Below are positions 1 through 64,000 of a stretch of DNA of 64,000 bases, piece by piece (position 1 is the stretch's first letter; each line of letters opens with the position of its first letter). Position numbers and translations under genes: made by a program. The notes under the pieces were generated by a model, which was not told the origin of the DNA, ran no database searches, and saw only the letters and a program-made list of their open reading frames with translations. The DNA is from Actinomycetales bacterium (GTDB lineage Bacteria; Actinomycetota; Actinomycetes; Actinomycetales; Microbacteriaceae): contig JAATGV010000030.1 of the NCBI GenBank assembly GCA_015654475.1, positions 1-64,000 of the forward strand, given 5' to 3'.

Positions 1-689
1 CACACGCGGGGGTGTTTCCAGACACCCCGATAGACCGTTCATCCGAGATAACTCTTCCCCGCACACGCGGGGGTGTTTCCGTGCATCATGACGACGGTCC
101 GGGATCGTGGGACTCTTCCCCGCACACGCGGGGGTGTTTCCTGAAGAAAGATTGTGCAGCGGTCGGGAACCCACTCTTCCCCGCACACGCGGGGGTGTTT
201 CCTGTTCGAATGAACCCTACGATTCGGCTACTTACTCTTCCCCGCACACGCGGGGGTGTTTCCGTATTGCGTACACCGATGGCGGCAGAAGCTGACTCTT
301 CCCCGCACGCGCGGGGGTGTTTCCACATGGTAGACACGATAGAGATAGGACAAGAACTCTTCCCCGCACGCGCGGGGGTGTTTCCGCGGCGATCGCCTGG
401 AAAGACCTGCTTGAGTCCTCTTCCCCGCACACGCGGGAGTGTTTCCCCCACGGATAGCGACGTGTGCGGCACAACTGCTCTTCCCCGCACACGCGGGGGT
501 GTTTCCATTGGCGACAAGTCGTATCGGTCCCGTTTCGGCTCTTCCCCGCACACGCGGGGGTGTTACAACGTGCAAATCTGTACCCTGGCAGACCGCGATC
601 TCTTCCCCGCACACGCGGGGGTGTTACCTACCGGTCAGCTCTCGCCTTCGACGACATCATCTCTTCCCCGCACACGCGGGGGTGAGCCC
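1..689 (+). CRISPR. Type I-E-like CRISPR array, leader-distal end
   Basis: Twelve 29-base repeats alternate with eleven spacers of 32 bases (one is 31), a 61-base period. The first repeat is cut by the window edge. Full repeats start at 52, 113, 174, 235, 296, 357, 418, 478, 539, 600 and 661. Each begins CTCTTCCCCGC and ends GCGGGGGTGTTTCC, with a CCCCGC/GCGGGG stem as in type I-E repeats. Repeats at 296 and 357 share one base change in the loop, and the one at 418 has a G-to-A in the stem. The last three (539, 600, 661) decay at their 3' ends (TGTTACA, TGTTACC, TGAGCCC). This marks the right side as the old, leader-distal end, so transcription is on the plus strand and the leader and cas genes should lie to the left, outside the window. 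No cas gene is visible here. Confidence 0.96.
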
Positions 690-928
690 GGAATCTAACT
701 GCTTGGCTGGATCGCATTGTTGTGTTCCGCTCACGGGCAGGACAAACTGCATCACACGAAAATGTGTGTTGCTTGTCTCTCTATGCATTTGTAACGAGAC
801 TCGGCACACGTCTGCGCACGATACGAAACTTCGATACTTTGAGAGACTTTGCCCGCGCCCGAGATGAGACACTGAGGTATCCGGGCCAGATAAACGTGTT
901 TGCTTTCGACATCCAACCCGGCCTCTGC
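690..928. other. Gene-free stretch after CRISPR array
   Basis: No convincing open frame, RNA gene or repeat was found between the last degenerate CRISPR repeat and the stop of the alcohol dehydrogenase gene. Confidence 0.5.
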
Positions 929-1945
929 TCACAGCAACACCGCCGCCCCCGCGAACGCTCCAGCCTTCAAGTCGGCGAGAGCCCGATCTGCCCGATTCAG
1001 CGGGTACCGAGTGGTCGTCACGCTCAATGGATGTTGCTCCGCGAACCGCAAAAACTCGACACCGTCGGCCCGGGTGTTCGAGGTGACGCTACGTACCTGC
1101 TTCTCGTAGAACAACTCGTTCTGGTAGTTCAGCATCGGCACGTCCGACAAATAAATGCCCGCAATCGACAACACTCCGCCCCGGTCGAGCGCCCGCAACG
1201 CAACCGGAACAAGCTCGCCTACCGGCGCAAACAGCACCGCGGCATCCAGTTTCTCTGGCGGTTCCGCGTAAGCGCCCTGAGCTGAGGCGGCGCCAAGTGC
1301 CAACGCGAGTTCCTGGGATTCCGACTCACGTGTCATCACGTGGATGCGCGCGCCAGCAGCCAGTGCGACCTGCGCCGCGAGGTGGGCTGAGCCGCCGAAC
1401 CCATAAATCCCGAGCCGCCATCCATCAGCTCTGCCAGACGGGAGGCCGGCCCGTTTCAACGCCCGAAATCCGATAATTCCGGCGCACAAAAGCGGTGCCA
1501 ACTGTTCATCGTCATATCCAGCGGGGAGGCGGTAAACAAAATCGGCGGGGGCCACCACAAACTCCGCATAACCGCCGTCCGCATCCCACCCCGTATACAA
1601 CGAGTTCGGGCACAAGTTCTCGTCTCCGCGCAGACAATATGTGCACACCCCACATGTGTGCCGCAACCACGCAACGCCCACTCGATCGCCTGCAGCAAAG
1701 CCAGTTACCCCAGCGCCCCATCCTTCGACAACACCCACCACCTCGTGCCCAGGGGTGACATGGGCATGGTGCACAGGCAGGTCGCCTTCCGTCACGTGCA
1801 GGTCGGTGCGGCACACACCGCACGCCAAAACCCTGATCAGCAATTCTCCGGGGCCAGGATTCGGGATCTCTTTTCCCACCCAACGGAGCGGTCCGGACTC
1901 GATTGGACCTGGACTGTCGACCTGCCATGCATGCATAAGTGCCAT
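929..1945 (-). CDS. Zinc-dependent alcohol dehydrogenase (AdhA-like)
   Basis: A medium-chain zinc alcohol dehydrogenase of 338 residues that would oxidise or reduce alcohols and aldehydes with NAD(P) in the cytosol. The N-terminal GroES-like domain has the catalytic-zinc motif CGVCRTDLH (Cys45) and GHE (His67, Glu68). The structural-zinc loop has Cys98, 101, 104 and 112. A Rossmann domain with YGFGGSAH follows. It resembles the AdhA branch of COG1064 in mycobacteria. I chose the ATG at 1945 over a 38-residue longer reading because the family starts close to the GroES fold and an AGGGAAG-like ribosome site lies about 9 bases upstream. It stands alone between the CRISPR array and an unrelated small gene, so its physiological substrate cannot be read from context. 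Confidence 0.9.
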
Positions 1946-2119
1946 CGTTACCACTTCCCTATCCCGAGTGTATGCCTCTGGCCAGACTGCCAGGAAGGAG
2001 GCCGGGCAGTACCTCGTGTAAGGGAACTGACGGGGAGGCGGATGCAACCCTGCTACCAACCGATTCGAGCACGTAAATGCGTGCGCGGCCAGAGGATAGG
2101 TGCACTAGCAGGCGCCTGC

Positions 2120-2170
2120 CGCGATCCACATCCTGATCCTCACCTGACGCTCACCTGATCCTCACCTGGT
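2120..2170. repeat. Short tandem repeat around CTCACCTGATC
   Basis: The unit CCTGATCCTCACCTG occurs, with small changes, about three times in a row just downstream of the 58-residue membrane protein gene. It contains no open frame. Its role is unknown and it may simply be low-complexity sequence. Confidence 0.5.
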
Positions 2171-2175
2171 TCGAT

Positions 2176-2352
2176 TCACTTCGATTCGCGTTTGCGGCGG
2201 TAGGAGCGATACAGACCGAACGCGACAGCGAATGTCGCCAACGCCAGGCTCAGAAGGGACGCGGCGTTGGCATCGATAACCTCAGCAGCGCGCAGCACAA
2301 GAACGACTCCAAGCAACGCGAGAACGATCACTGGGCTCAACTTCAACAACAC
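2176..2352 (-). CDS. 58-residue two-helix membrane protein
   Basis: A small protein starting at GTG (2352) with a good GAGGAG ribosome site 6-8 bases upstream. It has two hydrophobic stretches, roughly residues 5-20 and 30-47, separated by a short polar turn (RAAEVIDANA), and ends in a very basic tail (YRSYRRKRESK). This predicts a helical hairpin in the cytoplasmic membrane with the basic tail inside. A longer reading from 2571 would run through a strong inverted repeat and has no ribosome site, so I reject it. The family is not recognised. The structured element at 2398-2521 lies in its 5' leader and may control it. Confidence 0.6.
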   Translation of the reverse strand: MLLKLSPVIVLALLGVVLVLRAAEVIDANAASLLSLALATFAVAFGLYRSYRRKRESK

Positions 2353-2397
2353 GAGAACTCCTCTGAGTGGTTGGCGGGCGTGTCTGAGCCTATCGAA

Positions 2398-2521
2398 AAT
2401 GCAGACGCCCCCAATCGGCGGGAGCAACGATCGAGGCGCGGGCCGCTCGCGGCCAATACCTAAGGGAGATCTGCTTGCCTGTGAGCAATCGTTACAGGCA
2501 TCGGGTGGGGGCGTCTGCATT
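2398..2521. repeat. 16-bp perfect inverted repeat enclosing two hairpins
   Basis: The 16-base arms at 2398-2413 and 2506-2521 (AATGCAGACGCCCCCA and its complement) enclose 92 bases. These hold two further hairpins: GGCCG/CGGCC around 2440-2453 and GCCTGT/ACAGGC around 2478-2500. The whole could fold as a Y-shaped, three-stem RNA of about 124 bases. It ends 45 bases before the GTG of the 58-residue membrane protein on the minus strand and lies about 280 bases before nrdD on the plus strand. It could be a 5'-leader RNA, or a non-autonomous mobile element with terminal repeats, although I see no clean target duplication. Confidence 0.6.
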
Positions 2522-2695
2522 ATGTCGAGCGCGCATCGACCGCACACGCTGGCGCACACGCTTGGGCGCACAAGCGGGCTAGCTCATCGTCCCTCCGATG
2601 GCGCCCCGCGCGGCGAAGCTGCGACTCGCGCCCGAATCCGACTAGTCGACACTCGACAAAAGCGAGCTCGCCGAGCTAACTAAAACTGTACGGAC

Positions 2696-2743
2696 ACACT
2701 ACATGTTGTGGTCGTGTCGCAGACCAACCACTAGGTATTGTGG
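2696..2743 (+). promoter_or_regulatory. Pair of NrdR boxes upstream of nrdD
   Basis: Two palindromic 16-mers lie 32 bases apart start to start: ACACTACATGTTGTGG at 2696-2711 and CCACTAGGTATTGTGG at 2728-2743. They match the known NrdR box pattern (ACACWATATATWGTGT-like) and the three-helical-turn spacing that NrdR uses. They sit 56 bases before the nrdD start, so they should mediate dNTP/ATP-dependent repression of the anaerobic reductase operon. Confidence 0.85.
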
Positions 2744-2799
2744 TTACACCAAGTCTTGCTTATGCATCCACTCACCCCTATCACGAGGAGAAACTCGCC

Positions 2800-4728
2800 A
2801 TGTCCGCGACCCCAAACACCCCACAACCAGCAGCAACCCCCCTCAACGTGGACGTTCGCGAGACCATCGGCGAGTACCTCGACCGCAGCGACTGGCGCAT
2901 CAACGCCAACGCAAACCAGGGCTATTCGCTCGGTGGCATGATCCTCAACTCCTCGGGCAAACTGATCGCCAACTACTGGCTCTCAGAGGTTTACCCAGAG
3001 GCCATCGGGGAGGCGCATCGCAATGGGTCGCTGCATATCCACGACCTCGATATGTTCTCGGGATACTGCGCGGGCTGGTCGTTGCGCACCCTTCTGCAAG
3101 AAGGCTTCAACGGCGTGCCAGGTCGCGTCGAGTCGTCAGCGCCCAAGCATTTCTCCAGCGCATGCGGGCAGATCGTCAACTTTCTCGGAACCCTGCAAAA
3201 CGAATGGGCAGGTGCGCAGGCATTCTCGAGCTTCGACACCTATATGGCCCCCTTCGTCCGGCTTGAGAACCTCACCTACGACGACATCTACCAAGATATG
3301 CAGGAGCTCATCTTCAACCTCAACGTGCCTTCACGGTGGGGCACCCAGACACCATTCACCAACCTCACCCTCGACTGGGTATGCCCCGATGACCTCGCAG
3401 ACGAACGCCCGATGATCGGGGGCAAAGTCGTCGATTTCACATACGGCGAACTGCAGTCCGAGATGGACATGATCAACAAGGCATTCATCGACGTGATGAC
3501 GCACGGCGACGATCAGGGCCGTGCCTTCACTTTCCCGATTCCCACCTACAACATCACCAAAGATTTCGACTGGGATGGCCCGAACGTCGACGCGCTCTTC
3601 GGCATGACAGCCAAATATGGGTTGCCCTACTTCCAGAACTTCATCAACTCTGACCTCGATCCGCACATGATTCGCTCCATGTGCTGCCGACTGCAACTCG
3701 ACCTGACAGAACTCTTGAAGAGGGGCAATGGATTGTTCGGGTCGGCTGAACAGACCGGCTCGCTTGGTGTCGTCACCATCAACTGCGCGCGTCTCGGCTA
3801 CGAGCACGCCGGAGACAAGGCGGGTCTGCTCGCCGCGCTCGATGAACTGCTTGAGCTTTCAAAGACCAGCCTTGAACTCAAGCGCGCGGTCATCGGGCAG
3901 CACATCGACCAAGGCCTGTTCCCATACACGAAGCGCTACCTGGGCAACCTCGACAACCACTTCTCGACCATCGGCGTCAATGGCTTGAACGAGATGGTCC
4001 GCAACTTCACAGGCGATCAGAATGACATCAGCAGCCTCGACGGTGAAGCTTTTGCACTGGAAGTGCTTGAGCATGTTCGCGCCCGGATGGTCGAATTCCA
4101 GGGAGCCACCGGCCACATGTACAACTTGGAGGCGACGCCGGCCGAAGGAACGACCTACCGCTTCGCCAAAGAAGATCGCAAGCGTTACCCCGACATCCTG
4201 CAGGCGGGAACGGCCGAAAACCCGTACTACACCAACTCATCACAGCTGCCGGTCGGGTTCACCAACGACCCGTTCGAGGCAATGGAACGCCAAGAGGCGC
4301 TGCAGGCTAAGTACACCGGTGGTACCGTCCTGCACCTCTACATGGGCGAGTCGATGTCGTCGTCCGAGGCGTGCAAAACCTTGGTTCGCCGCTCACTCGA
4401 ACGGTTCCGACTGCCATACATCACCATCACGCCGACGTTCTCGATCTGCCCGTCACATGGTTACATTTCGGGCGAACACCACTTCTGCCCCAGCTGCGAT
4501 GCAAAGCGCGGTACGTCGGCGTCGAGCCCGGCCGAGGATCGTCAGGAGTGCGAAGTATGGACGCGCGTCATGGGCTACTTCCGCCCCATGTCGTCCTTCA
4601 ACATCGGCAAGCAGGGCGAAGCTGCAGAGCGCGTGTATTTTGATGAGCGCGTTGCGCGCGAGGTGATGGATACGGCAACTGCGTCTGGTGCCACAGATCC
4701 TTCTCGCGTTGAGGTAGCCACGGCCTGA
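2800..4728 (+). CDS. nrdD: Anaerobic (class III) ribonucleoside-triphosphate reductase
   Basis: Makes dNTPs from NTPs without oxygen using a glycyl radical installed by NrdG. The 642 residues carry the YCAGWSL active-site cysteine segment (about residue 89), the HIHDLD and GQIVNFLGTLQNEWAGAQAFSSFDTY family blocks in pieces, a Cys pair in SMCCRLQLDL, a zinc site made by CPSHG and CPSC near residues 550-575, and the glycyl-radical region RVMGYF (probable Gly592). The start at 2800 has AGGAG nine bases upstream; a reading from 2740 would run through an NrdR box. Many NrdD proteins begin with an ATP-cone activity-control domain, but here the sequence goes straight into the catalytic part, so overall activity regulation by dATP looks absent. 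nrdG follows 317 bases downstream. Confidence 0.95.
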   Translation: MSATPNTPQPAATPLNVDVRETIGEYLDRSDWRINANANQGYSLGGMILNSSGKLIANYWLSEVYPEAIGEAHRNGSLHIHDLDMFSGYCAGWSLRTLLQEGFNGVPGRVESSAPKHFSSACGQIVNFLGTLQNEWAGAQAFSSFDTYMAPFVRLENLTYDDIYQDMQELIFNLNVPSRWGTQTPFTNLTLDWVCPDDLADERPMIGGKVVDFTYGELQSEMDMINKAFIDVMTHGDDQGRAFTFPIPTYNITKDFDWDGPNVDALFGMTAKYGLPYFQNFINSDLDPHMIRSMCCRLQLDLTELLKRGNGLFGSAEQTGSLGVVTINCARLGYEHAGDKAGLLAALDELLELSKTSLELKRAVIGQHIDQGLFPYTKRYLGNLDNHFSTIGVNGLNEMVRNFTGDQNDISSLDGEAFALEVLEHVRARMVEFQGATGHMYNLEATPAEGTTYRFAKEDRKRYPDILQAGTAENPYYTNSSQLPVGFTNDPFEAMERQEALQAKYTGGTVLHLYMGESMSSSEACKTLVRRSLERFRLPYITITPTFSICPSHGYISGEHHFCPSCDAKRGTSASSPAEDRQECEVWTRVMGYFRPMSSFNIGKQGEAAERVYFDERVAREVMDTATASGATDPSRVEVATA

Positions 4729-4750
4729 GCGCCAGAATGCGCGTGTGAGT

Positions 4751-4806
4751 GCGCGAAATCGTGGGCCACTTGTCGTATGTCGACAAGGATGTCTGCGATT
4801 TCGCGC
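4751..4806 (+). other. Nested hairpin between nrdD and nrdG
   Basis: An 11-bp stem (GCGCGAAATCG at 4751-4761 with its complement at 4796-4806) encloses a 7-bp hairpin (CTTGTCG at 4769-4775 with CGACAAG at 4781-4787). There is no U-run after it. It starts 22 bases after the nrdD stop, so it may be an mRNA 3'-stabilising or processing structure, or a weak terminator that lowers nrdG expression. The rest of the 317-base gap up to nrdG shows no gene. Confidence 0.6.
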
Positions 4807-5045
4807 GCTGCGGCACGATAGTCGTCGATCTTGGCGACCTGAGACGAGTCTTCTTGAGAAAGGCCTGCCCCAGGCATCCACGCGCCTCAAGCGAATCGAA
4901 AGAAAACAAAAGTGACTTTCGCGTACATAAAATATGCGAGATCCAAAAAAGGCCAGCACAGAGTAGCAATACGCCCTATGTGGGCAGGTGCACATCCTGC
5001 CATGTGCGAGACATCTATCGGCCTTGTTAGAGGTAACCAACAAAA

Positions 5046-5879
5046 ATGACTTCATCTGTAAGCGAGAGTACATTCGTGACCATGATCGACGAGGAAACTG
5101 CTCCAATCATTCACCGGCCTCGGTCGCAATCGGCGACAAGCCTGCGCATCGCGGGTCTCACGCCTATGTCCACCGTCGACTGGCCCGGCAAACTCGCCGC
5201 GACCATCTTCCTGCAGGGCTGCTCATGGGACTGCTTCTTCTGTTCGAACACTGAGCTGCAGGACCCACGTGTCTCCGGGGAAATTCCGTGGCGCGACGTT
5301 CTTGATTTTGCACGCAAACGCCGCGGTCTGCTTGACGCGTTTGTATTCTCAGGGGGCGAGCCCACCATGCAGCGGGGTCTGCTTGAGGCCATCGTGGCCA
5401 CGCGCGCGCTCGGCTTCAAAATCGGGTTGCATACCTGTGGGTCTTTTCCGACTCTCTTGAAGCGCGTGCTGCCGTATGTCGATTGGGTTGGTCTTGACGT
5501 GAAGTCGCTTCGACCTGAATACGTTGCCGTCACCGGGCGCGAGAAGAGCGACTCGGCGACATGGCGCAGCCTGGCGCTGGTTCTTGAGGAGTCGAACCGC
5601 CGACAGGATGAGCCGGGTTCTAGGCCGTTCACGTATGAAGTCCGTACAACGGTGCATCCGGGTGTGATGGGCGCCGAATATCTCGCCGAACTTGCCGAAA
5701 GCCTCGCTCACGAAGGAGTCACGACCTACGCGGTGCAAGATTTTCGGCCCGATGGCGTGCGCCAACCAATGCCACGGCGTGGCTTTTTGCACGACGCCGA
5801 TTATGAGGCTGTCGGCTCGGCTGATGTCAGCTTGATCAATCCGCAACTGTTCAAGAGCTTCGTACATCGCGTGCAGTAA
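5046..5879 (+). CDS. nrdG: Anaerobic ribonucleoside-triphosphate reductase activating protein
   Basis: Radical SAM enzyme that reduces S-adenosylmethionine and places the glycyl radical on NrdD. Residues 59-66 hold the cluster motif CSWDCFFC (CX3CX2C; Cys59, 63 and 66). The block FVFSGGEPTMQ follows (GGE, SAM binding), then the LDVKS strand. At 277 residues it is longer than E. coli NrdG (about 150) and belongs to the longer form common outside enterobacteria. The first 40 residues are polar and poorly conserved, so an ATG at 5082 is a possible alternative start. An AGAGG site lies 12 bases before the chosen ATG. Its order behind nrdD supports the assignment. Confidence 0.92.
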   Translation: MTSSVSESTFVTMIDEETAPIIHRPRSQSATSLRIAGLTPMSTVDWPGKLAATIFLQGCSWDCFFCSNTELQDPRVSGEIPWRDVLDFARKRRGLLDAFVFSGGEPTMQRGLLEAIVATRALGFKIGLHTCGSFPTLLKRVLPYVDWVGLDVKSLRPEYVAVTGREKSDSATWRSLALVLEESNRRQDEPGSRPFTYEVRTTVHPGVMGAEYLAELAESLAHEGVTTYAVQDFRPDGVRQPMPRRGFLHDADYEAVGSADVSLINPQLFKSFVHRVQ

Positions 5880-5918
5880 CCGGCACGCATCCCACCGATA
5901 GAGCGATCGTATATTTTT

Positions 5919-5951
5919 ACGTTGTTGTGAGAACAACGTTGTTGCGAGAAC
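5919..5951. repeat. 17-base tandem duplication after nrdG
   Basis: ACGTTGTTGTGAGAAC at 5919-5934 is followed one base later by ACGTTGTTGCGAGAAC at 5936-5951. The first copy can also fold (GTTGTT with AACAAC). It lies in the 279-base gap between the convergent nrdG and response-regulator genes. Its function is unknown. Confidence 0.5.
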
Positions 5952-6062
5952 GATGACCCTGCCGCAGTGCTCGCGGAACAAGCAAACAGCACCGTAGCCC
6001 CACTCGGCGCAACAAACATTTCCACTCGACTCACCCTCCCGCTGTGCAGACGCCTATGCCGG

Positions 6063-6144
6063 CGTTGAAGCTAACAGAGGAAATGCCGGCACGTGGGGAG
6101 AATACTGGCTCAGACCCCCAGCATTTCCTCTGTTAGCTTCAACG
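6063..6144. terminator. 24-bp perfect inverted repeat after the regulator operon
   Basis: Arms at 6063-6086 and 6121-6144 are exact complements (CGTTGAAGCTAACAGAGG and onward to ATGC). The 34-base loop itself contains a TGGGG/CCCCA pairing. It sits 15 bases beyond the stop of the minus-strand response regulator gene and between convergent genes, so a strong bidirectional transcription stop is the simplest reading. There is no long U-run. Its architecture resembles the inverted repeat at 9829-9905, at the other end of the same operon. Confidence 0.6.
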
Positions 6145-6158
6145 TCCGCCGGGTGCGG

Positions 6159-6788
6159 CTACAGAATGCCGCGTTCCATCGCGAGAGTGACGGCGCGGGT
6201 GCGGTCGTTGACGTCAAGTTTTTCGAAGAGGCGCAGCAAGTGCGTCTTCACCGTAGCCTCAGAAATGAACAGTCGGGAGGCAATCTGCGTGTTGCTCAGC
6301 CCATCGGACACCAGCCGCAGCACCTCGATTTCGCGCGGCGTCAACCGGGGGGCGGCAGGCACACGCACCCTCGCCACGAGCATCTCGGCGACAGAGGGAG
6401 CAAGTGCAACCTGGCCATCGGCCGCCGCCCGCACTCCCGCGATCAGCTCGTCTTTCGGCGCGGCCTTCAGCAGATAGCCGGTAGCACCGGCCTCGATCGC
6501 CGACAAAATGTCTTCGTCGGTTTCGTATGTGGTGAGCACCACGACCGTCACACCAGGAAACTCTGAATGGATGCGTGCTGTCGCGGCTACCCCACCCATC
6601 ACCGGCATCCGCAAATCCATCAGCACGACGTCGGCCTCAATCTGACCGAGCAACTGCAGCGCCTCAGCGCCGTTGGCAGCCTGTCCGACAACTTCGATGT
6701 CGTGCGCAGACGTAACGATCGAGACGATGCCTTCCCTGACGATGGGATGGTCATCAACGACGAGAACACGAATTGTGCCGCTGATCAC
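6159..6788 (-). CDS. NarL/LuxR-family response regulator
   Basis: Cytosolic DNA-binding partner of the histidine kinase encoded just upstream. Residues 5-120 form a receiver domain with the acidic pair Asp12-Asp13, phosphoacceptor Asp58 (VLMDLRMP) and Lys109 in LLKAAP. Residues 148-209 form a LuxR-type helix-turn-helix (LTPREIEVLRLVSDGLSNTQIA, in pieces). It starts at GTG, whose GTGA overlaps the kinase stop, so the two are translationally coupled. By analogy with DesK/DesR and similar pairs it probably controls the ABC exporter in the same operon. Confidence 0.93.
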   Translation of the reverse strand: MISGTIRVLVVDDHPIVREGIVSIVTSAHDIEVVGQAANGAEALQLLGQIEADVVLMDLRMPVMGGVAATARIHSEFPGVTVVVLTTYETDEDILSAIEAGATGYLLKAAPKDELIAGVRAAADGQVALAPSVAEMLVARVRVPAAPRLTPREIEVLRLVSDGLSNTQIASRLFISEATVKTHLLRLFEKLDVNDRTRAVTLAMERGIL

Positions 6789-8017
6789 TGTGGCAAGCCC
6801 CCAAGTGGCAGTTGTGCGACGGGCACCGCTTGTGCAGCGGGCAGGTGGATGCTCAATCGGGTCCCATCGTCGCCAGACGTGATCTTGAGGGTTCCGTTAC
6901 TGAGCGCGAGTCGGCTTGCGATGCCGGCCAACCCGTAGCCGCGCTCGGTCGCCGCGCTCACCTCGTCGGGAAAGCCGATCCCGTCGTCGGTGATGGCAAG
7001 AGTGATTCCGTCAACGGTAGTCACCTCGACGAGCACTGCTGCGGCCTGCGCGTGTTTGCGCACGTTCGCCAACGCTTCTTGCAGACAGCGCAACAGAACC
7101 ACCTGATCGGGCCGGTCGATGGCATCCAGTTCGCCCGAAATCTCTGTACCTACACGCAGGTCTGTCTCTTCGGCGAACCGTGTGCACAGCCGCGAAATCC
7201 GATCGGCGAGGCCGTCGGCGCCGACTTCAAGCCCGCGACCCTCGGCGATCAGCGACCTCGTCTCGGCGAGTGCCTGTCTTGCGGTGCGCTCGGCAAATGC
7301 CACGCTTGTGACCGCAGCCTCGGGGTTGGTGGCGACCTCTTCCTTTGCGCGCTCGGTCAGCATCACAACAGCAGTAAGGGTCTGGGTGAGGGTGTCATGT
7401 ATCTCGTGGGCGAAGCGCTCCCGTTCTCCGGCGGCTCCAGCCCGGCGATGAGCCTCGGCCAATTCTTTGCTGACCGAATCCAATTGTGCCTGCAGACGAC
7501 CTTTGGCAAGTGAAGCATCTGCGATCGACGAGATCCACGTGCCCATGGTCATACTGAAGGCAAGAGAGACCACTCCGCTTGTCAAACCGCTCCAAAAGAT
7601 GGCTGGACTCGTCTCGGCGACGGCCCGTATCGTGAACCCAATCACAACGGCGGCCGCCACAAGGGCGTTGACAACCCACGCCGTAGCGGCAAATTTTCGC
7701 GTGTGAGATCTTGTCCACTCCCACGCGTACGGATAAGCGACAGCTTGGATAATCGCCATCGTCGGCTGAATGGCACACAAGACAGCGACGGCGACGATGA
7801 CGATCGCAAGAAAAACGAAACTCGCCGGGCCAGGCCTAAACGCGCGCGAACCAAGAATCAGGGATCCGACAGCAAGCACCGCGAGGAAGGCATATCCCAC
7901 GGCGGCGGCAGATGGTGACACATCCGTGCTGACTGCCAGCAGAAGCGCAAGCAGTACGGCAGTGGCAGGGAAAACAATTCCCCACCATCCGCCGGGCACG
8001 AACTTGATGATGCGCAT
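6785..8017 (-). CDS. DesK/NarX-type sensor histidine kinase
   Basis: Membrane sensor of 410 residues. The N-terminal half (about residues 10-175) holds five or six hydrophobic helices with almost no outer loops, suggesting it senses membrane state or a lipophilic compound. A HisKA_3 dimerisation helix follows with the phosphorylated His in FAHEIHDTLTQTL (about residue 210). The HATPase domain has LQEALANVRKHA (N box) and DDGIGF (G1 box). It overlaps the response regulator gene by four bases and follows the ABC permease gene after three bases, so all four genes form one operon read leftwards. Confidence 0.93.
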   Translation of the reverse strand: MRIIKFVPGGWWGIVFPATAVLLALLLAVSTDVSPSAAAVGYAFLAVLAVGSLILGSRAFRPGPASFVFLAIVIVAVAVLCAIQPTMAIIQAVAYPYAWEWTRSHTRKFAATAWVVNALVAAAVVIGFTIRAVAETSPAIFWSGLTSGVVSLAFSMTMGTWISSIADASLAKGRLQAQLDSVSKELAEAHRRAGAAGERERFAHEIHDTLTQTLTAVVMLTERAKEEVATNPEAAVTSVAFAERTARQALAETRSLIAEGRGLEVGADGLADRISRLCTRFAEETDLRVGTEISGELDAIDRPDQVVLLRCLQEALANVRKHAQAAAVLVEVTTVDGITLAITDDGIGFPDEVSAATERGYGLAGIASRLALSNGTLKITSGDDGTRLSIHLPAAQAVPVAQLPLGGLPQ

Positions 8018-8020
8018 GGC

Positions 8021-8809
8021 CTAATTCTTGCGTATCCAACGGAAGGTGACGCGTGCCAAGACAAAACCGATGACAAACCACAGGCCGAGTGCGAGCGCGA
8101 CACCCGCGAGGTTCCACGAACCGCCTACCTCAAGTGAGGCAAGATCGTCTGGCAGGAACACGAAGCGCATGCCCTGCGCCATCCATTTCAGGGGGAACAC
8201 CGCCGCAACGTTTTGCAGCCACTCAGGCAGCTGGCTGAACGGCAGGTACACGCCCGAGATGAACTGCAGAACCAGAACAACGGGGGTGATGACCGCGCTG
8301 GCGCTCTTGGCACTGCGCGGAAGTTGGGAGACCCCGATGCCAATCAGCGCGCTCGTAATAAGGCCGAGGATGAGGATCCAGGCAAACGCCACCCATCGGT
8401 CAGCGCTGGTTGGCAGGGCCACTCCGAAGACGAAGTGACCCACGGCGATCAGGATGACCGACTGGGCGATTCCGGTGACGAGCACCTGCCCAATTTTGCC
8501 GATGAAGTAGGAAACCGGGCTGAGCGGGGTGCCGGCAAGGCGCTTCAGGGTGCCGTCGTAACGTTCGTTGGCGATGTCTGTCCCCAGGTTCTGAACTCCA
8601 CTGGTGAGGATTCCTGCGGCGATCATCGCAGGCAGGTAGTACGTCGCCGCATCAAGGCCTGGGCCAAAGCTCATGCTGCTGAACGCCGTCGAGAAAATGG
8701 CGAGCATGACCATGGGAAAGAGGAACGTGAAGAACATCTGGTCGTTGCGGCGAAAATACCCGCGAACTTCAAATGCGGTTCGGCCGATACCGAGTGCGAA
8801 TGTTGGCAT
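8021..8809 (-). CDS. ABC-2 type exporter permease
   Basis: A 262-residue membrane protein with six hydrophobic segments and the ABC-2 membrane fold: a cytosolic N-terminal helix (TAFEVRGYFRRNDQMFF), then TM pairs, with ISGVYLPFSQLPEWLQ before the last third. This motif is typical of the drug/daunorubicin-type exporters. It should dimerise and pair with the ATPase encoded 32 bases upstream. The linked two-component genes suggest that export is induced by an envelope-active compound. The substrate is unknown. Confidence 0.9.
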   Translation of the reverse strand: MPTFALGIGRTAFEVRGYFRRNDQMFFTFLFPMVMLAIFSTAFSSMSFGPGLDAATYYLPAMIAAGILTSGVQNLGTDIANERYDGTLKRLAGTPLSPVSYFIGKIGQVLVTGIAQSVILIAVGHFVFGVALPTSADRWVAFAWILILGLITSALIGIGVSQLPRSAKSASAVITPVVLVLQFISGVYLPFSQLPEWLQNVAAVFPLKWMAQGMRFVFLPDDLASLEVGGSWNLAGVALALGLWFVIGFVLARVTFRWIRKN

Positions 8810-8841
8810 GAGGAAGGTTCCTTGTATATGTGGAGGTGGGC

Positions 8842-9735
8842 TCAGTGGATGGCGGAGGCTGTGGCGGGCGAGGGCGAGGGCGCCTCTGGTTGGGCTGCCT
8901 TGATGATCTCGAGATAAATGTCTTCGAGACTGGGGCGAACGATCTCGAGACCCGTGGTCTCGCCAAGCTCGGCGTACAACCTGGAAACGAGCGCACCGGG
9001 TTCATTGGTGCGCGTCTCGTGATGTCCGGAGGAGTCGCTCCATCGCACGAGCGGGGTGCGCGCCTCCGCTCCGCCAAGCGTTTCAATCGCGCCTTCGGCA
9101 ACGTTGCGCCCTCCGGCGATGACAACAGCCCGATCACTCAGATGCGCGGCTTCGTCTAGGTAGTGGGTGGTAAGGAGCACTGTCGTGCCGGTGTCACGTA
9201 GGCCTTCGATCAGAGTCCAGAACTGACGGCGGGCCTCGGGATCGAAGCCGGTGGTCGGCTCATCGAGAAAGAGAATCTCTGGCTGGCCGATGATGCCGAG
9301 CGCAACATCCACCCGCCTCTTCTGTCCGCCCGAAAGCGAGGAGACCCGGGCCTTGGCCTTCTGTGCAAGCCCGACGGCCTCGATCGTTTCTTCGACCCCG
9401 CGCGGGGTGGGATAGAAAGTGGCGAAGTGGCTGACGATCTCGCGTACGGTCATTTCTTCCGCCACGCCGATCGATTGAAGCACGATGCCGAGTTTGGCTC
9501 GCCACGCGCGACCCGCACTCGTGGGGTCTTCGCCGAGCACGTGCACCACTCCGCTTGTGCGGTCTCGATAGCCTTCCAGGATCTCGATGGTGGTGCTTTT
9601 GCCTGCCCCGTTTGGCCCGAGGAGGGAGAGGATCTCTCCCCGCTCGACAGTGAAGCTGACGTTGTTGAGGGCAAGGTTGTCGCCGTAGCGCTTGCTCAGG
9701 CCGTCGATCTCTATTACCGGTGAGGATGTGCTCAT
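8842..9735 (-). CDS. ABC exporter ATP-binding protein
   Basis: Nucleotide-binding subunit (297 residues from this start) of the ABC-2 exporter. Walker A is GPNGAGKST (residues 40-48), the signature is SSLSGGQKRR, Walker B is ILFLDEPTTGFD, and the switch His lies in TTHYLDEA. The DrrA/CcmA-like C-terminal tail is about 90 residues. I used the ATG at 9735 because the fold begins directly after it; ATG/GTG codons up to 9768 are in frame and cannot be excluded, since no clear ribosome site separates them. First gene of the exporter/kinase/regulator operon. Confidence 0.9.
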   Translation of the reverse strand: MSTSSPVIEIDGLSKRYGDNLALNNVSFTVERGEILSLLGPNGAGKSTTIEILEGYRDRTSGVVHVLGEDPTSAGRAWRAKLGIVLQSIGVAEEMTVREIVSHFATFYPTPRGVEETIEAVGLAQKAKARVSSLSGGQKRRVDVALGIIGQPEILFLDEPTTGFDPEARRQFWTLIEGLRDTGTTVLLTTHYLDEAAHLSDRAVVIAGGRNVAEGAIETLGGAEARTPLVRWSDSSGHHETRTNEPGALVSRLYAELGETTGLEIVRPSLEDIYLEIIKAAQPEAPSPSPATASAIH

Positions 9736-9828
9736 GTATCCATCATCGGTAAATGCCATCCCTGCCACGAGCGGGTGACTGGTGGATTTGCGCGTCCACC
9801 GGTCGGTTGACGCTGGACGGTGGAACGA

Positions 9829-9905
9829 CCGTCACTACGACAGGAAAAACTGGGGTCCAGCGCAGATAGAGCAATGGCCCCCAGTTTTTCCTGTCGTAGT
9901 GACGG
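9829..9905. repeat. 27-bp perfect inverted repeat in divergent promoter region
   Basis: Arms at 9829-9855 and 9879-9905 are exact complements with a 23-base loop. They begin CCGTCACTACGACAGG and end AAAAACTGGGG. A smaller hairpin, GGTGGA/TCCACC, lies beside it at 9781-9800. The element is between the leftward ABC operon and the rightward tcyP operon, upstream of both, so an ordinary end-of-operon terminator does not fit. It may insulate the two promoters, attenuate the 5' leader of tcyP (its arm carries a CAGTTTTTCC run) or be a repeat insertion. Confidence 0.65.
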
Positions 9906-10039
9906 CGCGGATTGTTTCCGTTTGCTTCTTGCAGTTTCAGTTTGCGGCGATGGGTTTCTGTTTGCGTCGACCGGCTTTGCTGGGGTGCCGGATGGTGTAC
10001 GAACATGAGTCTCGATATCACTTGCAAGGAGGAACTGGG

Positions 10040-11473
10040 ATGAATTGGCCCGCATTGGCAACGCTGGTTGCTGTGGCTGTGGTGGCAGTTGGGATCAACG
10101 TCTTGCGCAGGCGGCATGTCAACTTCAGCGTGGTTACGCTTATCGCGCTTGCTGCTGGAATTCCCATCGGTCTGATCGCTCGCACGAACGTCGAATATAT
10201 TGAACCGATTGGCAAGATCTATATCAACATTCTGCTTGCCTGCGTCGCACCTCTCGTATTGGTCTCGGTTATTTCGGCGATAACGTCGCTTGGAAGCATC
10301 GAGAAGCTGCGCAGCATCGGACTGCGATCAGTCTTCTGGCTGCTCCTCAGCAACGCCCTTGCAGTACTTTTGGCTCTTGGGCTCGGCCTCACATTTCAAC
10401 CAGGTGCTGGGGTCCATAGTGAACTCGGCAGCACGTCGACGTCCGTTATCGAAAATTCAGTGCAGGACTTCGGTCAGGTAGTTGTGGGCTTCTTCCCCAC
10501 CAACATCGTTGAAAACTTTCGGGCAAATGACATCATTCCCATCATCTTGGTGGCGGTTGTTCTCTCGGTTTCCTACCTTGTTTTGTCTGCTCGCAAGCCC
10601 GAGGCCGTGAAGCCATTTCGCGATGGCAGCGAAGCACTGAAACTGGTGATTTTCAAAGCCGTCGGCTACGTGATTCGACTCACGCCGTATGCCATCGTGG
10701 CTCTGACAGCTACGACGGTGGGAAACAGCACGAACCTCGGCGGACAATTCTGGTCCCTTGTGGGTCTGCTTGCTCTCACTTGGACTGCCTGCTTCCTTCA
10801 CACCTTCGTGCTCAATGGTGTGTTGCTTCGCACGTTTGCGGATGTGTCGCCGGCGAAGTTCTTCCGCAAAATATTTCCTGCTCAGGTCACCGCCTTCACC
10901 ACACAGAGCAGTGTAGGCACGTTGCCCATAACAACAACCCAACTCACACGCAAGGTGGGGGTGCACCCTGAGATCGCCCATTTCGCGGCCCCGCTTGGCA
11001 CCACCATAGGGATGCCGGGATGCTCAGGGATTTGGCCGATCTTGGTAGCGGTGTGGGGCATAAATGCATATGACATTCATTACACCTTCGGTGCATACGT
11101 GGTGCTTGCCATTCTGGGAATTGTTGTCTCGATCGGGACTGCGGGAGTTCCCGGCACAGCGACCGTTGCGGCGGCGACCGTGTTTGCTGCGGCAGGGCTT
11201 CCTCTTGAATTCGTCGCTGTAACACTGCCCATCAGCACCATCGCCGACATGGCTCGAACGATGACGAATGTGACGGCTGCTGCGGTGAGCGCCACCGTTG
11301 TGGCACGACAAACCCGCCTACTCGACGACGAGATTTTTGAAGGACGCGCGGAGTTTGTGGAAGAGGACGAGGCGGTGTCCGCGAGCGTCGCGCCAGAGGG
11401 TGGGGCTAGCACCGGAGTCGGCCAGACCACCTCTGCGCCTGTTGATAGCAAAGATTTGGAGAATGTACGATGA
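10040..11473 (+). CDS. tcyP: TcyP-like L-cystine:cation symporter
   Basis: A dicarboxylate/amino acid:cation symporter (DAACS) of 477 residues in the cytoplasmic membrane. The head INVLRRRHVNFS followed by GIPIGLI and the segment PLVLVSVISAITSL match the TcyP/YhcL cystine branch better than the glutamate or C4-dicarboxylate branches. The later re-entrant loop blocks TTQSSVGTLPITTTQ and GMPGCSGIWP are the substrate and cation site. A full AAGGAGGA site seven bases before the ATG fixes the start. The C-terminal 55 residues are acidic and low-complexity. Its TGA overlaps the ATG of the next gene, so cystine uptake and the two exported proteins downstream are coupled. Confidence 0.88.
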   Translation: MNWPALATLVAVAVVAVGINVLRRRHVNFSVVTLIALAAGIPIGLIARTNVEYIEPIGKIYINILLACVAPLVLVSVISAITSLGSIEKLRSIGLRSVFWLLLSNALAVLLALGLGLTFQPGAGVHSELGSTSTSVIENSVQDFGQVVVGFFPTNIVENFRANDIIPIILVAVVLSVSYLVLSARKPEAVKPFRDGSEALKLVIFKAVGYVIRLTPYAIVALTATTVGNSTNLGGQFWSLVGLLALTWTACFLHTFVLNGVLLRTFADVSPAKFFRKIFPAQVTAFTTQSSVGTLPITTTQLTRKVGVHPEIAHFAAPLGTTIGMPGCSGIWPILVAVWGINAYDIHYTFGAYVVLAILGIVVSIGTAGVPGTATVAAATVFAAAGLPLEFVAVTLPISTIADMARTMTNVTAAAVSATVVARQTRLLDDEIFEGRAEFVEEDEAVSASVAPEGGASTGVGQTTSAPVDSKDLENVR

Positions 11474-12441
11474 AGCGCCTTGCCCCTGTCCTATTCGTCG
11501 GCACCGCGACCTTGGTCGTCACCATGTCGTGGGCGTACCCAGCTCAAGCCACTGAGGTGACCAACCCCGCCGACAACCCGGCACCGGTCACTGTCGTCGT
11601 TGATGGCCAGACCTACCACGACGGCCTTGACACTCTGCCAGGATTCGACGACGAGGCCTGCACGGCGATCCCGGGCGTCACCTACGACTATGCGAACAAC
11701 GAGATCGAGTATTCAGATGGCCAGGTTGTCACGTGGACTGAATGGAATCGTATTGCGGGTTACAAGGCGTGGCTCTCCAGCCAGGGGGGTTCTAGCTCTG
11801 GATCCTCAGGTAATGGGTCAGGCAGCGGCTCCGGCTCATCGAACGGTAGTTCAAGCGGCGGATCGAGTGGATCAAGTGGGTCGAACGGCTCTGGCGGTTC
11901 GAAGAGTTCGAGCAACTCGGGAAGTTCGAAGGGCTCGAAGGGCTCAGGCAGCAAGTCGATCAGTTCTAAAAGCTCGAAGGGTTCCACTGGCTCAAGCAAT
12001 TCCAGTGGTTCGAAGAGCAGCGGCAAGAGTTTGAGCAACTCGAAGAGCACAACGTCGAGTTCTGCGGCTACGTCGCCGTCTGCCGGCATCGGCTCAGGCC
12101 TGGATGCCTCGATGACGATTGATCCGAGCTCGGCAGCTTCTTCGCCTGCGGGCGCTCCAGCCAGTGCGTCGGCGAGTGCTCCCGGCGGTGCTTCCGCGTC
12201 CGATCCGGCGACCGCCACAGGCACAACGCAATACGTCCCGGCCGAGGCTCCGTCGGGTGAGATCAATGCTGTCGCCGCAGGTTCCGAGACCGATATCGGC
12301 GTTGGCGCAGGCAGCAGCAGTACGACGGCGGCGGGCATCGCCATTCTTTCAGCGCTCGTGATCGGTGGACTGGCACTGCTCGGGTGGCAACAGCTGCGTC
12401 AGCGACTCGTGGCCTCGCACATCATCAGGAGAAAAAAATGA
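11470..12441 (+). CDS. Serine-rich exported membrane-anchored protein, single Cys
   Basis: Unknown family. The 323 residues begin with a signal peptide (to about residue 27, ...YPAQATEV). A folded segment of about 75 residues follows, with VTVVVDGQTYHDG and a lone cysteine in DDEACTAIPG. A stretch of some 170 residues is almost only Ser, Gly, Lys, Asn and Thr, and acts as a flexible wall-spanning stalk. A C-terminal transmembrane helix (about 293-310) and a basic stop-transfer tail RQRLVASHIIRRKK complete it. The topology is outside-facing and anchored at the C terminus, without LPXTG. ATGA overlap with tcyP implies coupled synthesis. I infer an accessory role in extracellular disulfide or cystine handling. 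The stalk is simple repeat DNA, so its length may vary between strains. Confidence 0.8.
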   Translation: MKRLAPVLFVGTATLVVTMSWAYPAQATEVTNPADNPAPVTVVVDGQTYHDGLDTLPGFDDEACTAIPGVTYDYANNEIEYSDGQVVTWTEWNRIAGYKAWLSSQGGSSSGSSGNGSGSGSGSSNGSSSGGSSGSSGSNGSGGSKSSSNSGSSKGSKGSGSKSISSKSSKGSTGSSNSSGSKSSGKSLSNSKSTTSSSAATSPSAGIGSGLDASMTIDPSSAASSPAGAPASASASAPGGASASDPATATGTTQYVPAEAPSGEINAVAAGSETDIGVGAGSSSTTAAGIAILSALVIGGLALLGWQQLRQRLVASHIIRRKK

Positions 12442-12560
12442 GCGTCGCACCGCGTGGCCTGGAGCTGCGTCGGGCTCGACGTACTTCGAACAATTACGCA
12501 TTGAGGAGCCCCCGTGGCAACCGCTACGGCCGGATGCCCAGCGGCCGAATGTGCATCTAA
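12438..12560 (+). CDS. Possible 40-residue basic peptide overlapping the preceding stop
   Basis: An ATG overlaps the TGA of the serine-rich protein (ATGA), preceded by AGGAGAAAAAA, and opens a frame of 40 codons to TAA. The peptide is rich in arginine (LRRARRTSNNY, RGNRYGRMPSGR) and has no membrane segment. The same ATGA coupling occurs at the previous gene junction, which favours translation, but the product resembles nothing I know and may be chance. A run of nine C at 12565-12573 follows it. Confidence 0.3.
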   Translation: MSVAPRGLELRRARRTSNNYALRSPRGNRYGRMPSGRMCI

Positions 12561-12608
12561 TCCACCCCCCCCCGCAGCACCAAGACACCCCCACTTGAAA
12601 GGAATACC

Positions 12609-15371
12609 ATGGCTCATCATGCCCAATTTTGGCGTGCGGTCTCTGCGCTGACGGTCACTGCCCTCAGCGCGACTGCCTTAGCCGCCGGCCCTGCAGCAAA
12701 TGCCGCGCCGATACGCAGTTCATCGACAGCGACAGACACCACCTACCTAGCGGACACGCTTGGACTACCCACCAACACCGTTGTGGAAACTCTCACGTAC
12801 GACCGCTTTCAGTGGCTGCTTGAGCAGCCAGGAGACTTTGCCATTCTGATTGGGGATCCGGCCGAGGGTACGAACTTCAGTGCTCAGGCACAGGCCGTTG
12901 ATACCGCAGCCCGTGCGGCCGGCGTCGGCACCGTGTACTGGTTCGACCCCAACCTCTCGGGCAGTGTGAAAGTGGGAAACTACACTGAGCCAAACCTGGA
13001 CATTCGTAATCCCGCTGGCATCACATCCATCGATGCGAGCGCGAGCGCTATCTATGGGAAGGCCTGGACAAGCCTGATCGGACAGCACCTCGGCAACGGG
13101 CTCAAAGCCACTGTTTCGGGGGCGAACTCCGAGTCGGCCACGGTCGCCATTGCCTCTGATCCTTCGGTGATAAATGATTTTGCCGACCCGTTGTACGACT
13201 ACTCGGCGGGCACCCCGGCCAACGCGACGGATAGTGTCTTCTTCGTCTACAACAAAGACAACACCACCGGATCGCCGATTCGAGCTGACAAGATCGTCGA
13301 TGGCATCGATCTCGACACCATCGCGCCGCAGGCATACACGAGCGAGGCCGCGAATGTGCTCGCTACGGTTGGCGGCACAAATATCGACGAAGTCAGCGAA
13401 TTCGAGTTCTGGAAATCAGAGATCAACGCCAAGCACGCTGCGCAGGCAAGTGCAGGCCCCGTTGTCGCCGGCGAATCGATCCTCGATGATGCAGACAATG
13501 CCGATCCGTGGGCGATAACGCAGCTCACCTATCCAGAGCTGGTGCATCTGCTCGCGTTGAAAGACACGACGAACAATCCAAACTTTGTCGTGTTCTTCGG
13601 CGGAACATGGTGCCCCAATACCCGTGCGGTGATCAAGGACGTCAACGCGCAGGCGCAAGCGAACAACACCACTGTCTACAACTTCGATACCGTGCTCGAT
13701 GGTGGCACAGTCGGTGGTGCCACGACCAGCGGCACCAACCCCATCCAGGTGCGCAACAATGCGAACAACGGGTCGGTGAAGAACTTCTCTCCGTCCTTCT
13801 TATACGGCGATCTCGTTCGCACGTATCTTAAAAACCTCGTAACCCAGTACGAGCCGAACACGGGTACGCGTGTCCTGTACTATCCGGGCGGCGATTACAC
13901 TGCTACCGCAGATGTGGTTCGCAAGCTCCAAGTCCCATTCTTGATCAACTATCAGCGTGGCACGGGCAGCAACCCATCGAGCACCTCGGTGAAGCGTCAG
14001 TGGATTCAGCAGAATACTGACTCGTCGACCGGGTTGCCGACCTTCACGGAATACATGTCACAGTTCTGGTACACGCATCCGGAGGCTGGCAGAATCGGGC
14101 TGACCGCCGCCAAGTTCCCGTTGGCGCTGACCATTCCAGGCTTGGCCGGCTTCGACTGGAAGTCGCCGACGTACCCTAATGCGTCTGTGCATACGGATGA
14201 TTCTGCCTACTTGGATCCAGCGGCAACGGACGCAACCACCACGCCGGCTGCGCTGGCTGCGGCGCTTGCTGCAATTCCGAGCAACGTGCCACATTCCACT
14301 GCTGAAGAGGTGACCGCATCGCTGGCTGCGGCGCAGGCATCCGTGCCCGTCAATGAAACGCTTGTCAGCAACCTCACGATCGTCAAGGACGACTGGGCCC
14401 TTGTCCAAACTCGCAAGGGCTCGGTTTCGGATGCGCTCGCCAACGTTGCTTTCGGCCTTGAAGCTGTTGCAAAGCTCGATACGTTCTTCGGTGGGCTTCC
14501 CGGCGCGGTGACATCTACTCAGACCGTCAGCGCACCTTCGGTTGCCTACGGTGTGGCTCCGTCGGTGACGGTCGCCATCGAGAACGCGTATGGAAGGGTC
14601 CCATCGGGCACGGTTACGCTAACGGTCGGTGGTGCCACCTACACGCAGCAGGTCTCGGCCAACGCTGCGTCGTTCAAGCTGCCGAAGCTTGCGGCGGGGT
14701 CATATGGCTACACGCTCAGCTACCCCGGCGACTCTCAGCTCTTGGCCTTCACTAAGACTGGGTCGTTGGTTGTCACCAAGGCAACGGTGAGCAAGGTTGC
14801 GACAGCATTCGCGAAGCGTCCGACAAGCACCGCGGCCGGTACGGCCAAGGTAACGGTCACGACTCCTACCGGCCTCGCGAAAGCCACGGGCAAGGTCACT
14901 GTGACACTTGCAAAGGGTTCGACGAAAACCAAGGTCACCGGCACGTTCTCTGGCGGATCGGCTACGATCTCGGTGCCGAAGCTGGCTGCCGGAACTTGGA
15001 GCGTTGCAACGGCATGGCCGGGCGACACAAATTACAAGGCCGTATCCACGACAAGCACTCTCACTGTGGCCAAGGCAAAGGCCACCAAAGTGGTCGGCAC
15101 CGTGTCCAAAAAGCCGACAAGCAAGAAAGCCGGTGCGTACAAGGTCACGGTCGCTACTCCCGCAGGCTTGGCAAAGGCGACGGGCAAGGTAACCGTCACG
15201 TTGAAGAAGGGCTCCTCCACCAAGACCATACGTGGATCGCTTTCCAAAGGCGTGGTGAAGATCACCGTGCCGAAGCTGGCCAAGGGCACGTGGAGAATCG
15301 TGGTCGCATGGCCGGGCGACGCAAACTATCTCGCCGCTTCAACGACGGGAACCGTCAAGGTCACCAAGTGA
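12609..15371 (+). CDS. Secreted protein with two thioredoxin-like and three Ig-like domains
   Basis: A 920-residue exported protein with AAAG of the ribosome site close to the ATG. The signal peptide ends near ANAAPIRSS (about 33-35). Two sequence-related thioredoxin-like segments follow. The first starts LTYDRFQWLLEQ (about 61) and lacks a redox motif (GDPAEGTNF). The second starts LTYPELVHLLAL (about 306) and has GGTWCPNTR, giving one cysteine where thioredoxin has CXXC. That Cys appears to be the only one in the protein. After about residue 640, three Ig-like (Big_3_5-type) repeats of about 95 residues follow, each ending like AGTWSVATAWPGDTNY, and become rich in Lys and Thr. There is no C-terminal anchor. 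Last gene of the tcyP operon; a hairpin terminator lies 50 bases on. It probably binds thiols or disulfides at the cell surface. Confidence 0.8.
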   Translation: MAHHAQFWRAVSALTVTALSATALAAGPAANAAPIRSSSTATDTTYLADTLGLPTNTVVETLTYDRFQWLLEQPGDFAILIGDPAEGTNFSAQAQAVDTAARAAGVGTVYWFDPNLSGSVKVGNYTEPNLDIRNPAGITSIDASASAIYGKAWTSLIGQHLGNGLKATVSGANSESATVAIASDPSVINDFADPLYDYSAGTPANATDSVFFVYNKDNTTGSPIRADKIVDGIDLDTIAPQAYTSEAANVLATVGGTNIDEVSEFEFWKSEINAKHAAQASAGPVVAGESILDDADNADPWAITQLTYPELVHLLALKDTTNNPNFVVFFGGTWCPNTRAVIKDVNAQAQANNTTVYNFDTVLDGGTVGGATTSGTNPIQVRNNANNGSVKNFSPSFLYGDLVRTYLKNLVTQYEPNTGTRVLYYPGGDYTATADVVRKLQVPFLINYQRGTGSNPSSTSVKRQWIQQNTDSSTGLPTFTEYMSQFWYTHPEAGRIGLTAAKFPLALTIPGLAGFDWKSPTYPNASVHTDDSAYLDPAATDATTTPAALAAALAAIPSNVPHSTAEEVTASLAAAQASVPVNETLVSNLTIVKDDWALVQTRKGSVSDALANVAFGLEAVAKLDTFFGGLPGAVTSTQTVSAPSVAYGVAPSVTVAIENAYGRVPSGTVTLTVGGATYTQQVSANAASFKLPKLAAGSYGYTLSYPGDSQLLAFTKTGSLVVTKATVSKVATAFAKRPTSTAAGTAKVTVTTPTGLAKATGKVTVTLAKGSTKTKVTGTFSGGSATISVPKLAAGTWSVATAWPGDTNYKAVSTTSTLTVAKAKATKVVGTVSKKPTSKKAGAYKVTVATPAGLAKATGKVTVTLKKGSSTKTIRGSLSKGVVKITVPKLAKGTWRIVVAWPGDANYLAASTTGTVKVTK

Positions 15372-15420
15372 GTCACCACTCGGTCCCGCGTTACGCGACT
15401 GGGTCTGAGTAAAGTGCGTG

Positions 15421-15450
15421 GGGCGTCGCTCATCAACGTGGGCGACGCCC
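15421..15450 (+). terminator. Hairpin terminator of the tcyP operon
   Basis: GGGCGTCGC at 15421-15429 pairs with GCGACGCCC at 15442-15450 around a 12-base loop, followed by TTCAGCTT. It lies 50 bases after the plus-strand stop and directly before the end of the convergent ABC permease gene, so it could serve both strands. Confidence 0.75.
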
Positions 15451-15451
15451 T

Positions 15452-16615
15452 TCAGCTTCGTGCCGAGAGGGCTTCTCTCCACCGCACGCGCGAGCCCATG
15501 CGAAGGATGGATCGCTCATAGATGCGTGCCCCCAGAAGAGACATTCCGATGGTCGCGAGCACAAGCAGTACCAGCGACATCACGATCTGCCAGGATGTGG
15601 CGACTCCCGCTGCGATCGCCATCGGCATGAGAATGGCCGAGAACGGCGGGATCATGCTGACGATCGGAATCCAGGCCGCGGTGATGTCTTGCATCCCGAA
15701 GACGGCTGCAAAGTAGCTGATCATAATGAACATGGTGAGTACCGTGGTCGACTGCCCGATCTCTTCGACCCGTGAGACCACGGCCCCCGCCCCTGCGTAT
15801 GCAAACGCGTAAAACAGGTAGCCGGGGATGAACCACGCGACGCATAAGGCGGCAATGCGCAAGATGTCCCCATCAAAGGCGATGTAGCCGGCAGTCGATG
15901 CCGCCGCCACACCAGCAACCAGCAGCAGGGCAAGCTGCATCAAACCAACTGCGCCGATACCAACCACCTTGCCGACCAGTAATTGTCGCGACGAGACAGT
16001 TGAGAGCAATATCTCCACGACTCGGCTCTGCTTTTCCTCGACCACGCCCTGAGCCACGGTGCCTCCGTAGGTCAGCAATTGCATGAACAGCAGCAAGCTG
16101 ATGAAAAAGGAGACGATCGTGAGCACCGTGTTGACGGGGGCGGTGCCGACCAGCTGAACAACCGGTGCGGCAGCCGCCACGGTCGCATTCAACTCTGGAA
16201 CGTCGACACCTGCAGCCTCGAGCGCCGACGTTTGGGCGGCGGATTGGATCAGGGCCGTGATCTGTGGAACCAACTCGGAGCTTGTATCGCGGTTCGTATA
16301 GAGCACGGTTTTGCCTGCTTCGACAACGAGACCAGCAGACGCTGCATTCGATTCGACCGCATCTTCCACTGCCTGAGAGCTTGAGAGAGCTGTAATCGAG
16401 AGGTCGTCGGAGGCAAGTGGCGCTACGGCGGACTCGAGTTCCGAACTGGCAACTGCGAGCGTCTCGGGTCCGCTTGGTGCCAACGACGAGATCAGTTTGG
16501 GTGCCAAACCGGCGGCAGCAAAAATCAGCACCATGACGAGCGTCGTGATAAGGAACGACTTCGAGCGAATGCGGGTCGAGATCTCGCGTCCCGCGATCAA
16601 GAAAGTGGTGTTCAC
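15452..16615 (-). CDS. NatB-like ABC exporter permease
   Basis: A 387-residue ABC-2 type permease. It has one helix near the N terminus (SFLITTLVMVLIFAAAG), then a large extracytoplasmic domain of about 130 residues, then five more helices. This is the layout of NatB and related exporters (ABC2_membrane_3). The core VEEKQSRVVEILLSTVSSRQLLVGKVVG is the family's coupling-helix region. It begins one base into the stop region of the ATPase gene, so the two are translationally coupled. Likely an exporter of sodium or of an envelope-active compound; the substrate is not evident. Confidence 0.9.
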   Translation of the reverse strand: MNTTFLIAGREISTRIRSKSFLITTLVMVLIFAAAGLAPKLISSLAPSGPETLAVASSELESAVAPLASDDLSITALSSSQAVEDAVESNAASAGLVVEAGKTVLYTNRDTSSELVPQITALIQSAAQTSALEAAGVDVPELNATVAAAAPVVQLVGTAPVNTVLTIVSFFISLLLFMQLLTYGGTVAQGVVEEKQSRVVEILLSTVSSRQLLVGKVVGIGAVGLMQLALLLVAGVAAASTAGYIAFDGDILRIAALCVAWFIPGYLFYAFAYAGAGAVVSRVEEIGQSTTVLTMFIMISYFAAVFGMQDITAAWIPIVSMIPPFSAILMPMAIAAGVATSWQIVMSLVLLVLATIGMSLLGARIYERSILRMGSRVRWREALSARS

Positions 16616-17505
16616 TAGGCGATCGCCTCCTTATAGAGTTCGGTCAGTCGTGCGCGGATGGGGGAGAACTCTGAGACGCTGCCCGCCGCAACTGCGGCAC
16701 TGAGCACGCGAGCAGGATCCGTGTTGCCAATGTTGACAACAATGCTGCCCGCATCCACCGACTCGATCACAACTCCATCAAGCGCGTCGAGCCAGCCCTC
16801 GGCAAGCCCGGGAGTCGTGATCCGATACCGCTTGGGGCTTGCGCCTCGCAACTGCTCGACCGTGCCGTTGGCGACCATGTGGCCTGCCTTGATGATGCCG
16901 ATATGGTCACTCAAATCTTCGACGAGTTGTAGTTGGTGAGACGAGAACAAGACAGGCACTCCGCGGTCTGCGATCTCGCGCAGCACGGTGCTCATCACAT
17001 CCACGGCAAGCGGATCGAGTCCGCTGAACGGCTCGTCGAGCACGAGGATCGCCGGGTTATGCATGAGCGCGGCCGCCAGTTGAACTCGTTGCTGGTTGCC
17101 GAGGCTGAGGCTGTCGACGATGTCCCCGCGCCGCTCGTCGATGCCAAGTCGCTCTGTCCACGTCTGCATGAGTGACGTAGCTTCACTCCTACCTATTCCG
17201 TGTAGTCGGGCCAGGTAGGTGAGTTGCTCGCCGATTTTCATCTTGGGGTACAGCCCGCGCTCTTCCGGCATATAGCCGATGGATCTGCGCACATCTCGCG
17301 TGATGGGGGAGTCGCCGAAAAGCACCTCACCAGAGTCGAGAGAGAGTACCCCCAGAATTGAGCGCATTGTCGTTGTCTTGCCGGCGCCATTGCTGCCGGC
17401 GAAACCAAAAATACTGCCAGCGTCAACCGTGAACGAGACGTCATCGAGAGCTTTAAGGGCACCGAAAGACTTTCGTAGGTTGCGGACATGAAGGCTAGGC
17501 GTCAT
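16615..17505 (-). CDS. NatA-like ABC exporter ATP-binding protein
   Basis: Energises the neighbouring permease. Walker A is GSNGAGKTTTM (about residue 34), Q-loop region IGYMPEERGLYPKM, signature LSLGNQQRV, Walker B ILVLDEPFSGLDP, and switch His in FSSHQLQLVE. The signature LSLGN in place of LSGGQ is normal for the NatA/EcsA group. About 75 residues follow the core. I used ATG 17505; a GTG at 17517 is also in frame. The gene is divergent from the broken marP gene with a gap of about 95 bases. Confidence 0.9.
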   Translation of the reverse strand: MTPSLHVRNLRKSFGALKALDDVSFTVDAGSIFGFAGSNGAGKTTTMRSILGVLSLDSGEVLFGDSPITRDVRRSIGYMPEERGLYPKMKIGEQLTYLARLHGIGRSEATSLMQTWTERLGIDERRGDIVDSLSLGNQQRVQLAAALMHNPAILVLDEPFSGLDPLAVDVMSTVLREIADRGVPVLFSSHQLQLVEDLSDHIGIIKAGHMVANGTVEQLRGASPKRYRITTPGLAEGWLDALDGVVIESVDAGSIVVNIGNTDPARVLSAAVAAGSVSEFSPIRARLTELYKEAIA

Positions 17506-17600
17506 TGCGGGGCTCACAGGTCGAGCATAGCAAAGACATCTTTTTCGTTGATCTACAAGATATTCGCCCGGTATCCAGGTCTGGATGGCACCCTGGATGG

Positions 17601-18800
17601 ATGCAATTGTTCACCGACGTGATCCTCATCGCTTTGGCGATCGGTGTGATCGTGCATGGCGCTCGCCGGGGTGTCATTGCAGCCGCGGCTTCTGCCGTTG
17701 GAATTGTGGGCGGAATCTGGATCGGAATTGTCGTTGCCCCCGGCATCGTCGCTGCGGCGAGCAGTGTGTGGGCCCAAACGCTTCCGCAGGTGTTTGCCGT
17801 GACGATTGTGGCTATTGCCGTGGCGATGTTGTGCGCCGTCGTGTGCACGGCTTTGGCTCGTGGCTTGCGGCGGCTGGTCACGCGAATCCCTGGCGGACGC
17901 TTGGTGGATACGACTGCTGGTGGATTGTTTGGGTTGGCAACCTGGGCGCTGGTCGTATGGCTTGTCGCTGGTCTTGCCGCGTCAACAGGAATGTCGGCGT
18001 TGATTCAGGTCACGCAGTAGTCGAACGTTGTGTCAACGCTCAACCGAGTGGTGCCACTGTCGGTGGGCGAAGTCTTCGGCACCGTCGACGACGCGTTTGC
18101 GGCGGCCGGCCTTCCAGAAGTATTCAGTGGCGTCGAGGCGCCCATTGTGGCGGTTGGCGACCCTCCTGCATCCACTCCGGCCGCGGTTGCTGACGCCAGC
18201 TCTTCCGTTGTGCTTGTCACCGCGCAAAAAATGTCGTGCGGCATAGTGTCGACGGGGTCTGGTTGGCCGATGAACTCAACGGAAATCGTCACGAATGCGC
18301 ACGTCGTTGCTGGGGCATCCACCGTCACCGTCACCGATCCGCGCACGTCTCGCAATTTCGAGGCGAACGTCGTGTACTACGACCCGGAACTTGACATCGC
18401 TGTGTTGCGTGTTCCAGACCTCAACGCCGACGCATTGACTGTTGACGATGAGGCGGCGGCCCCTGGCGACGACGTATATGCGGTTGGATATCCTGGCGGC
18501 GGCCCGCTCACCATCACTCCTGGCCGAGTGCGGTCAGTTGTGCAGGCTGTCGGGCTCGACATCTACAACACGACGCCCGTCACCAGACAGGTGTACTCGT
18601 TGCGGGCAGAGATCCGCGCAGGGGATTCCGGCGGTCCGCTGCTCAACAGCGCCGGGGACGTGGTTGGTGTGGTGTTCGCCCGCTCCACTACCGACACTGA
18701 AACCGGGTACGCCCTGACGAGCGCCCAGGTCAACACCGCTCTTGAAACGGCAGATGTTGCCGTGGCGGCGGTGTCCACCGGCGCGTGCAGTTCGTCATAA
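17601..18800 (+). pseudogene. marP: MarP-type membrane serine protease, interrupted by in-frame TAG
   Basis: Two pieces in the same frame are separated by one stop codon, TAG at 18018-18020. The first (17601-18020) is a CvpA-like four-helix membrane domain ending SALIQVTQ. The second resumes with SNVVSTLNRVVP and holds a trypsin-like protease: His in TNAHVV, Asp in ELDIAVLR, Ser in GDSGGP. It also has two cysteines (KMSCG and TGACSSS) where M. tuberculosis MarP has its regulatory disulfide. In MarP these domains form one protein of about 400 residues that protects against acid and cleaves a cell-wall hydrolase. A GTG at 18030, ten bases after the stop, could restart the protease half, but without an anchor or signal peptide. 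Stop-codon readthrough, true loss, or a base error are all possible. Confidence 0.85.
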
Positions 18801-18929
18801 TGTTGGATGGATCGGCATTGATAATCGGCCGACATGGGATTTGGAAACCTGGCGCAGCATTCTGAAGGCGAGCAATAGTTTTGATGGCATGGTCATCAAA
18901 CGGTGTAACTGGTAGGGGGTGGGGAGCGC

Positions 18930-19367
18930 GTGACGGAGAAGTCGAGTTTGACTTTCAGGATTGCAGCGGTGGGGGCGGTTGTTTCTGCCACCGGTATCGT
19001 CCTGATAGGAAATCTTACGGAGCCGGTTCGAGTATGGACCGCGTCGACTGTTGTTTATTGGTCGCTATACGGGGTTTTTCTTGGCTTTTTGTTTGTCGTA
19101 GCCACCGGCCTCGCTGGCCGCTGGGGTCGTACACTTTCGCGGTTGGCTCGGTGTGCCCAGTACCTGACAAATTGGAGCGCCTGGGGAATGGTCGCCGCAT
19201 TGGTGGTGAGTTTAGTGAGTCTGGGATGGTCAGATGAAGAGACTGGGGACAGTGCAGTTTCGATGTGGATTGCTGTCATACTCTTAGTCATTTCCTTTAC
19301 CGGTGTGGTTGTTTTCGGAGGAATAAGGCTTTGGCTCACTCGATCGCGCGCGGAAAAGTCGAGCTGA
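18930..19367 (+). CDS. Small four-helix membrane protein, unknown function
   Basis: 145 residues starting at GTG with GGGGAG four bases upstream. Four hydrophobic segments (about 9-27, 39-61, 82-98 and 110-131) separated by short loops; the second loop is basic (GRWGRTLSRLARC), so that loop should be cytoplasmic. An acidic patch SDEETGDS precedes the last helix. I recognise no family. It lies alone between marP and a terminator. Confidence 0.6.
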   Translation: MTEKSSLTFRIAAVGAVVSATGIVLIGNLTEPVRVWTASTVVYWSLYGVFLGFLFVVATGLAGRWGRTLSRLARCAQYLTNWSAWGMVAALVVSLVSLGWSDEETGDSAVSMWIAVILLVISFTGVVVFGGIRLWLTRSRAEKSS

Positions 19368-19375
19368 CACGCAAC

Positions 19376-19407
19376 AATGGCCCCGACGCCGAAGCGCCGA
19401 GGCCATT
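19376..19407. terminator. Bidirectional hairpin terminator
   Basis: AATGGCC at 19376-19382 pairs with GGCCATT at 19401-19407, with inner CGGCG-type pairing possible. It lies between the convergent small membrane protein and butanediol dehydrogenase genes. Confidence 0.7.
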
Positions 19408-19435
19408 ACCGTAACTGGATGCGGAGCGCCGCCGA

Positions 19436-20500
19436 CTACAATTTCGGATCGACGAGGATCTTGACCGCAGTCTCGTTGTGATGAATCAGAGTGTCGAAAC
19501 CTTCGTCGACGAGGTGATCCAGACCAATCTTGGCCGTAATGAACGGCTTCAAGTCGACTTTGCCCTCCTGCACCAGTTTGATGGTTGCAGGGTGGCTGTT
19601 GACGTAGGCGATCGTTCCACGAAGGTCAACCTCTTTGAGGACGAGCTTCTGCACGTCGAGCGACGCAGGATGACCCCAGATCGAGACGACCACAATGACA
19701 CCTTGTGGCTTGACCGCATCGAACAGAGTGTCGAGTACGACCTGAACCGAAGTGCATTCGAATGCGACATCTGCGCCCTTGCCGTCAGTCAGCTTGGCAA
19801 CCTCATCCACCACGTCCTGCTCGGCTGGGTTGACCACGTAATCAGCGACACCCGAGTCGAGTGCCTTCTGGCGACGGAGCGGGCTGAGCTCTGAGATCAC
19901 GACCGTCAGGCCTTCCGCCTTGAGCACTGCGGCGGTGAGCAGACCGATTGGGCCAGCCCCGCCGATGAGTGCCAGGTCGCCGGCCTTGGCTCCTGACCGC
20001 TGGTAAGCGTGGTAGCCCACAGAGAGAGGCTCAATGAGGGCAGCCTCGTCGAGAGGGATGTCGCCTACGGGGTGCACCCAACGGCGCTTGACCGAAAGCT
20101 TCTCCGACAGTCCGCCGCCACGGCCCCCCAGGCCTATGAAGTTCATGTCTTTCGACAAGTGGTAGGACGGGTTGTTCTCTGACGTGTCGACGTCGTCGTA
20201 GAGGATGTAGGGCTCGACGACAACATGGTCGCCCACCTTGAGATCGGTCACGCCTTCGCCGAGTTCGTAAACCACACCAGACATTTCATGTCCGAGCGTG
20301 ATGGGGGCAGACTCACCAGAAATGGGGTGAGGGTGACCGGCCGGTGGTACAAAGATCGGTCCATCAACATATTCGTGCAGATCGCTGCCACAGATGCCGC
20401 AATATGCGACAGCGATTCCTACTTCTCCCGCGGCGACAGTCGGTTCAGGGATGTTCTCGATTCGAATATCCCCGCGGTCGTAATAACGTGCAGCCTTCAT
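19436..20500 (-). CDS. 2,3-butanediol dehydrogenase (BdhA family)
   Basis: A zinc medium-chain dehydrogenase of 354 residues that interconverts acetoin and butanediol (or a related polyol), a fermentation end-step in the cytosol. The catalytic zinc motif is YCGICGSDLHEYVDGPIF, in pieces, with LGHEMSG. The structural-zinc cysteine loop of ordinary alcohol dehydrogenases is missing and replaced by a region like HLSKDMNFIGLGGRGGG, as in the BdhA family. The NAD site is GGAGPIGLLTAAV. The ATG is preceded by only weak Shine-Dalgarno bases. Related polyol dehydrogenases share this layout, so the substrate is less sure than the family. Confidence 0.85.
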   Translation of the reverse strand: MKAARYYDRGDIRIENIPEPTVAAGEVGIAVAYCGICGSDLHEYVDGPIFVPPAGHPHPISGESAPITLGHEMSGVVYELGEGVTDLKVGDHVVVEPYILYDDVDTSENNPSYHLSKDMNFIGLGGRGGGLSEKLSVKRRWVHPVGDIPLDEAALIEPLSVGYHAYQRSGAKAGDLALIGGAGPIGLLTAAVLKAEGLTVVISELSPLRRQKALDSGVADYVVNPAEQDVVDEVAKLTDGKGADVAFECTSVQVVLDTLFDAVKPQGVIVVVSIWGHPASLDVQKLVLKEVDLRGTIAYVNSHPATIKLVQEGKVDLKPFITAKIGLDHLVDEGFDTLIHHNETAVKILVDPKL

Positions 20501-20894
20501 TGCAGTGGCCCCTTATCAACAGATCGGTCATCTTGTGGATGACAGGTTGATCCTCATCGTTGAGGACAGCCGAACGGAAATATTTGTCCGGCACCCAAAG
20601 TGTAAGTCTGTTTCCTTCTGCTGTGGATCAAGTGCGTTCTGGAGTCGAGCGTGGCCTGTTCTTGGGCTGGCTTGGGGCGCGCACTTCGCCAGCATCCATT
20701 CATTGGCTCATATCCACCGCCCCAGAGGCCAAGTATTCCTTTGAACGTCGTAGCAAATTCACAGGAGTCACAGCCAAACTAGGGGCTGAAGGCGCTATCC
20801 TGCCCTGAATTGAGCACGGAGTAGATATTCTTAGAGGCGTTGCCCCAGCGACCTGCATGTGGCGGTGCCCCCGAGCGAGGAGACTCACAGAATT
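20501..20894. other. Gene-free divergent promoter region
   Basis: About 390 bases between the butanediol dehydrogenase and LCP starts. I see only a small CCTCA/TGAGG hairpin near 20552 and no convincing gene. Confidence 0.5.
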
Positions 20895-22211
20895 ATGGCT
20901 ACGGAGCCTCTATCAGATGAGGGAGGGAACGTCCTCCGACCGCAACGCTCGTCGTCGCATGCCCGAAGTGCTGTAGGGGTAGCCCAGCATGGTCGGCTTG
21001 GCTCGGCCGGCGGCGGGCCGATTGCCATTGTCAAGTGGTTCGCCATTGGCCTCGTTACGGTGCTTGCCGGAGTATCTGTGCTCGCGGCTGTCGCCGTTGT
21101 TCAGATTTACAGCCAGTTCGGTTTTGTCGACGACGGCAACGTCATCGCCGCGCCGACCGAATCGAGTGCTGCGACCATCGCAAGTCTCGATGGTGGTTTC
21201 AATTTCCTTGTGGTCGGCACCGACACCCGCGAAGGGCAGGAGGGTCATTACACTGACGCGACCAAGACGTCCAATCTTGCCGATGTGATCATCCTGTTGC
21301 ACGTGTCGGATGACCACAAAAGCGCAACCGCTGTGAGTTTTCCTCGCGACCTCATGGTGCCTATCCCCTCGTGCCCCACAAACGATGGAACCGGTGGCAG
21401 CTATTCGGCGATGTCCAAGCAACAAATCAATTCGAGTATCACCTATGGCGGTGTTTACTGCACCGTATTGACCATCGAAAGTCTCACCGGACTCGATATC
21501 CCTTACTATGCTCTGATCGACTTCAACGGCGTGATCGAAATGTCGAACGCCGTTGGTGGCGTGAGCGTGTGTTCCACTGCCTCGGTTCACGATGTCGATT
21601 CCGGCTTGTGGCTTGATGAGGGGGAGAACACGCTGAAGGGCAAACAGGCGCTCGCGTTCCTGCGAACAAGGCACGCGTTTGGGGATTCGAGCGATTTGTC
21701 GCGAATCAGTGCACAACAGGTGTTCTTGTCCTCATTGATGCGCAAAATGACAAGCGCGGGCACTCTGACCAACCCGGTGACGCTATACGCGCTCGCTTCG
21801 GCTGCGGCAGAGAACCTGAAGCTGTCGAAGTCCCTTGCCAACCCTTCAACCATGGTCTCGATGGCAAACGCGTTGAGTGGCGTTGACTTGGACAAAATGT
21901 TGTTCATCCAGGCGCCAACGGCGGCCGACCCGGAAAACTCGAATCGTGTGGTGTTGTCTTCTTCCGCGGATAAGGTGTTTACCGCATTGAAGAAAGACCG
22001 GCCGGTGAAGCTCGCGGAGGATTCGACAGGCAGCGGGGCCGTAGTGAACTCAGAGAGCGCGTCGTCTAGCGCTTCGGAGTCGCCATCGCCGTCAAGTTCC
22101 CCGAGTGCTTCCGCATCGCCCTCGAGCTCAGCAAAGGCGACCACCTTGCCCGAAGGCGTTACCGGTCAGACTGCGGCAACTGAGACGTGCGCCAAAGTGC
22201 GACAGAACTAA
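20895..22211 (+). CDS. LytR-CpsA-Psr family cell-wall ligase
   Basis: Transfers lipid-linked glycopolymers onto peptidoglycan outside the membrane. From ATG 20895 (GAGGAG 13 bases upstream) there are 438 residues. They comprise a basic cytosolic tail, one anchor helix near residues 45-67, then the LCP domain with FLVVGTDTREGQ, the arginine-containing SFPRDLMVPIP, the QQINSSITYGG block, and DFNGVIEMSNAVGGVSVC, followed by LAFLRTRHAFGDSSDLSRISAQQ. About 60 residues of Ser/Pro/Ala-rich tail end the protein. No other wall-polymer gene is adjacent. Confidence 0.92.
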   Translation: MATEPLSDEGGNVLRPQRSSSHARSAVGVAQHGRLGSAGGGPIAIVKWFAIGLVTVLAGVSVLAAVAVVQIYSQFGFVDDGNVIAAPTESSAATIASLDGGFNFLVVGTDTREGQEGHYTDATKTSNLADVIILLHVSDDHKSATAVSFPRDLMVPIPSCPTNDGTGGSYSAMSKQQINSSITYGGVYCTVLTIESLTGLDIPYYALIDFNGVIEMSNAVGGVSVCSTASVHDVDSGLWLDEGENTLKGKQALAFLRTRHAFGDSSDLSRISAQQVFLSSLMRKMTSAGTLTNPVTLYALASAAAENLKLSKSLANPSTMVSMANALSGVDLDKMLFIQAPTAADPENSNRVVLSSSADKVFTALKKDRPVKLAEDSTGSGAVVNSESASSSASESPSPSSSPSASASPSSSAKATTLPEGVTGQTAATETCAKVRQN

Positions 22212-22293
22212 GCTTTTCGGTGCGATGGATGCCGGGCAATGCGGCTGTCTGCCATCCGCTATGATTGCTAAGGCCCTCCCCGCTTTGGGGGTT

Positions 22294-22382
22294 GGAGACG
22301 TCGCATAGTCCGGCCTAGTGCACCACCCTGCTAAGGTGGAGGCCCCTTTTGGGGCCCGAGAGTTCGAATCTCTCCGTCTCCG
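22294..22382 (+). tRNA. tRNA-Ser (GCT)
   Basis: The acceptor arm GGAGACG pairs with CGTCTCC. The anticodon stem-loop CACCCTGCTAAGGTG carries GCT. The long type II variable arm is GGCCCCTTTTGGGGCC, and the T-loop is GTTCGAATC. CCA is not encoded. Confidence 0.95.
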
Positions 22383-22447
22383 CAAGTTTTCTCTTGGTCA
22401 GAGTTTGCCCTCGTGGCGGTTTCTTCTGCGCATGCGTGTTCGTGTGT

Positions 22448-22583
22448 GAACCGAGCAAAACCCGACAGCCTGTGTGCACTGTCTTGGCCGAACCGAGCGA
22501 AACCCGACAAATTCTGCCCGAATCTGTCGGGTTTTGCTCCATCCAGTGACGGGGAGGTGGAGGCTGGTGTCGGGTTTTGCTCC
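22448..22583. repeat. CCCGACAG palindromic repeat, four-arm copy
   Basis: Two forward arms (GAGCAAAACCCGACAG at 22453-22468 and a variant GAGCGAAACCCGACAA at 22495-22510) are followed by two reverse arms (CTGTCGGGTTTTGCTC at 22524-22539 and the same core ending at 22582). The arrangement is forward, forward, reverse, reverse, so an inner and an outer hairpin are possible. It lies downstream of tRNA-Ser and upstream of lacI. The same core recurs at 28686, 34542 and 49283. The G-C stem followed by U-rich GGGTTTTGC suggests a terminator on either strand. The remaining bases up to lacI show no gene. Confidence 0.85.
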
Positions 22584-22779
22584 CCTTGCCTGTGCGGCCT
22601 GGATGCTAGAGTGCCGGCTTATGCTGCCGAGGCACAGCCTCGACGGAGTTGTAGAAAAGGGTGAAGCGGGCTTCTGGCTCTTCGCTCAAGAAACTCCCCG
22701 CGCGACAGCCGTTTCGTTGGCCGCTGGATGCATGAGGTTGCCGATTGTGCTCAGAGGGTGCTAGCATCGCTGGAAAGTT

Positions 22780-22794
22780 GAGAAATCGATTTAG
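22780..22794 (+). promoter_or_regulatory. Operator O1 of the LacI regulator
   Basis: GAGAAATCGATTTAG contains the perfect palindrome AAATCGATTT and lies 11 bases before the regulator start. The same half-site occurs twice before the PTS gene, so the regulator probably represses its own gene as well. Confidence 0.75.
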
Positions 22795-22805
22795 TAAAGG
22801 TATCG

Positions 22806-23843
22806 ATGATGAGCCATCGCCAGCAAGCAGTGACGATCAGTGATGTCGCACGCCTTAGCGGCGTATCGCCGGCGACCGTGTCACGAGTGCTCAACGACGG
22901 AATCGGCTTCTCCGAGGACACCGGCCGGATGGTGCTCGATGTGGTCGCGAGGACCGGGTATCAGGCGAATGGCATTGCTCGTGCGCTGCGGGTGCTCAAG
23001 TCGGGCACGGTGGGGCTGGTAGTCCCCGATATCACCAATTATTTCTTCTCGCAGGTCGTCGAACATGTCGAGCGCGAGTTGTTCGCCGAACGATATTCAA
23101 CGATCATCTGCAACACAGGTCGCGATGCTGAGAAAGAGAACTCTTACCTGAAGAAGCTCGACAGCAAGATGGTCGACGGGTTGATCCTGATCTCTGGCAA
23201 CCCAAGCACCTCACAAGACGTCGAGGTGCCGAACCTGCCCATCGTCTGCGTTGATCGTGAGATCGCCGGCTCCGAGTCGACCACGTTCGTCTCCTCTGAT
23301 CACGAGCAGGGCGGTTATTTGGCGACCGCAGAACTTATCGCTAAAGGCACGCGTCCAGTGGTTCTCACCACGGCGTATGAATCGACGAGTTCATCCGCCC
23401 GAATCGCGGGCTATCGAAATGCGTTGCGTGCGCACGGAATTCCGGAGTCGGATGCTCGCATAATCCGAGTGCAGGCTGCCGAAGGAGGAACCAATGTGTC
23501 GGCTGCTTTGGACGATGAGGTCTCGGCGATCGTCGCCAATCTTTACGCCGAACGCACTGAGGCACCCATTGGTGTTTTTGCGACGAACGACACGCTAGCG
23601 GTGAATGCCGTGAACGCGGCGTTGCAACGTGGCATTCAGATTCCGCAAGAGTTCGCGATCGTCGGGTTTGACGATTCATTGATCAGCAGAGTCGTGCATC
23701 CGCCGCTGAGCACTATCCATCAGGATGTGCCGAAGCTCGCGCAGGTGGCATGTGCGAATCTGATTAAGTTGATGGCCGGTGACGACCTTCTTGAGAAGCG
23801 GACTCGTATCCCGGTATGGCTGGAGAGCCGCGCGACGACGTGA
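22806..23843 (+). CDS. LacI-family repressor of the beta-glucoside operon
   Basis: A 345-residue sugar-responsive repressor. Residues 8-55 form the LacI helix-turn-helix and hinge (ISDVARLSGVSPATVSRVLN, then GYQANGIARALR). A periplasmic-binding-protein-like core follows, with LVVPDITNYFFSQVVEHVE, VDGLILISGNPS, IVCVDREI and GVFATNDTLAVNAV. Two ATG codons in tandem (22806, 22809) can start it; AAAGG lies five bases before the first. Three identical operators flank it and the PTS gene, which fixes its target. The inducer is presumably a phosphorylated sugar made by the PTS. Confidence 0.93.
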   Translation: MMSHRQQAVTISDVARLSGVSPATVSRVLNDGIGFSEDTGRMVLDVVARTGYQANGIARALRVLKSGTVGLVVPDITNYFFSQVVEHVERELFAERYSTIICNTGRDAEKENSYLKKLDSKMVDGLILISGNPSTSQDVEVPNLPIVCVDREIAGSESTTFVSSDHEQGGYLATAELIAKGTRPVVLTTAYESTSSSARIAGYRNALRAHGIPESDARIIRVQAAEGGTNVSAALDDEVSAIVANLYAERTEAPIGVFATNDTLAVNAVNAALQRGIQIPQEFAIVGFDDSLISRVVHPPLSTIHQDVPKLAQVACANLIKLMAGDDLLEKRTRIPVWLESRATT

Positions 23844-23900
23844 TCGGGGGCGTGGGAGCGCGCTAAACAACAACCGGAGAAGGAGAGGAACAGGCACAAA

Positions 23901-23947
23901 GAGAAATCGATTACTTAAAAATACAAGTTTGAAGAGAAATCGATTAC
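23901..23947 (+). promoter_or_regulatory. Tandem LacI operators O2 and O3 before the PTS gene
   Basis: GAGAAATCGATTAC occurs at 23901-23914 and again at 23934-23947, 33 bases apart (about three helical turns, same DNA face). The core AAATCGATT matches O1 upstream of lacI. Two same-face operators plus O1 about 1.1 kb away would allow cooperative binding or looping. Confidence 0.85.
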
Positions 23948-24072
23948 GTATCCCGCACAGAAGCGCTCGTAAGAGAGTCGAGCAGCTCGCAGATCGGCTC
24001 TGTTTCGGGAGAACACTGATTAATCAAGACGGCGATCGAAATTCAATGAAGAACGAAGATATGAGGAATAGC

Positions 24073-25968
24073 ATGGAAAAGGTATTGGGGAAAGAGATTC
24101 TTGGCCTCGTTGGCGGGGCAGAGAACCTGAACGCGGTGACACACTGCGCAACACGGCTCCGTCTGCAGGTAAAAAACAAGGGAAATATCGACTCGGCCAC
24201 GCTTAGCGCACTCCCTGGTGTGCTGAGCGTGCAGGATACAGCGGGGCAGCTGCAGGTTGTGATCGGCACGACAGTGGGCGAGGTCTATGACGACTTCGTC
24301 AAAGGGACCCCGTTCGCAGCCGGAGGTGCTGCTCCGGCGACCGAGGCTGCAGGTTCGGGCTCCGAAGGCGCCCAGAAACGCCGCGTTGTGACGATGCTGC
24401 TTGACGCAGTCTCGGCCATCTTCACGCCGCTGCTCGGTCTGCTCGCTGGTTCAGGCGTGTTGCGCGGGCTGGTGTTGCTGGCGGTCAACTTCGGGTGGCT
24501 GTCCGACACGTCGAGCACCTACACGATTCTTTATCAGACATCGAACGCAGTGTTCTATTTCTTGCCTATTCTGCTGGCGTATACGAGTGCCGAGCACTTC
24601 AAGACGAACAAGTTCATTGCGATGGCCGTGATGGGAACGTTGATCACCCCCAGCGTTATCGCGCTTATGGGAGATACCGGAAACGGCACGGTGACCTCGT
24701 TCTTCGGGTTGCCCATCGTGTTGATGGACTACACATCCACCGTGTTCCCGGCGATCCTCACGGTATGGGCGCTGTCGTACCTGGAACGGTGGCTGACCAA
24801 GGTCGTCACCCCCAACCTGCGCCTGCTCGTCGTTCCGTTGGTCTCGCTCGTTGTCATGGTCCCGCTGGCAGCAGGGGTCATCGGCCCAGTTGGTGTCGGC
24901 ATCGGTGACGTACTCGCTCTCGCCATCAACTGGCTGCTGACTAATGTGCCCTTGCTTGGAGGCATCCTCCTCGGTGGGCTGTGGAACGTCTTCGTGATGT
25001 TCGGCGTGCACTGGGGATTCGTGCCGGTCATTATCCAAAACCTGGGTGCGCTCGGCTACGACTACATCCTCCCCCTCGCGGCGATCTCCAACTTCGGCAT
25101 CGCCGGTGCCGTTCTTGGGTTCTTCTTCCGGACCAGGGATAAGAAGATGAAGACGTTCTCGGTGTCGGCGCTGATCTCGGTATTGATCGCCGGTGTCACT
25201 GAGGTCTCCATCTATGGAATCGCCGTGAAGTTCCGGCGGATCTTTATCAGTGCCATTGTCGGCGGTGCAGTCGGCGGTGCATTCGCTGCCGCATTCCACA
25301 CAACAGGTATCGCTGTCACCTTCGGCGCGTTGACCACGCTGCCAGCATTCGTGGGAGACACCTTCTGGTACTACGTGATCGGGATCACGATTGCCTTCGT
25401 GGTATCGCTGGTCATGACTCTTGTTTGGGGAACCGGAACAGCGAGGGACGAGAAGGTTGAGGGTGCGTCTGATGACGGTGCGCACTCCCCGAGCGCGAAG
25501 CCGACAGTCGAGGTGCTGACGAACCCGGTCAGCGGCGAGGTGGCCGATCTGGCCGAGGCTTCGGACCAGACGTTCGCCTCCGGTGCGCTCGGGCCGGGGT
25601 TTGTGGTGCGACCTAGTGATGACACATTGGTCTCTCCGGTCGACGGCGTCGTGAAATCGCTATTTCCTACCAGCCATGCGATCGGTCTCGTATCCGATGA
25701 TGGCGCCGAAATCCTGATCCATATCGGGGTGGACACGGTCAAGCTCGACGGGAAGCACTTCGACAAATTCGTAGCTCAGGGTGATCGCGTTCGCAAAGGA
25801 CAACCGCTGCTGCGGTTCGATCGCGCCGCAATCACGGCTGAAGGATACGACATCAGCACCTTCGTCGTGGTGACGAACGGTGCCCACTATGCGGAGACTG
25901 CGCTGATGACCGCGGGTCTGCTGGATGCCGGAACCGAGGTGTTTTCCGTGACGACTCAGGGCGCCTGA
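24073..25968 (+). CDS. PTS beta-glucoside-type EIIBCA permease
   Basis: A single-chain sugar permease of the glucose-sucrose superfamily (631 residues) that imports and phosphorylates its sugar. EIIB has the phospho-cysteine in NAVTHCATRLRL (about residue 26). EIIC spans about 105-460 with ten or so helices and the GITEVSIYG-like sugar-site segment (GVTEVSIYGIAVKF here). EIIA covers the last 150 residues with the phospho-histidine in ILIHIGVDTVKL, then SVTTQ at the end. I chose ATG 24073 because GAGGA lies five bases upstream and EIIB starts at once; ATGs at 24046 and 24061 are in frame. No BglG antiterminator or RAT hairpin is present; control is by LacI. Confidence 0.93.
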   Translation: MEKVLGKEILGLVGGAENLNAVTHCATRLRLQVKNKGNIDSATLSALPGVLSVQDTAGQLQVVIGTTVGEVYDDFVKGTPFAAGGAAPATEAAGSGSEGAQKRRVVTMLLDAVSAIFTPLLGLLAGSGVLRGLVLLAVNFGWLSDTSSTYTILYQTSNAVFYFLPILLAYTSAEHFKTNKFIAMAVMGTLITPSVIALMGDTGNGTVTSFFGLPIVLMDYTSTVFPAILTVWALSYLERWLTKVVTPNLRLLVVPLVSLVVMVPLAAGVIGPVGVGIGDVLALAINWLLTNVPLLGGILLGGLWNVFVMFGVHWGFVPVIIQNLGALGYDYILPLAAISNFGIAGAVLGFFFRTRDKKMKTFSVSALISVLIAGVTEVSIYGIAVKFRRIFISAIVGGAVGGAFAAAFHTTGIAVTFGALTTLPAFVGDTFWYYVIGITIAFVVSLVMTLVWGTGTARDEKVEGASDDGAHSPSAKPTVEVLTNPVSGEVADLAEASDQTFASGALGPGFVVRPSDDTLVSPVDGVVKSLFPTSHAIGLVSDDGAEILIHIGVDTVKLDGKHFDKFVAQGDRVRKGQPLLRFDRAAITAEGYDISTFVVVTNGAHYAETALMTAGLLDAGTEVFSVTTQGA

Positions 25969-26096
25969 ACCAAATTCACAAAACCTGGCCCGCGCCCATC
26001 ACGGGACACAGAGCCGGGCTCGCCATCCACATGACATCCAGATGACCATCAGGTGGCGAACCCGGCTGAACCCAAGAAAAAAGAAAGGAAGAGCTC

Positions 26097-26549
26097 ATGA
26101 AGATTGCTGTTGGTAGCGATCATGCCGCCTACCCGTTCAAGCTTGAACTCATCGAATACGTCAAGGAGCTCGGGCACGACGTGACCGACCTCGGAACCCG
26201 CAGCGCGGAGCGGACCGACTACCCGATCTACGGCGAGAAGGTCGCACGTGCCGTTGTCAGCGGGGAGTATGAGCGCGGTCTCGCCTTCTGCGGAACCGGT
26301 GTAGGGATATCCATCTCGGCGAACAAAGTGCCAGGTGCCCGCGCGGTGGTCTGTAGTGAGCCGTATTCTGCGATGCTCTCACGCGAGCACAACAACACCA
26401 ACATCTTGTCGCTCGGTTCGCGCGTTGTCGGAATCGAGTTGGCGAAGATGATCATCAAGATCTGGTTGGAGACGGGATACGACGCGGGTCGGCATCAGCG
26501 TCGTCTCGATATGATCTCGACCCTCGAAGAGGGGGGCACCTGTGGTTGA
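26097..26549 (+). CDS. rpiB: RpiB-type sugar-phosphate isomerase
   Basis: A 150-residue cytosolic isomerase of the RpiB/LacAB family, interconverting ribose-5-phosphate and ribulose-5-phosphate or, in some operons, allose-6-phosphate and allulose-6-phosphate. The start IAVGSDHAAYPFK, the catalytic-cysteine block GLAFCGTGVGISISANK and the REHNNTNILSLGSRV segment are intact. Sitting between a PTS gene and an epimerase, it is more likely a catabolic isozyme than the housekeeping one. A ribosome site AAAGGAAG precedes the ATG. Its last codons overlap the next gene by eight bases. Confidence 0.93.
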   Translation: MKIAVGSDHAAYPFKLELIEYVKELGHDVTDLGTRSAERTDYPIYGEKVARAVVSGEYERGLAFCGTGVGISISANKVPGARAVVCSEPYSAMLSREHNNTNILSLGSRVVGIELAKMIIKIWLETGYDAGRHQRRLDMISTLEEGGTCG

Positions 26550-27219
26550 GATCATCCCATCGTTGATGTGCGCAGATTTCCGCAATCTCGAAAAAGAGGT
26601 GCGGGATCTGGACGCCGCGGGCTCAGATGCCTACCATCTCGATATCATGGATGGCCGCTTCGTGCCCAACTTTGCACTCGGCGTGCACGATGTCGAGGCG
26701 ATCCGCGCGACGACATCCCGCAGGCTAGACGTTCACCTCATGGCTGAGTCGCCTGAAGACAGCGCCCCGCTGTTCACGGCGCTCGGCGTTGATCGGATCT
26801 TCGTGCATGCCGAATCCACCCGGCAACTGCATCGTGTCGTCTCGGCGATCGTCGCCGCGGGCGCCCGTGCCGGCGTGGTGCTCAACCCTGGCACGCCGGT
26901 TTCTGCTGTTGAGGAGGTGCTGGACGTGATCGACGCCGTGCTGCTCATGGCGGTGAACCCCGGATATGCGGGGCAGCCGTTCATCGACAGTACGGTAGAC
27001 AAGGCTGGCCGGCTCGCGAACTTATTCCGCCAGCGCCAGGTCGAAAAGCAGGTTCTTGTCGACGGGCACATCAACACCGACACCGTTGCAAGACTGGCTC
27101 GTCAGGGTGTGACCGGCTTTATCGCCGGTACCGCAGGACTCTTCCGAGAGCCACGTGATTATGCCGCACGGATCGCTGAGCTGCGGGCGTCGGGCAACGC
27201 TCAGGTGCTGGCCGGATGA
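26542..27219 (+). CDS. Ribulose-/allulose-phosphate 3-epimerase
   Basis: A TIM-barrel metal-dependent epimerase of 225 residues (Rpe/AlsE family). Visible motifs are IPSLMCADF, the metal ligands HLDIMDGRFVPN and VHLMAE, the NPGYAGQPFI loop with the lid, and LVDGHIN near the end. The GTG start overlaps the end of rpiB, so the two are coupled. Together they would turn allose-6-phosphate into fructose-6-phosphate, or ribose-5-phosphate into xylulose-5-phosphate. Sequence alone does not separate the two substrates. Confidence 0.9.
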   Translation: MVEIIPSLMCADFRNLEKEVRDLDAAGSDAYHLDIMDGRFVPNFALGVHDVEAIRATTSRRLDVHLMAESPEDSAPLFTALGVDRIFVHAESTRQLHRVVSAIVAAGARAGVVLNPGTPVSAVEEVLDVIDAVLLMAVNPGYAGQPFIDSTVDKAGRLANLFRQRQVEKQVLVDGHINTDTVARLARQGVTGFIAGTAGLFREPRDYAARIAELRASGNAQVLAG

Positions 27220-27287
27220 TTCCCTGTAGCTCGCTTCGGACACACTCATATGCATGCACGACCATCAAGTAGAAGGACAGATACACA

Positions 27288-28664
27288 ATGACTACGTCAC
27301 CACGCTTTCCCGAGGGTTTCCTTTGGGGGAGCTCGACCAACGCGCAGCAGTTCGAAGGAGGGTGGGACGCCGACGGTAAAGGGGTATCGATCTCCGATGT
27401 GCGGCAGGGCCTGCAGGACATCGACCCGCTCGCCTCCGACTTCTCTGGGTTCAAGGTCGCATCCGATCACTACCATCGTTATGCCGAAGACATCTCCCTC
27501 TACGGCCAGATGGGCTTCGGCATCTACCGGTTCACGATGGCATGGACGCGCATCTTCCCGAACGGGAATGACGCCGAGCCTAACGAAGCCGGGCTCGCCT
27601 TCTACGATGACATGCTCGCCGAACTCGAACGCCACGGCATTGCGCCGGTGGTCACTCTGTACGCCTATGATCTGCCGCAGAGCCTCGTGGATCAATACGG
27701 CGGCTGGCGCTCACGGCAATGCATCGACGACTACCTGCGTTACGTGCAGACCGTCGTGCAACGCTACAAGGGGCGGGTCAAATACTGGGTGCCCTTCAAC
27801 GAGCAGAATGCGATCATTCTCGACCCGGACTACATGGTCGGCATCCACCCCGTCGACCGTACCGAGCATGCGATGATCACCCACCACTTCTCGCTTGCGT
27901 GGGCGAAAGCGACGGTGCTTATCCATGAGGTCGATCCTGAGGCAAAGACCGGTGGCAATATCTGTAATACCTGCGTCTATCCAGAGACGCCTGACCCCAG
28001 GGATGTTGAGGCGACCGACGAGTTCGCGCAGTCGTGGGGATACGCTTTCGGCGACTTGTTCGCACGCAAACAGTATTCCGGCTTCTTCCGCAAGATTTTC
28101 GACGATGTGGATCTCGATGCCATCGTGACTGACGATGATCTTGCGGTGATCGCGGCGGCCGAGCCCGACTTCCTATCCCTGACCTACTACATGTCGAATG
28201 TGATGTCGGCAAAGCTCAATTTCCGTGACCAGGGCATCAAGGTGCTGACCTCAGTGCCGAACCCGTACCTCGAGCAAACCGAATGGGGCTGGAACATCGA
28301 CCCTTATGGGTTCAAACACTTCCTGCTCGACTTCTCTCATCGATACCAGATGCCGTTGCTCATCCTGGAGAACGGGCTGGGGCACCGCGACGAACTGGAA
28401 CCGGAAGGCGTTGTGCACGACGACTATCGGATCAATTACCTGCGTGCGCATATCCAGCGCATGAAGGAGGCAATCGATCTTGGAGCCGACGTGATCGGCT
28501 ACCTGACCTGGTCGGCGACGGATCTCTACTCAACGCGGGAAGGGTTCGAGAAGCGATACGGATTCGTGTATGTGGATCAGGATAATAACCTGCGTCGAAT
28601 CCTGAAGAGTAGCTTCCACTGGTATAAGAAGGTCATCGCCTCCAACGGCGCTGATCTCAGCTGA
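27288..28664 (+). CDS. GH1 6-phospho-beta-glucosidase
   Basis: Cytosolic glycoside hydrolase family 1 enzyme (458 residues) that splits the phosphorylated glycoside brought in by the PTS. The N terminus FPEGFLWGSSTNAQQFEGG is the GH1 signature, in which Gln and Glu bind sugar. The acid/base Glu is in PFNEQN and the nucleophile Glu in LILENGLGHRD. The C-terminal KRYGFVYVDQDNNLRRILKSSFHWYK, in pieces, is typical of the 6-phospho-sugar branch. A GAAGGA-type site precedes the ATG. It ends the operon; a perfect bidirectional hairpin follows. Confidence 0.93.
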   Translation: MTTSPRFPEGFLWGSSTNAQQFEGGWDADGKGVSISDVRQGLQDIDPLASDFSGFKVASDHYHRYAEDISLYGQMGFGIYRFTMAWTRIFPNGNDAEPNEAGLAFYDDMLAELERHGIAPVVTLYAYDLPQSLVDQYGGWRSRQCIDDYLRYVQTVVQRYKGRVKYWVPFNEQNAIILDPDYMVGIHPVDRTEHAMITHHFSLAWAKATVLIHEVDPEAKTGGNICNTCVYPETPDPRDVEATDEFAQSWGYAFGDLFARKQYSGFFRKIFDDVDLDAIVTDDDLAVIAAAEPDFLSLTYYMSNVMSAKLNFRDQGIKVLTSVPNPYLEQTEWGWNIDPYGFKHFLLDFSHRYQMPLLILENGLGHRDELEPEGVVHDDYRINYLRAHIQRMKEAIDLGADVIGYLTWSATDLYSTREGFEKRYGFVYVDQDNNLRRILKSSFHWYKKVIASNGADLS

Positions 28665-28685
28665 ATTTGCAGAGTCGGTGTGTCC

Positions 28686-28740
28686 GAACAGAGCAAAACC
28701 CGACAGATCCTGGCCGAATCTGTCGGGTTTTGCTCTGTTC
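28686..28740. terminator. CCCGACAG palindromic repeat, simple 23-bp hairpin
   Basis: GAACAGAGCAAAACCCGACA and its continuation (28686-28708) pair perfectly with 28718-28740 around nine bases. It sits between the convergent GH1 and CoA-dehydratase genes. The same core occurs at 22448, 34542 and 49283. It is best read as a bidirectional terminator of a repeated family. Confidence 0.85.
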
Positions 28741-28822
28741 AGGGAACAGGCTGACTGCAATTCTGCGTAGGAGTGTTCCCTAGCTGGCACTTCTGCATCG
28801 CCCACCCCTCGCACTGACCTCC

Positions 28823-31800
28823 TCAGTCGTCGCGCACGACCGACGAAACCGACAAGGGAAGTTGCCGGCGGCCGGCAGGATCCGGCGCTCCCATGCCACC
28901 ATGCGAAATGCCCGAGCCTCCGCCCGACGTCTCCATCGCCCCGAGTGCATCGGGGGCGGCACCGATCAGGTCCGTCAATGCGCATCCAGCGCCCACAAGC
29001 TGCCTGTCACGCTCCGCCCCGGAACCCAGCTCGCCGCCAACCTCATCCAACCCGTCCGCGAACTCGCCGCGGCCGTTCTGCATCACCGCCGTGGAAAGCA
29101 GCAAACGGATCCGGTTCAGCTGGTTGACGGCGGATGCGCCCGGATCGTAGTCCACAGCCGCAACGTTGGCCTGCGGATAGCGGTCCCGCAGGGCGCGGAA
29201 CATGCCCTTGCCGACCACATGGTTGGGCAGGCACGCGAATGGCTGCGCGCAGATGATGTTGGGGCAGCCATGCTCGATCATGTCTACCATCTCGGCAGTG
29301 AGATACCAGCCTTCGCCAGCCTGGTTGCCCATGCTTGCGATGCCTGTCGAGCGCGCCGCCATCTGCTTGATTGGCCGCCCCACATCGAACTTGCCGTTCG
29401 TTCGCGCAAGGGCTGCATGCGCCGGTTGCTCATAACGCTGCATGGCCCAAAGCACCACCGGCTTCGACCAGCGCATCAGACCACCGATCCCGAGGTTGTC
29501 GTGATTCCACTTTGCGCTGGCCATCGTGTACTCGAAGAATTGCAGCAAACCGGGGAGGACCGCCTCGCATCCTTCCTCCTCGATCACCTGGACCGCATGG
29601 TTGTTGGCGTCGGGATGGAACTTCACCAAGATTTCGCCCACAAGCCCGACACGAGGCTTGCGCGGGATGTCGCGCAGCGGCAGCGCATCGAACTCGGCGA
29701 CAGATTGGTCGATGATGCGCCGGAAGGTGGCGTGGGGTCCAAGGGCCGGTGCCTTACCAGTGCCGAAGAAGGCCTGCCCGATCTCGTCCCACCTGCGGTA
29801 GAGAGCCATCGAACTGCCTTCCTCTGCCTCGTAGGGGTGCACGCGCAGCAGCATCTTCTGCAGCATGTCGCCGTAGACGATGGCTTGGGCGGCCCGGTGG
29901 ATGTCCGTCAGCGTCAGACGGAACCCTGGGTTCTGCTCGATGCCTTGTGCCGAGACGGCGATGACAGGCACTTGCGGGTAGCCCGCATCCTTGAGGCCGC
30001 GGCGCAGGAGCGATGCATAGTTGGTCGCACGACACATGCCGCCGGTCTGCGTAATGGCTACGGCCGCATGGTCGGGGTCGGCGCGTCCGGACGTGAACTC
30101 CTCAAGCAGCTGGCCGATCACGACGATCGATGGATAGCAGGAGTCGTTGTTCACATATTTGAGGCCGGTCTCGTTCGACTCGGCGGTTGCATGCTCCAGC
30201 AGGCGCACGTTGTAGCCGGAGCGTTGCAGCACTGGAACGATCAGGCGGAACTGGATGGGCGCCATCTGCGGGGCGAGGATCTGGTAGCCCTGTTCGCGCA
30301 TCGCCTCGGTGAATACGGCCCGCGGCTGCTGGGATGCAGGATGTGTGCGGCGTACGGCACCCGAAGTGGCCGAGTTGCCTGGCTTGAACCCGGTTGCTTG
30401 TGGCGTCTGAGTCGCGGTGGGCCGGCTTGCGCTGGCCTTGTTCGGACTGCTTTGCCCAGTGCGCGGTCTGCCCTCGCGGGTTGGCCCAGATGATCGTGTC
30501 GGCCTAGTCGCGCGTGCCGGTCCGGTTGAGCCGGCAGACTTCACGGAGCGTGCCGGACCCGTGGAGCGAAGAGGACCGAGCGTGTTTGTGCGCGGCACTG
30601 CCGCCTCTGCGGCGCGTCGGCGCTCGCCGATGGCGGCCGCGAGGGAGCGCAGCCGAATGCGAGCCGCGCCAAGGTTCGAGACTTCGTCGATCTTGAGCGT
30701 GGTGTAGACGTCGGAGTGCTCCTCCAATATTTCCTGCACCTGGTCGGTGGTGATCGCGTCGACCCCGCACCCGAAGGAGTTGAGTTGCACGAGTTCGAGG
30801 TCGGGCTCGTCACCCACTCGCGCGGCTGCTTCGTAAAGCCTCGAGTGGTATGACCACTGATCCTGCACTCGTAGTGGGCGGTCAAGGCGGCCGTCGCACA
30901 CCGAGTCTTCGGTGAGCACCGCCATGCCGAGCCCATTGATCACCTCGGGGATGCCATGGTTGATCTCGGGATCCAGGTGGTAGGGACGTCCTGCGAGCAC
31001 GATTCCCTCGACGCCGTTGGCGCGCATCCACGCAAGCGACTCCTCGCCCTTGGCGCGAACCTCCGCCTTCACCGCGGCATCCTCCTCGTACGCCTTGTCG
31101 ACGGCAGAACCCATCTCGTCTTTCGATATATTCCATTCGCGGAATACATCCACCAACCGGCCCACAAGGTGTTCGGGCTTGGAAAGGTTCACGAAAGGAG
31201 AAAGGAAGGTGACGCCTGGCTGCATGAGCCGTTGCATGTTGTTGCGGATCACCTCGGGATAGGTGGCCACAACGGGGCAGTTGTAGTGGTTGTCTGCGCC
31301 CTGTGTTAGCTCCTGCTCGTAGCTTACGCACGGGTAGAAGATCGTGGTCAGCCCGCGCTCAAGAAGGTCGTCGATGTGCCCGTGCACGAGTTTGGCCGGG
31401 TAGCACACGTTTTCGGAGGGGATTGTCTCGATTCCGCGCTCGAACAACTCATGGCTGGAGCGGCCGGAGAGCATCACCCGGAATCCGAGCTGGGTGAGCA
31501 GCGTGAACCAGAATGGGTAGTTCTCATACATGTTGAGTACGCGCGGGATGCCGATGTCGCCGCGCGTCGCTTTCGCCTCGGTCAGGCGGCGGTAGCCGAA
31601 CACTCGCTTGTACTTCCAGTCGTACAGGTTCGGCAGCTCTGACTTCTTGGGCAGACGCTCAAGCGAGGCGCCGCGGTCGCAACGATTGCCTGATACGTGC
31701 CGTTCGCCGTTGCTGAACGTCGAGATGGTCATCTGGCAATGGTTTTGGCACAGGCGGCACGTCTTCCGCGTCGTCTCCACCGAAAACTCGGAGAGGTCGT

Positions 31801-33676
31801 CGAGTTGTACGAGCGACGACTGGCCGTTGCCGTCGTCGTGCATGCGGGCCGTGAGCGCCGCTCCGTAGGCGCCCATCAGCCCCGCGATGTCGGGCCTGAC
31901 CACTTCGCGGCCTGTGAGCAGTTCGAACGCCCGCAGCACCGCGTCATTGAGGAAGGTGCCGCCCTGCACCACCACATGTTCACCCAAGTCGGATGGGCTC
32001 TTCAGCTTGATCACCTTGTACAACGCATTGCGCACGACCGAATAGCTGAGACCCGCGGAGATGGCGGCCAGATCGGCCCCCTCCTTCTGGGCCTGCTTGA
32101 CCGAGGAGTTCATGAACACCGTGCAGCGTGTGCCAAGGTCCACCGGTGCTTCAGATGAAAGCGCCGCCGTGGCGAAGGAACGCACATCGCTGCCGAGTGA
32201 GGCCGCGAAAGTTTGCAGGAACGAGCCACAGCCTGAGGAACATGCTTCGTTGACGGAGATGGAATCCACCGTGCGGTCTTTGATCGTCAGGTATTTCATG
32301 TCCTGGCCACCGATGTCGATCACCGACGTGACACGGGGCTGCAGGGTTTCGGCCGCTCGGAAGTGAGCCATGGTCTCGACTTCGCCCTCATCCATCCGCA
32401 GGGCCGTCTTCACCAGCCCCTCCCCATAGCCGGTCGAGCAAGCGCGGCCGATCACCGTGCCTTCTGGCAAGGCCTCGCGCACCCGCTTGACGATTTCAAC
32501 TGCGCCTGCCACCGGATCCCCTTCGTTGGAGGCGTAGTGGCTGAAGACGATCTGGCCGCTCCCGTCGATCACGATGGCCTTGATGGTGGTGGATCCGGCA
32601 TCAATGCCAAGCCAGCACCGGCCGCGTGCTTCGGATGTGTCGATGCGGGGCACCGCTTCCGCGGCATGACGCTGCATGAACTCGTCGCGCTCCTGCTGGT
32701 TCGCGAACAGTGGGCGCATGCGAGCGGAGTCGGCGTCGACTTTCGCTGCGTCGAGCCGGGAGATGATCTTCGTCAGCGGGGTCGGCGCACCGTCGGCCAT
32801 GAATGAGGCGCCGAGGGCCACGTAGAGTTGAGCGTCGTCAGGGGAGACGAACGCATCCACCCCGTTGAGCATGCGCTCATATGCGTGGCGGAGCTCGGGT
32901 AGGAAGTGCAGCGGGCCGCCAAGGAACATCACGGTTCCGCGGATCGGCCTGCCGTTGGCCAGCCCAGCGATGGTCTGGGTGGCGACCGCTGTGAATACGG
33001 AGGCGGCGAGGTCTTCGTGCGCGGCGCCCTGGTTGATCAGTGGCTGCAGATCGGACTTCGCGAACACCCCGCAGCGCGAGGCGATCGGGTAGAGCTGAGT
33101 GTAGTGGGAGGCCAGCTCGTTGAGGCCGCCCGCATCCGTCTTGAGCAGGCTGGCCATCTGGTCGATGAATGCGCCGGTACCGCCCGCGCATGTGCCGTTC
33201 ATCCGCTGTTCGGGCGTGGGATGCAGGTAAGTGAGTTTCGCATCCTCGCCACCCAGTTCGATGATGACGTCGACCTCGGGATGCAGCTGCCTGGTCGCTT
33301 CAGTGCCAGCGATAACCTCCTGAACGAAGGGAACGCGTAGCGCGTTGGCCAGTGAGAGTCCACCCGAACCGGTGATAGCGGCGCTGACCACACACCCCGG
33401 GTATTGCGACTCGATGTCTGCCAGCAGCTTGCGCAGTTCGGCCCGCGAATCGGCGTTATGTCGTCGATAGTCTTGGAAGAGCACTGTGCCGGTGCGGCCG
33501 GATGGTGTGCCCGCTGCCGTTGCGTCGATATCAGTGTCGCCGAGTATCGGCAGGTCGTCCCTGAGCACCGCTTTTACGGTGGTGGATCCGATGTCGATGC
33601 CGAGCCGTAAGGTTCCGGCCGCGCGGATGGGGCTCCCGGTTCCGGTGTCCATCGCACCGTCGTCGCGTTCTGGCAT
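28823..33676 (-). CDS. Giant 2-hydroxyacyl-CoA dehydratase activase/dehydratase fusion
   Basis: A 1617-residue protein of the CoA-dehydratase-activase superfamily. Two ASKHA ATPase domains come first: LRLGIDIGSTTVKAV near residue 22 with the cluster Cys block NGTCAGGTGAF, and LGIDAGSTTIKAI near 365 with ACSSGCGSF. A cysteine cluster CRLCQNHCQM and GNRCDRG, the DUF2229 region, and an HgdB-like dehydratase part near the C terminus follow. Between about 1090 and 1190 lies a linker made of Ser, Thr, Pro, Arg and Gly. In known systems the activase uses ATP to drive one electron into an Fe-S dehydratase; the reaction here is unknown. AGGAGG four bases before ATG 33676 fixes the start; a longer reading would overlap the TetR gene. 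The enzyme should be oxygen-sensitive. Confidence 0.85.
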   Translation of the reverse strand: MPERDDGAMDTGTGSPIRAAGTLRLGIDIGSTTVKAVLRDDLPILGDTDIDATAAGTPSGRTGTVLFQDYRRHNADSRAELRKLLADIESQYPGCVVSAAITGSGGLSLANALRVPFVQEVIAGTEATRQLHPEVDVIIELGGEDAKLTYLHPTPEQRMNGTCAGGTGAFIDQMASLLKTDAGGLNELASHYTQLYPIASRCGVFAKSDLQPLINQGAAHEDLAASVFTAVATQTIAGLANGRPIRGTVMFLGGPLHFLPELRHAYERMLNGVDAFVSPDDAQLYVALGASFMADGAPTPLTKIISRLDAAKVDADSARMRPLFANQQERDEFMQRHAAEAVPRIDTSEARGRCWLGIDAGSTTIKAIVIDGSGQIVFSHYASNEGDPVAGAVEIVKRVREALPEGTVIGRACSTGYGEGLVKTALRMDEGEVETMAHFRAAETLQPRVTSVIDIGGQDMKYLTIKDRTVDSISVNEACSSGCGSFLQTFAASLGSDVRSFATAALSSEAPVDLGTRCTVFMNSSVKQAQKEGADLAAISAGLSYSVVRNALYKVIKLKSPSDLGEHVVVQGGTFLNDAVLRAFELLTGREVVRPDIAGLMGAYGAALTARMHDDGNGQSSLVQLDDLSEFSVETTRKTCRLCQNHCQMTISTFSNGERHVSGNRCDRGASLERLPKKSELPNLYDWKYKRVFGYRRLTEAKATRGDIGIPRVLNMYENYPFWFTLLTQLGFRVMLSGRSSHELFERGIETIPSENVCYPAKLVHGHIDDLLERGLTTIFYPCVSYEQELTQGADNHYNCPVVATYPEVIRNNMQRLMQPGVTFLSPFVNLSKPEHLVGRLVDVFREWNISKDEMGSAVDKAYEEDAAVKAEVRAKGEESLAWMRANGVEGIVLAGRPYHLDPEINHGIPEVINGLGMAVLTEDSVCDGRLDRPLRVQDQWSYHSRLYEAAARVGDEPDLELVQLNSFGCGVDAITTDQVQEILEEHSDVYTTLKIDEVSNLGAARIRLRSLAAAIGERRRAAEAAVPRTNTLGPLRSTGPARSVKSAGSTGPARATRPTRSSGPTREGRPRTGQSSPNKASASRPTATQTPQATGFKPGNSATSGAVRRTHPASQQPRAVFTEAMREQGYQILAPQMAPIQFRLIVPVLQRSGYNVRLLEHATAESNETGLKYVNNDSCYPSIVVIGQLLEEFTSGRADPDHAAVAITQTGGMCRATNYASLLRRGLKDAGYPQVPVIAVSAQGIEQNPGFRLTLTDIHRAAQAIVYGDMLQKMLLRVHPYEAEEGSSMALYRRWDEIGQAFFGTGKAPALGPHATFRRIIDQSVAEFDALPLRDIPRKPRVGLVGEILVKFHPDANNHAVQVIEEEGCEAVLPGLLQFFEYTMASAKWNHDNLGIGGLMRWSKPVVLWAMQRYEQPAHAALARTNGKFDVGRPIKQMAARSTGIASMGNQAGEGWYLTAEMVDMIEHGCPNIICAQPFACLPNHVVGKGMFRALRDRYPQANVAAVDYDPGASAVNQLNRIRLLLSTAVMQNGRGEFADGLDEVGGELGSGAERDRQLVGAGCALTDLIGAAPDALGAMETSGGGSGISHGGMGAPDPAGRRQLPLSVSSVVRDD

Positions 33677-33725
33677 GTCGCCTCCTAAGAGGAATTGCCG
33701 TCCGGTCCGTTTGCCGATATCGGCT

Positions 33726-33745
33726 CCAATACAAAAAGTGTATGG
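33726..33745. promoter_or_regulatory. Candidate TetR operator in divergent promoter
   Basis: CCAATACAAAAAGTGTATGG is an imperfect palindrome (CCAATACA/TGTATGG) in the 114-base gap between the divergent dehydratase fusion and TetR genes. Its position fits an operator controlling both. No second copy was found, so the call rests on symmetry and place alone. Confidence 0.4.
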
Positions 33746-33790
33746 AAATTCGGACAATGTTTCCACGGTGTTGAAATTAGACTTGTGGGC

Positions 33791-34519
33791 ATGAATGGAC
33801 CAGAAGCCGGAGCCCCCGAAACCAAGTGGCCGAAGCAGGATGACGACGCCACTGAGATATCCGGGCCTGTTGAAATAGAGTCGGTGACCCAGCCGGTTCA
33901 ACCCACGGATGCAGTGTCTCGACGCGCTCGCGGTCCGCACGGCGCGCGCGGAGCGGTGCGGGAAAGCATTCTCGCGGAGGCACGACTCCGGTTCGTCCAG
34001 GATGAATACGACGCTGTCACGCTGCGCTCGATCGCGCGTGCGGTGGGCTGCGATGCTGCTCTTGTGTCGTACTATTTCGGGTCGAAGCAGGAGCTCTTCC
34101 GCGAGGCGATGCGTCTGCCCGCGGACCCAGCAGCCACAGTGCTCGCACTGCTCGCAGTGGGCACACGCGGGGCTGGCGAGCGGATCGTCCGCTTTGCGCT
34201 GCGCACGTTCGAAGAGACCCAGACGGCGGGAACCATGGCTGCACTGCTCAAGTCGCTCACTACGGATGCGATGACAGCCCGCCGCCTTTCGGGATACTTG
34301 CGTGACGCGGTCTTGGGCAAGGTGGGGCGCGTGATGGGCGCACCTGACTTCGCCGCACAAGTGGAGTTGTCAATCTCCTTGATGGCTGGGGTGGCCCTCA
34401 TGCGGTACATCGTGCGGCTTGAGCCACTGGCCTCGATGTCGACCGACGAACTGGTGGCCCAGCTGGCACCTTTTGTGCAGTTGCGCCTCGATCTGGCCGG
34501 GCGTAGCTCGCACTGGTGA
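33791..34519 (+). CDS. TetR-family transcriptional regulator
   Basis: A 242-residue DNA-binding regulator. After an unusual acidic, probably disordered N-terminal tail of about 50 residues, the TetR helix-turn-helix reads RESILAEARLRFVQDEYDAVTLRSIARAVGCDAALVSYYFGSKQELF, in pieces. The ligand/dimer domain follows with a tetracyclin-repressor-like C-terminal layout. The gene is divergent from the CoA-dehydratase fusion, its probable target. The ATG at 33791 avoids the promoter; a longer reading from 33695 would run through the candidate operator. Confidence 0.88.
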   Translation: MNGPEAGAPETKWPKQDDDATEISGPVEIESVTQPVQPTDAVSRRARGPHGARGAVRESILAEARLRFVQDEYDAVTLRSIARAVGCDAALVSYYFGSKQELFREAMRLPADPAATVLALLAVGTRGAGERIVRFALRTFEETQTAGTMAALLKSLTTDAMTARRLSGYLRDAVLGKVGRVMGAPDFAAQVELSISLMAGVALMRYIVRLEPLASMSTDELVAQLAPFVQLRLDLAGRSSHW

Positions 34520-34541
34520 CTCTCAGGCGGTAGGTGATCGC

Positions 34542-34690
34542 CGCTGAACCGAGCAAAACCCGACAGCCCGGCGCTGCTGCCTTCCTTCAACGGAGCAAGA
34601 CCCGACAGATTCGGCCGGAATCTGTCGGGTCTTGCTCGGTTCAGCGGCGAGGAGTGGATGCCGATGTCGGGTTCTGCTCGGTTCAGCGCG
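34542..34690. repeat. CCCGACAG palindromic repeat, four-arm copy
   Basis: Forward arms at 34542-34566 (CGCTGAACCGAGCAAAACCC...) and 34587-34612 (GGAGCAAGACCCGACAGATT) are followed by reverse arms at 34618-34646 and about 34663-34688. Outer arms pair with outer and inner with inner, giving two nested hairpins. The inner pair shares a compensated change (AAGACCC with GGGTCTT), so the stem has been maintained. It lies between the convergent TetR and aminotransferase genes. Confidence 0.85.
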
Positions 34691-34699
34691 CTCGGGGTG

Positions 34700-35989
34700 T
34701 CACAAACTACCGAGCACCTCGTCGATGATGCCGAGCCCGCGGCTGGCATCTTCGGCGGTGATGACGCAGGGCGGCACGACGTGGATGCGATTGTCGGCAA
34801 TGAACGGAAGCAGCCCAGCATCCAGAAGCCGACTCTTGATCATGCCCATGGTGCTGGCTTTCAGCGGTGTGCGCGACGCCGCGTCCTCGACAAGTTCGAT
34901 GGCCCAGAAGACGCCACTGCCGCGAACCTCGCCGATGAGGCTTGGGTATTGCGCCGCGAGCGTGGCAAGCGCCGGAGCGATGATCGACTCGCCGATGGTC
35001 TTCGCGTTCTCGATAACGCCCTCGGCCACGAAGGCGTCAAGGTTGGCAACGATTGCCGCCATCGCAAGGGGGTGGCCCGAATACGTGAGACCTCCGGGGA
35101 ACACGATATCGTCGAAGTGGTGCGCGATCGGGTCGTCGATGATGACGCCTCCGGCGGGCACATATCCCGAGTTCACTCCCTTCGCGAAGGTGATCAGGTC
35201 GGGGCGTACCCCGAATCCATCCAGCGCAAACCACTCACCGGTGCGCCCGAATCCAGCCATCACCTCGTCCAGTATCAACAGAATGCCAAACTCGTCGGCG
35301 AGTGCACGAACGCCTTCAAGATAACCAGCTGGCGGCGTCAGGATGCCTGCCGTGCCTGGGATCGTCTCAAGCAGGATCGCCGCAATGCTTGTTGGGCCTT
35401 CGCCCTCGATGACCCGGCGCAAGTGCTGTAGCGCGCGGGCGCTCTCCTCGGCCTCGGTGGTTGCGAAGAACTCTGAGCGGTACAGATACGGCTGGAAAAA
35501 GTGCACGTGGCCGCGAGCGAATTCGTTGGGCACTCGTCGCCAGTCGCCAGTGGCGACCACAGCCGAGCCCGTGTTTCCGTGATACGAGCGGTATCCGGAA
35601 AGGATCTTGTCGCGTCCGGTGTAAAGCCGAGCTAACCGGATCGCATTCTCGTTCGCGTCAGCGCCGGCGTTCGTGAAAAATACTTTTCCGAAGCCTTCGG
35701 GAGCGTGCTCCAGGATGCGCTTGGCCGCTTCCCCGCGCGCCCTCGCGGCGTGGGCGGGTGCGATGGTGGCAAGCTTGGCGGCCTGTTCTTGAATGGCAGC
35801 AACCACCTTGGGGTGCGAATAGCCGATATTCACGTTCACCAACTGGCTCGAGAAGTCGAGCAGCGCGCGACCGTCCTCGGTGAATACTGTGGTGCCTTCC
35901 GCATGGTCAATGGACAGCGGGTTGAGGCTTGCCTGTGCTGACCAGGAATGGAAGACGGCGGTGCGGTCGAGGTCGAACGTTGTTGACAT
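34700..35989 (-). CDS. Class III PLP-dependent aminotransferase
   Basis: A 429-residue omega-amino-acid aminotransferase of the taurine/beta-alanine:pyruvate group. Motifs are GADANENAIRLAR (cofactor phosphate), YRSYHGNTGSAV, ILLILDEVMAGFGRTG (Asp holding the PLP ring) and the Schiff-base lysine in LITFAKGVNSGYVP. The N-terminal segment VFHSWSAQASLNP resembles the taurine-pyruvate type. It is divergent from a MocR regulator, which usually controls exactly such an aminotransferase. The amine donor is not decided by sequence; taurine, GABA or a related omega-amine are candidates. Confidence 0.88.
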   Translation of the reverse strand: MSTTFDLDRTAVFHSWSAQASLNPLSIDHAEGTTVFTEDGRALLDFSSQLVNVNIGYSHPKVVAAIQEQAAKLATIAPAHAARARGEAAKRILEHAPEGFGKVFFTNAGADANENAIRLARLYTGRDKILSGYRSYHGNTGSAVVATGDWRRVPNEFARGHVHFFQPYLYRSEFFATTEAEESARALQHLRRVIEGEGPTSIAAILLETIPGTAGILTPPAGYLEGVRALADEFGILLILDEVMAGFGRTGEWFALDGFGVRPDLITFAKGVNSGYVPAGGVIIDDPIAHHFDDIVFPGGLTYSGHPLAMAAIVANLDAFVAEGVIENAKTIGESIIAPALATLAAQYPSLIGEVRGSGVFWAIELVEDAASRTPLKASTMGMIKSRLLDAGLLPFIADNRIHVVPPCVITAEDASRGLGIIDEVLGSL

Positions 35990-36245
35990 GGTGAATTTCT
36001 CCGAATGTGCTTGCGCGAATTGAATGGTTGGATCGGTCTAGTGGGCTGGATGGTCTGGACGTCGCAGCCCTGACCACGGTGGTGCACGTCTCTAGACGTG
36101 GGTGCCGACGTGGGCTACTAATTTGTTATCCTGTTGCGTAAACATTTCTTCGGTGTTTCGACTCGTGACGTCCGCGTTACGTTCTGCTGCCGCGAGATAC
36201 GCACAGGTGCTCTCACGCTCGACGGAATTTTATGAAAGGCAGCCG

Positions 36246-37667
36246 GTGGACACTTCCCACATCGCGCAAGCAGTTGACGCCCCGACGCCGCGAGGCATCG
36301 CCACTGGTCTCTCCACGCTCATTCGATCAGGCGAAATTCCGGCCGGAACACGGCTACCGACCGTGCGCTCGCTCGCCGCTGCCCTTGGCGTCAGCCCCGC
36401 CACCGTAAGCCACGCATGGCAGGCGCTCGCTACGGCAGGCCTCATCGCGACGCGGGGGCGAGCAGGGAGCACTGTTCTTCACCACGATGCTCCATGGCTC
36501 ACGCCGAGATCGCTCCACCTCGCCGATCGCGGAGCCCCCGGATACGACGCCCTGATCCGCCTCGACCTCGCTGCCGGGATCCCTGACCCCAACCTTCTTC
36601 CGGACATCACCGAAAGCCTCGCGCGTGTGGTGCCGCCCCATGCCGCGACCTCGCACTACCTGCAACCCCCGCTTCTCGCCGAACTCGAAGCCCCTCTTCG
36701 AGCCAGATGGCCATACCAGCCCGAGGCCTTGACCATTGTCGACGGTGCCATGGACGGCATCCAGCGCGCCCTTCACCTCACCACCAGATACGGCGATCGG
36801 GTGCTTGTCGAGAGCCCCGGATTTCCGCTTCTCCTCGACCTGGTTGCCCAGATGCATCTCTCAGCGGTGCCTGTGGCGATGGATGAGTCCGGCCTCCGAC
36901 CCGATTCCCTCCGCTCTGCTCTCGAGACAAGACCTGCGGCGCTGGTCATCCAGCCCCGTGCACAGAATCCCACCGGTGTATCGATGACAGCGGCGCGGGC
37001 CGAGACGCTGAGCGGCATCATCGCCAATCATGGGAACGCCAAAGACACGGTCATCATCGAAGACGATCACTCGTCCGGCATCGCCCTCGCCGCAACCGTC
37101 AGTCTCGGTCAGTGGCTGCCCGAGCGCACCATCCACGTGCAGAGCTTTTCTAAATCTCATGGCCCGGATCTGCGCATTGCGGCGCTTGGCGGAAGGGCCG
37201 ACATGGTTGGCCAGATCGTTGCGTATCGGGTGCTCGGACCTGGCTGGACTTCGCGCATGCTTCAAGCGATCCTCTACGATCTGCTCACCGAACGAACGCC
37301 GACCCACGTCGTGCAGGACGCACGGCGCGTCTACCACGCCAGGCAACGCACTCTCACAGGCGAACTTGCCACGGCAGGCATCCATCTTCACCAAGCCGAT
37401 GGCCTCAACCTTTGGTTGCCGGTGGCCGACGAACGGGATGCACAGACCCAGCTTGCCGCACATGGAATCCGGGTCGCTCTCGGCAGCCCATTTGTCTCGA
37501 CGCCCGTCGAAGATGGATCTGTCGCGGGGCCATTCACCGGGCCACACGTACGCGTGAGTATCGGGATGCTCAGAGACTCCATTCCCGAAGTGGCCGCCAT
37601 TCTTGCCACTGTCGCGGAGGTTCGCGACCACCCTGTCGACTCGCAGCCGAAACAAGTAGCGGACTAA
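36246..37667 (+). CDS. MocR/GntR-type PLP-binding transcriptional regulator
   Basis: A fusion of a GntR winged helix (about residues 5-75; IRSGEIPAGTRLPTVRSLAAALGVSPATVSHAWQAL, in pieces) to a class I aminotransferase-like domain with the PLP lysine in VQSFSKSHGPDLRIAALGG and QPRAQNPTGVS. MocR proteins sense PLP adducts of amines and activate an adjacent gene, here the divergent aminotransferase. I chose the GTG at 36246 because GAAAGG lies six bases upstream and it removes a cysteine-containing, unconserved leader from 36102. The roughly 250-base gap has two GACGTGGG direct repeats near 36094-36115, possible operator half-sites. Confidence 0.9.
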   Translation: MDTSHIAQAVDAPTPRGIATGLSTLIRSGEIPAGTRLPTVRSLAAALGVSPATVSHAWQALATAGLIATRGRAGSTVLHHDAPWLTPRSLHLADRGAPGYDALIRLDLAAGIPDPNLLPDITESLARVVPPHAATSHYLQPPLLAELEAPLRARWPYQPEALTIVDGAMDGIQRALHLTTRYGDRVLVESPGFPLLLDLVAQMHLSAVPVAMDESGLRPDSLRSALETRPAALVIQPRAQNPTGVSMTAARAETLSGIIANHGNAKDTVIIEDDHSSGIALAATVSLGQWLPERTIHVQSFSKSHGPDLRIAALGGRADMVGQIVAYRVLGPGWTSRMLQAILYDLLTERTPTHVVQDARRVYHARQRTLTGELATAGIHLHQADGLNLWLPVADERDAQTQLAAHGIRVALGSPFVSTPVEDGSVAGPFTGPHVRVSIGMLRDSIPEVAAILATVAEVRDHPVDSQPKQVAD

Positions 37668-37746
37668 CGTATCGCGGCTGAACCGCGGCTGTCAGACGCA
37701 GCCAATGTTGTTCTGTCTAGGCCCCCGCTTGCCCAGAAGAGGTCCG

Positions 37747-38757
37747 CTAGGGGCCTGTGCCTACCGAGTTCGGTGTTGCGCCTAGGGCTGACGCTGTTGA
37801 GCTTGAGTTCGGGCTTGATGTAGAGCTTGGTGTCGCGCTGGTTGGCGGGGTTTCTGGCACGAGCCGAAGGATGATGGTGCCGGCGGCGTCCCATAAGTAG
37901 AGTTCGTCGTCAATGACGCCGATGAAGCTGGCTTGGACAAGCGCCCTGCCCATATCGACCATGCCGTCGCAGCTGATCTGGGTGGTTGGACCTGAGGTGG
38001 CGAGCAGCGCCCCCTGCGTGTTGGCAAGCCACCGGCCTGAGGCGGCGTTGCATCCATCAGAGCCGTCCCATGCCCCATCCGCCGTGAATTGAAGGAATGG
38101 TGGTGTCGGCGCCACATGTGGGCGGCCCTCCTGCACCCACTTCCCTTCCAACTCTTCGAGGGTTGTAGATGTGGGCGGTTCGAACGCGGCTGTGGGGGGC
38201 GTCGCCCCTGATGTTGGCGAAGCTGTCTTGGAGTCTGGGTCTTGCAGCGACACGAGCGTTGCGATGTCTGCGCCGGCGCTATTGGTCAGCGTGACAGTTG
38301 GCGTGCTCGACGTTGTAAGAAGCTCGAATGTTGTCGCGGTGGTGAGCCAGGCGACAATCTGAGCGGGCACCCCGATCTCTGTGGTGGCACCTTTCTGGGT
38401 GTCGCAGTTGGCACTCCAGGCGTAGACGCTGCCGAGGAACATGCCTCGAGAGTTCGCACCCCACGAGCCACTGATTGTGCCGCAGTCTGCGGTTATCTCC
38501 GCGGTTCCTCGGCCGGTCACGGAGGCTTCGAGGCGCACTGTCGTGCCATCGGCTGCTGTGCCTGTATCAGTGACGACCCAGGTGCCAGTCAGCGTAGCCG
38601 GATCGGGGGCCGCACTTTCACTTGGGCTGGCCGAGGGCGACGCTGAGGAGATTGCCTGAGTGCTTTGCGCGGGCACAACTTGCGTGCACGCCGCCACCGC
38701 AGTCATGAGGAGTGCTGTGGCCAGCGCGGCAGTGGCACGTGTGATGTGGTGGCGCAT
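37747..38757 (-). CDS. META-domain lipoprotein
   Basis: A 336-residue exported lipoprotein. The signal peptide ends in lipobox TAVAAC (Cys about 24), followed by a Ser/Pro/Ala linker. Two related modules follow: one near 55-165 (LTGTWVVTDTG ... ITADCGTISGSW) and one near 205-300 (LEGKWVQEG ... DGSDGCNAASGRW), the second matching the META/HslJ fold. Each carries a pair of cysteines. A Ser/Thr-rich tail ends it. META proteins bind small ligands or heat/antibiotic stress factors; no specific role is shown. The ATG at 38757 is preferred over a TTG two codons upstream. Confidence 0.8.
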   Translation of the reverse strand: MRHHITRATAALATALLMTAVAACTQVVPAQSTQAISSASPSASPSESAAPDPATLTGTWVVTDTGTAADGTTVRLEASVTGRGTAEITADCGTISGSWGANSRGMFLGSVYAWSANCDTQKGATTEIGVPAQIVAWLTTATTFELLTTSSTPTVTLTNSAGADIATLVSLQDPDSKTASPTSGATPPTAAFEPPTSTTLEELEGKWVQEGRPHVAPTPPFLQFTADGAWDGSDGCNAASGRWLANTQGALLATSGPTTQISCDGMVDMGRALVQASFIGVIDDELYLWDAAGTIILRLVPETPPTSATPSSTSSPNSSSTASALGATPNSVGTGP

Positions 38758-38770
38758 GGGCAAGTTGCTT

Positions 38771-39649
38771 CTAAGGGATTATGGCTTGGCCGGTCGCGAG
38801 TTCTCGAAACAGCGCTGCGGCTGAGGCGTCATTGACGAGACCTTCGTAGGTGCGAACGGGGTAACTTGTGGTGGGAACGCCTTCTGCTGGGCGAACGTCG
38901 ACGTGTGTGACGTCGTAGTTGTTTTGGTGCAGCCAGTCGGCCATGCCGTAGTCGGAGCGCGAGTCGCCGACGGTGTACCAGGTCTGGGGGATCGAACCGT
39001 CTTGCTCGAATAGTTCGAGTGCGCGTTGCGCTCCGAGCGCCTTCCCGGTGAGGGCGAGTTCGATGTCTGTGGAGATAATGGTTGGCTCGATGCGCACGGT
39101 GACGTCGCCGTTCGAGGCGGGATAGTCGATGCCTTGGAGGGTGGCCCCGAGGCCGAGCGCGGCGAGTGCTGCCAGCGCTTCAGCGTTGAATGCTGCCTGT
39201 GCGGGGTAGTAGTCGTCGAAGGCGATGCCGGGGATCATCTCAAGTGAGATCATGGTGATTTTGGTTTCGTCGAAGAACATGGTGTCCGCGTACTTGTCGT
39301 GGACGAGGTCGCGCATGGCGGTGACGAACCTGGGATCGAGGCCAATAGCTGGGTCCGTGTGTGCTGTTCCATGGCCGGTTGGTGTAATGCTGGCCCATGT
39401 TCCGCCTTTTTCGCCGATGGAGTGGGTGCGTGCATTGGCTTTCAGCCCTGCTTCTCTGAGCGGTGGGATGACGACGTCTGCTACGAACTCGAGCGACCTT
39501 CCCGTGTTGAATGCGATCGGTATCCCGGCGTTCGCCATGTTCGCTAGGTCTGTGGCGATGCTGGGGATGTCGAGCTTCCTTGTGATTGGGCTGGCGATGG
39601 GGCCGTCGACATCCAGAAGGAGACCGAAGGGGGGCTGGCTGTGTGTCAT
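38771..39649 (-). CDS. HAD-superfamily phosphatase (Cof-like)
   Basis: A 292-residue cytosolic phosphohydrolase. Motif I is LLLDVDGPI (nucleophile and acid Asp), motif II FNTGRS, motif III lysine in GKALGAQRALE, and motif IV GDSRSDYGMADW. The large C2-type cap between motifs II and III places it with the Cof/SPP type that acts on sugar phosphates or similar metabolites. The lipoprotein gene follows 14 bases downstream, so they may be co-transcribed. Confidence 0.85.
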   Translation of the reverse strand: MTHSQPPFGLLLDVDGPIASPITRKLDIPSIATDLANMANAGIPIAFNTGRSLEFVADVVIPPLREAGLKANARTHSIGEKGGTWASITPTGHGTAHTDPAIGLDPRFVTAMRDLVHDKYADTMFFDETKITMISLEMIPGIAFDDYYPAQAAFNAEALAALAALGLGATLQGIDYPASNGDVTVRIEPTIISTDIELALTGKALGAQRALELFEQDGSIPQTWYTVGDSRSDYGMADWLHQNNYDVTHVDVRPAEGVPTTSYPVRTYEGLVNDASAAALFRELATGQAIIP

Positions 39650-39737
39650 CGTGTTCTAGCTTTCCACACTTGGCACCACGGTGTGGATGCCGGTTGGATT
39701 TCTCAGGTCAGGCGCGGTAACATGATGAGTCGGTTAT

Positions 39738-39814
<77 letters not shown>

Positions 39815-39825
39815 CATTGACGAGA

Positions 39826-39845
39826 CCCCCTTTTTAGGGGGTTTT
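39826..39845 (+). terminator. Intrinsic terminator of tRNA-Arg
   Basis: CCCCC, a TTTTTA loop, then GGGGG followed by TTTT: a short strong hairpin with a U-run 12 bases after the tRNA. Confidence 0.85.
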
Positions 39846-39948
39846 GTCGATTTTGCTCGTTCTGATGAGAAATTATGAGAACTCCTCGGGTGGGCCCCAG
39901 ATCTGCTGATTTTGTTGCCTACGTCCGCATGCCAATACTGAGCGGGGG

Positions 39949-40419
39949 CTAATCAACGAAGATTTGTCGCAGGTACATGTCTCGTTCAAACGTTGTAATA
40001 AGTTCGCGCCGGGTGGCTAGATCGAAAAGCTGCACGGTTTTGACGACGCGGATCTTCTCATTGTTCGCGCGCATTGCGGCATCGCGATCATCGGTAAGGA
40101 AGACTGCGCCGCTGAAACGGTTACGTACCACGACGATAGTCTCGGCTTCGCCCATGTTTTTTTGTGCACCATCGCCGGGGCGTAACATGGACTCTCTTAC
40201 GATTCTGATTTCCTGGTACTCGGGTTTCTCTGGATAAATGGGATCTCCGAGCATTTTCCAGGTTCTTTGCAAGGATGGATAGGTGGGGATCCAATCGCTG
40301 AGCTCGTTCGCTACGGAGGCACACCATCGACCTTTGCCATTCAGGAGTAGTTCCAGCAGGTCTATGCGCCCGATTTTGGCGAAGTACACGAGAACATTCG
40401 TATCTGAGAAGAAAAGCAT
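39949..40419 (-). CDS. PIN-domain toxin
   Basis: A 156-residue PIN-fold ribonuclease, likely the toxin of a two-gene module. Acidic residues expected for metal binding are present: Asp in FFSDTNVLVYF (residue 6), Glu in SVANELSDW, Glu in MGEAETIVVV and Asp in FLTDDRDAAM. PIN toxins cut tRNA, rRNA or mRNA. The ATG lies three bases after the stop of the XRE-ImmA gene, so antitoxin comes first and toxin second. Confidence 0.8.
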   Translation of the reverse strand: MLFFSDTNVLVYFAKIGRIDLLELLLNGKGRWCASVANELSDWIPTYPSLQRTWKMLGDPIYPEKPEYQEIRIVRESMLRPGDGAQKNMGEAETIVVVRNRFSGAVFLTDDRDAAMRANNEKIRVVKTVQLFDLATRRELITTFERDMYLRQIFVD

Positions 40420-40422
40420 TAC

Positions 40423-41517
40423 TTAGGTAAGCAGAGAATCCAGCTCACCAATGGTGAGGTTGGGTGCAGTGTTCAGTGTCCCAAGGTCGATGGCATCGGG
40501 GTCGATGCCGAGCATCCATGCCAGACCGTAGGGAAGTAGTTGCCCGCTTTCGATTCCTTCCATGTGTGCTTTGAGTAGTGCTGCTGGGAACCTGCGGGTA
40601 GCCGCTTCATGCATACGCTCAGTGATTACGTCACTGAGCAGTTCGGTAGTGCGTCGTTGATGCAAACGCAGGAACCGCTGAGTGGAACATGCGGATAACT
40701 CGTTGTGAATCGTCGGTGCGACCGGGAGGTGAAGATACTCGAGACGGATATCTAGTGACTTAGTGGAAACACCCCAGTCCCAGAGAAGATCGGCGACGTG
40801 AGAAAGCGAGATCGTCTGCCAGTCAATCAGGGCCAGTGCCGACTTGGGTAGGAGAAGCTCCGCAGCGAAGCCATTTGCGGCATGCTCACCAATGCTGGTT
40901 GTTTCGTTATTACTATGATCGTCGTGGGCGAGGTGGCCTAGTTCATGGGCAATGGTCCAGTTCTGGTGAAACCAATTCGTTCCGGCACTTAGCACGATAA
41001 CTCGGTGCCCGTTCAAAGTGAAGGAGAACTCGGAGCGGGTAGACATGGGGACACGCACCACATCGACGCCCAGTGCCGCCTCAACCCGATTCGCAAAATT
41101 CCGCGGGAAACCATCCCCGAGCGCACCCCGAATCTCATCGACCCGCTCAGGCAGTGGAAAGAGATCGCTCCCCAGATCGGGATATGCCTGGCGGTAGAGC
41201 AGCGCAAGCGTCTCAAGAGTTGGATTCTCCGCAGAAACATCCGTTTCTGGATATCCGTTGTCGTGCGTGTGCCTAGCTGCGAGACGAAGCGCGAACGGAT
41301 CGGGTTGCCCGGTGGCCAACTCATGCATGGATACGCCGACCTTATCGGCGATTGCGGCTAACTCCAGCGTGGAAAATCCTCGCTCGCCCTTCATGGCGCG
41401 CGATAAAGCGTCGGGAGTCATCTGAATGCTCTCGGCGAATTGTTTGAAAGTGATTCTCGGGGTGAGTCGTTCGATCGCGTCACGAACCCGACGACCAATC
41501 GTGGCGTCCATACCCAT
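40423..41517 (-). CDS. XRE/ImmA-IrrE metallopeptidase antitoxin
   Basis: A 364-residue protein with an N-terminal XRE helix-turn-helix (about residues 20-68; TFKQFAESIQMTPDALSRAMKG) and a central ImmA/IrrE (COG2856) zinc-peptidase domain with HELGH in TIAHELGHLAHDD (about 190) and the downstream Glu in HAANGFAAELLLP. COG2856-HTH proteins are known partners of PIN and other toxins, acting as repressor, neutraliser and possibly protease. The two genes are almost contiguous. An ATG two codons in (41511) is an alternative start. Confidence 0.85.
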   Translation of the reverse strand: MGMDATIGRRVRDAIERLTPRITFKQFAESIQMTPDALSRAMKGERGFSTLELAAIADKVGVSMHELATGQPDPFALRLAARHTHDNGYPETDVSAENPTLETLALLYRQAYPDLGSDLFPLPERVDEIRGALGDGFPRNFANRVEAALGVDVVRVPMSTRSEFSFTLNGHRVIVLSAGTNWFHQNWTIAHELGHLAHDDHSNNETTSIGEHAANGFAAELLLPKSALALIDWQTISLSHVADLLWDWGVSTKSLDIRLEYLHLPVAPTIHNELSACSTQRFLRLHQRRTTELLSDVITERMHEAATRRFPAALLKAHMEGIESGQLLPYGLAWMLGIDPDAIDLGTLNTAPNLTIGELDSLLT

Positions 41518-41866
41518 AGTCTAGAGCAAAATTGGGGAAATCCCAATAGGCGATGGTCGGGCTCAGACGGCGCGAAAAGCAAGTTTGTAAGTTCTGAGTT
41601 AGGGCAACTGCCTTCATGTCGGCAGCCTCCGTAGCGGCAGTTATCCGCCCGTAACGGCCTGGTGGGCAATATCAGGTGGCGCCAGCCCGAATGCTGCACG
41701 CCACTACCGGCAATGCCCCCCACAACTGTGATGCTGTGGGGGCATTGCGTGTGTGCGTTCAGTATCTTGGCGCTTCTGCCGGCGAACGCGTGTGCCTGGG
41801 CTTGTGGCCGAAGGGCGAAGCCGACCCGCGTTCTTTGTAGCCTGGGCGAGATTGACCGCCTATTGG
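41518..41866. other. Gene-free stretch with one hairpin
   Basis: No gene is supported here. A hairpin at 41711-41747 (CAATGCCCCCCACA with TGTGGGGGCATTG, one base bulged) could end transcription of the small membrane protein gene that reads toward it from the right. Confidence 0.55.
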
Positions 41867-42196
41867 TTACCGGTGCTCAGACGGTGCTGCAGTCGCTGCT
41901 TCTTTCCGGGTGGAACGTATCTCGTACATGCCGACGAGGACACAGATGACGGCAATCCCGGCGACGATAGCTGCTACGCCGGTCGGGCCGAGTTGGTAGA
42001 GCAGGTTCGAGAACCCGGCACGGCGACCGCCATCGCGCAACTCGGTTGGAGCCACCTGCTCCCAGACAGGGGTGAAGCAGAGAACTGCGACAACGATCGC
42101 CACAGCGGCCGAGCCGAACCATCCCCACGGGGTGGTTGTGTTGTTGGCCTCATCTATCATGGCTGCCCGGACGTCTTGTTCGGTGCTATTACTCAC
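41867..42196 (-). CDS. 109-residue two-helix membrane protein
   Basis: Starts at GTG with AGGAG nine bases upstream. A polar N-terminal 24 residues precede a first helix (about 25-43), then a polar loop with RDGGRRAGFSN, and a second helix (about 68-90) with a short charged tail. Unknown family. The gene is downstream of the PKD surface protein on the same strand, with 136 bases between. Confidence 0.6.
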   Translation of the reverse strand: MSNSTEQDVRAAMIDEANNTTTPWGWFGSAAVAIVVAVLCFTPVWEQVAPTELRDGGRRAGFSNLLYQLGPTGVAAIVAGIAVICVLVGMYEIRSTRKEAATAAPSEHR

Positions 42197-42332
42197 TTTG
42201 CGTCACTCCTGTGTTGCGTCGTGCCCTGTGTAGTCGTGTTGCAGGCCAGCGCGGGGCACGCGGGGCAGCGTAGTGGGGAGCCCCTGACGAACGTCTCACC
42301 CGCTACGCTGCACGCCCGCCCGGGGCCGCCCC

Positions 42333-44105
42333 TCAGTGCTGTTGCCTGCGCCTGGCGGCGAGAATGAGGAAGCCGATGGCAGAGAGGCCTAGTCCTGCTA
42401 TGCCGACACCAACCGCACCGAGGCCAGCACTTGTGTTCTTGAGCTTTCCTGGGATCGCAATCTCGGATCCTGCCGACGACGAAGGCTGGCCGGTCTTGGA
42501 GGGGGACGGCACTGGGCTAACCGTTTCCGTGGGACTTGCGGTCGGGGTAGGCGTCGGCGTTGTCGGTGGAACCGCAGTGGCCGAGGCCGTGGGGCTCGCG
42601 GTCACGCTCGCCGTAGGGCTCGGTGTCGGTGTCGGTGTGGCGGATGGAGTCTCCGTAGGGCTTGGTGTTGGTGTTGGCGTTGGCGTGGCCGAAACTGTCG
42701 GGGTCGGCGGGATCGCATCGGCCACCGTCACCGGGTTTGAGGTAATGGCGCTTGGTCCGCCGTTGCGCATCAGAGCTTGGCCCGTGAAAATCTTGGTGGT
42801 GGATGTGCCACAGGTCGTCGTCAGCGTGAGTTCAACCGTGTAGGTGCCTGCCGTGTTGTAGACGTGCGTGGTTGTCGCAGTGTTTACGGTTGCCGTGGTG
42901 CCATCGCCGAAGTCCCAGTCATATGTGCCGACCGGGCACATCGATGCCGTGCTGGTGGAGGCATCGAACGCAGTCGCACTGCCTGTGTTCGCTGGTGTCG
43001 ACGTGAACGCGGCAACCGGTGCTTGGTCGGGAGCGAACGACACGGCAGCTGGCATAACGCCTTGCTGCTCCGGGGTGTCAAGGGTGCCGTTGGCGGTATC
43101 GAGGAAGTTGAGCATATTAGAAAGGACAGCGCCCGGACTCGAGGGCGTTCCGCCTGTGAGTATTGCGGTGCTATTGCCAGCGGTCAGGGCGAGGTTGGGA
43201 AAGACGGTGGTCCCAGTAGTCTGAGGAAGGACCGCGCGCGTAAAGTTGTGCGTGGTGGTGTCGATCGTTACGTAGCCCATCCCTCGGTCCATGCCGTATA
43301 GGGTCTTGCCGTCGGTCGATAGGGAGATATTTGATGGCCCGAAGGTCGCACCGTAGTCATCGCGCGAGATAGACCATAACTTCGTTGCGTCGCTCGTGTT
43401 AAGAACCGTGAGTACTGCGGCGGTGCCGGTAGGCACCACAGCGTGGCCGATGTAGAGCGTGCTGTCGTCAGGTGACACCTGGAGGGCCTGCGGGTCAAGG
43501 CTGACCGGCGTCGTTCGCGTGATAGTCATCGTGGCGGCGTTGAGTTCGACAATGTTGTTGTCCGCATAGCCCGCCACCCATATCTTCGAACCGTCTTGAG
43601 ACGTGGCCACACCGCCGAGCTGACCACCGACATCGACGCTGCCGAGCACGGCTCCGGTTGCGGTCTCAATGCGTGTGACAACACCGTTGACGCCCGCCGT
43701 GTAGAGATGCGTTCCGTCTGGGTCCAGTGCAATCATGGGACCACCGATGTATGCGTAGTTGCTGCCGAGTGGGATCGTGGCGAGCACCACGTGGGTTGTC
43801 GCATCGACCTTGTATACGGCTTGGGCATCCGACGAGTTGTAGTAGAGGGTCTTCGCATCTGGTGAGACGACGACCGCATTCGTGTAGTTGGGCAGTGCAA
43901 TCGTCGACCATGTCTGGGTCGAGGCATCGAACCACGGAGCGGAAAAGCTGTCGTAGTCGGCAAGGTAGATGTTCTGGCCGATCGTCGTATCGGCTGGCAC
44001 AGCAGCCACCGGAGATGCGACCGCTAGGCCGAGAGCGCCTAGGCCGAGTGCCAGCGCCACGCGAACGCGCGTGCGGCCAGACGTATGGACAAAAGTAGAT
44101 CGCAT
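42333..44105 (-). CDS. Surface beta-propeller/PKD protein with C-terminal anchor
   Basis: A 590-residue exported protein. The signal peptide ends near SPVAAVPAD (about 37). A YVTN-like propeller of about 320 residues follows, built from blades such as VVVSPDAKTLYY, MIALDPDGTHLYTAG, GVATSQDGSKIWVAG and LQVSPDDSTLYIGH. Then comes one PKD domain (about 365-445; YDWDFGDGTTATV), a 95-residue Pro/Thr/Ser stalk made of TPTPTPSPT-type units, and a last helix with RRRQQH. The anchor lacks LPXTG, so it is probably membrane-held. The function is likely adhesion or wall binding. I used ATG 44105, with GGGGG six bases upstream. Confidence 0.85.
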   Translation of the reverse strand: MRSTFVHTSGRTRVRVALALGLGALGLAVASPVAAVPADTTIGQNIYLADYDSFSAPWFDASTQTWSTIALPNYTNAVVVSPDAKTLYYNSSDAQAVYKVDATTHVVLATIPLGSNYAYIGGPMIALDPDGTHLYTAGVNGVVTRIETATGAVLGSVDVGGQLGGVATSQDGSKIWVAGYADNNIVELNAATMTITRTTPVSLDPQALQVSPDDSTLYIGHAVVPTGTAAVLTVLNTSDATKLWSISRDDYGATFGPSNISLSTDGKTLYGMDRGMGYVTIDTTTHNFTRAVLPQTTGTTVFPNLALTAGNSTAILTGGTPSSPGAVLSNMLNFLDTANGTLDTPEQQGVMPAAVSFAPDQAPVAAFTSTPANTGSATAFDASTSTASMCPVGTYDWDFGDGTTATVNTATTTHVYNTAGTYTVELTLTTTCGTSTTKIFTGQALMRNGGPSAITSNPVTVADAIPPTPTVSATPTPTPTPSPTETPSATPTPTPSPTASVTASPTASATAVPPTTPTPTPTASPTETVSPVPSPSKTGQPSSSAGSEIAIPGKLKNTSAGLGAVGVGIAGLGLSAIGFLILAARRRQQH

Positions 44106-44271
44106 GAAAGCCCCCTGCAGGGCGATGTGATTTAAGAAGAGTGCTACGTCAGCGTTCATCGCCGACGTGCCGACTGTTACCCCAGAGAAGCCCGCCCAAA
44201 CTGCTCCCCCAACAGCTGCGCTTAGGCTAGCTGAAGGACCAGTGCGTGTCAAACCGCACTATCCTTACGTC

Positions 44272-44976
44272 ATGCAAGGCTATTCAGCACAACAAGTTCG
44301 TGATGCAGAGAAGCCACTTCTCGCCCGCGGGGTTCCGCTTATGGCTCGCGCCGCACGTGCATTGGCCACGACGATCTGGCAACTTCTCTCAGACGACAAT
44401 GCCGAATCGGGCCCCGTTCTTGTGCTGGCCGGGCCAGGAAACAACGGTGGCGATGCATTGTTCGCTGCGGCCGAGCTTGCATCAAAGGGCGTCGATGTCG
44501 CGATCGCGCCGGTGGCAAAGACCATTCACGGTGCCGGGCTGAACGCCGCTCTCAGCGCAGGCGCACGCCTTATTGCCAGCACCGTCGACGACGCCGAAGC
44601 TGTTGCCGAAGCGGTCACCAATGAAGCAGCGGAGGTTCGAGTCGTCGTCGATGGCATCCTCGGCACTGGCTCCGCGGGCAATCCTGCTTTGCGCGGGAAT
44701 GCGCGCGCCACCGTCCGTGCGCTCATTGCGCAGCGACAAGCGCAGCATCAACCGTTTCAGGTGGTGGCCGTGGATGTGCCGAGTGGGCTAGACCCCGACT
44801 CGGGTGAGGCTCCAGATCAGGTTGTTCTGCCTGCGACGGTGACCGTCACATTCGGAGTTTGCAAAGCGGGCCTGTTGCGCACAGACGGGCCACGGCTCGC
44901 GGGCCGGGTCGAGGTCATAGACATTGGACTCACTCCTCAATTGGAGGGAGTGAAGCCGGTGTACACGACCATCTGA
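44272..44976 (+). CDS. nnrE: NAD(P)H-hydrate epimerase (YjeF N-terminal domain)
   Basis: Repairs damaged NADHX/NADPHX by epimerising the hydrate so that the partner dehydratase can act. The 234 residues show the YjeF_N layout: LMARAARALA, the VLVLAGPGNNGGDALFAA phosphate loop, VVVDGILGTGSAG and VVAVDVPSGLDPDSG. Most bacteria fuse the epimerase to the NnrD dehydratase; here it stands alone. TATCCT ends six bases before the ATG with no ribosome site, so the mRNA is probably leaderless. Confidence 0.88.
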   Translation: MQGYSAQQVRDAEKPLLARGVPLMARAARALATTIWQLLSDDNAESGPVLVLAGPGNNGGDALFAAAELASKGVDVAIAPVAKTIHGAGLNAALSAGARLIASTVDDAEAVAEAVTNEAAEVRVVVDGILGTGSAGNPALRGNARATVRALIAQRQAQHQPFQVVAVDVPSGLDPDSGEAPDQVVLPATVTVTFGVCKAGLLRTDGPRLAGRVEVIDIGLTPQLEGVKPVYTTI

Positions 44977-45149
44977 CAGCCTCCCATAGCGCTACCGGCG
45001 CACGAAGGCGCTTACCCTGACCGCTACCCTGATTTTGCTCTGGGCTACCCTGAATTTGCGGGGACCTTTTACAGAGCGAATAGCCGGGTCAGTATCATGA
45101 GAGCGGGTGCAGGCGAACCTGCTTCCGTGAAAACACCTGGAGGTTTTAC

Positions 45150-45623
45150 ATGTCTGACGCGGTCCTTATCGGCGTAGCAATCGACTATGCGGGATTCCCG
45201 CCCGTGGCAGACCAAGTGACGGTTTTGAGCGCTGCCGGTGCCTCGAAGGTGGTCACGTTGTCGCCGATGACGTCAGAAGACTGGTACTACCAATTACACG
45301 GCATCTTCGACGAGGCGGGCTCTGGCGGTGGCCTCGCTGTTACTGGCCTACAGGCATTTGGCTTGACCGCGCACGATGTTTTAGCCGCCCTTGCCGATGT
45401 CGTCAATAGTGGGCTGCGACTCGTCGTTGTCGACGCGGATATCGATACGGCCGCAGATGCTGCCGCATTGCGTGGCATCTCCGCAGTGATCGCCGCAGTG
45501 GACGAGGGCGGTCTCATCCGAACTCGCGCCATCATCGACTCGCTCGTCCCTGGCGAAACGAAGAGCCCGCCCAAGGCTCGGATGGTAGACGCCGCCGATT
45601 ATGTTCGGGCAACTCAGGACTAG
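45150..45623 (+). CDS. Conserved-looking cytosolic protein, unknown function
   Basis: 157 residues with a good GGAGG site eight bases before the ATG. It has alternating strands and helices (VLIGVAIDYA, KVVTLSPMTSEDWYY, LRLVVVDADIDTAADAAALRG, AVIAAVDEGG), which suggests an alpha/beta fold. The acidic segment VVDADID resembles a resolvase- or receiver-like active edge but no family signature is complete. Upstream, at 45010-45059, three imperfect copies of GCTACCCTGA occur. The gene stands alone before an ABC transporter pair. Confidence 0.55.
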   Translation: MSDAVLIGVAIDYAGFPPVADQVTVLSAAGASKVVTLSPMTSEDWYYQLHGIFDEAGSGGGLAVTGLQAFGLTAHDVLAALADVVNSGLRLVVVDADIDTAADAAALRGISAVIAAVDEGGLIRTRAIIDSLVPGETKSPPKARMVDAADYVRATQD

Positions 45624-45733
45624 CGCCGCCATGCCCGCCGCGTCAGGAGAGTTACTGCCACGTACGCGCCGCGCACATCCACCAGTTCACCTTCGCACTA
45701 CTTACCGCCCTCTAATCGAGGAGACAGGCCATC

Positions 45734-46621
45734 ATGAGTACACCGAACACACCACGACACTCGGCCGCGCCCATCGGGACCGCGATAGCCGACGTCGATT
45801 CGTCAGCAGAAGGCGCAGCCCCGATCGCTCGCGCTGAAGGGTTGCGCAAAGAGTACGGCAAGGGCGATACCCAGGTCAGGGCACTCGATGGCATAGACGT
45901 GCAGTTCGGCAGGGGCCAGCTCACCGCGATCATGGGCCCATCGGGTTCAGGAAAATCGACGCTTATGCATTGCATGGCTGGGCTTGATCGGCCAAGCGCA
46001 GGCTCGGTCTTCATAGAAGACGAAAAGATCAGCTCCTACTCTCAGAGCGCCCTGACCAGGCTGCGCCGCACGCAACTGGGCTTCATCTTCCAGTCATTCA
46101 ACCTGGTGCCTACCCTCACAGCCCGCGAGAACATCGTACTTCCGCTCACATTGGCGCGTTCCAAGCTCGACAAAGAGTGGTTTGATCTCATCATTGACGT
46201 AGTTGGGTTGTCTGACCGGCTCAGCCACCGTCCGGACGAACTTTCAGGCGGACAGCAGCAGCGGGTCGCGTGCGCCCGTGCATTGATCACGCGCCCATCC
46301 ATCGTCTTTGCCGACGAACCGACCGGTAACCTCGACTCGACCTCGGCAGCAGAGGTGCTCGGCTTCCTCCGTCGTTCGGTTGACGAATTCGGTCAGTCCA
46401 TCGTCATCGTCACCCACGACCCTGGCACGGCAGCATACGCCGATCGCGTCCTGTTTCTTGCTGACGGTCGCATTGTAGGAGACATCGACCACCCGAGCGA
46501 AGACCAGTTCATCGATGAGCTCCGCGTGCACACCGCGCGCCGTCAGCGCGCTGCCCACCATGCCGATTCTGATGGTGGCGCTGGCGCTGGCGCACCGAGC
46601 ACGTCGATCGCGGAAGGCTAG
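45734..46621 (+). CDS. MacB/LolD-type ABC ATP-binding protein
   Basis: A 295-residue ATPase of the lipoprotein/macrolide mechanotransmission group. Walker A is [11 protein letters not shown], the family insert [16 protein letters not shown], signature LSGGQQQRV, Walker [14 protein letters not shown], and switch His VTHDPGTA. There are about 35 extra residues before and after the core. The permease gene starts five bases after its stop. In Gram-positives such pairs shed peptides, lipoproteins or antimicrobial peptides from the membrane. Confidence 0.92.
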
Positions 46622-46626
46622 TCGCC

Positions 46627-49257
46627 ATGTGGCGTATTTCGTGGCGTGGTGTGCGCGAGCACCCGGTGCGCTTTTTGCTTTCAATTCTCGCCGTCGTTCT
46701 CGGCATCGCCTTCGTGACAGGCACGTTCGCCCTGCGCACGTCGCTCTCCGACACCTTCTCTGCGATCAGCGGCAGCAGCTACGAAGACGACATCTATCTG
46801 ACAACTGCGGCGTCGTCGGATTCGAATGTTCAGGGGATGGGTACTGCTTCAGCGGGAGTCCCCCTTACGGTGGCCGACTCGCTCGATGGGGTGGATGGCG
46901 TCGCCAGTCACCAGTTGGGATTGAGCGGCAATGGGGTGCTTGTCGGTGCTGATGGGACGGCGGTGACCACGAATGGTGCACCGACCTTGATGATGGTGCT
47001 TGCGCCGAATCTGTCGAGTGTCACAGTGCTTTCAGGGAATATGCCGACGAAGCCAGGTGAGATCGCGCTTGAGGAGTCGGCGATGGAGCCTTCTGGCCTC
47101 GGAGTCGGTGACGAGACGAAGATAATTGTCGGCGGCGAAGTCACCCCGGTCACCGTTGTCGGTGAATGGCGTTACTCGACCGCGACGTTTGGCGCCGTGC
47201 TCGTCGCCATTGATCAGGAGACGGGCGAGGCGGCGTTTGCCCCACGAGGACTTGTGCCAAACATCGGCGTCACCTTGAGCGCGGGCGCGGATCTCGACAC
47301 CGTCATGAAGAATGTGGCCAACGCTGTTGGTAGCGATGTGACGGCTATCGACTCAGATGAGGGCGGCTATTCGGTTACGCTCAGCGATGGCACCGGAATC
47401 GCGGTGCGTTCTGGGGCGGATCTACGCGCAGAACTCGCTAAATCCATTGACGACATCCTCGGCTTCGTAAGCGTGTTTCTGCTCGTCTTTGCCGCGGTGG
47501 CACTGTTTATCGGTGGCTTCCTGATCTCGAACACGTTCACCATGTCTGTGCGTCAGCGCATGCGGGAGTTCGCGGTGCTTCGTGCGATTGGTGCTTCACC
47601 ATTACAAGTGTTCGTGTCGGTCGTGACCCAGGCTGCCATCGTCGGTCTTGCAGGTGGCGTTCTCGGCGTTCTTGGCGGGTGGGGGCTGATCTCCCTTGTC
47701 CAGGCCGTTTTCGCGTCGATGGGCGCTTCGCTGGCCAGTGGTGCGCCGATCACCATTGAAACGGTGGTGATTTCAATGAGCGTAGCCCTTGTTGTGAGCA
47801 TCGTCGCCGCGGCCATCCCGGCTCGGCGGGCCGCAGTGGTTCCGCCTGTCGCGGCGATGCGCGAGAAGGATACGCCCGAACGTTCGCTCACCGTTCGGGG
47901 GATCATCGGTGGTGTCGTCGTGATCGCCGGGGTCGGTGCCGTGATCGCGGCAGGCATTGCCGGTGACGGATTCGGTGCGCTACTTGGTGTGGGTGCTGCA
48001 GCCCTGCTGCTTGGCGCACTTCTTGTCGCCCCGGTGCTGGTGCCGGCGATCCTGGGCGCGCTCCGACCGTTGCTCAAACGCTTCGCCCAGCCCATCGGAC
48101 CCATCGCGGTCTCCAACGTCACCCGCAACCCACGTCGCACTGCAAGCACGTCAAGTGCTCTCATGATCGGCATGGCGCTGATTGGCGCAGCAACGGTGCT
48201 AGCCTCATCCACCCAGGCATCCCTCGCAGATTCCGTGATGAAGTCGGCGGTTTCGGATTACGTGCTGACCGGCCAACTGGGGTCAATCCCTGATGCTGTG
48301 CCCGAATCGATTGCACAAGTCGATGGCGCTGGCGAGGTTGACTCAGTGCGCAGTGCATATGCGCAGGTCGGCAACGATCGTGTCTCTATCAGCACGGCCA
48401 CCGACGGCACTTGGCAGCGGTCTCTCACGTTGCCAATGGTCTCTGGCGACCTCGACACGGCGATAGCAAATGGCGACGCCGTGTTGTCGGAGTCTGCTGC
48501 GAAGAACCTTGATCTGGCGGTCGGCGACACGATTACGTTGCAGGAGATGGTCGCTGCACCCCAAGCAGGTGCTGATGCACCGGCCGTTGCCCAGCCGGTC
48601 GATGTGTCGCTCGTGGTTGGTGGCATTCTGAGCGACAGCTCTATTCTCTCTACCGATGTGGTGGTGCCGACGGATGCGTTCGCCGATCTGACGGCGCGAA
48701 GCGCATCCAGCGTTTTGGTTGTGCTTGTGACGGCGGCAGACGGCACCTCTCTCGACGAACTGCACACCCGCCTCGTCGATGCGGTCAAGCCGTTCTACGT
48801 CGTGAGCGTCCTGACTGCAGAGCAGTGGACCGGTCAACTCGCTGATCAGGTCACTCAGGTGCTCAATATTCTGTATGCCTTACTCGGCATATCCATCGTG
48901 ATCGCCATTCTCGGCATTGTGAACACGTTGGCGTTGTCGATCATCGAGCGCACCCGTGAGATTGGGCTGATGCGTGCCGTTGGCATGGGCCGGTTGCAGC
49001 TGGCTGGCACCATTACGGTGGAGTCGGTGCTGATCTCGGTATTTGGGGCTGCGCTCGGTCTCGTGATCGGCGTCGGTGTTGCCTCGGCGCTTCCATCTAT
49101 CCTGGCAAGTTCGGGTCTCGGCACACTGTTCATCCCGTGGGGTACGTTGTTGCAGATGCTGTTGATTGCGGCGGTCGTAGGTGTGCTTGCCGCGCTATGG
49201 CCTGCGGCTCGGGCAACTCGGTTGCCTGTTCTCGATGCGATATCGAGCGGCGAGTAG
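46627..49257 (+). CDS. FtsX/MacB-like ABC permease
   Basis: An 876-residue permease: one N-terminal helix (residues 15-36), an extracytoplasmic domain of about 240 residues, a three-helix FtsX unit (about 278-410; SVRQRMREFAVLRAIGASPLQV), two middle helices, a second external domain, then another FtsX unit (about 755-865; LSIIERTREIGLMRAVGMGRLQL). Two FtsX units in one chain are usual in actinobacteria, so the protein may work without a dimer partner. Forms an operon with the ATPase. A CCCGACAG-family hairpin follows. Confidence 0.92.
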   Translation: MWRISWRGVREHPVRFLLSILAVVLGIAFVTGTFALRTSLSDTFSAISGSSYEDDIYLTTAASSDSNVQGMGTASAGVPLTVADSLDGVDGVASHQLGLSGNGVLVGADGTAVTTNGAPTLMMVLAPNLSSVTVLSGNMPTKPGEIALEESAMEPSGLGVGDETKIIVGGEVTPVTVVGEWRYSTATFGAVLVAIDQETGEAAFAPRGLVPNIGVTLSAGADLDTVMKNVANAVGSDVTAIDSDEGGYSVTLSDGTGIAVRSGADLRAELAKSIDDILGFVSVFLLVFAAVALFIGGFLISNTFTMSVRQRMREFAVLRAIGASPLQVFVSVVTQAAIVGLAGGVLGVLGGWGLISLVQAVFASMGASLASGAPITIETVVISMSVALVVSIVAAAIPARRAAVVPPVAAMREKDTPERSLTVRGIIGGVVVIAGVGAVIAAGIAGDGFGALLGVGAAALLLGALLVAPVLVPAILGALRPLLKRFAQPIGPIAVSNVTRNPRRTASTSSALMIGMALIGAATVLASSTQASLADSVMKSAVSDYVLTGQLGSIPDAVPESIAQVDGAGEVDSVRSAYAQVGNDRVSISTATDGTWQRSLTLPMVSGDLDTAIANGDAVLSESAAKNLDLAVGDTITLQEMVAAPQAGADAPAVAQPVDVSLVVGGILSDSSILSTDVVVPTDAFADLTARSASSVLVVLVTAADGTSLDELHTRLVDAVKPFYVVSVLTAEQWTGQLADQVTQVLNILYALLGISIVIAILGIVNTLALSIIERTREIGLMRAVGMGRLQLAGTITVESVLISVFGAALGLVIGVGVASALPSILASSGLGTLFIPWGTLLQMLLIAAVVGVLAALWPAARATRLPVLDAISSGE

Positions 49258-49282
49258 GGCGCAACCCGATACGCATCCCGTG

Positions 49283-49371
49283 CTGAACGGAGCAAAACCC
49301 GACAGATCGGCTTCGGTTTGCTCCCCAAAAGGCAAATACGCCGTCAATCTGTCGGGTTTTGCTCCGTTCAG
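49283..49371. repeat. CCCGACAG palindromic repeat, 25-bp arms with long loop
   Basis: CTGAACGGAGCAAAACCCGA and on to CAGAT (49283-49307) pairs perfectly with 49347-49371 around 39 bases. The loop itself holds remnants (GGTTTGCTCC) that look like a decayed reverse arm. It lies between the convergent ABC permease and PatB genes. Confidence 0.85.
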
Positions 49372-49385
49372 TTGATTCGACGAAG

Positions 49386-50561
49386 CTAAGGCCGGTGTGT
49401 GAGCGCCGCAGCAATGCGGGTTACAGCCTCTTCCGCGATGGCCGGAGTCGTCGCCATGCAGAGTCGAATGAAACCTTCGTTGCCACGGCCGCAGCTTCGT
49501 CCATCGGTGACAGATACCTGTGCATGCTCGCGCAAATATGCGTCGATGTGTTCGGGAGGGTCATAGGCACGCACATCGAGCCACGCCAAGAAGGTGCCTT
49601 GCGGGCGGGCAAAGCGAGCTTCTGGAAGCAACTGCGCGAGCTGCGTGTCAAGGGCTGCCATATTCGAGTCCATCAGTTCTGTGAACTCTGTAAGCCAAGG
49701 CTGCCCGTCGCGATAGGCGGCCTTGTTGGCGACGACGCCGAGAATGCCGGTTGAGAACGATTCCCATGCGCCGGAGCGGTCGAACGCTTGTGCGTCGGCA
49801 GGGTTGGTGAAGATCAGCTGTGCGCACTTGAGCCCGGGCATGTTCCACGCCTTGGATGCCGACGTGGCCGTGATCGTGTGAAGGGCTGTGGTTTCGCTGA
49901 CAGACGCATACGGGGTGTGGTGCGCCTCGCCATACACCAGCGGTGCGTGGATCTCATCGGAAAAGACCCGTGCCCCGGCCGCGTCGACGACGACGCTGAG
50001 CTCCTCAAGTTCATCGCGCCGATACACTCGCCCAGTCGGGTTGTGCGGGTTGCACAGAATGAACAGAGAACCAGGCACCAAGGCGGCCGAGATGGCATCG
50101 ATATCCATCGCCCATTCGCCGTCTCCCTGGATCAGTGGAACCTCGATGACGGGGTGCCCAAGCGCTTTGCTCAGTGGAATAAAGGGCATATATGCAGGGG
50201 TTGCGATGACGACCGGTGCCCCATTGGGGACAAAGTGCGTGATCGCAACGTCGAGCGCTGAGAGGACATCGCCGACAAGGCGGATCAAGTCTTGGTCGAT
50301 GGCGAATCCGTACTGATTCGCATACCAGGCAGCACACGCATCCGTGGTCTCTTTGGCGAGTGCGGGGTCAAGGTAACCGTAAGCCTGCCGATCGACGGCC
50401 TCTTGAATAGCTGACTGGATGACCGAAGCAACGCCGAAATCGCTTTCAGCGACCCACATGCCGAGGGTGTCTGGATAGAGAGTCCATTTTTTTAAGCCGG
50501 CTGCACGTTGGGTCTCGGGGGTGATTTTGGTGATATCCACCACACTATTGTCTCGCACCAT
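49386..50561 (-). CDS. MalY/PatB-type C-S lyase (aminotransferase fold)
   Basis: A class I/II PLP enzyme of 391 residues in the cystathionine beta-lyase branch. Motifs include LYPDTLGMWVAESDF, VTPAYMPF-like IATPAYMPFIPL, FILCNPHNPTGRVY, FSDEIHAPLVY and the PLP lysine in TATSASKAWNMPGLK. It would release pyruvate, ammonia and a thiol from cystathionine or cysteine conjugates. The start is uncertain: ATG 50561 gives the family length, while ATG 50657 would add 32 residues and nearly abut the divergent gene. No strong ribosome site is present at either. Confidence 0.88.
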   Translation of the reverse strand: MVRDNSVVDITKITPETQRAAGLKKWTLYPDTLGMWVAESDFGVASVIQSAIQEAVDRQAYGYLDPALAKETTDACAAWYANQYGFAIDQDLIRLVGDVLSALDVAITHFVPNGAPVVIATPAYMPFIPLSKALGHPVIEVPLIQGDGEWAMDIDAISAALVPGSLFILCNPHNPTGRVYRRDELEELSVVVDAAGARVFSDEIHAPLVYGEAHHTPYASVSETTALHTITATSASKAWNMPGLKCAQLIFTNPADAQAFDRSGAWESFSTGILGVVANKAAYRDGQPWLTEFTELMDSNMAALDTQLAQLLPEARFARPQGTFLAWLDVRAYDPPEHIDAYLREHAQVSVTDGRSCGRGNEGFIRLCMATTPAIAEEAVTRIAAALTHRP

Positions 50562-50663
50562 CGCACCGTCTCTGGCACTGCGGTCTTGGTCGGTGTCGCT
50601 GTATGACGCGGGCACTGCCTCAGCGAAACTTCGCATGTCCGCGACCGGGGTTACCATTGCGGG

Positions 50664-51725
50664 ATGACTCACCTCTTTGACCCGATCACTCTGCGTTCTC
50701 TCACGATCCCCAACCGCCTATGGCTCTCGCCGATGTGTCAATATTCGGCGAGCGATGGTGTGCCGAACGACTGGCATCACGTGCATCTGGTCAGCCGGGC
50801 GATTGGTGGTTTTGGTCTCATTGTCAGCGAGGCGACCGGCGTGCTGCCGGAGGGTCGGATCTCTCCTGAAGATGTGGGTATCTGGAACGGAACTCAGGTC
50901 GATGCGTGGCGCACGATCGTGTCCGCGATCCATGGTCATGGTGGCCTTGTTGCCGTGCAGCTCGCCCACGCGGGCCGCAAGGCGTCGACATATTCTGGAT
51001 GGCGGGGGAGTGGCAGCGTTCCGGTGGATGCCGGCGGCTGGTCCACTGTCGCACCATCTGCTGTCGCGTTTCCTGGCTACGCCGAACCGGTCGAGCTTGA
51101 CTTGGCTGGCATCGACGCGGTCGTTGAGGCCTTTGCCGCAGGCGCCCAACGCGCCATGGACGCAGGATTCGATGCTGTCGAGATCCATGCGGCTCACGGG
51201 TATTTGCTGCACCAGTTCCTTTCGCCGCTGTCAAACCTGCGTACGGATGAGTATGGCGGTTCGCTTGAAAACCGTGCACGGCTACTGCTGAGAGTGGTCG
51301 AGGGCGTGCGCGCGGTCATTCCCGACGGCATGCCGATGTTGGTTCGCTACTCTGCGACCGATTGGACGGACGGCGGACTCGTTGCCGACGACGTTGCTAC
51401 GGTTGCGACCTGGGCCGCATCGGCGGGCGCAGATTTTGCAGACGTATCGACGGGTGGCGTGGTTCCCGCCGATATTCCCGTCGCCCCGGGATATCAGGTC
51501 CCGTTCGCCGAACGTATTGGCCGCGACGGCATTCCTGTCTCGGCGGTCGGGTTGATTACTGAAGCGCAGCAGGCCGATGCGATTGTTGCTGAGGGGCGCG
51601 CCGATGTGGTGATGGTGGCGAGACAGGGCTTGCGCGACCCGTATTGGCCGCGGCGTGCAGCATTTGAACTCGGCGTGCCTGCCGGGTCTGACTGGCCAGT
51701 ACAGTACGCACGCGGTCGCTGGTAA
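50664..51725 (+). CDS. YqjM-type NADH:flavin oxidoreductase (Old Yellow Enzyme)
   Basis: A FMN TIM-barrel ene-reductase of 353 residues that reduces activated C=C bonds with NAD(P)H. Motifs are MCQYSASDG (the YqjM-class cysteine and tyrosine), VQLAHAGRKAS (His-Ala-Gly-Arg-Lys), EIHAAHGYLLHQFLSPLSN, ENRARLLLRVVE and VMVARQGLRDPYWP near the end. The ATG overlaps the promoter region of the divergent lyase. It probably detoxifies quinones, enones or nitro-compounds. A 13-bp hairpin terminator follows. Confidence 0.92.
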   Translation: MTHLFDPITLRSLTIPNRLWLSPMCQYSASDGVPNDWHHVHLVSRAIGGFGLIVSEATGVLPEGRISPEDVGIWNGTQVDAWRTIVSAIHGHGGLVAVQLAHAGRKASTYSGWRGSGSVPVDAGGWSTVAPSAVAFPGYAEPVELDLAGIDAVVEAFAAGAQRAMDAGFDAVEIHAAHGYLLHQFLSPLSNLRTDEYGGSLENRARLLLRVVEGVRAVIPDGMPMLVRYSATDWTDGGLVADDVATVATWAASAGADFADVSTGGVVPADIPVAPGYQVPFAERIGRDGIPVSAVGLITEAQQADAIVAEGRADVVMVARQGLRDPYWPRRAAFELGVPAGSDWPVQYARGRW

Positions 51726-51813
51726 CTGGAGTCGGTGGGCATAGCCGACAGGTGTGGGAAGCAACCGGAATTGATTTCCGCTAAACAGGTAACCAAAATT
51801 CGTGGCAAAACTA

Positions 51814-51854
51814 GTGATGGGCCGGTTCGTTGGGGGAAACGACCGGCCCATCAC
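51814..51854 (+). terminator. Hairpin terminator after the ene-reductase
   Basis: GTGATGGGCCGGT at 51814-51826 pairs exactly with ACCGGCCCATCAC at 51842-51854 around 15 bases, followed by CTCTT. Confidence 0.8.
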
Positions 51855-51931
51855 CTCTTGCACCAAGAGTGTGTCCTGCAATCACATTGTCCCGATTGCC
51901 ACAGCTAACAACCTGAACAAGATCCAATTTA

Positions 51932-51947
51932 TAACGGTTTGGTAACG
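51932..51947 (+). promoter_or_regulatory. Possible MtrA-type direct repeat, no clear gene after it
   Basis: TAACGGTTTGGTAACG is a direct repeat of TAACG spaced like the MtrA boxes found before actinobacterial wall-hydrolase genes. Only a weak plus-strand frame of about 60 codons from GTG 51949 follows, with no recognisable product. The stretch 51855-52115 otherwise shows nothing. It may be the remnant of a lost gene's promoter. Confidence 0.3.
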
Positions 51948-52115
51948 GGTGCAAGCTGGCGAGCTTATCTCTCGGCCAGCTCACAGCAATCGCGCGCTGA
52001 GCCAGACGAGGAGCTCGCCCCCGCCAGCGTTCGCAAGCGTGGTCGGCGCAGCAGACTACGTGATCGATTCACCGGTCTTGTGGACACCGCGACCAGCGAC
52101 CGACACTAGCGACTC

Positions 52116-52778
52116 CTACGCAGCAGCTTTGACCTGAACGTCGGCGTGGCGATCGTACCGGTACCCCGTTCCCCGAACGGTGCGCACGATGTCCTCAAAG
52201 CCGCCCAGCTTGGCGCGCAGGCGACGCACATGCACGTCGATGGTGCGCTCGTTCGGCGCATCCTCGTCATCAACGCTCCATAGCTCTGAGATCAGTTCGG
52301 CGCGCTCTACCGTGCGCCCCTCGTTGACGATGAGGTGTTGGAGAAGCCGAAGCTCTTTATAAGTGAGCGCAACGATGTCGCCATCGATGGTGACGGTGTT
52401 GCGTGTGAAGTCGACGACAACGCCACGAGGTGTGGATGCTTCTCGAGCGCGACGTGCCGCGAGCGCCGACGGGTCCTTGAGGGCCTGGCGCACGACATCC
52501 ACATCCCGACCACCCGAGTTGCGAGGAGCGAGAGCCACTGTGGCATAGCTTTCGGCAACTGGGACGAGCTCTGCGAGTCGGGCTCGCAGAGCTTCGACGA
52601 TGGTGGGGAGGGTTACTCCGGCGGCAGCCGCAGCGAACTCGTCGACTCCGACGTAGAGGGCGAAGCCCCGGGCCTCGGTGGTGGTTGGTACTACCCGCAA
52701 CCCGGCCTGCTCGGTCTCTATGGGTGCTGGGGTGGCGGGCTTGCGGGTGAGTCGGGTATCGATGGTGGTGAGAGTCAT
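52116..52778 (-). CDS. OmpR-type winged-helix regulator without receiver domain
   Basis: A 220-residue protein whose last 100 residues are a complete OmpR/PhoB DNA-binding domain (VTIDGDIVALTYKELRLLQHLIVNEGRTVERAELISELW, then RTIDVHVRRLRAKLG and VRTVRGTGYRYD, in pieces). The N-terminal 120 residues lack the Asp and Lys residues of a receiver. They contain a hydrophobic FALYVGVDEFAAAA and LPTIVEALRARLAELVP segment that may dimerise. It is therefore not obviously phosphorylated, and no kinase is nearby. ATG 52778 is used; a TTG three codons upstream is possible. Confidence 0.8.
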   Translation of the reverse strand: MTLTTIDTRLTRKPATPAPIETEQAGLRVVPTTTEARGFALYVGVDEFAAAAAGVTLPTIVEALRARLAELVPVAESYATVALAPRNSGGRDVDVVRQALKDPSALAARRAREASTPRGVVVDFTRNTVTIDGDIVALTYKELRLLQHLIVNEGRTVERAELISELWSVDDEDAPNERTIDVHVRRLRAKLGGFEDIVRTVRGTGYRYDRHADVQVKAAA

Positions 52779-52787
52779 TGGTGGCAA

Positions 52788-53280
52788 CTTTCTAGCTGTG
52801 GTGCGTTGCGAATACCCGAAGCACTGATGCCCTGAATGCGGGGAGCCAGATTGTGGCCCTAGAGTGCGGAAGTGGGGCTATCGCATTGCGGTAAAACGAA
52901 TGTGTATGGGAAACGACGCGATTCTCAACGAGTGAAGGTGAGAAGCGCCGGGCAAAGCGGGTGACCGAGAACCGGTCTGAGATATCGCTTTAGCGGCACA
53001 TTCGACAGCACATGTCAGCATTTGGGGCCATCATCATGGCCAAGGATCCGTTCACCTCTTTGAGGGACACCGGAAGCAATGCTGTTGTTGTCATGGATTT
53101 AGTATCGGCAGCATTTGGGGCCATGTCAACTTTGCGGGGCGTTTCGGGCGAGGTCGTGTGGCACGTGTGACGAAATGTTTCACGATAGGGAAGAAGTTGG
53201 CTGCCCTGGGACGCGGAGGGCGCGACGACATCCATACCAGTCAAAAATCCGACACATGCTGCTGCGGTGAATGGCGCGAA
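52788..53280. other. Intergenic region with a duplicated 16-mer
   Basis: Nearly 500 bases before the upp remnant with no long gene. CAGCATTTGGGGCCAT occurs twice, at 53016-53031 and 53109-53124. A short Cys-rich frame (52990-53055, minus strand) lies across the first copy. Confidence 0.55.
52990..53055 (-). CDS. Possible Cys-rich leader peptide
   Basis: A minus-strand frame of 21 codons, from a GTG after AAAGAG to TAA, encodes a peptide ending MAPNADMCCRMCR. The cluster of cysteines and arginines just before the stop resembles the cysteine-sensing attenuation peptides and 'LCCR' leader peptides known in actinobacteria. The next minus-strand gene is the receiver-less regulator, 212 bases downstream, with small hairpins between (GACCG/CGGTC). 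Longer in-frame readings starting at ATG 53113 or earlier also exist. This is a weak call based on composition and place. Confidence 0.3.
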   Translation of the reverse strand: MNGSLAMMMAPNADMCCRMCR

Positions 53281-53913
53281 CTACACCGTTCCGTACAGCC
53301 GATCGCCGGCGTCGCCCAGGCCGGGCACGATGTAACCGCGCTCGTTGAGGCGTTCATCCAATGCGCCCAAGACGACCTTGAGGTCGATGCCTTCGGTGCC
53401 CTTCTCGACCGCCGTAAGGCCTTCAGGCGCCCCGATAAGGCAGATGGCCGTCACATCGCTTGCTCCACGCTTGGTCAGGTAGTGGCATGCTGCAATGAGG
53501 GTCCCTCCTGTAGCAAGCATCGGGTCGATGATGAAGCACTGGCGGCCAGACAGGTCTGTCGGCAACCGCTCGGCATACGTGTATACCTCAAGCGTCTCTT
53601 CGTCTCACATCATGCCCAAGAATCCAACCTCGGCCGAGGGAAGCAAGCGCGTGATGCCTTCGAGCATGCCGAGGCCCGCACGCATGATCGGCACCACAAG
53701 CGGCAACGGCTTGGCTATCTTTTTGCCGGTTGTGGTAGTCACCGGCGTTGTGATGGCGACCTCGGTGAGCCGGATGTCTCGGGTCGCCTCATACGCGAGC
53801 AACGTGACGAGTTCCCCCACCAACTGGCGGAAAACGGGAGAAGGCGTTGCCTCATCGCGAAGAACGCTGATTTTGTGGGAGATGAGTGGGTGGTCGGCTA
53901 CATGAACTCGCAT
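53281..53913 (-). pseudogene. upp: Uracil phosphoribosyltransferase, broken by in-frame TGA
   Basis: Salvages uracil to UMP with PRPP when intact. The reading frame from ATG 53913 encodes a normal Upp start ([19 protein letters not shown], then [14 protein letters not shown] and [13 protein letters not shown]). It is cut at FLGMM by TGA (53602-53604) and continues in the same frame with [15 protein letters not shown], the PRPP loop [13 protein letters not shown] and the uracil-site end [17 protein letters not shown]. Where the stop stands, family members have Arg (GM-X-R-X-EET), so CGA to TGA is the likely change. Without the frame break the length (about 210 residues) is normal. Loss of upp would abolish uracil salvage and give fluorouracil resistance; a base error cannot be excluded. 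Confidence 0.9.
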
Positions 53914-53951
53914 AGGCTCAGGCTATTAGATTCGAATGTCAGCGAGGTAAC

Positions 53952-54422
53952 GTGACGCTCCCCTTTGACTCATCATTCCTGAAAGCGATGCAAGAGGCCC
54001 TCGGCGAGGCCCAGTTGTGCGCGCCGTCTGGCGACGTACCAGTTGGTGCCGTCGTGGTGGACGCGGCCGGCCAGATCGTTGGCCGTGGGCACAACCGCCG
54101 CGAGGAGCGCAACGATCCGACGGCGCATGCCGAGATCGAGGCGCTGCGTGAGGCAACAGCGGCAGCTGGCGCGTGGCGATTGCCCGAGGCGACCGTTGTG
54201 GTCACATTGGAGCCCTGCATCATGTGTGCGGGGGCGCTCGCCGCTGCCCGTGTAGCCCGTGTCGTTTTCGGGGCGTGGGATGAGCGGGCCGGTGCGGCCG
54301 GATCGGTGTATGACGTACTGCGGGATGGTCGCTTGGGCAACTCGGTTGAGGTCATCGGTGGCGTGCGGGAGCAGGAGTGTGCCGGGCTTCTGCGAAACTT
54401 TTTTGCGGATCGTCGCCCATAG
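53952..54422 (+). CDS. tadA: tRNA-specific adenosine deaminase
   Basis: Converts A34 to inosine in tRNA-Arg(ACG) so that it reads CGU, CGC and CGA. The 156 residues carry the zinc/catalytic motifs TAHAEIEAL (His and Glu) and EPCIMCAGAL (two Cys), with the VPVGAVVVD start and a C-terminal RNA-binding helix GLLRNFFADRR. The start is GTG with GCGAGG close upstream. It is divergent from upp with 38 bases between starts. Its tRNA substrate gene is at 39738 in this window. Confidence 0.95.
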   Translation: MTLPFDSSFLKAMQEALGEAQLCAPSGDVPVGAVVVDAAGQIVGRGHNRREERNDPTAHAEIEALREATAAAGAWRLPEATVVVTLEPCIMCAGALAAARVARVVFGAWDERAGAAGSVYDVLRDGRLGNSVEVIGGVREQECAGLLRNFFADRRP

Positions 54423-54435
54423 GGTCCGCAGTCAG

Positions 54436-55356
54436 TTAGACCAGTTCGCGATCGATGTCTGGTTCGAGATAGATCACGCGGGCGATCGGCACGGCTTCGC
54501 GAATTCGTGACTCTGCTGCATCGATCGTGTGAGCCACATCTGCGGCCGACGTGATGCCGGGGACCGCTATTTTCGCGGCGACAAGCAACTCATCTGGACC
54601 GAGATAGAGAGTCTTCATGTGGATGATTCGGGCTACCCCGGATGTGCTCTTCATCGCCTCTGCGATCAAGGTGGCGGTATCGGGGTTCGCTCCCTCGCCA
54701 ATGAGCAGGCTCTTCGTCTCAATGCCGAGCACAACGGCCACAACCACAAGCAGAACACCAATGCAGAGGGTGCCAATACCATCCCAGAGGCCATTCTCAG
54801 TGATCACGGTGAGGCCGACGCCGGCAAGAGCGAAGACAAGGCCGGTTAGCGCCGCGGTGTCTTCGAGAAGGACGACGGGAAGTTCGGGCGATTTGGCCCG
54901 GCGAACAAAACCCACCAAAGAGATGTCTTTCCGATAGGGCTTCGACTCCTTGAGGGCGGTGCGCAGCGAGAACGATTCGAGCGCCATCGAGATGACGAGA
55001 ACGGCGACGGCCAGCCACCAAGTCTCTAAGGGGTGAGGGTTCCCGATCTTCTCGATGCCCTCATAGATGGCGAAGACGCCGCCGACACTGAACAAGATGA
55101 TCGAGACGATGAAGGCATACAGGTACCGAACCCGGCCATAGCCGAACGGATGTTCAGGGGTCGCGACCTTCTTGGCACGTTTGCCGCCGATGAGCAGCAA
55201 GATTTGATTGCCAGAATCCGCGAACGAATGCACCGCCTCAGCGAGCATTGATGACGCACCTGAGACGAGGTAGGCGATGAACTTGGTCACGGCGATGCCG
55301 AGGTTGGCGAGGAGGGCGGCGATGATCGCGCCAGTTCCCCCGGATTCTGTACTCAT
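54436..55356 (-). CDS. Cation diffusion facilitator (CDF) metal transporter
   Basis: A 306-residue divalent-metal/proton antiporter in the membrane. Six helices cover about residues 8-215, with the metal-site segment SFADSGNQILLLIGGKRAKK (Asp in HSFADSGNQ) and LLEDTAALTG later. The cytosolic ferredoxin-like tail has LYLGPDELLVAAKIAVPG. The combination resembles the CDF group with an enlarged loop (RRAKSPELPVVLLED). ATG 55356 sits six bases after TACCAT and has no ribosome site: a probable leaderless gene. It is divergent from proC. Confidence 0.88.
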   Translation of the reverse strand: MSTESGGTGAIIAALLANLGIAVTKFIAYLVSGASSMLAEAVHSFADSGNQILLLIGGKRAKKVATPEHPFGYGRVRYLYAFIVSIILFSVGGVFAIYEGIEKIGNPHPLETWWLAVAVLVISMALESFSLRTALKESKPYRKDISLVGFVRRAKSPELPVVLLEDTAALTGLVFALAGVGLTVITENGLWDGIGTLCIGVLLVVVAVVLGIETKSLLIGEGANPDTATLIAEAMKSTSGVARIIHMKTLYLGPDELLVAAKIAVPGITSAADVAHTIDAAESRIREAVPIARVIYLEPDIDRELV

Positions 55357-55447
55357 ATCGACATGGTAGCGTGAGCGGCGAAACCCAGCGCTTGGCAACT
55401 CGTAGATACTACGCACCTGGTCCGGATGCGCCCAATACACTTGACGC

Positions 55448-56287
55448 ATGTCAGCATCCACTCCAGCAGTTTTTCCTAAAATCGCGGTTCTTGGCGCAGG
55501 CTCGATGGGCCGGGCCATCATGCATGGCCTGATGTCTGCCCAGGTGCAAGAGATCGTGGCTACTGTGCATTCGGTGCCGTCCTCCCTGCGCCTCACCGAC
55601 GAATTCGGTGGTCGAGTGACCGCGCTTTCGGTGGATGAGACCTCGACAGCGAATATGGATGCAGTGCGCGGGGCCGGGGTCGTGCTTATCGCCGTCAAAC
55701 CGCGTTACATCGTCGAGTTGCTTGGCCAGATCGCTACCGCACTCGCTCACGACGCCATCGTGGTGAGCGTCGCCGCTGGGGTGAAGCTCGAGACGTACCA
55801 GCGGCTTCTGCCGCAAGGCACGGCCATCGTTCGTGCGATGCCGAACACCCCATCGATTGTTGGCAAAGGGCTTGCGGGAATTGTCGTTCCAGAAGGTGTT
55901 TCGGCGGAGCAGGCGGTGCTTGCGCGTGCGTTGTTCGAATCGGTCGGTTCAGTTGTCCAGATTTCCGAAGACCAGATCGACGCCCTTGGCGCGGTATCCG
56001 GGTCTGGCCCGGCATACTTCTATTACTTCGTGGAGCAACTCACCGAGGCCGCCGTGCAACTCGGCTTCGATCAAGCCACGGCGGCACTACTTGTCGAAGC
56101 GGCGTTCACCGGCTCCGCTGCGCTGCTTGAGGCAGGGGATAAGTCGCCAGAGCAGTTGCGCAAGCAGGTCACGTCCCCAGGCGGAACCACCATGGAGGCC
56201 GTCGCCGTTTTCGAGTCGGCAGCTTGGGCAGACACCGCCAAGCGCGCGTTCGACGCTGCCATCGCCAAGTCGCAGCTACTCGGTTAG
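55448..56287 (+). CDS. proC: Pyrroline-5-carboxylate reductase
   Basis: Last step of proline synthesis, reducing pyrroline-5-carboxylate with NAD(P)H. The 279 residues show the dinucleotide loop AVLGAGSMGRAIM, AVKPRYIVELL, VRAMPNTPSIVGKGLAG, the substrate site SGSGPAYFYYFVEQLTEAA and SPGGTTMEAV. TACACT ends six bases before the ATG with no ribosome site, so the mRNA should be leaderless. Confidence 0.95.
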   Translation: MSASTPAVFPKIAVLGAGSMGRAIMHGLMSAQVQEIVATVHSVPSSLRLTDEFGGRVTALSVDETSTANMDAVRGAGVVLIAVKPRYIVELLGQIATALAHDAIVVSVAAGVKLETYQRLLPQGTAIVRAMPNTPSIVGKGLAGIVVPEGVSAEQAVLARALFESVGSVVQISEDQIDALGAVSGSGPAYFYYFVEQLTEAAVQLGFDQATAALLVEAAFTGSAALLEAGDKSPEQLRKQVTSPGGTTMEAVAVFESAAWADTAKRAFDAAIAKSQLLG

Positions 56288-56353
56288 GCAAGGTTGAAGC
56301 GTCGGACGCCGTCGCGTGTGCAGCACCGCTGCCTGCACAACTCGTGTCGGCAG

Positions 56354-57025
56354 CTACCGATCGAGCGCGGCAAACTCTTCGATGTCGCTGATTCTGCCTG
56401 AGACGATGATGAGGTCGTCGGCCGTGAGCACGGTCTCCGGGGTCGCATAGGTGAACTCACTGCCTGGCGTTCGTACCCCGACGATCGTCAAATGGTACTG
56501 GGTGCGCACCGCCGAGGCCGCGAGAGTTACATCCTGGACCTTCTTGGGCGGGGTCATTTTGGCCAAAGCGAAGTCGTCGGCAAACTCTATGTAGTCGAGC
56601 ACTCGACCGGCAACGAGGTGGGCGACGCGGCGCCCTGCTTCCGCCTCCGGATAGACGACATGGTGCGCTCCAATGCGGCTCAGGATCTTTCCGTGAGACT
56701 GGCTTATCGCCTTCGCCCAAATCTGCGGAATCTTGAGATCGACCAGGTTTGCGGTGATGAGAACGCTCGCTTCAAGATCAGAACCGACCGCAACGACCGC
56801 AATCGGAAACTCCTCAGCTCCAACTTGAATAAGCGCATCCAGATTGCGCAGGTCGGCCTGAACGGTGTGCGTGAGGCGCTCCGACCATTTCTGTACCAGA
56901 ACCATATCGGTGTCGACTCCGAGCACTTCTCGGTTCTGTCGCTGCAGTTGCCCCGCTGTCGCGGCGCCAAAGCGGCCAAGTCCGATAACCAGGACAGGGG
57001 CGTCTGCCGGAATTTTATCAACCAA
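56354..57025 (-). CDS. Potassium uptake regulatory subunit TrkA/KtrA
   Basis: Cytosolic RCK gating ring for the TrkH/KtrB channel. From TTG 57025 it has 223 residues: an RCK_N domain (VLVIGLGRFGAATAGQL nucleotide loop, Asp at the end of strand 2 in VLGVDTD) and an RCK_C domain (about 140-223). The TTG start has GAAAGG six bases upstream and overlaps the trkH stop, and gives the usual KtrA length. A reading from 57091 would lie inside trkH. Confidence 0.9.
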   Translation of the reverse strand: MVDKIPADAPVLVIGLGRFGAATAGQLQRQNREVLGVDTDMVLVQKWSERLTHTVQADLRNLDALIQVGAEEFPIAVVAVGSDLEASVLITANLVDLKIPQIWAKAISQSHGKILSRIGAHHVVYPEAEAGRRVAHLVAGRVLDYIEFADDFALAKMTPPKKVQDVTLAASAVRTQYHLTIVGVRTPGSEFTYATPETVLTADDLIIVSGRISDIEEFAALDR

Positions 57026-58445
57026 CGATCGGCCTTTCTTCGGGGCGATGGAACAACTGTCGATGCCGCTTTGCGGCGAGGGCCGCCGCAAGGGTGACGG
57101 TTCCCACCCGTCCTGCCCACATTGTCACAGACAATACGATGATTGCAGGATCGGGCAGAGAAGCGGTCAGACCAGTGCTCAAGCCACTTGTCGCGAATGC
57201 GGAGATGACGTCGAATAGCACGAAGTCGAGTGGCGCCTGGATGAAGAGCAAAAGTCCGAAGCATGAGAGGGCCACCGTGATACCGCCCCAAAGCAGCACG
57301 CTCACGGCCAGCCGTAACACGTCGCCCGGGATGCGACGCTCAAATACCTCGATCTCGTCGATCCCTCTGGCCTCCGCGCGGGCGGCGAGAAATAGCACGG
57401 CGAGCGTTGTCACCTTGATCCCGCCAGCGGTTGACGCCGATCCTCCGCCGACGAACATCAGGATGTCGCCCATGAGCAGGCTCGAGGTGTGCATCGATCC
57501 GATGTCGATGGGAGAGAAGCCGCCCGATCGGGTCATCACCGATAGAAAACCGCCCCACAGCATTCGGGTGCCGGGCTCTTGGCTTGCAAACGTTGCCGGG
57601 TTCGCCCACTCGATCGCCGTGAACGCGATCGTTCCGACAAGAAGAAGAACGCCGGTCGTCACAAGCGTGAGCTTGACGTGCACGTTCCAGCGCCGTGGAG
57701 TACGCCACTGCCGAAGCACGACGAAGATGACCGGATATCCGATGGAGCCGAGGAACACGCCAATCATCACAGCAATTAAGAACCATGGATCCGTACCGAA
57801 CTCGGCCATGCCCGATTCGAACGGCAAGAACCCGGTGTTCGTAAAGGCGCTCGCCGCAACGTAAAGCGATTGCCACGTAGATTCCCATATGCTGCGACCT
57901 GAGAGCAGCAGACGCGGGAAAATGGCCAGCGCGATTGCCACCTCGATGACGAGGGAGCTGATCACGATCGTCCACAACATTCGCGTGATGTCTCCAAGCC
58001 GCACAGCCTGGCCCTCGCTGACGGGGCCGGCGTGGATGCGTGCGGCGTTGCTGTCGCTTGCAACCATGAGGCGCTGTTTGAGGCCGAGCCGCCGAGTGAC
58101 GACCAGGCCCAATACGGACGCGAGGGTGAGCACGCCGATGCCGCCCAGTTGTACGGCGAGCACGATGAGCAAGTTGCCGAAAAACGACCAATGCGTTGCC
58201 ATATCGACAACGGTGAGGCCGGTGACGCTGATGGCGCTTGTGGCGGTGAAAAGGGCTTGCGGTAGCGGGGTGATCTGGCCGTTCACGCTAGATATCGGCA
58301 GCGAGAGCAGCAGGGTGAACAAGGCGATGAGCCCCGTGAACACGGCGATGGCGAACTGTGGCGGTGAAAGTCTGCGGGTATCGGCACCGGCGATTCGCAT
58401 GCGCCTACCTCGCGTGCGGGTGCCCTGAGCATCCATGTTGTTCAC
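57018..58445 (-). CDS. Potassium uptake channel subunit TrkH/KtrB
   Basis: A 475-residue membrane translocator with four M1-P-M2 units. The filter loops are visible as SVTGLTVVD, TNTGFLPF, SGGFSPIDIG and TSGLSTGLT; each has the conserved Gly that binds potassium. The intramembrane gating segment SASTAGGIKVTTL is present in the third unit. It starts at GTG 58445 with GGAGGAG seven bases before. It overlaps the KtrA gene, so the two subunits are coupled. Confidence 0.94.
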   Translation of the reverse strand: MNNMDAQGTRTRGRRMRIAGADTRRLSPPQFAIAVFTGLIALFTLLLSLPISSVNGQITPLPQALFTATSAISVTGLTVVDMATHWSFFGNLLIVLAVQLGGIGVLTLASVLGLVVTRRLGLKQRLMVASDSNAARIHAGPVSEGQAVRLGDITRMLWTIVISSLVIEVAIALAIFPRLLLSGRSIWESTWQSLYVAASAFTNTGFLPFESGMAEFGTDPWFLIAVMIGVFLGSIGYPVIFVVLRQWRTPRRWNVHVKLTLVTTGVLLLVGTIAFTAIEWANPATFASQEPGTRMLWGGFLSVMTRSGGFSPIDIGSMHTSSLLMGDILMFVGGGSASTAGGIKVTTLAVLFLAARAEARGIDEIEVFERRIPGDVLRLAVSVLLWGGITVALSCFGLLLFIQAPLDFVLFDVISAFATSGLSTGLTASLPDPAIIVLSVTMWAGRVGTVTLAAALAAKRHRQLFHRPEERPIVG

Positions 58446-58585
58446 CCCGTCTCCTCCAGCCTCATCCGGCGTGACGACAGATTTCAGAGTTGCCGATGAC
58501 CCATTTTGTCCTATTTCCTGACCGCTATGCGCCTTATTTTGCTCTGCACCTCCCGCAACAGCATTTGATTGACTAGCCTGAGGGC

Positions 58586-59080
58586 ATGCCTAGCACAGTA
58601 TTTGCCCTCATTTCGGATGACACTCGCCGCGAGATTCTCACGGTCTTGCGGACGCACGCCCTGTCGGGCGACGCAGAATCAGGTGTGAGCGTGGGGGAGA
58701 TCGTCGAAAAGCTAGGGCTCAGCCAGCCCACTGTCTCCAAGCATCTCAAAGCCTTGCGGGAGGGCGAGCTTGTTTCGGTGCGTGAGGTTGGGCAGCATCG
58801 CTACTACTCGCTTTCGGCGAAGCCGCTTAATGAGGTAGCGAAATGGGTTGCGCCTTTTGTGGCTTCCAATGTTCTTGAGGACGCCAAGGGCGCCGCCAAA
58901 AAGGCTGGCAAAGCAACGAGTGGTGCTGCAGAAGAGGTTCTCGGCTCTGAGCGCTATGAGCAGGTTGCTGCATCGGTCGGCAAGATTGGCGCCGACGTCT
59001 CGCATGCCTTTGATGTCGCGGTGGGTGCGGTGACAGAGAAGGTCGTCGACCCGATCAAGAGGACATTCTCCCGCCGGTAA
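58586..59080 (+). CDS. ArsR-family regulator with long helical tail
   Basis: Residues 1-80 are an ArsR winged helix (ALISDDTRREILTVLRTHA, VEKLGLSQPTVSKHLKALREGELV, RYYSLS). The following 80 residues form an Ala/Lys-rich helical tail (LEDAKGAAKKAGKATSGAAEEVLG, in pieces), unusual for ArsR. No metal-binding cysteine is present. TAGCCT ends six bases before the ATG and there is no ribosome site: leaderless. The target is unknown. Confidence 0.85.
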   Translation: MPSTVFALISDDTRREILTVLRTHALSGDAESGVSVGEIVEKLGLSQPTVSKHLKALREGELVSVREVGQHRYYSLSAKPLNEVAKWVAPFVASNVLEDAKGAAKKAGKATSGAAEEVLGSERYEQVAASVGKIGADVSHAFDVAVGAVTEKVVDPIKRTFSRR

Positions 59081-59264
59081 AGCCCTAAACCGGTGGCGTG
59101 CAGTTGAGCGCCCAGGTCGTTTTGGTGGACTCCATGGCCGGAATTCAGGCATCGGAGATTCTGTTCGCTATGAGTTGCTTGTCACATTAGTACCTGTAGT
59201 AAACTTCAATCACTTTAGCGTTCCCGGTGTGAATCCGGCTGTCTTTAGGGGAGTTTGAGCCGGT

Positions 59265-59459
59265 ATGGATCAAGGTGTGCGCGACGTAAAGTTCTTGACC
59301 GTTGCTGAGGTGGCCGACACGATGCGCGTTTCTCGCATGACGGTGTACCGTATGGTGCACTCTGGTGAGCTGCCCGCTATTCGTTTCGGTCGTTCGTTCC
59401 GGGTTCCCGAGTCGGCTGTCGTCGTCGCTCTGCAGCAAGATGTGAACAAAACTGCCTAA
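59265..59459 (+). CDS. Small MerR/excisionase-like helix-turn-helix protein
   Basis: A 64-residue BldC/excisionase-type DNA-binding protein: FLTVAEVADTMRVSRMTVYRMVHSGELPAIRFGRSFRVPESAV is nearly the whole protein. Such a protein next to the bS22 gene is a conserved arrangement in actinobacteria. It is chromosomal, with no integrase nearby, so it is more likely a developmental or housekeeping regulator than a phage excisionase. Confidence 0.88.
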   Translation: MDQGVRDVKFLTVAEVADTMRVSRMTVYRMVHSGELPAIRFGRSFRVPESAVVVALQQDVNKTA

Positions 59460-59576
59460 GATCTTGAGGCCCAGTTATGTACTGCATTCGCAGGATGCTC
59501 GGCCCGTAGGCTAGACTGTCCCGAGGTTTCGCGCTAGACGCGCAACCATTCGACTTTTCAACATGTGAGGTTAGCC

Positions 59577-59675
59577 GTGGGCTCAGTTATCAAAAAGCGC
59601 CGCAAGCGGATGGCAAAGAAGAAGCATCGCAAGCTTCTCCGCAAGACACGCCATCAGCGCCGCAACAAGAAGTAG
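59577..59675 (+). CDS. bS22-type (AURKAIP1/COX24 domain) small ribosomal protein
   Basis: A 32-residue, extremely basic peptide starting at GTG with GAGG six bases upstream. It starts MGSVIKKRRKRMAKKK and ends TRHQRRNKK. It matches the actinobacterial bS22 peptide seen bound near the decoding centre of mycobacterial 30S subunits. A TAGACT-type promoter box lies about 60 bases upstream. Confidence 0.9.
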   Translation: MGSVIKKRRKRMAKKKHRKLLRKTRHQRRNKK

Positions 59676-59761
59676 TCGGCGTTAGCTGACAGCATTTCGA
59701 GGGCATCGGCTTCGGTCGGTGTCCTTGTTTGTTTTTGGGCGGGGCACCATTGCCCCAGCGA

Positions 59762-59813
59762 CGGCTTAAATGGCATCACGTGCGTATTGTGCGTCATCTA
59801 CCCATTTAAGCCG
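59762..59813. terminator. 12-bp perfect inverted repeat between convergent genes
   Basis: CGGCTTAAATGG at 59762-59773 pairs with CCATTTAAGCCG at 59802-59813 around 28 bases. It lies between bS22 and the convergent HAD gene. Its architecture recalls the larger inverted repeats at 6063 and 9829, without sequence identity. Confidence 0.6.
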
Positions 59814-59841
59814 CAGTTAGGCCGCATACTCGACCAGACTT

Positions 59842-60612
59842 CTACTCACTCGTCGTTGCGGGCCCACTTTTTGACTTCCGGTTGCGGAAGCGCCGACGGC
59901 TTCTTGGGAATCTGACGATCGGCCAGCTGTTCTCAGCGGCAAGAATGGTGAGCTTCGCGTCTGGGTTGGTCGCAACAGGATTGCCGACAACCTCCAACAA
60001 TGTCACGTCGTTTGACGAGTCCGAGTACGCGCTCGATGCCGCGAGGTCGTAGCCGCGTTCAGTCGCGAGTCGTTTGGCGGCTTCCGTCTTGGCCTCGGCG
60101 TGCAGCACTGACCCGACGAGCTCGCCCGTGAAAACCCCATCTTTCTGCTCGGGAACCGTTCCGAGCGCCCCGGTCGCACCAACCGCGTGGGCAATCTCGC
60201 GGGCGATCTGAATGGGTGTTGCCGTCAGGAGCCAGACATCTCGGCCGGCCTCTCTCTCCTTGGCTATGAGCAGCAGAGCTTCTGGCCAGATGCGTGGCAC
60301 AACATATCGCGCACAGATTTTTTCGGCCGCGTCTTCGAGATCCTTTGTCGAACGCCCTGCGATCATTCGAAGTGCGCGACTCTGCAACGACTTGACGTGC
60401 TTGGGGTTTTCTCCGACGCGTTTGAATCGAAACTGTTTGTAAGCGAACTGCCATAGGTCCCGAAACCCGAGGGAGCCCTCTTTGACGGCGCCTCGGCCAA
60501 ACATGAACAGACTGGATCCGTGTACGAGTGTGTTGTCGACATCGAAAAAGGCGGCCGCACCGGCGGTGCCAGTATTGTCGTCTGCGGGTGGCACCGCACG
60601 CTGTGTACTCAT
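59842..60612 (-). CDS. HAD-IB family phosphatase
   Basis: A 256-residue SerB/CicA-like phosphohydrolase. Motif I AAFFDVDNTLVHG, motif II LLTATP, motif III lysine in HAEAKTEAAKRLA and motif IV AYSDSSNDVTLLE are in order, with a helical C1 cap (about 45-115). A very basic tail (RFPRSRRRFRNRKSKSG) may bind membrane or nucleic acid. Actinobacterial relatives are often linked to phospholipid metabolism; no such neighbour is seen here. ATG 60612 is chosen over 60621. Confidence 0.88.
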   Translation of the reverse strand: MSTQRAVPPADDNTGTAGAAAFFDVDNTLVHGSSLFMFGRGAVKEGSLGFRDLWQFAYKQFRFKRVGENPKHVKSLQSRALRMIAGRSTKDLEDAAEKICARYVVPRIWPEALLLIAKEREAGRDVWLLTATPIQIAREIAHAVGATGALGTVPEQKDGVFTGELVGSVLHAEAKTEAAKRLATERGYDLAASSAYSDSSNDVTLLEVVGNPVATNPDAKLTILAAENSWPIVRFPRSRRRFRNRKSKSGPATTSE

Positions 60613-60775
60613 CCGCGCCATTCTATCGGCGCAATAGGAGTATCGGCTGTCGCCTGTACGCGGGCTGCGGCCTCATGTGTGGATGCCAGCGGCGCCTGCC
60701 GTGCCTGCCCTGTGCTGCTGCCAGCTTGTCACGCGACTAGGGCGGCTCGGCGATACACGGTCATAGACTTTCCGC

Positions 60776-61060
60776 ATGAGCCAGGTGAGACCTATTCTCG
60801 TGACCGTCATCGGCAAGCCGAATTGCAGTCTGTGCGATTCGGCTGAAGCCCAGGTGAGTGCGGTTGTTCGTGAATGGCAGCCCAGCCATCCCGACCACCC
60901 TGTGGAAGTGTCCACCGTCAACATGTATGACGACCCCGACCTCATTTCGCGCTACTCCGAAGAAGTGCCGGTGGTGCAGATCAACGGAAGCACCCATACG
61001 TACTGGAAAGTGGATGCAGACCGCCTCTCGGCGGCACTTAATCAAGCGGCAGAGGCATAG
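60776..61060 (+). CDS. Glutaredoxin-like protein
   Basis: A 94-residue thioredoxin-fold protein with the redox pair in GKPNCSLCDSAEAQV and the cis-Pro in EEVPVVQING. It is of the glutaredoxin-like DUF836 type common in actinobacteria. TAGACT ends six bases before the ATG with no ribosome site: leaderless. Confidence 0.88.
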   Translation: MSQVRPILVTVIGKPNCSLCDSAEAQVSAVVREWQPSHPDHPVEVSTVNMYDDPDLISRYSEEVPVVQINGSTHTYWKVDADRLSAALNQAAEA

Positions 61061-61149
61061 CCTTCATTCACGCCGGGTGTCCAGCGTGCACTGCGGCCTC
61101 AGTCGAACCCGGTATGGGAGCGCGAAGGCGGGCCGGCAGAACCAACTCC

Positions 61150-62460
61150 CTAGGGATGCAGGTGGTTCGGCCCACGGAACAGGTATGTCGTTTCACGAAT
61201 CGACGGCAGCTTCAGCATCAACATGAGCACGCGGGCCAAGCCCATTCCGTACCCACCGTGCGGCGGCACGCCATATCGGAAGAAGTCGAGGTAGGTCTCG
61301 AGCTCGGCCGTATCAAGGCCCTTCTCGGTGGCCTGCTCCGAGAGTACATCGACCCGGTGCTCGCGCTGGGCGCCTGTGGAAATTTCGGTGCCGTTGTAGA
61401 TCAGGTCGTAGCTGTTGGTCAAGCTCGGGTCGTCATCATGGCGCTTGTGATAGAAGGGGCGAATTGCGACGTCGTAGTCGGTGACGAAGACAAAATCGTG
61501 CCCATATTTCTCTTTGACATAGGCCGAAATACGGCGCTCTCCTTCGGGATCCAGGTCGCCGTCCGCCCTGGGAATGACGTAACCGCCATCGGCAATGATC
61601 TGCCGAGCCTCCGCGAGTGGAATGCGCGGGAACGGCAAGGTCGGCACCTCGAGCTCGAACCCATACAGGGCCTCGATCTCGGCTCCGTGCTTTGCCTTAA
61701 CTGCGGCGAAGGCGGCGGCGAGGGCCTCCTCGTGCAGACGGGCGACATCTTCGTGGCTGTCGATCCAGCTGACTTCCATGTCGATCGAGGTGAACTCGGT
61801 TGCGTGGCGGGATGTGAACGATGGGTCGGCACGGAAGGCCGGAGCGATCTCGAAAATGCCACCGAATCCGGCAGCCTGAGCCATTTGCTTGAAGTGCTGG
61901 GGGCTTTGGGCCAGATAGGCGGTCGTCTCGAAGTACGGCACTTGGAACAGCTCGGCGCGCGATTCGGACGGTGAAGCCATCAGCTTGGGGGTGTGAATCT
62001 CGATGAAGTCTTTGTCGATCCAGTAGGTGCGCAGCGCGTGCTCGAATGTGGTCTGGATACGGAAGATCAGACTCTGCTCGGGGCGTCGCAAGTCGAGGAA
62101 TCGCCATTCGAGGCGCTTCTCAATGGTCGAGTCGTTGGCGATGGGGATCGCACCGCTTGCCTCACCGACGGTGGTGATGGCATCCAGCTGGATCTCGACG
62201 CCGCCGAGCTTGACCTTCGCGTTGTGAACAAGGTCGCCCGTGACCTCGACGAAGCTGCCTGCAGGAAGAGCCGAGATCAGATTTGCCCGCTCGTCGTCCT
62301 CGCCGTGGCGAACATTGACAACCTGAACGGCACCAGACTCGTCCCGGATGATGACGAACTGAACATTCTTCTGATCTCTGACCCGGTCAACCCAGCCGCC
62401 GATGGCGACGGGCCCGTCCGGCGAATCGATCAGGTTCTCTACAAGCACGCGGTTCTTCAC
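61150..62460 (-). CDS. aspS: Archaeal-type aspartyl-tRNA synthetase (probably non-discriminating)
   Basis: Charges tRNA-Asp, and probably tRNA-Asn for later amidation. The 436 residues comprise an OB anticodon-binding domain (IGGWVDRVRDQKNVQFVIIRDESG, in pieces) and a class II core with motif 2 IAPAFRADPSFTSRHATEFTSIDME and motif 3 GYGMGLARVLML. It lacks the long bacterial GAD insertion, so it belongs to the compact archaeal/AspS2 class, whose members are usually named aspartate-tRNA(Asn) ligase. It starts at GTG with TAGACT eight bases before and no ribosome site. Confidence 0.92.
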   Translation of the reverse strand: MKNRVLVENLIDSPDGPVAIGGWVDRVRDQKNVQFVIIRDESGAVQVVNVRHGEDDERANLISALPAGSFVEVTGDLVHNAKVKLGGVEIQLDAITTVGEASGAIPIANDSTIEKRLEWRFLDLRRPEQSLIFRIQTTFEHALRTYWIDKDFIEIHTPKLMASPSESRAELFQVPYFETTAYLAQSPQHFKQMAQAAGFGGIFEIAPAFRADPSFTSRHATEFTSIDMEVSWIDSHEDVARLHEEALAAAFAAVKAKHGAEIEALYGFELEVPTLPFPRIPLAEARQIIADGGYVIPRADGDLDPEGERRISAYVKEKYGHDFVFVTDYDVAIRPFYHKRHDDDPSLTNSYDLIYNGTEISTGAQREHRVDVLSEQATEKGLDTAELETYLDFFRYGVPPHGGYGMGLARVLMLMLKLPSIRETTYLFRGPNHLHP

Positions 62461-62522
62461 GAGGAGTCAGTCTACCGACTTCCCAGCCGAAAACGTCTGG
62501 CTATCGCCTAAGCTGTGGGTTT

Positions 62523-63167
62523 GTGACAGAGAAGCGAATCCACCTGATCCGGCACGGCGAGGTTTACAACCCCGAAGGCGTGCTCTACGAGCGCTTGCCC
62601 GGGTTCAATCTCTCAGATCGTGGCCGTGCCATGGCTCGCCGCACCGCCGAGACATTAGTCGCCGCTCAGACACCACTCACCCGGCTCTACGCCTCGCCCC
62701 TTGAACGGGCTCAGCAATCGGCGCAACCGATCTCGGAGCTCTTCGAACTACCCATCCACCCAGAACCTCGCATCATCGAGGCGGGCAACCGGTTTCGGGG
62801 GCGTCGCAACTTCGACAGCGCCCGTGTGCTCCTGCAGCCCCAAATGTGGCGCTATCTCTACAACCCTCGGATCCCGAGTTGGGGCGAACCATACGTCGAT
62901 ATGGCGCAGCGCATGATCGAGGCAATGGATGAGGCATGGGCCGCCACTGACTCGGGTGATGTCGCGCTCGTGTCGCACCAGCTGCCCATCTGGACAGTGC
63001 ACCGGTATCTTGCGGGCGAAAAGCTCTATCACGATGCGCGCAAGAGGCGGTGTGCGCTCTCAAGCGTCACCACATTCGAGCGGGATGACAGCACCGGTGT
63101 CTTCGTCGAGGTGGGTTACCGCGATCCGAATTCAGGTGTCGATGCCATTGACGAGGGGGCGGTGTGA
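62523..63167 (+). CDS. Histidine phosphatase family protein
   Basis: A 214-residue phosphoglycerate-mutase-like phosphatase with the catalytic RHG in IHLIRHGEVYNPEG, the second Arg in LYASPLERAQQSA and the second His in VALVSHQLPIW. The substrate is unknown. It overlaps the ResA-like gene by four bases and so opens the cytochrome maturation operon, an order seen in other actinobacteria. It is divergent from aspS. Confidence 0.88.
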   Translation: MTEKRIHLIRHGEVYNPEGVLYERLPGFNLSDRGRAMARRTAETLVAAQTPLTRLYASPLERAQQSAQPISELFELPIHPEPRIIEAGNRFRGRRNFDSARVLLQPQMWRYLYNPRIPSWGEPYVDMAQRMIEAMDEAWAATDSGDVALVSHQLPIWTVHRYLAGEKLYHDARKRRCALSSVTTFERDDSTGVFVEVGYRDPNSGVDAIDEGAV

Positions 63168-63799
63168 GGACGGCCGCGGTTGCGGGGGGTCTCGTTGCTC
63201 GCGCTCGGCGCACTATACGTGCCGCCGTGCTTCTCGGTTGCGTCGCTGCGCTGCTTACCGCGTGTTCGGGGGCTGATCCCCTATCTGAACAGTATCGTTC
63301 CGGCACAACCAAGAATTACGTCGCTGGCGACGGCAGCGTGCTCGAGATCGCGCAGGCGAATCGTGGAGCGTCTGTAGAGTTCTCCGGCACGACGCAAGAC
63401 GGCTCGACAGTGGGAAGCGCCGACTTCCTTGGTGCTCCGCTTGTCGTCAATTTTTGGTATGCCGCATGTGCGCCCTGCCGCGTGGAGGCCGCCGACTTGA
63501 ATGCCATTCACGATGAGACCGCCCCCAAGGGCGTCGAGTTTCTCGGCGTCAATGTGCGTGACGGCGCAGATACAGCGAAGGCGTTCATGAAAACCTTTGC
63601 GGTCTCGTATCCGACTGTCATCGACCAGACCGATCGATCTGGTGGCGTGCTTTTGGCGTTCTCCAACTATGTCGCTGCGAACACCGTGCCGACGACCATC
63701 GTCCTCGACAAACAGGGTCGGGTTGCGGCCCGCATTTCCGGCCTTGCCGACCCAAGCACGCTGCGTTCGCTCGTCGACACCGTTATAGCGGAGAAGTGA
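63164..63799 (+). CDS. ResA/TlpA-like thiol-disulfide lipoprotein
   Basis: A 211-residue exported redoxin that reduces apocytochrome c. Signal peptide with lipobox LLTACSG (Cys about 34); the redoxin domain has YAACAPCRVEAADL (CAPC in place of the more usual CEPC) and cis-Pro in NTVPTTIVLDKQGRV. Coupled to the phosphatase gene by GTGA overlap, and followed within two bases by ccdA. Confidence 0.92.
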   Translation: MRTAAVAGGLVARARRTIRAAVLLGCVAALLTACSGADPLSEQYRSGTTKNYVAGDGSVLEIAQANRGASVEFSGTTQDGSTVGSADFLGAPLVVNFWYAACAPCRVEAADLNAIHDETAPKGVEFLGVNVRDGADTAKAFMKTFAVSYPTVIDQTDRSGGVLLAFSNYVAANTVPTTIVLDKQGRVAARISGLADPSTLRSLVDTVIAEK

Positions 63800-63800
63800 C

Positions 63801-64000
63801 GTGGGCTCTGACCTGGCAAATACTGTTCTCAACGGTGGGCTGCTCGCTGCGCTCCCCATTGCGCTGCTCGCCGGCCTCGTCAGCTTCGTGTCGCCATGTG
63901 TTTTGCCGCTCGTGCCCGGCTATATCGGGTATGTGACAGGCGCGACGACTGCCGAGCCTTCTGCGGGTGGATCGCGGCGCTCGCGCTCCGTGCTCGGTGT
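63801..64000 (+). CDS. ccdA: Cytochrome c biogenesis protein CcdA, cut by window end
   Basis: The first 66 codons are visible from GTG 63801. The segment LAGLVSFVSPCVLPLVPGYIGYVTG is the first CcdA helix with the redox Cys-Pro, shown here in part only. CcdA carries electrons across the membrane to the ResA-like lipoprotein encoded just upstream. ResB and CcsB genes would be expected beyond the edge. Confidence 0.92.
   Translation, partial: MGSDLANTVLNGGLLAALPIALLAGLVSFVSPCVLPLVPGYIGYVTGATTAEPSAGGSRRSRSVLG

Follow-up and report, generated by a model that had tools for sequence, protein, structure and literature searches.

Closest described systems

To our knowledge, SLC1-type symporters are regarded as self-contained. 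The clade described here, found in a window of 64,000 nucleotides (the whole stretch of DNA that was analysed), comes with two exported thiol proteins. Comparable thioredoxin-fold proteins include the Etrx proteins, whose motif is CXXC, and the TMX5/ERp44-type proteins, whose resolving cysteine is replaced and which are suited to holding mixed disulfides.

The symporter of the window resembles TcyP/YdjN (E. coli TcyP, b1729) in belonging to the SDF family, in having a cysteine in TM7 (QNGCAGLYP in TcyP, MPGCSGIWP in the window) and in keeping equivalents of D394, R397 and N401 (DMARTMTN). It differs in having QSS for RSS in HP1 and MPG for QNG, in its 30% identity, in its separate position in a quick tree and in its two exported companions. 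E. coli without both YdjN (TcyP) and YecS fails to grow when cystine is its only sulfur source (PMC4383340). Like the proteins of the Etrx1/Etrx2-CcdA system (PMC3914529), the secreted protein described here is an exported thioredoxin-fold protein of the Gram-positive surface, and DsbD_TM genes lie near some of its Clostridial relatives. However, it has two thioredoxin-like domains and a CPNT or CHNT site, and its partner is a symporter instead of a methionine sulfoxide reductase. Trapping proteins of the TMX5/ERp44 type, members of the PDI family (PMC11443168), belong to eukaryotic quality control and work without a transporter; only the proposed mechanism is alike. No TcyP or SDF symporter coupled to an exported thioredoxin appeared in the titles and abstract openings of the matches listed (including the best 15 of 91 and the best 10 of 12), in a search with most subscription journals outside its reach. 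The genes nearby point to a route of cysteine or cystine uptake for which we found no description in that literature.

Organization and conservation of the block

The block consists of three genes on the forward strand, a symporter (10040..11473, 477 aa), an anchored exported Ser/Gly-rich protein (11470..12441, 323 aa) and a secreted thioredoxin-like/Ig protein (12609..15371, 920 aa). These ORFs and their domain layout agree with a preliminary description of this DNA, which had proposed a three-part system. The proposal is borne out by the conservation of the set and the co-occurrence of its parts, and the three genes almost certainly form a functional unit. The thioredoxin-like protein and the symporter clade are present in the same six of 394 genomes of the class. 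The anchored gene lies between the SDF and thioredoxin-like genes in 46 of 48 cases, and the remaining two are near contig ends; this count omits L048, L128 and L033, the last of which, inspected by eye, carries the three genes in this same order. Bifidobacterium jacchi (L128) keeps all three in a different order. A Clostridiales genome (L129) probably keeps the set in another order as well: it has a permuted pair of thioredoxin-like and SDF genes, followed by an exported one-cysteine protein of the same build as the anchored proteins, which matches none of the anchored subfamilies in sequence and was assigned as the partner by build alone.

An SDF gene is found at most 4 kb upstream of 51 of 69 thioredoxin-like genes or gene pieces, including one (L044) with 3.5 kb of upstream sequence only. 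Another 9 of the 69 have at least 4 kb upstream and no SDF gene, and 9 are too near a contig end. The 69 exclude the duplicates L032, L034, L036 and L048, enter the two pieces of frameshifted L065 separately and count L096 twice. Regular occurrence of the exported genes away from the symporter, which the preliminary description had named as refuting its proposal, is thus not seen for the operon type. The window protein alone, used as query in a whole-protein scan of genome contigs, found no match, and alignment A1 was needed. Among 199 genomes of the window's family, the only match was in the window's own genome.

The symporter

The symporter matches Pfam SDF (PF00375) over the whole fold (8.2e-95, residues 31-423 of 477), with GMPGC in TM7 and DMARTMTNVTAAA in TM8. 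The label "TcyP-like", applied to it earlier, is too specific. In BLASTP comparisons with three E. coli SDF proteins, TcyP scores best (138 bits), nearly equalled by GltP (27% identity, 130 bits). In the quick tree the operon symporters form their own group, separate from E. coli TcyP, with which the SDF proteins of two Clostridial loci (L096 and L097) do group; this tree is provisional, with long branches and a careful search unfinished. Judged by its sequence, the window symporter is not clearly a TcyP. Within the 394 genomes of the class, members of its clade score 703-748 bits and any other SDF protein at most 264 bits.

PMC12668577 gives roles for D394 and R397, and names the NMD motif and D405 as marks of Na+-coupled SDF transporters. 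The window symporter has GMPG for the NMD motif and A at the place of D405. DMART is kept in 28 of 47 operon symporter rows. The other 19, every one of them T2, have lost the residues equivalent to both D394 and R397, a loss that we count against an ordinary amino-acid substrate in T2. The same loss, together with the symporter's separate clade, would suit a symporter for another amino acid or an organic acid, clustered for regulation only with thiol proteins that serve in adhesion or sensing. We think this improbable, since the thioredoxin-like family pairs with TcyP-type SDF proteins in Clostridia and the operon is accompanied by a desulfurase gene at 13 loci.

The two exported proteins

The anchored protein has a signal-like N-terminus, a Ser/Gly-rich middle and a C-terminal hydrophobic stretch. 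Its N-terminal domain (11554..11808, forward strand) bears the cysteine and is conserved, with DD..CT.IP and WTEW.R invariant in the 14-row alignments A5 and A6; its model has a mean pLDDT of 61.9. The window protein belongs to subfamily T1, in which a single exoplasmic cysteine (C64 in the window) is found in 15 of 15 rows. The preliminary description had noted one cysteine in each exported protein. This is correct for both window proteins (C64 and C335), but in the anchored protein it is limited to T1: members of other subfamilies have three exoplasmic cysteines, and one has five. Non-conservation of the lone cysteines, which that description had also named as refuting, thus holds in part. 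The number is odd in all 50 parsed rows (frameshifted L065 included; L068, with three by eye, unparsed), which represent a handful of lineages rather than 50 independent events. The secreted protein's cysteine, by comparison, is present in all intact operon copies; in 50 of 50 such rows no other cysteine occurs from the core to the C-terminus. This count omits both L065 pieces and the second copy at L052, and in it L048 duplicates L047.

Domain 1 of the secreted protein (12735..13391, forward strand) is Cys-free in the window and has a thioredoxin fold in the AlphaFold model (mean pLDDT 81.8). It matches thioredoxins structurally (VIA-align Z 8.6, rmsd 2.9, 112 residues aligned) in a comparison limited to the families on the VIA-align list; Foldseek on the two-domain model returned no E below 0.001. 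Domain 2 (13479..14069, forward strand) is tentatively assigned as thioredoxin-like from the secondary structure of the model, alignment A4 and a weak profile alignment with thioredoxins (hhalign E 5.3e-4, probability 30.5), in which WCPNT is aligned with WCGPC. C335 (GGTWCPNT, codon 13611..13613, forward strand) lies in the order strand-WC-helix within the two-domain model. The CXXC of dithiol thioredoxins is here CPNT, and CHNT and the like in relatives, with a single cysteine. In the presumed cis-Pro loop, G replaces proline in the T3 and T4 rows of A4. The W and C of the site are invariant across the 63 rows of A3. The site is not universal, being SLSCPNTR in L132 and missing from fragment L093. 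Pfam thioredoxin matches one of 63 family members, weakly, and the secreted protein represents a large family with no Pfam name over its thioredoxin part. Three Big_3_5 Ig-like repeats (14523..15371, forward strand; three Pfam stretches) complete the protein.

The cysteine counts, one for the secreted protein and odd for its anchored partner, would also fit a permanent disulfide that fixes the thioredoxin-like/Ig protein to the membrane by the symporter, as a substrate-binding or wall-spanning scaffold with no redox cycling, and the Ig repeats, like the long linkers of Ser or Pro/Thr, are suited to spanning the wall. The cysteine, however, appears to occupy the place of the attacking cysteine of thioredoxins, following a strand, where a helix begins. 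Moreover, the thioredoxin-like proteins of L033, L128 and L129, which by eye appear to have a C-terminal anchor of their own, keep the single cysteine, and the Clostridial lipoproteins, which need no such tether, mostly keep it too. A purely structural role is therefore unlikely.

Neighbouring genes and sulfur metabolism

At 13 distinct loci a SufS-family desulfurase gene flanks the operon; its position varies, and the PLP lysine is kept. SGHK is found in 15 of 15 rows and the Cys motif in 14. The copy at L035 resembles known SufS-family desulfurases by its match to TIGR01979 (8e-79, 265 bits); it differs in falling below the NCBIfam cut-off of 475 bits and in lying beside this operon. The gene is absent from the window, and among T2 loci it occurs at L068 only.

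The Clostridial relatives are thioredoxin-like lipoproteins with a second cysteine of their own and often a C-terminal one too. One (L097) adjoins a TcyP-type SDF gene (40% identity, 244 bits to E. coli TcyP), with whose product the L096 SDF protein groups in the quick tree. Another (L094) lies near a CyuA-type desulfidase (38%, 246 bits), and two (L095 and L134) near DsbD_TM and thioredoxin genes. Three genomes (G589, G590 and G593) have lipoprotein loci with no adjacent SDF gene and, elsewhere, an SDF protein 40-43% identical to that of L097. Taken as sequence evidence, the SufS-type desulfurase and, in Clostridia, the TcyP-type SDF, CyuA-type desulfidase and CcdA-type genes point to cysteine or cystine.

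PAPS reductase (PF01507) has no match in the window's genome, and 14 of 14 control genomes match. Since 36 of 41 operon-bearing genomes have the enzyme, we reject the module as a general replacement for sulfate assimilation.

Proposed mechanism

Our preferred reading, which we rate at even odds, is a dedicated surface thiol-capture module that feeds the symporter with cysteine, cystine or a compound closely derived from cysteine. A cysteine-type substrate is fairly probable, and capture through a mixed disulfide falls slightly short of an even chance. Domain 2 resembles a thioredoxin whose attacking cysteine remains and whose resolving cysteine is replaced by Thr (CxxT). It would bind a thiol or disulfide from outside the cell in a mixed disulfide. 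The membrane-anchored partner, through its unpaired cysteine, would then resolve this bond or hold the thioredoxin-like protein beside the symporter. Thiol shuttling and a mixed disulfide between the two exported proteins, both suggested earlier, are likewise inferences. The freed cysteine-type amino acid would enter through the SDF symporter, and inside the cell a desulfurase, whose gene adjoins the operon in some relatives, would use the sulfur. In Clostridia the same job may be done within one chain, by the lipoprotein with its second and often C-terminal cysteines, with a CcdA-type protein as possible electron supply.

Surface thiol proteins may instead serve oxidative defence, with the symporter in a cysteine/cystine redox cycle, exported proteins or the wall kept reduced, and nutrition secondary. 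There are precedents in the E. coli cysteine/cystine shuttle through YdeD and FliY-YecSC (PMC4383340) and the pneumococcal Etrx surface thioredoxins with their CcdA-Etrx pathways (PMC3914529), and DsbD_TM genes occur near Clostridial copies and twice in the window's genome. We hold this reading to be rather improbable, because the desulfurase is the sole profile-confirmed non-operon gene near the operon in at least three subfamilies, although other recurring neighbours (at most 7 of 47 loci), which are unannotated, may include a redox gene.

More speculatively, thiol capture may represent a new class of partner-dependent secondary transport, in which an extracellular monothiol thioredoxin captures cysteine-type disulfides as mixed disulfides for an anchored partner with an unpaired cysteine and then an SLC1-fold symporter, disulfide exchange replacing the classical binding protein. 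If uptake does need the exported thiol proteins, nutrient transport would include a step of extracellular thiol chemistry, and Gram-positive bacteria would have a further route for acquiring cysteine.

Signals in and around the block

We rejected a defence or phage role, because PADLOC anti-phage families match none of the three block proteins and the PHROGs matches are all of unknown function. A scan for riboswitch or T-box control at the gathering threshold returned only tRNAs at nine loci and in the window. One terminator had been said to end the block. A 14-pair hairpin does lie at 15420..15451 (no strand assigned), within a folded 99-nt stretch with a z of -2.94, but it has no U run after it on the plus strand and is absent from the list of a pattern scan. 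A small ORF (12438-12560) was set aside, having no counterpart at that place in the 14 other T1 rows. By eye, AAGGAGG stands immediately 5' of the symporter ATG. The symporter stop overlaps the ATG of the anchored gene at 11470-11473 (ATGA), as reported earlier, and the 4-nt overlap recurs at 22 of 46 loci when the possible start nearest the symporter stop is chosen, a choice that favours overlaps.

Distribution and organization of the three-gene set

The genome of the window is 2.4 Mb in size and 98.3% complete. Its family appears to be Microbacteriaceae, judging from G405, a genome of the same family that is placed among Agromyces in a quick tree. Its three-gene block (10040-15371, forward strand) encodes an SDF-family symporter (10040-11473), an anchored, Ser/Gly-rich exported protein (11470-12441) and a 920-residue secreted protein with thioredoxin (Trx) and Ig domains (12609-15371). 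The first two genes overlap by ATGA, a gap of 167 bases separates the second from the third, and a 14-pair hairpin lies 3' of the block. Each exported protein has one cysteine, C64 in the anchored and C335 in the secreted protein. Besides itself, the symporter has no match in its own genome at E 1e-3. Between the symporter gene and a divergent ABC gene lies a 31-nt inverted repeat (9829-9905; 97% complementary, 15-nt spacer, with an internal A/T run) that is single copy in the window. A 40-residue ORF ending in MCI (12438-12560) overlaps the stop of the anchored gene and has no counterpart at this place in other loci of the window's type (T1, see below).

The three genes are a conserved, sparsely distributed set. 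A match was found in only one of 199 family genomes, the window's own. A search with residues 1-640 of the secreted protein hit 6 of 394 class genomes, representing fewer than six independent events because the class sample includes related species. Searched with A8, an alignment of 19 operon symporters (2 of them from these six genomes), the same six alone scored 703-748 bits, and the next-best SDF protein 264 bits. Alignment A1, run against named genomes, yielded 63 loci, including ones from Microbacteriaceae, Nocardioidaceae, Cellulomonadaceae, Thermoleophilia, one Bifidobacterium and Clostridia. Among 69 whole or partial Trx genes, 51 are preceded by a same-strand SDF gene no more than 4 kb away; nine lack one despite at least 4 kb of available sequence (the second copy at L052, L087, L089, the fragments L092 and L093, L094, L095, L098 and L099), and nine are too near a contig end for a call. 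The anchored gene sits between its partners in 46 of 48 cases examined, the two others (L046, L060) being near contig ends. Gene order is anchored-Trx-symporter in Bifidobacterium jacchi (L128), whose anchored protein matches subfamily T2 at 2.5e-9. In Clostridiales Family XIII (L129) it is Trx-symporter, followed by an exported protein of 232 residues that ends in a TM stretch and has one cysteine after its signal stretch; since this protein has no sequence match to anchored subfamilies T1-T4, it is assigned a role only by its build and position. The three-gene module noticed in the preliminary description is real, and no account of it was found in the literature among the matches listed.

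The symporter

By BLASTP, the window's symporter scores 138 bits against E. coli TcyP, 130 against GltP and 100 against DctA, and it lacks the Na+-site residues. Operon symporters group separately from TcyP in a quick, provisional tree, in which four reference rows (REL_L017, L018, L024 and L031) share a very long branch and could have been misread. All 47 actinobacterial operon symporters have GMPGC in TM7. DMART in TM8 is kept in 28 of the 47, and the equivalents of D394 and R397 are lost in 19, every one T2. PMC12668577 ties these residues to the amino group and side chain of the substrate, and describes the best solved relative, 9BGY, as AncInt, a reconstructed ancestor. T2 symporters may have a different substrate.

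The C-terminal tail of many operon symporters ends in a short motif with a lone cysteine (VPVGACSI, IPIGQCELP, VGACKIEF; e.g., L035, L064, L129). It occurs in 11/11 T3, 4/4 T4 and 14/19 T2 symporters, L128 and L129, but is absent from all 12 T1 tails that could be read.

The exported proteins

The AlphaFold model of the secreted protein (63 aligned rows) has a pLDDT of 81.8 and a pTM of 0.82. Domain 1 of the model is a Trx fold, with a VIA-align Z of 8.6 across 112 aligned residues. In domain 2, the model places strand, WC and helix in the order of a thioredoxin site, and WCPNT aligns weakly with WCGPC of E. coli TrxA (E 5e-4 at a probability of only 30%). In T1 and T2 rows, VP ahead of a later strand resembles the cis-proline loop, but the same place reads VG in T3 and T4. 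Across the 63 rows of alignment A3, W and C do not vary; the A1 scan patterns favoured WC-bearing rows, but WC is also kept in the L052 second copy, L128 and L129, all found by other routes. The site is altered in L132 (SLSCPNTR), and fragment L093 lacks the motif. All 50 intact operon Trx rows have exactly one cysteine from the core onward. Nearly every row has Thr in place of the second CXXC cysteine, which makes the site CxxT.

Three long relatives (L087, L089, L090; >1,200 residues) carry GGTWCPYT plus a GGCG cysteine; L087 and L089 have no symporter nearby, and L090 is truncated by its contig. In Leucobacter weissii, another, divergent Trx copy (L052:1495-5232, reverse strand) carries GNAWCPNA and two cysteines and lies near the operon on the opposite strand.

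The anchored partner falls into four sequence subfamilies, T1 (the window's) to T4. Exoplasmic cysteines, with the membrane stretch defined by hydropathy, number one in 15/15 T1 rows, three in 18 T2 rows and five in one (L128), and three in 12/12 T3 and 4/4 T4 rows. The number is odd in every row counted, so one cysteine would stay unpaired if the rest form pairs, which is only suggestive given the small number of lineages. The 85-residue cysteine domain has no confident predicted fold.

A possible link to cysteine

Neighbouring genes suggest a link to cysteine. A SufS-family desulfurase occurs at 13 distinct loci (15 rows with two duplicate pairs; 78 sources searched): upstream on the same strand (L038, L043) or divergent (L035, L041, L071), downstream (L040, L045, L046, L047, L049, L082, L088), or further downstream on the opposite strand (L068). 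Pfam and NCBIfam were run on the L035 gene only; SGHK is present in 15/15 rows and RDGxFCAHPL in 14/15, the pattern having matched another stretch in L088. Among Clostridial relatives, L096 and L097 adjoin a TcyP-type SDF gene, both grouping with TcyP in the quick tree (L097, 40% identity and 244 bits to E. coli TcyP). A CyuA-type gene lies near L094 (38%, 246 bits to E. coli CyuA), near L130 (SDH_alpha) and, by eye, L095 and L099, and DsbD_TM with a thioredoxin is found at L095 and L134.

Against the cysteine reading, PAPS reductase is common (36 of 41 operon genomes), the T2 substrate may differ, and the window contains no SufS-family desulfurase, the genome's 38% match being on another contig. 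The link is based on comparative evidence, and the mechanism of the module is one that we infer. At its end, the window's contig carries a CcdA-type (DsbD_TM) gene (G000:C22:63846-64430), a possible electron source.

SDF proteins 40-43% identical to that of L097 are encoded elsewhere in genomes G589, G590 and G593; in G594 and G595 the matches are the operon symporters themselves. The Trx family is present in 2 of 291 genomes of the L097 class sample, G592 among them. Most Clostridial Trx relatives are lipoproteins that have a second cysteine (CVPN and similar), and cysteine is the final residue in 12 rows, one of which, the start of L098, is probably the end of the L095 copy. Terminal cysteines (e.g., ..GGC) occur at L094, L095, L097, L098, L099, L130, L131, L133, L134, L135 and L136, and lipoproteins of this kind are present in several copies per genome.
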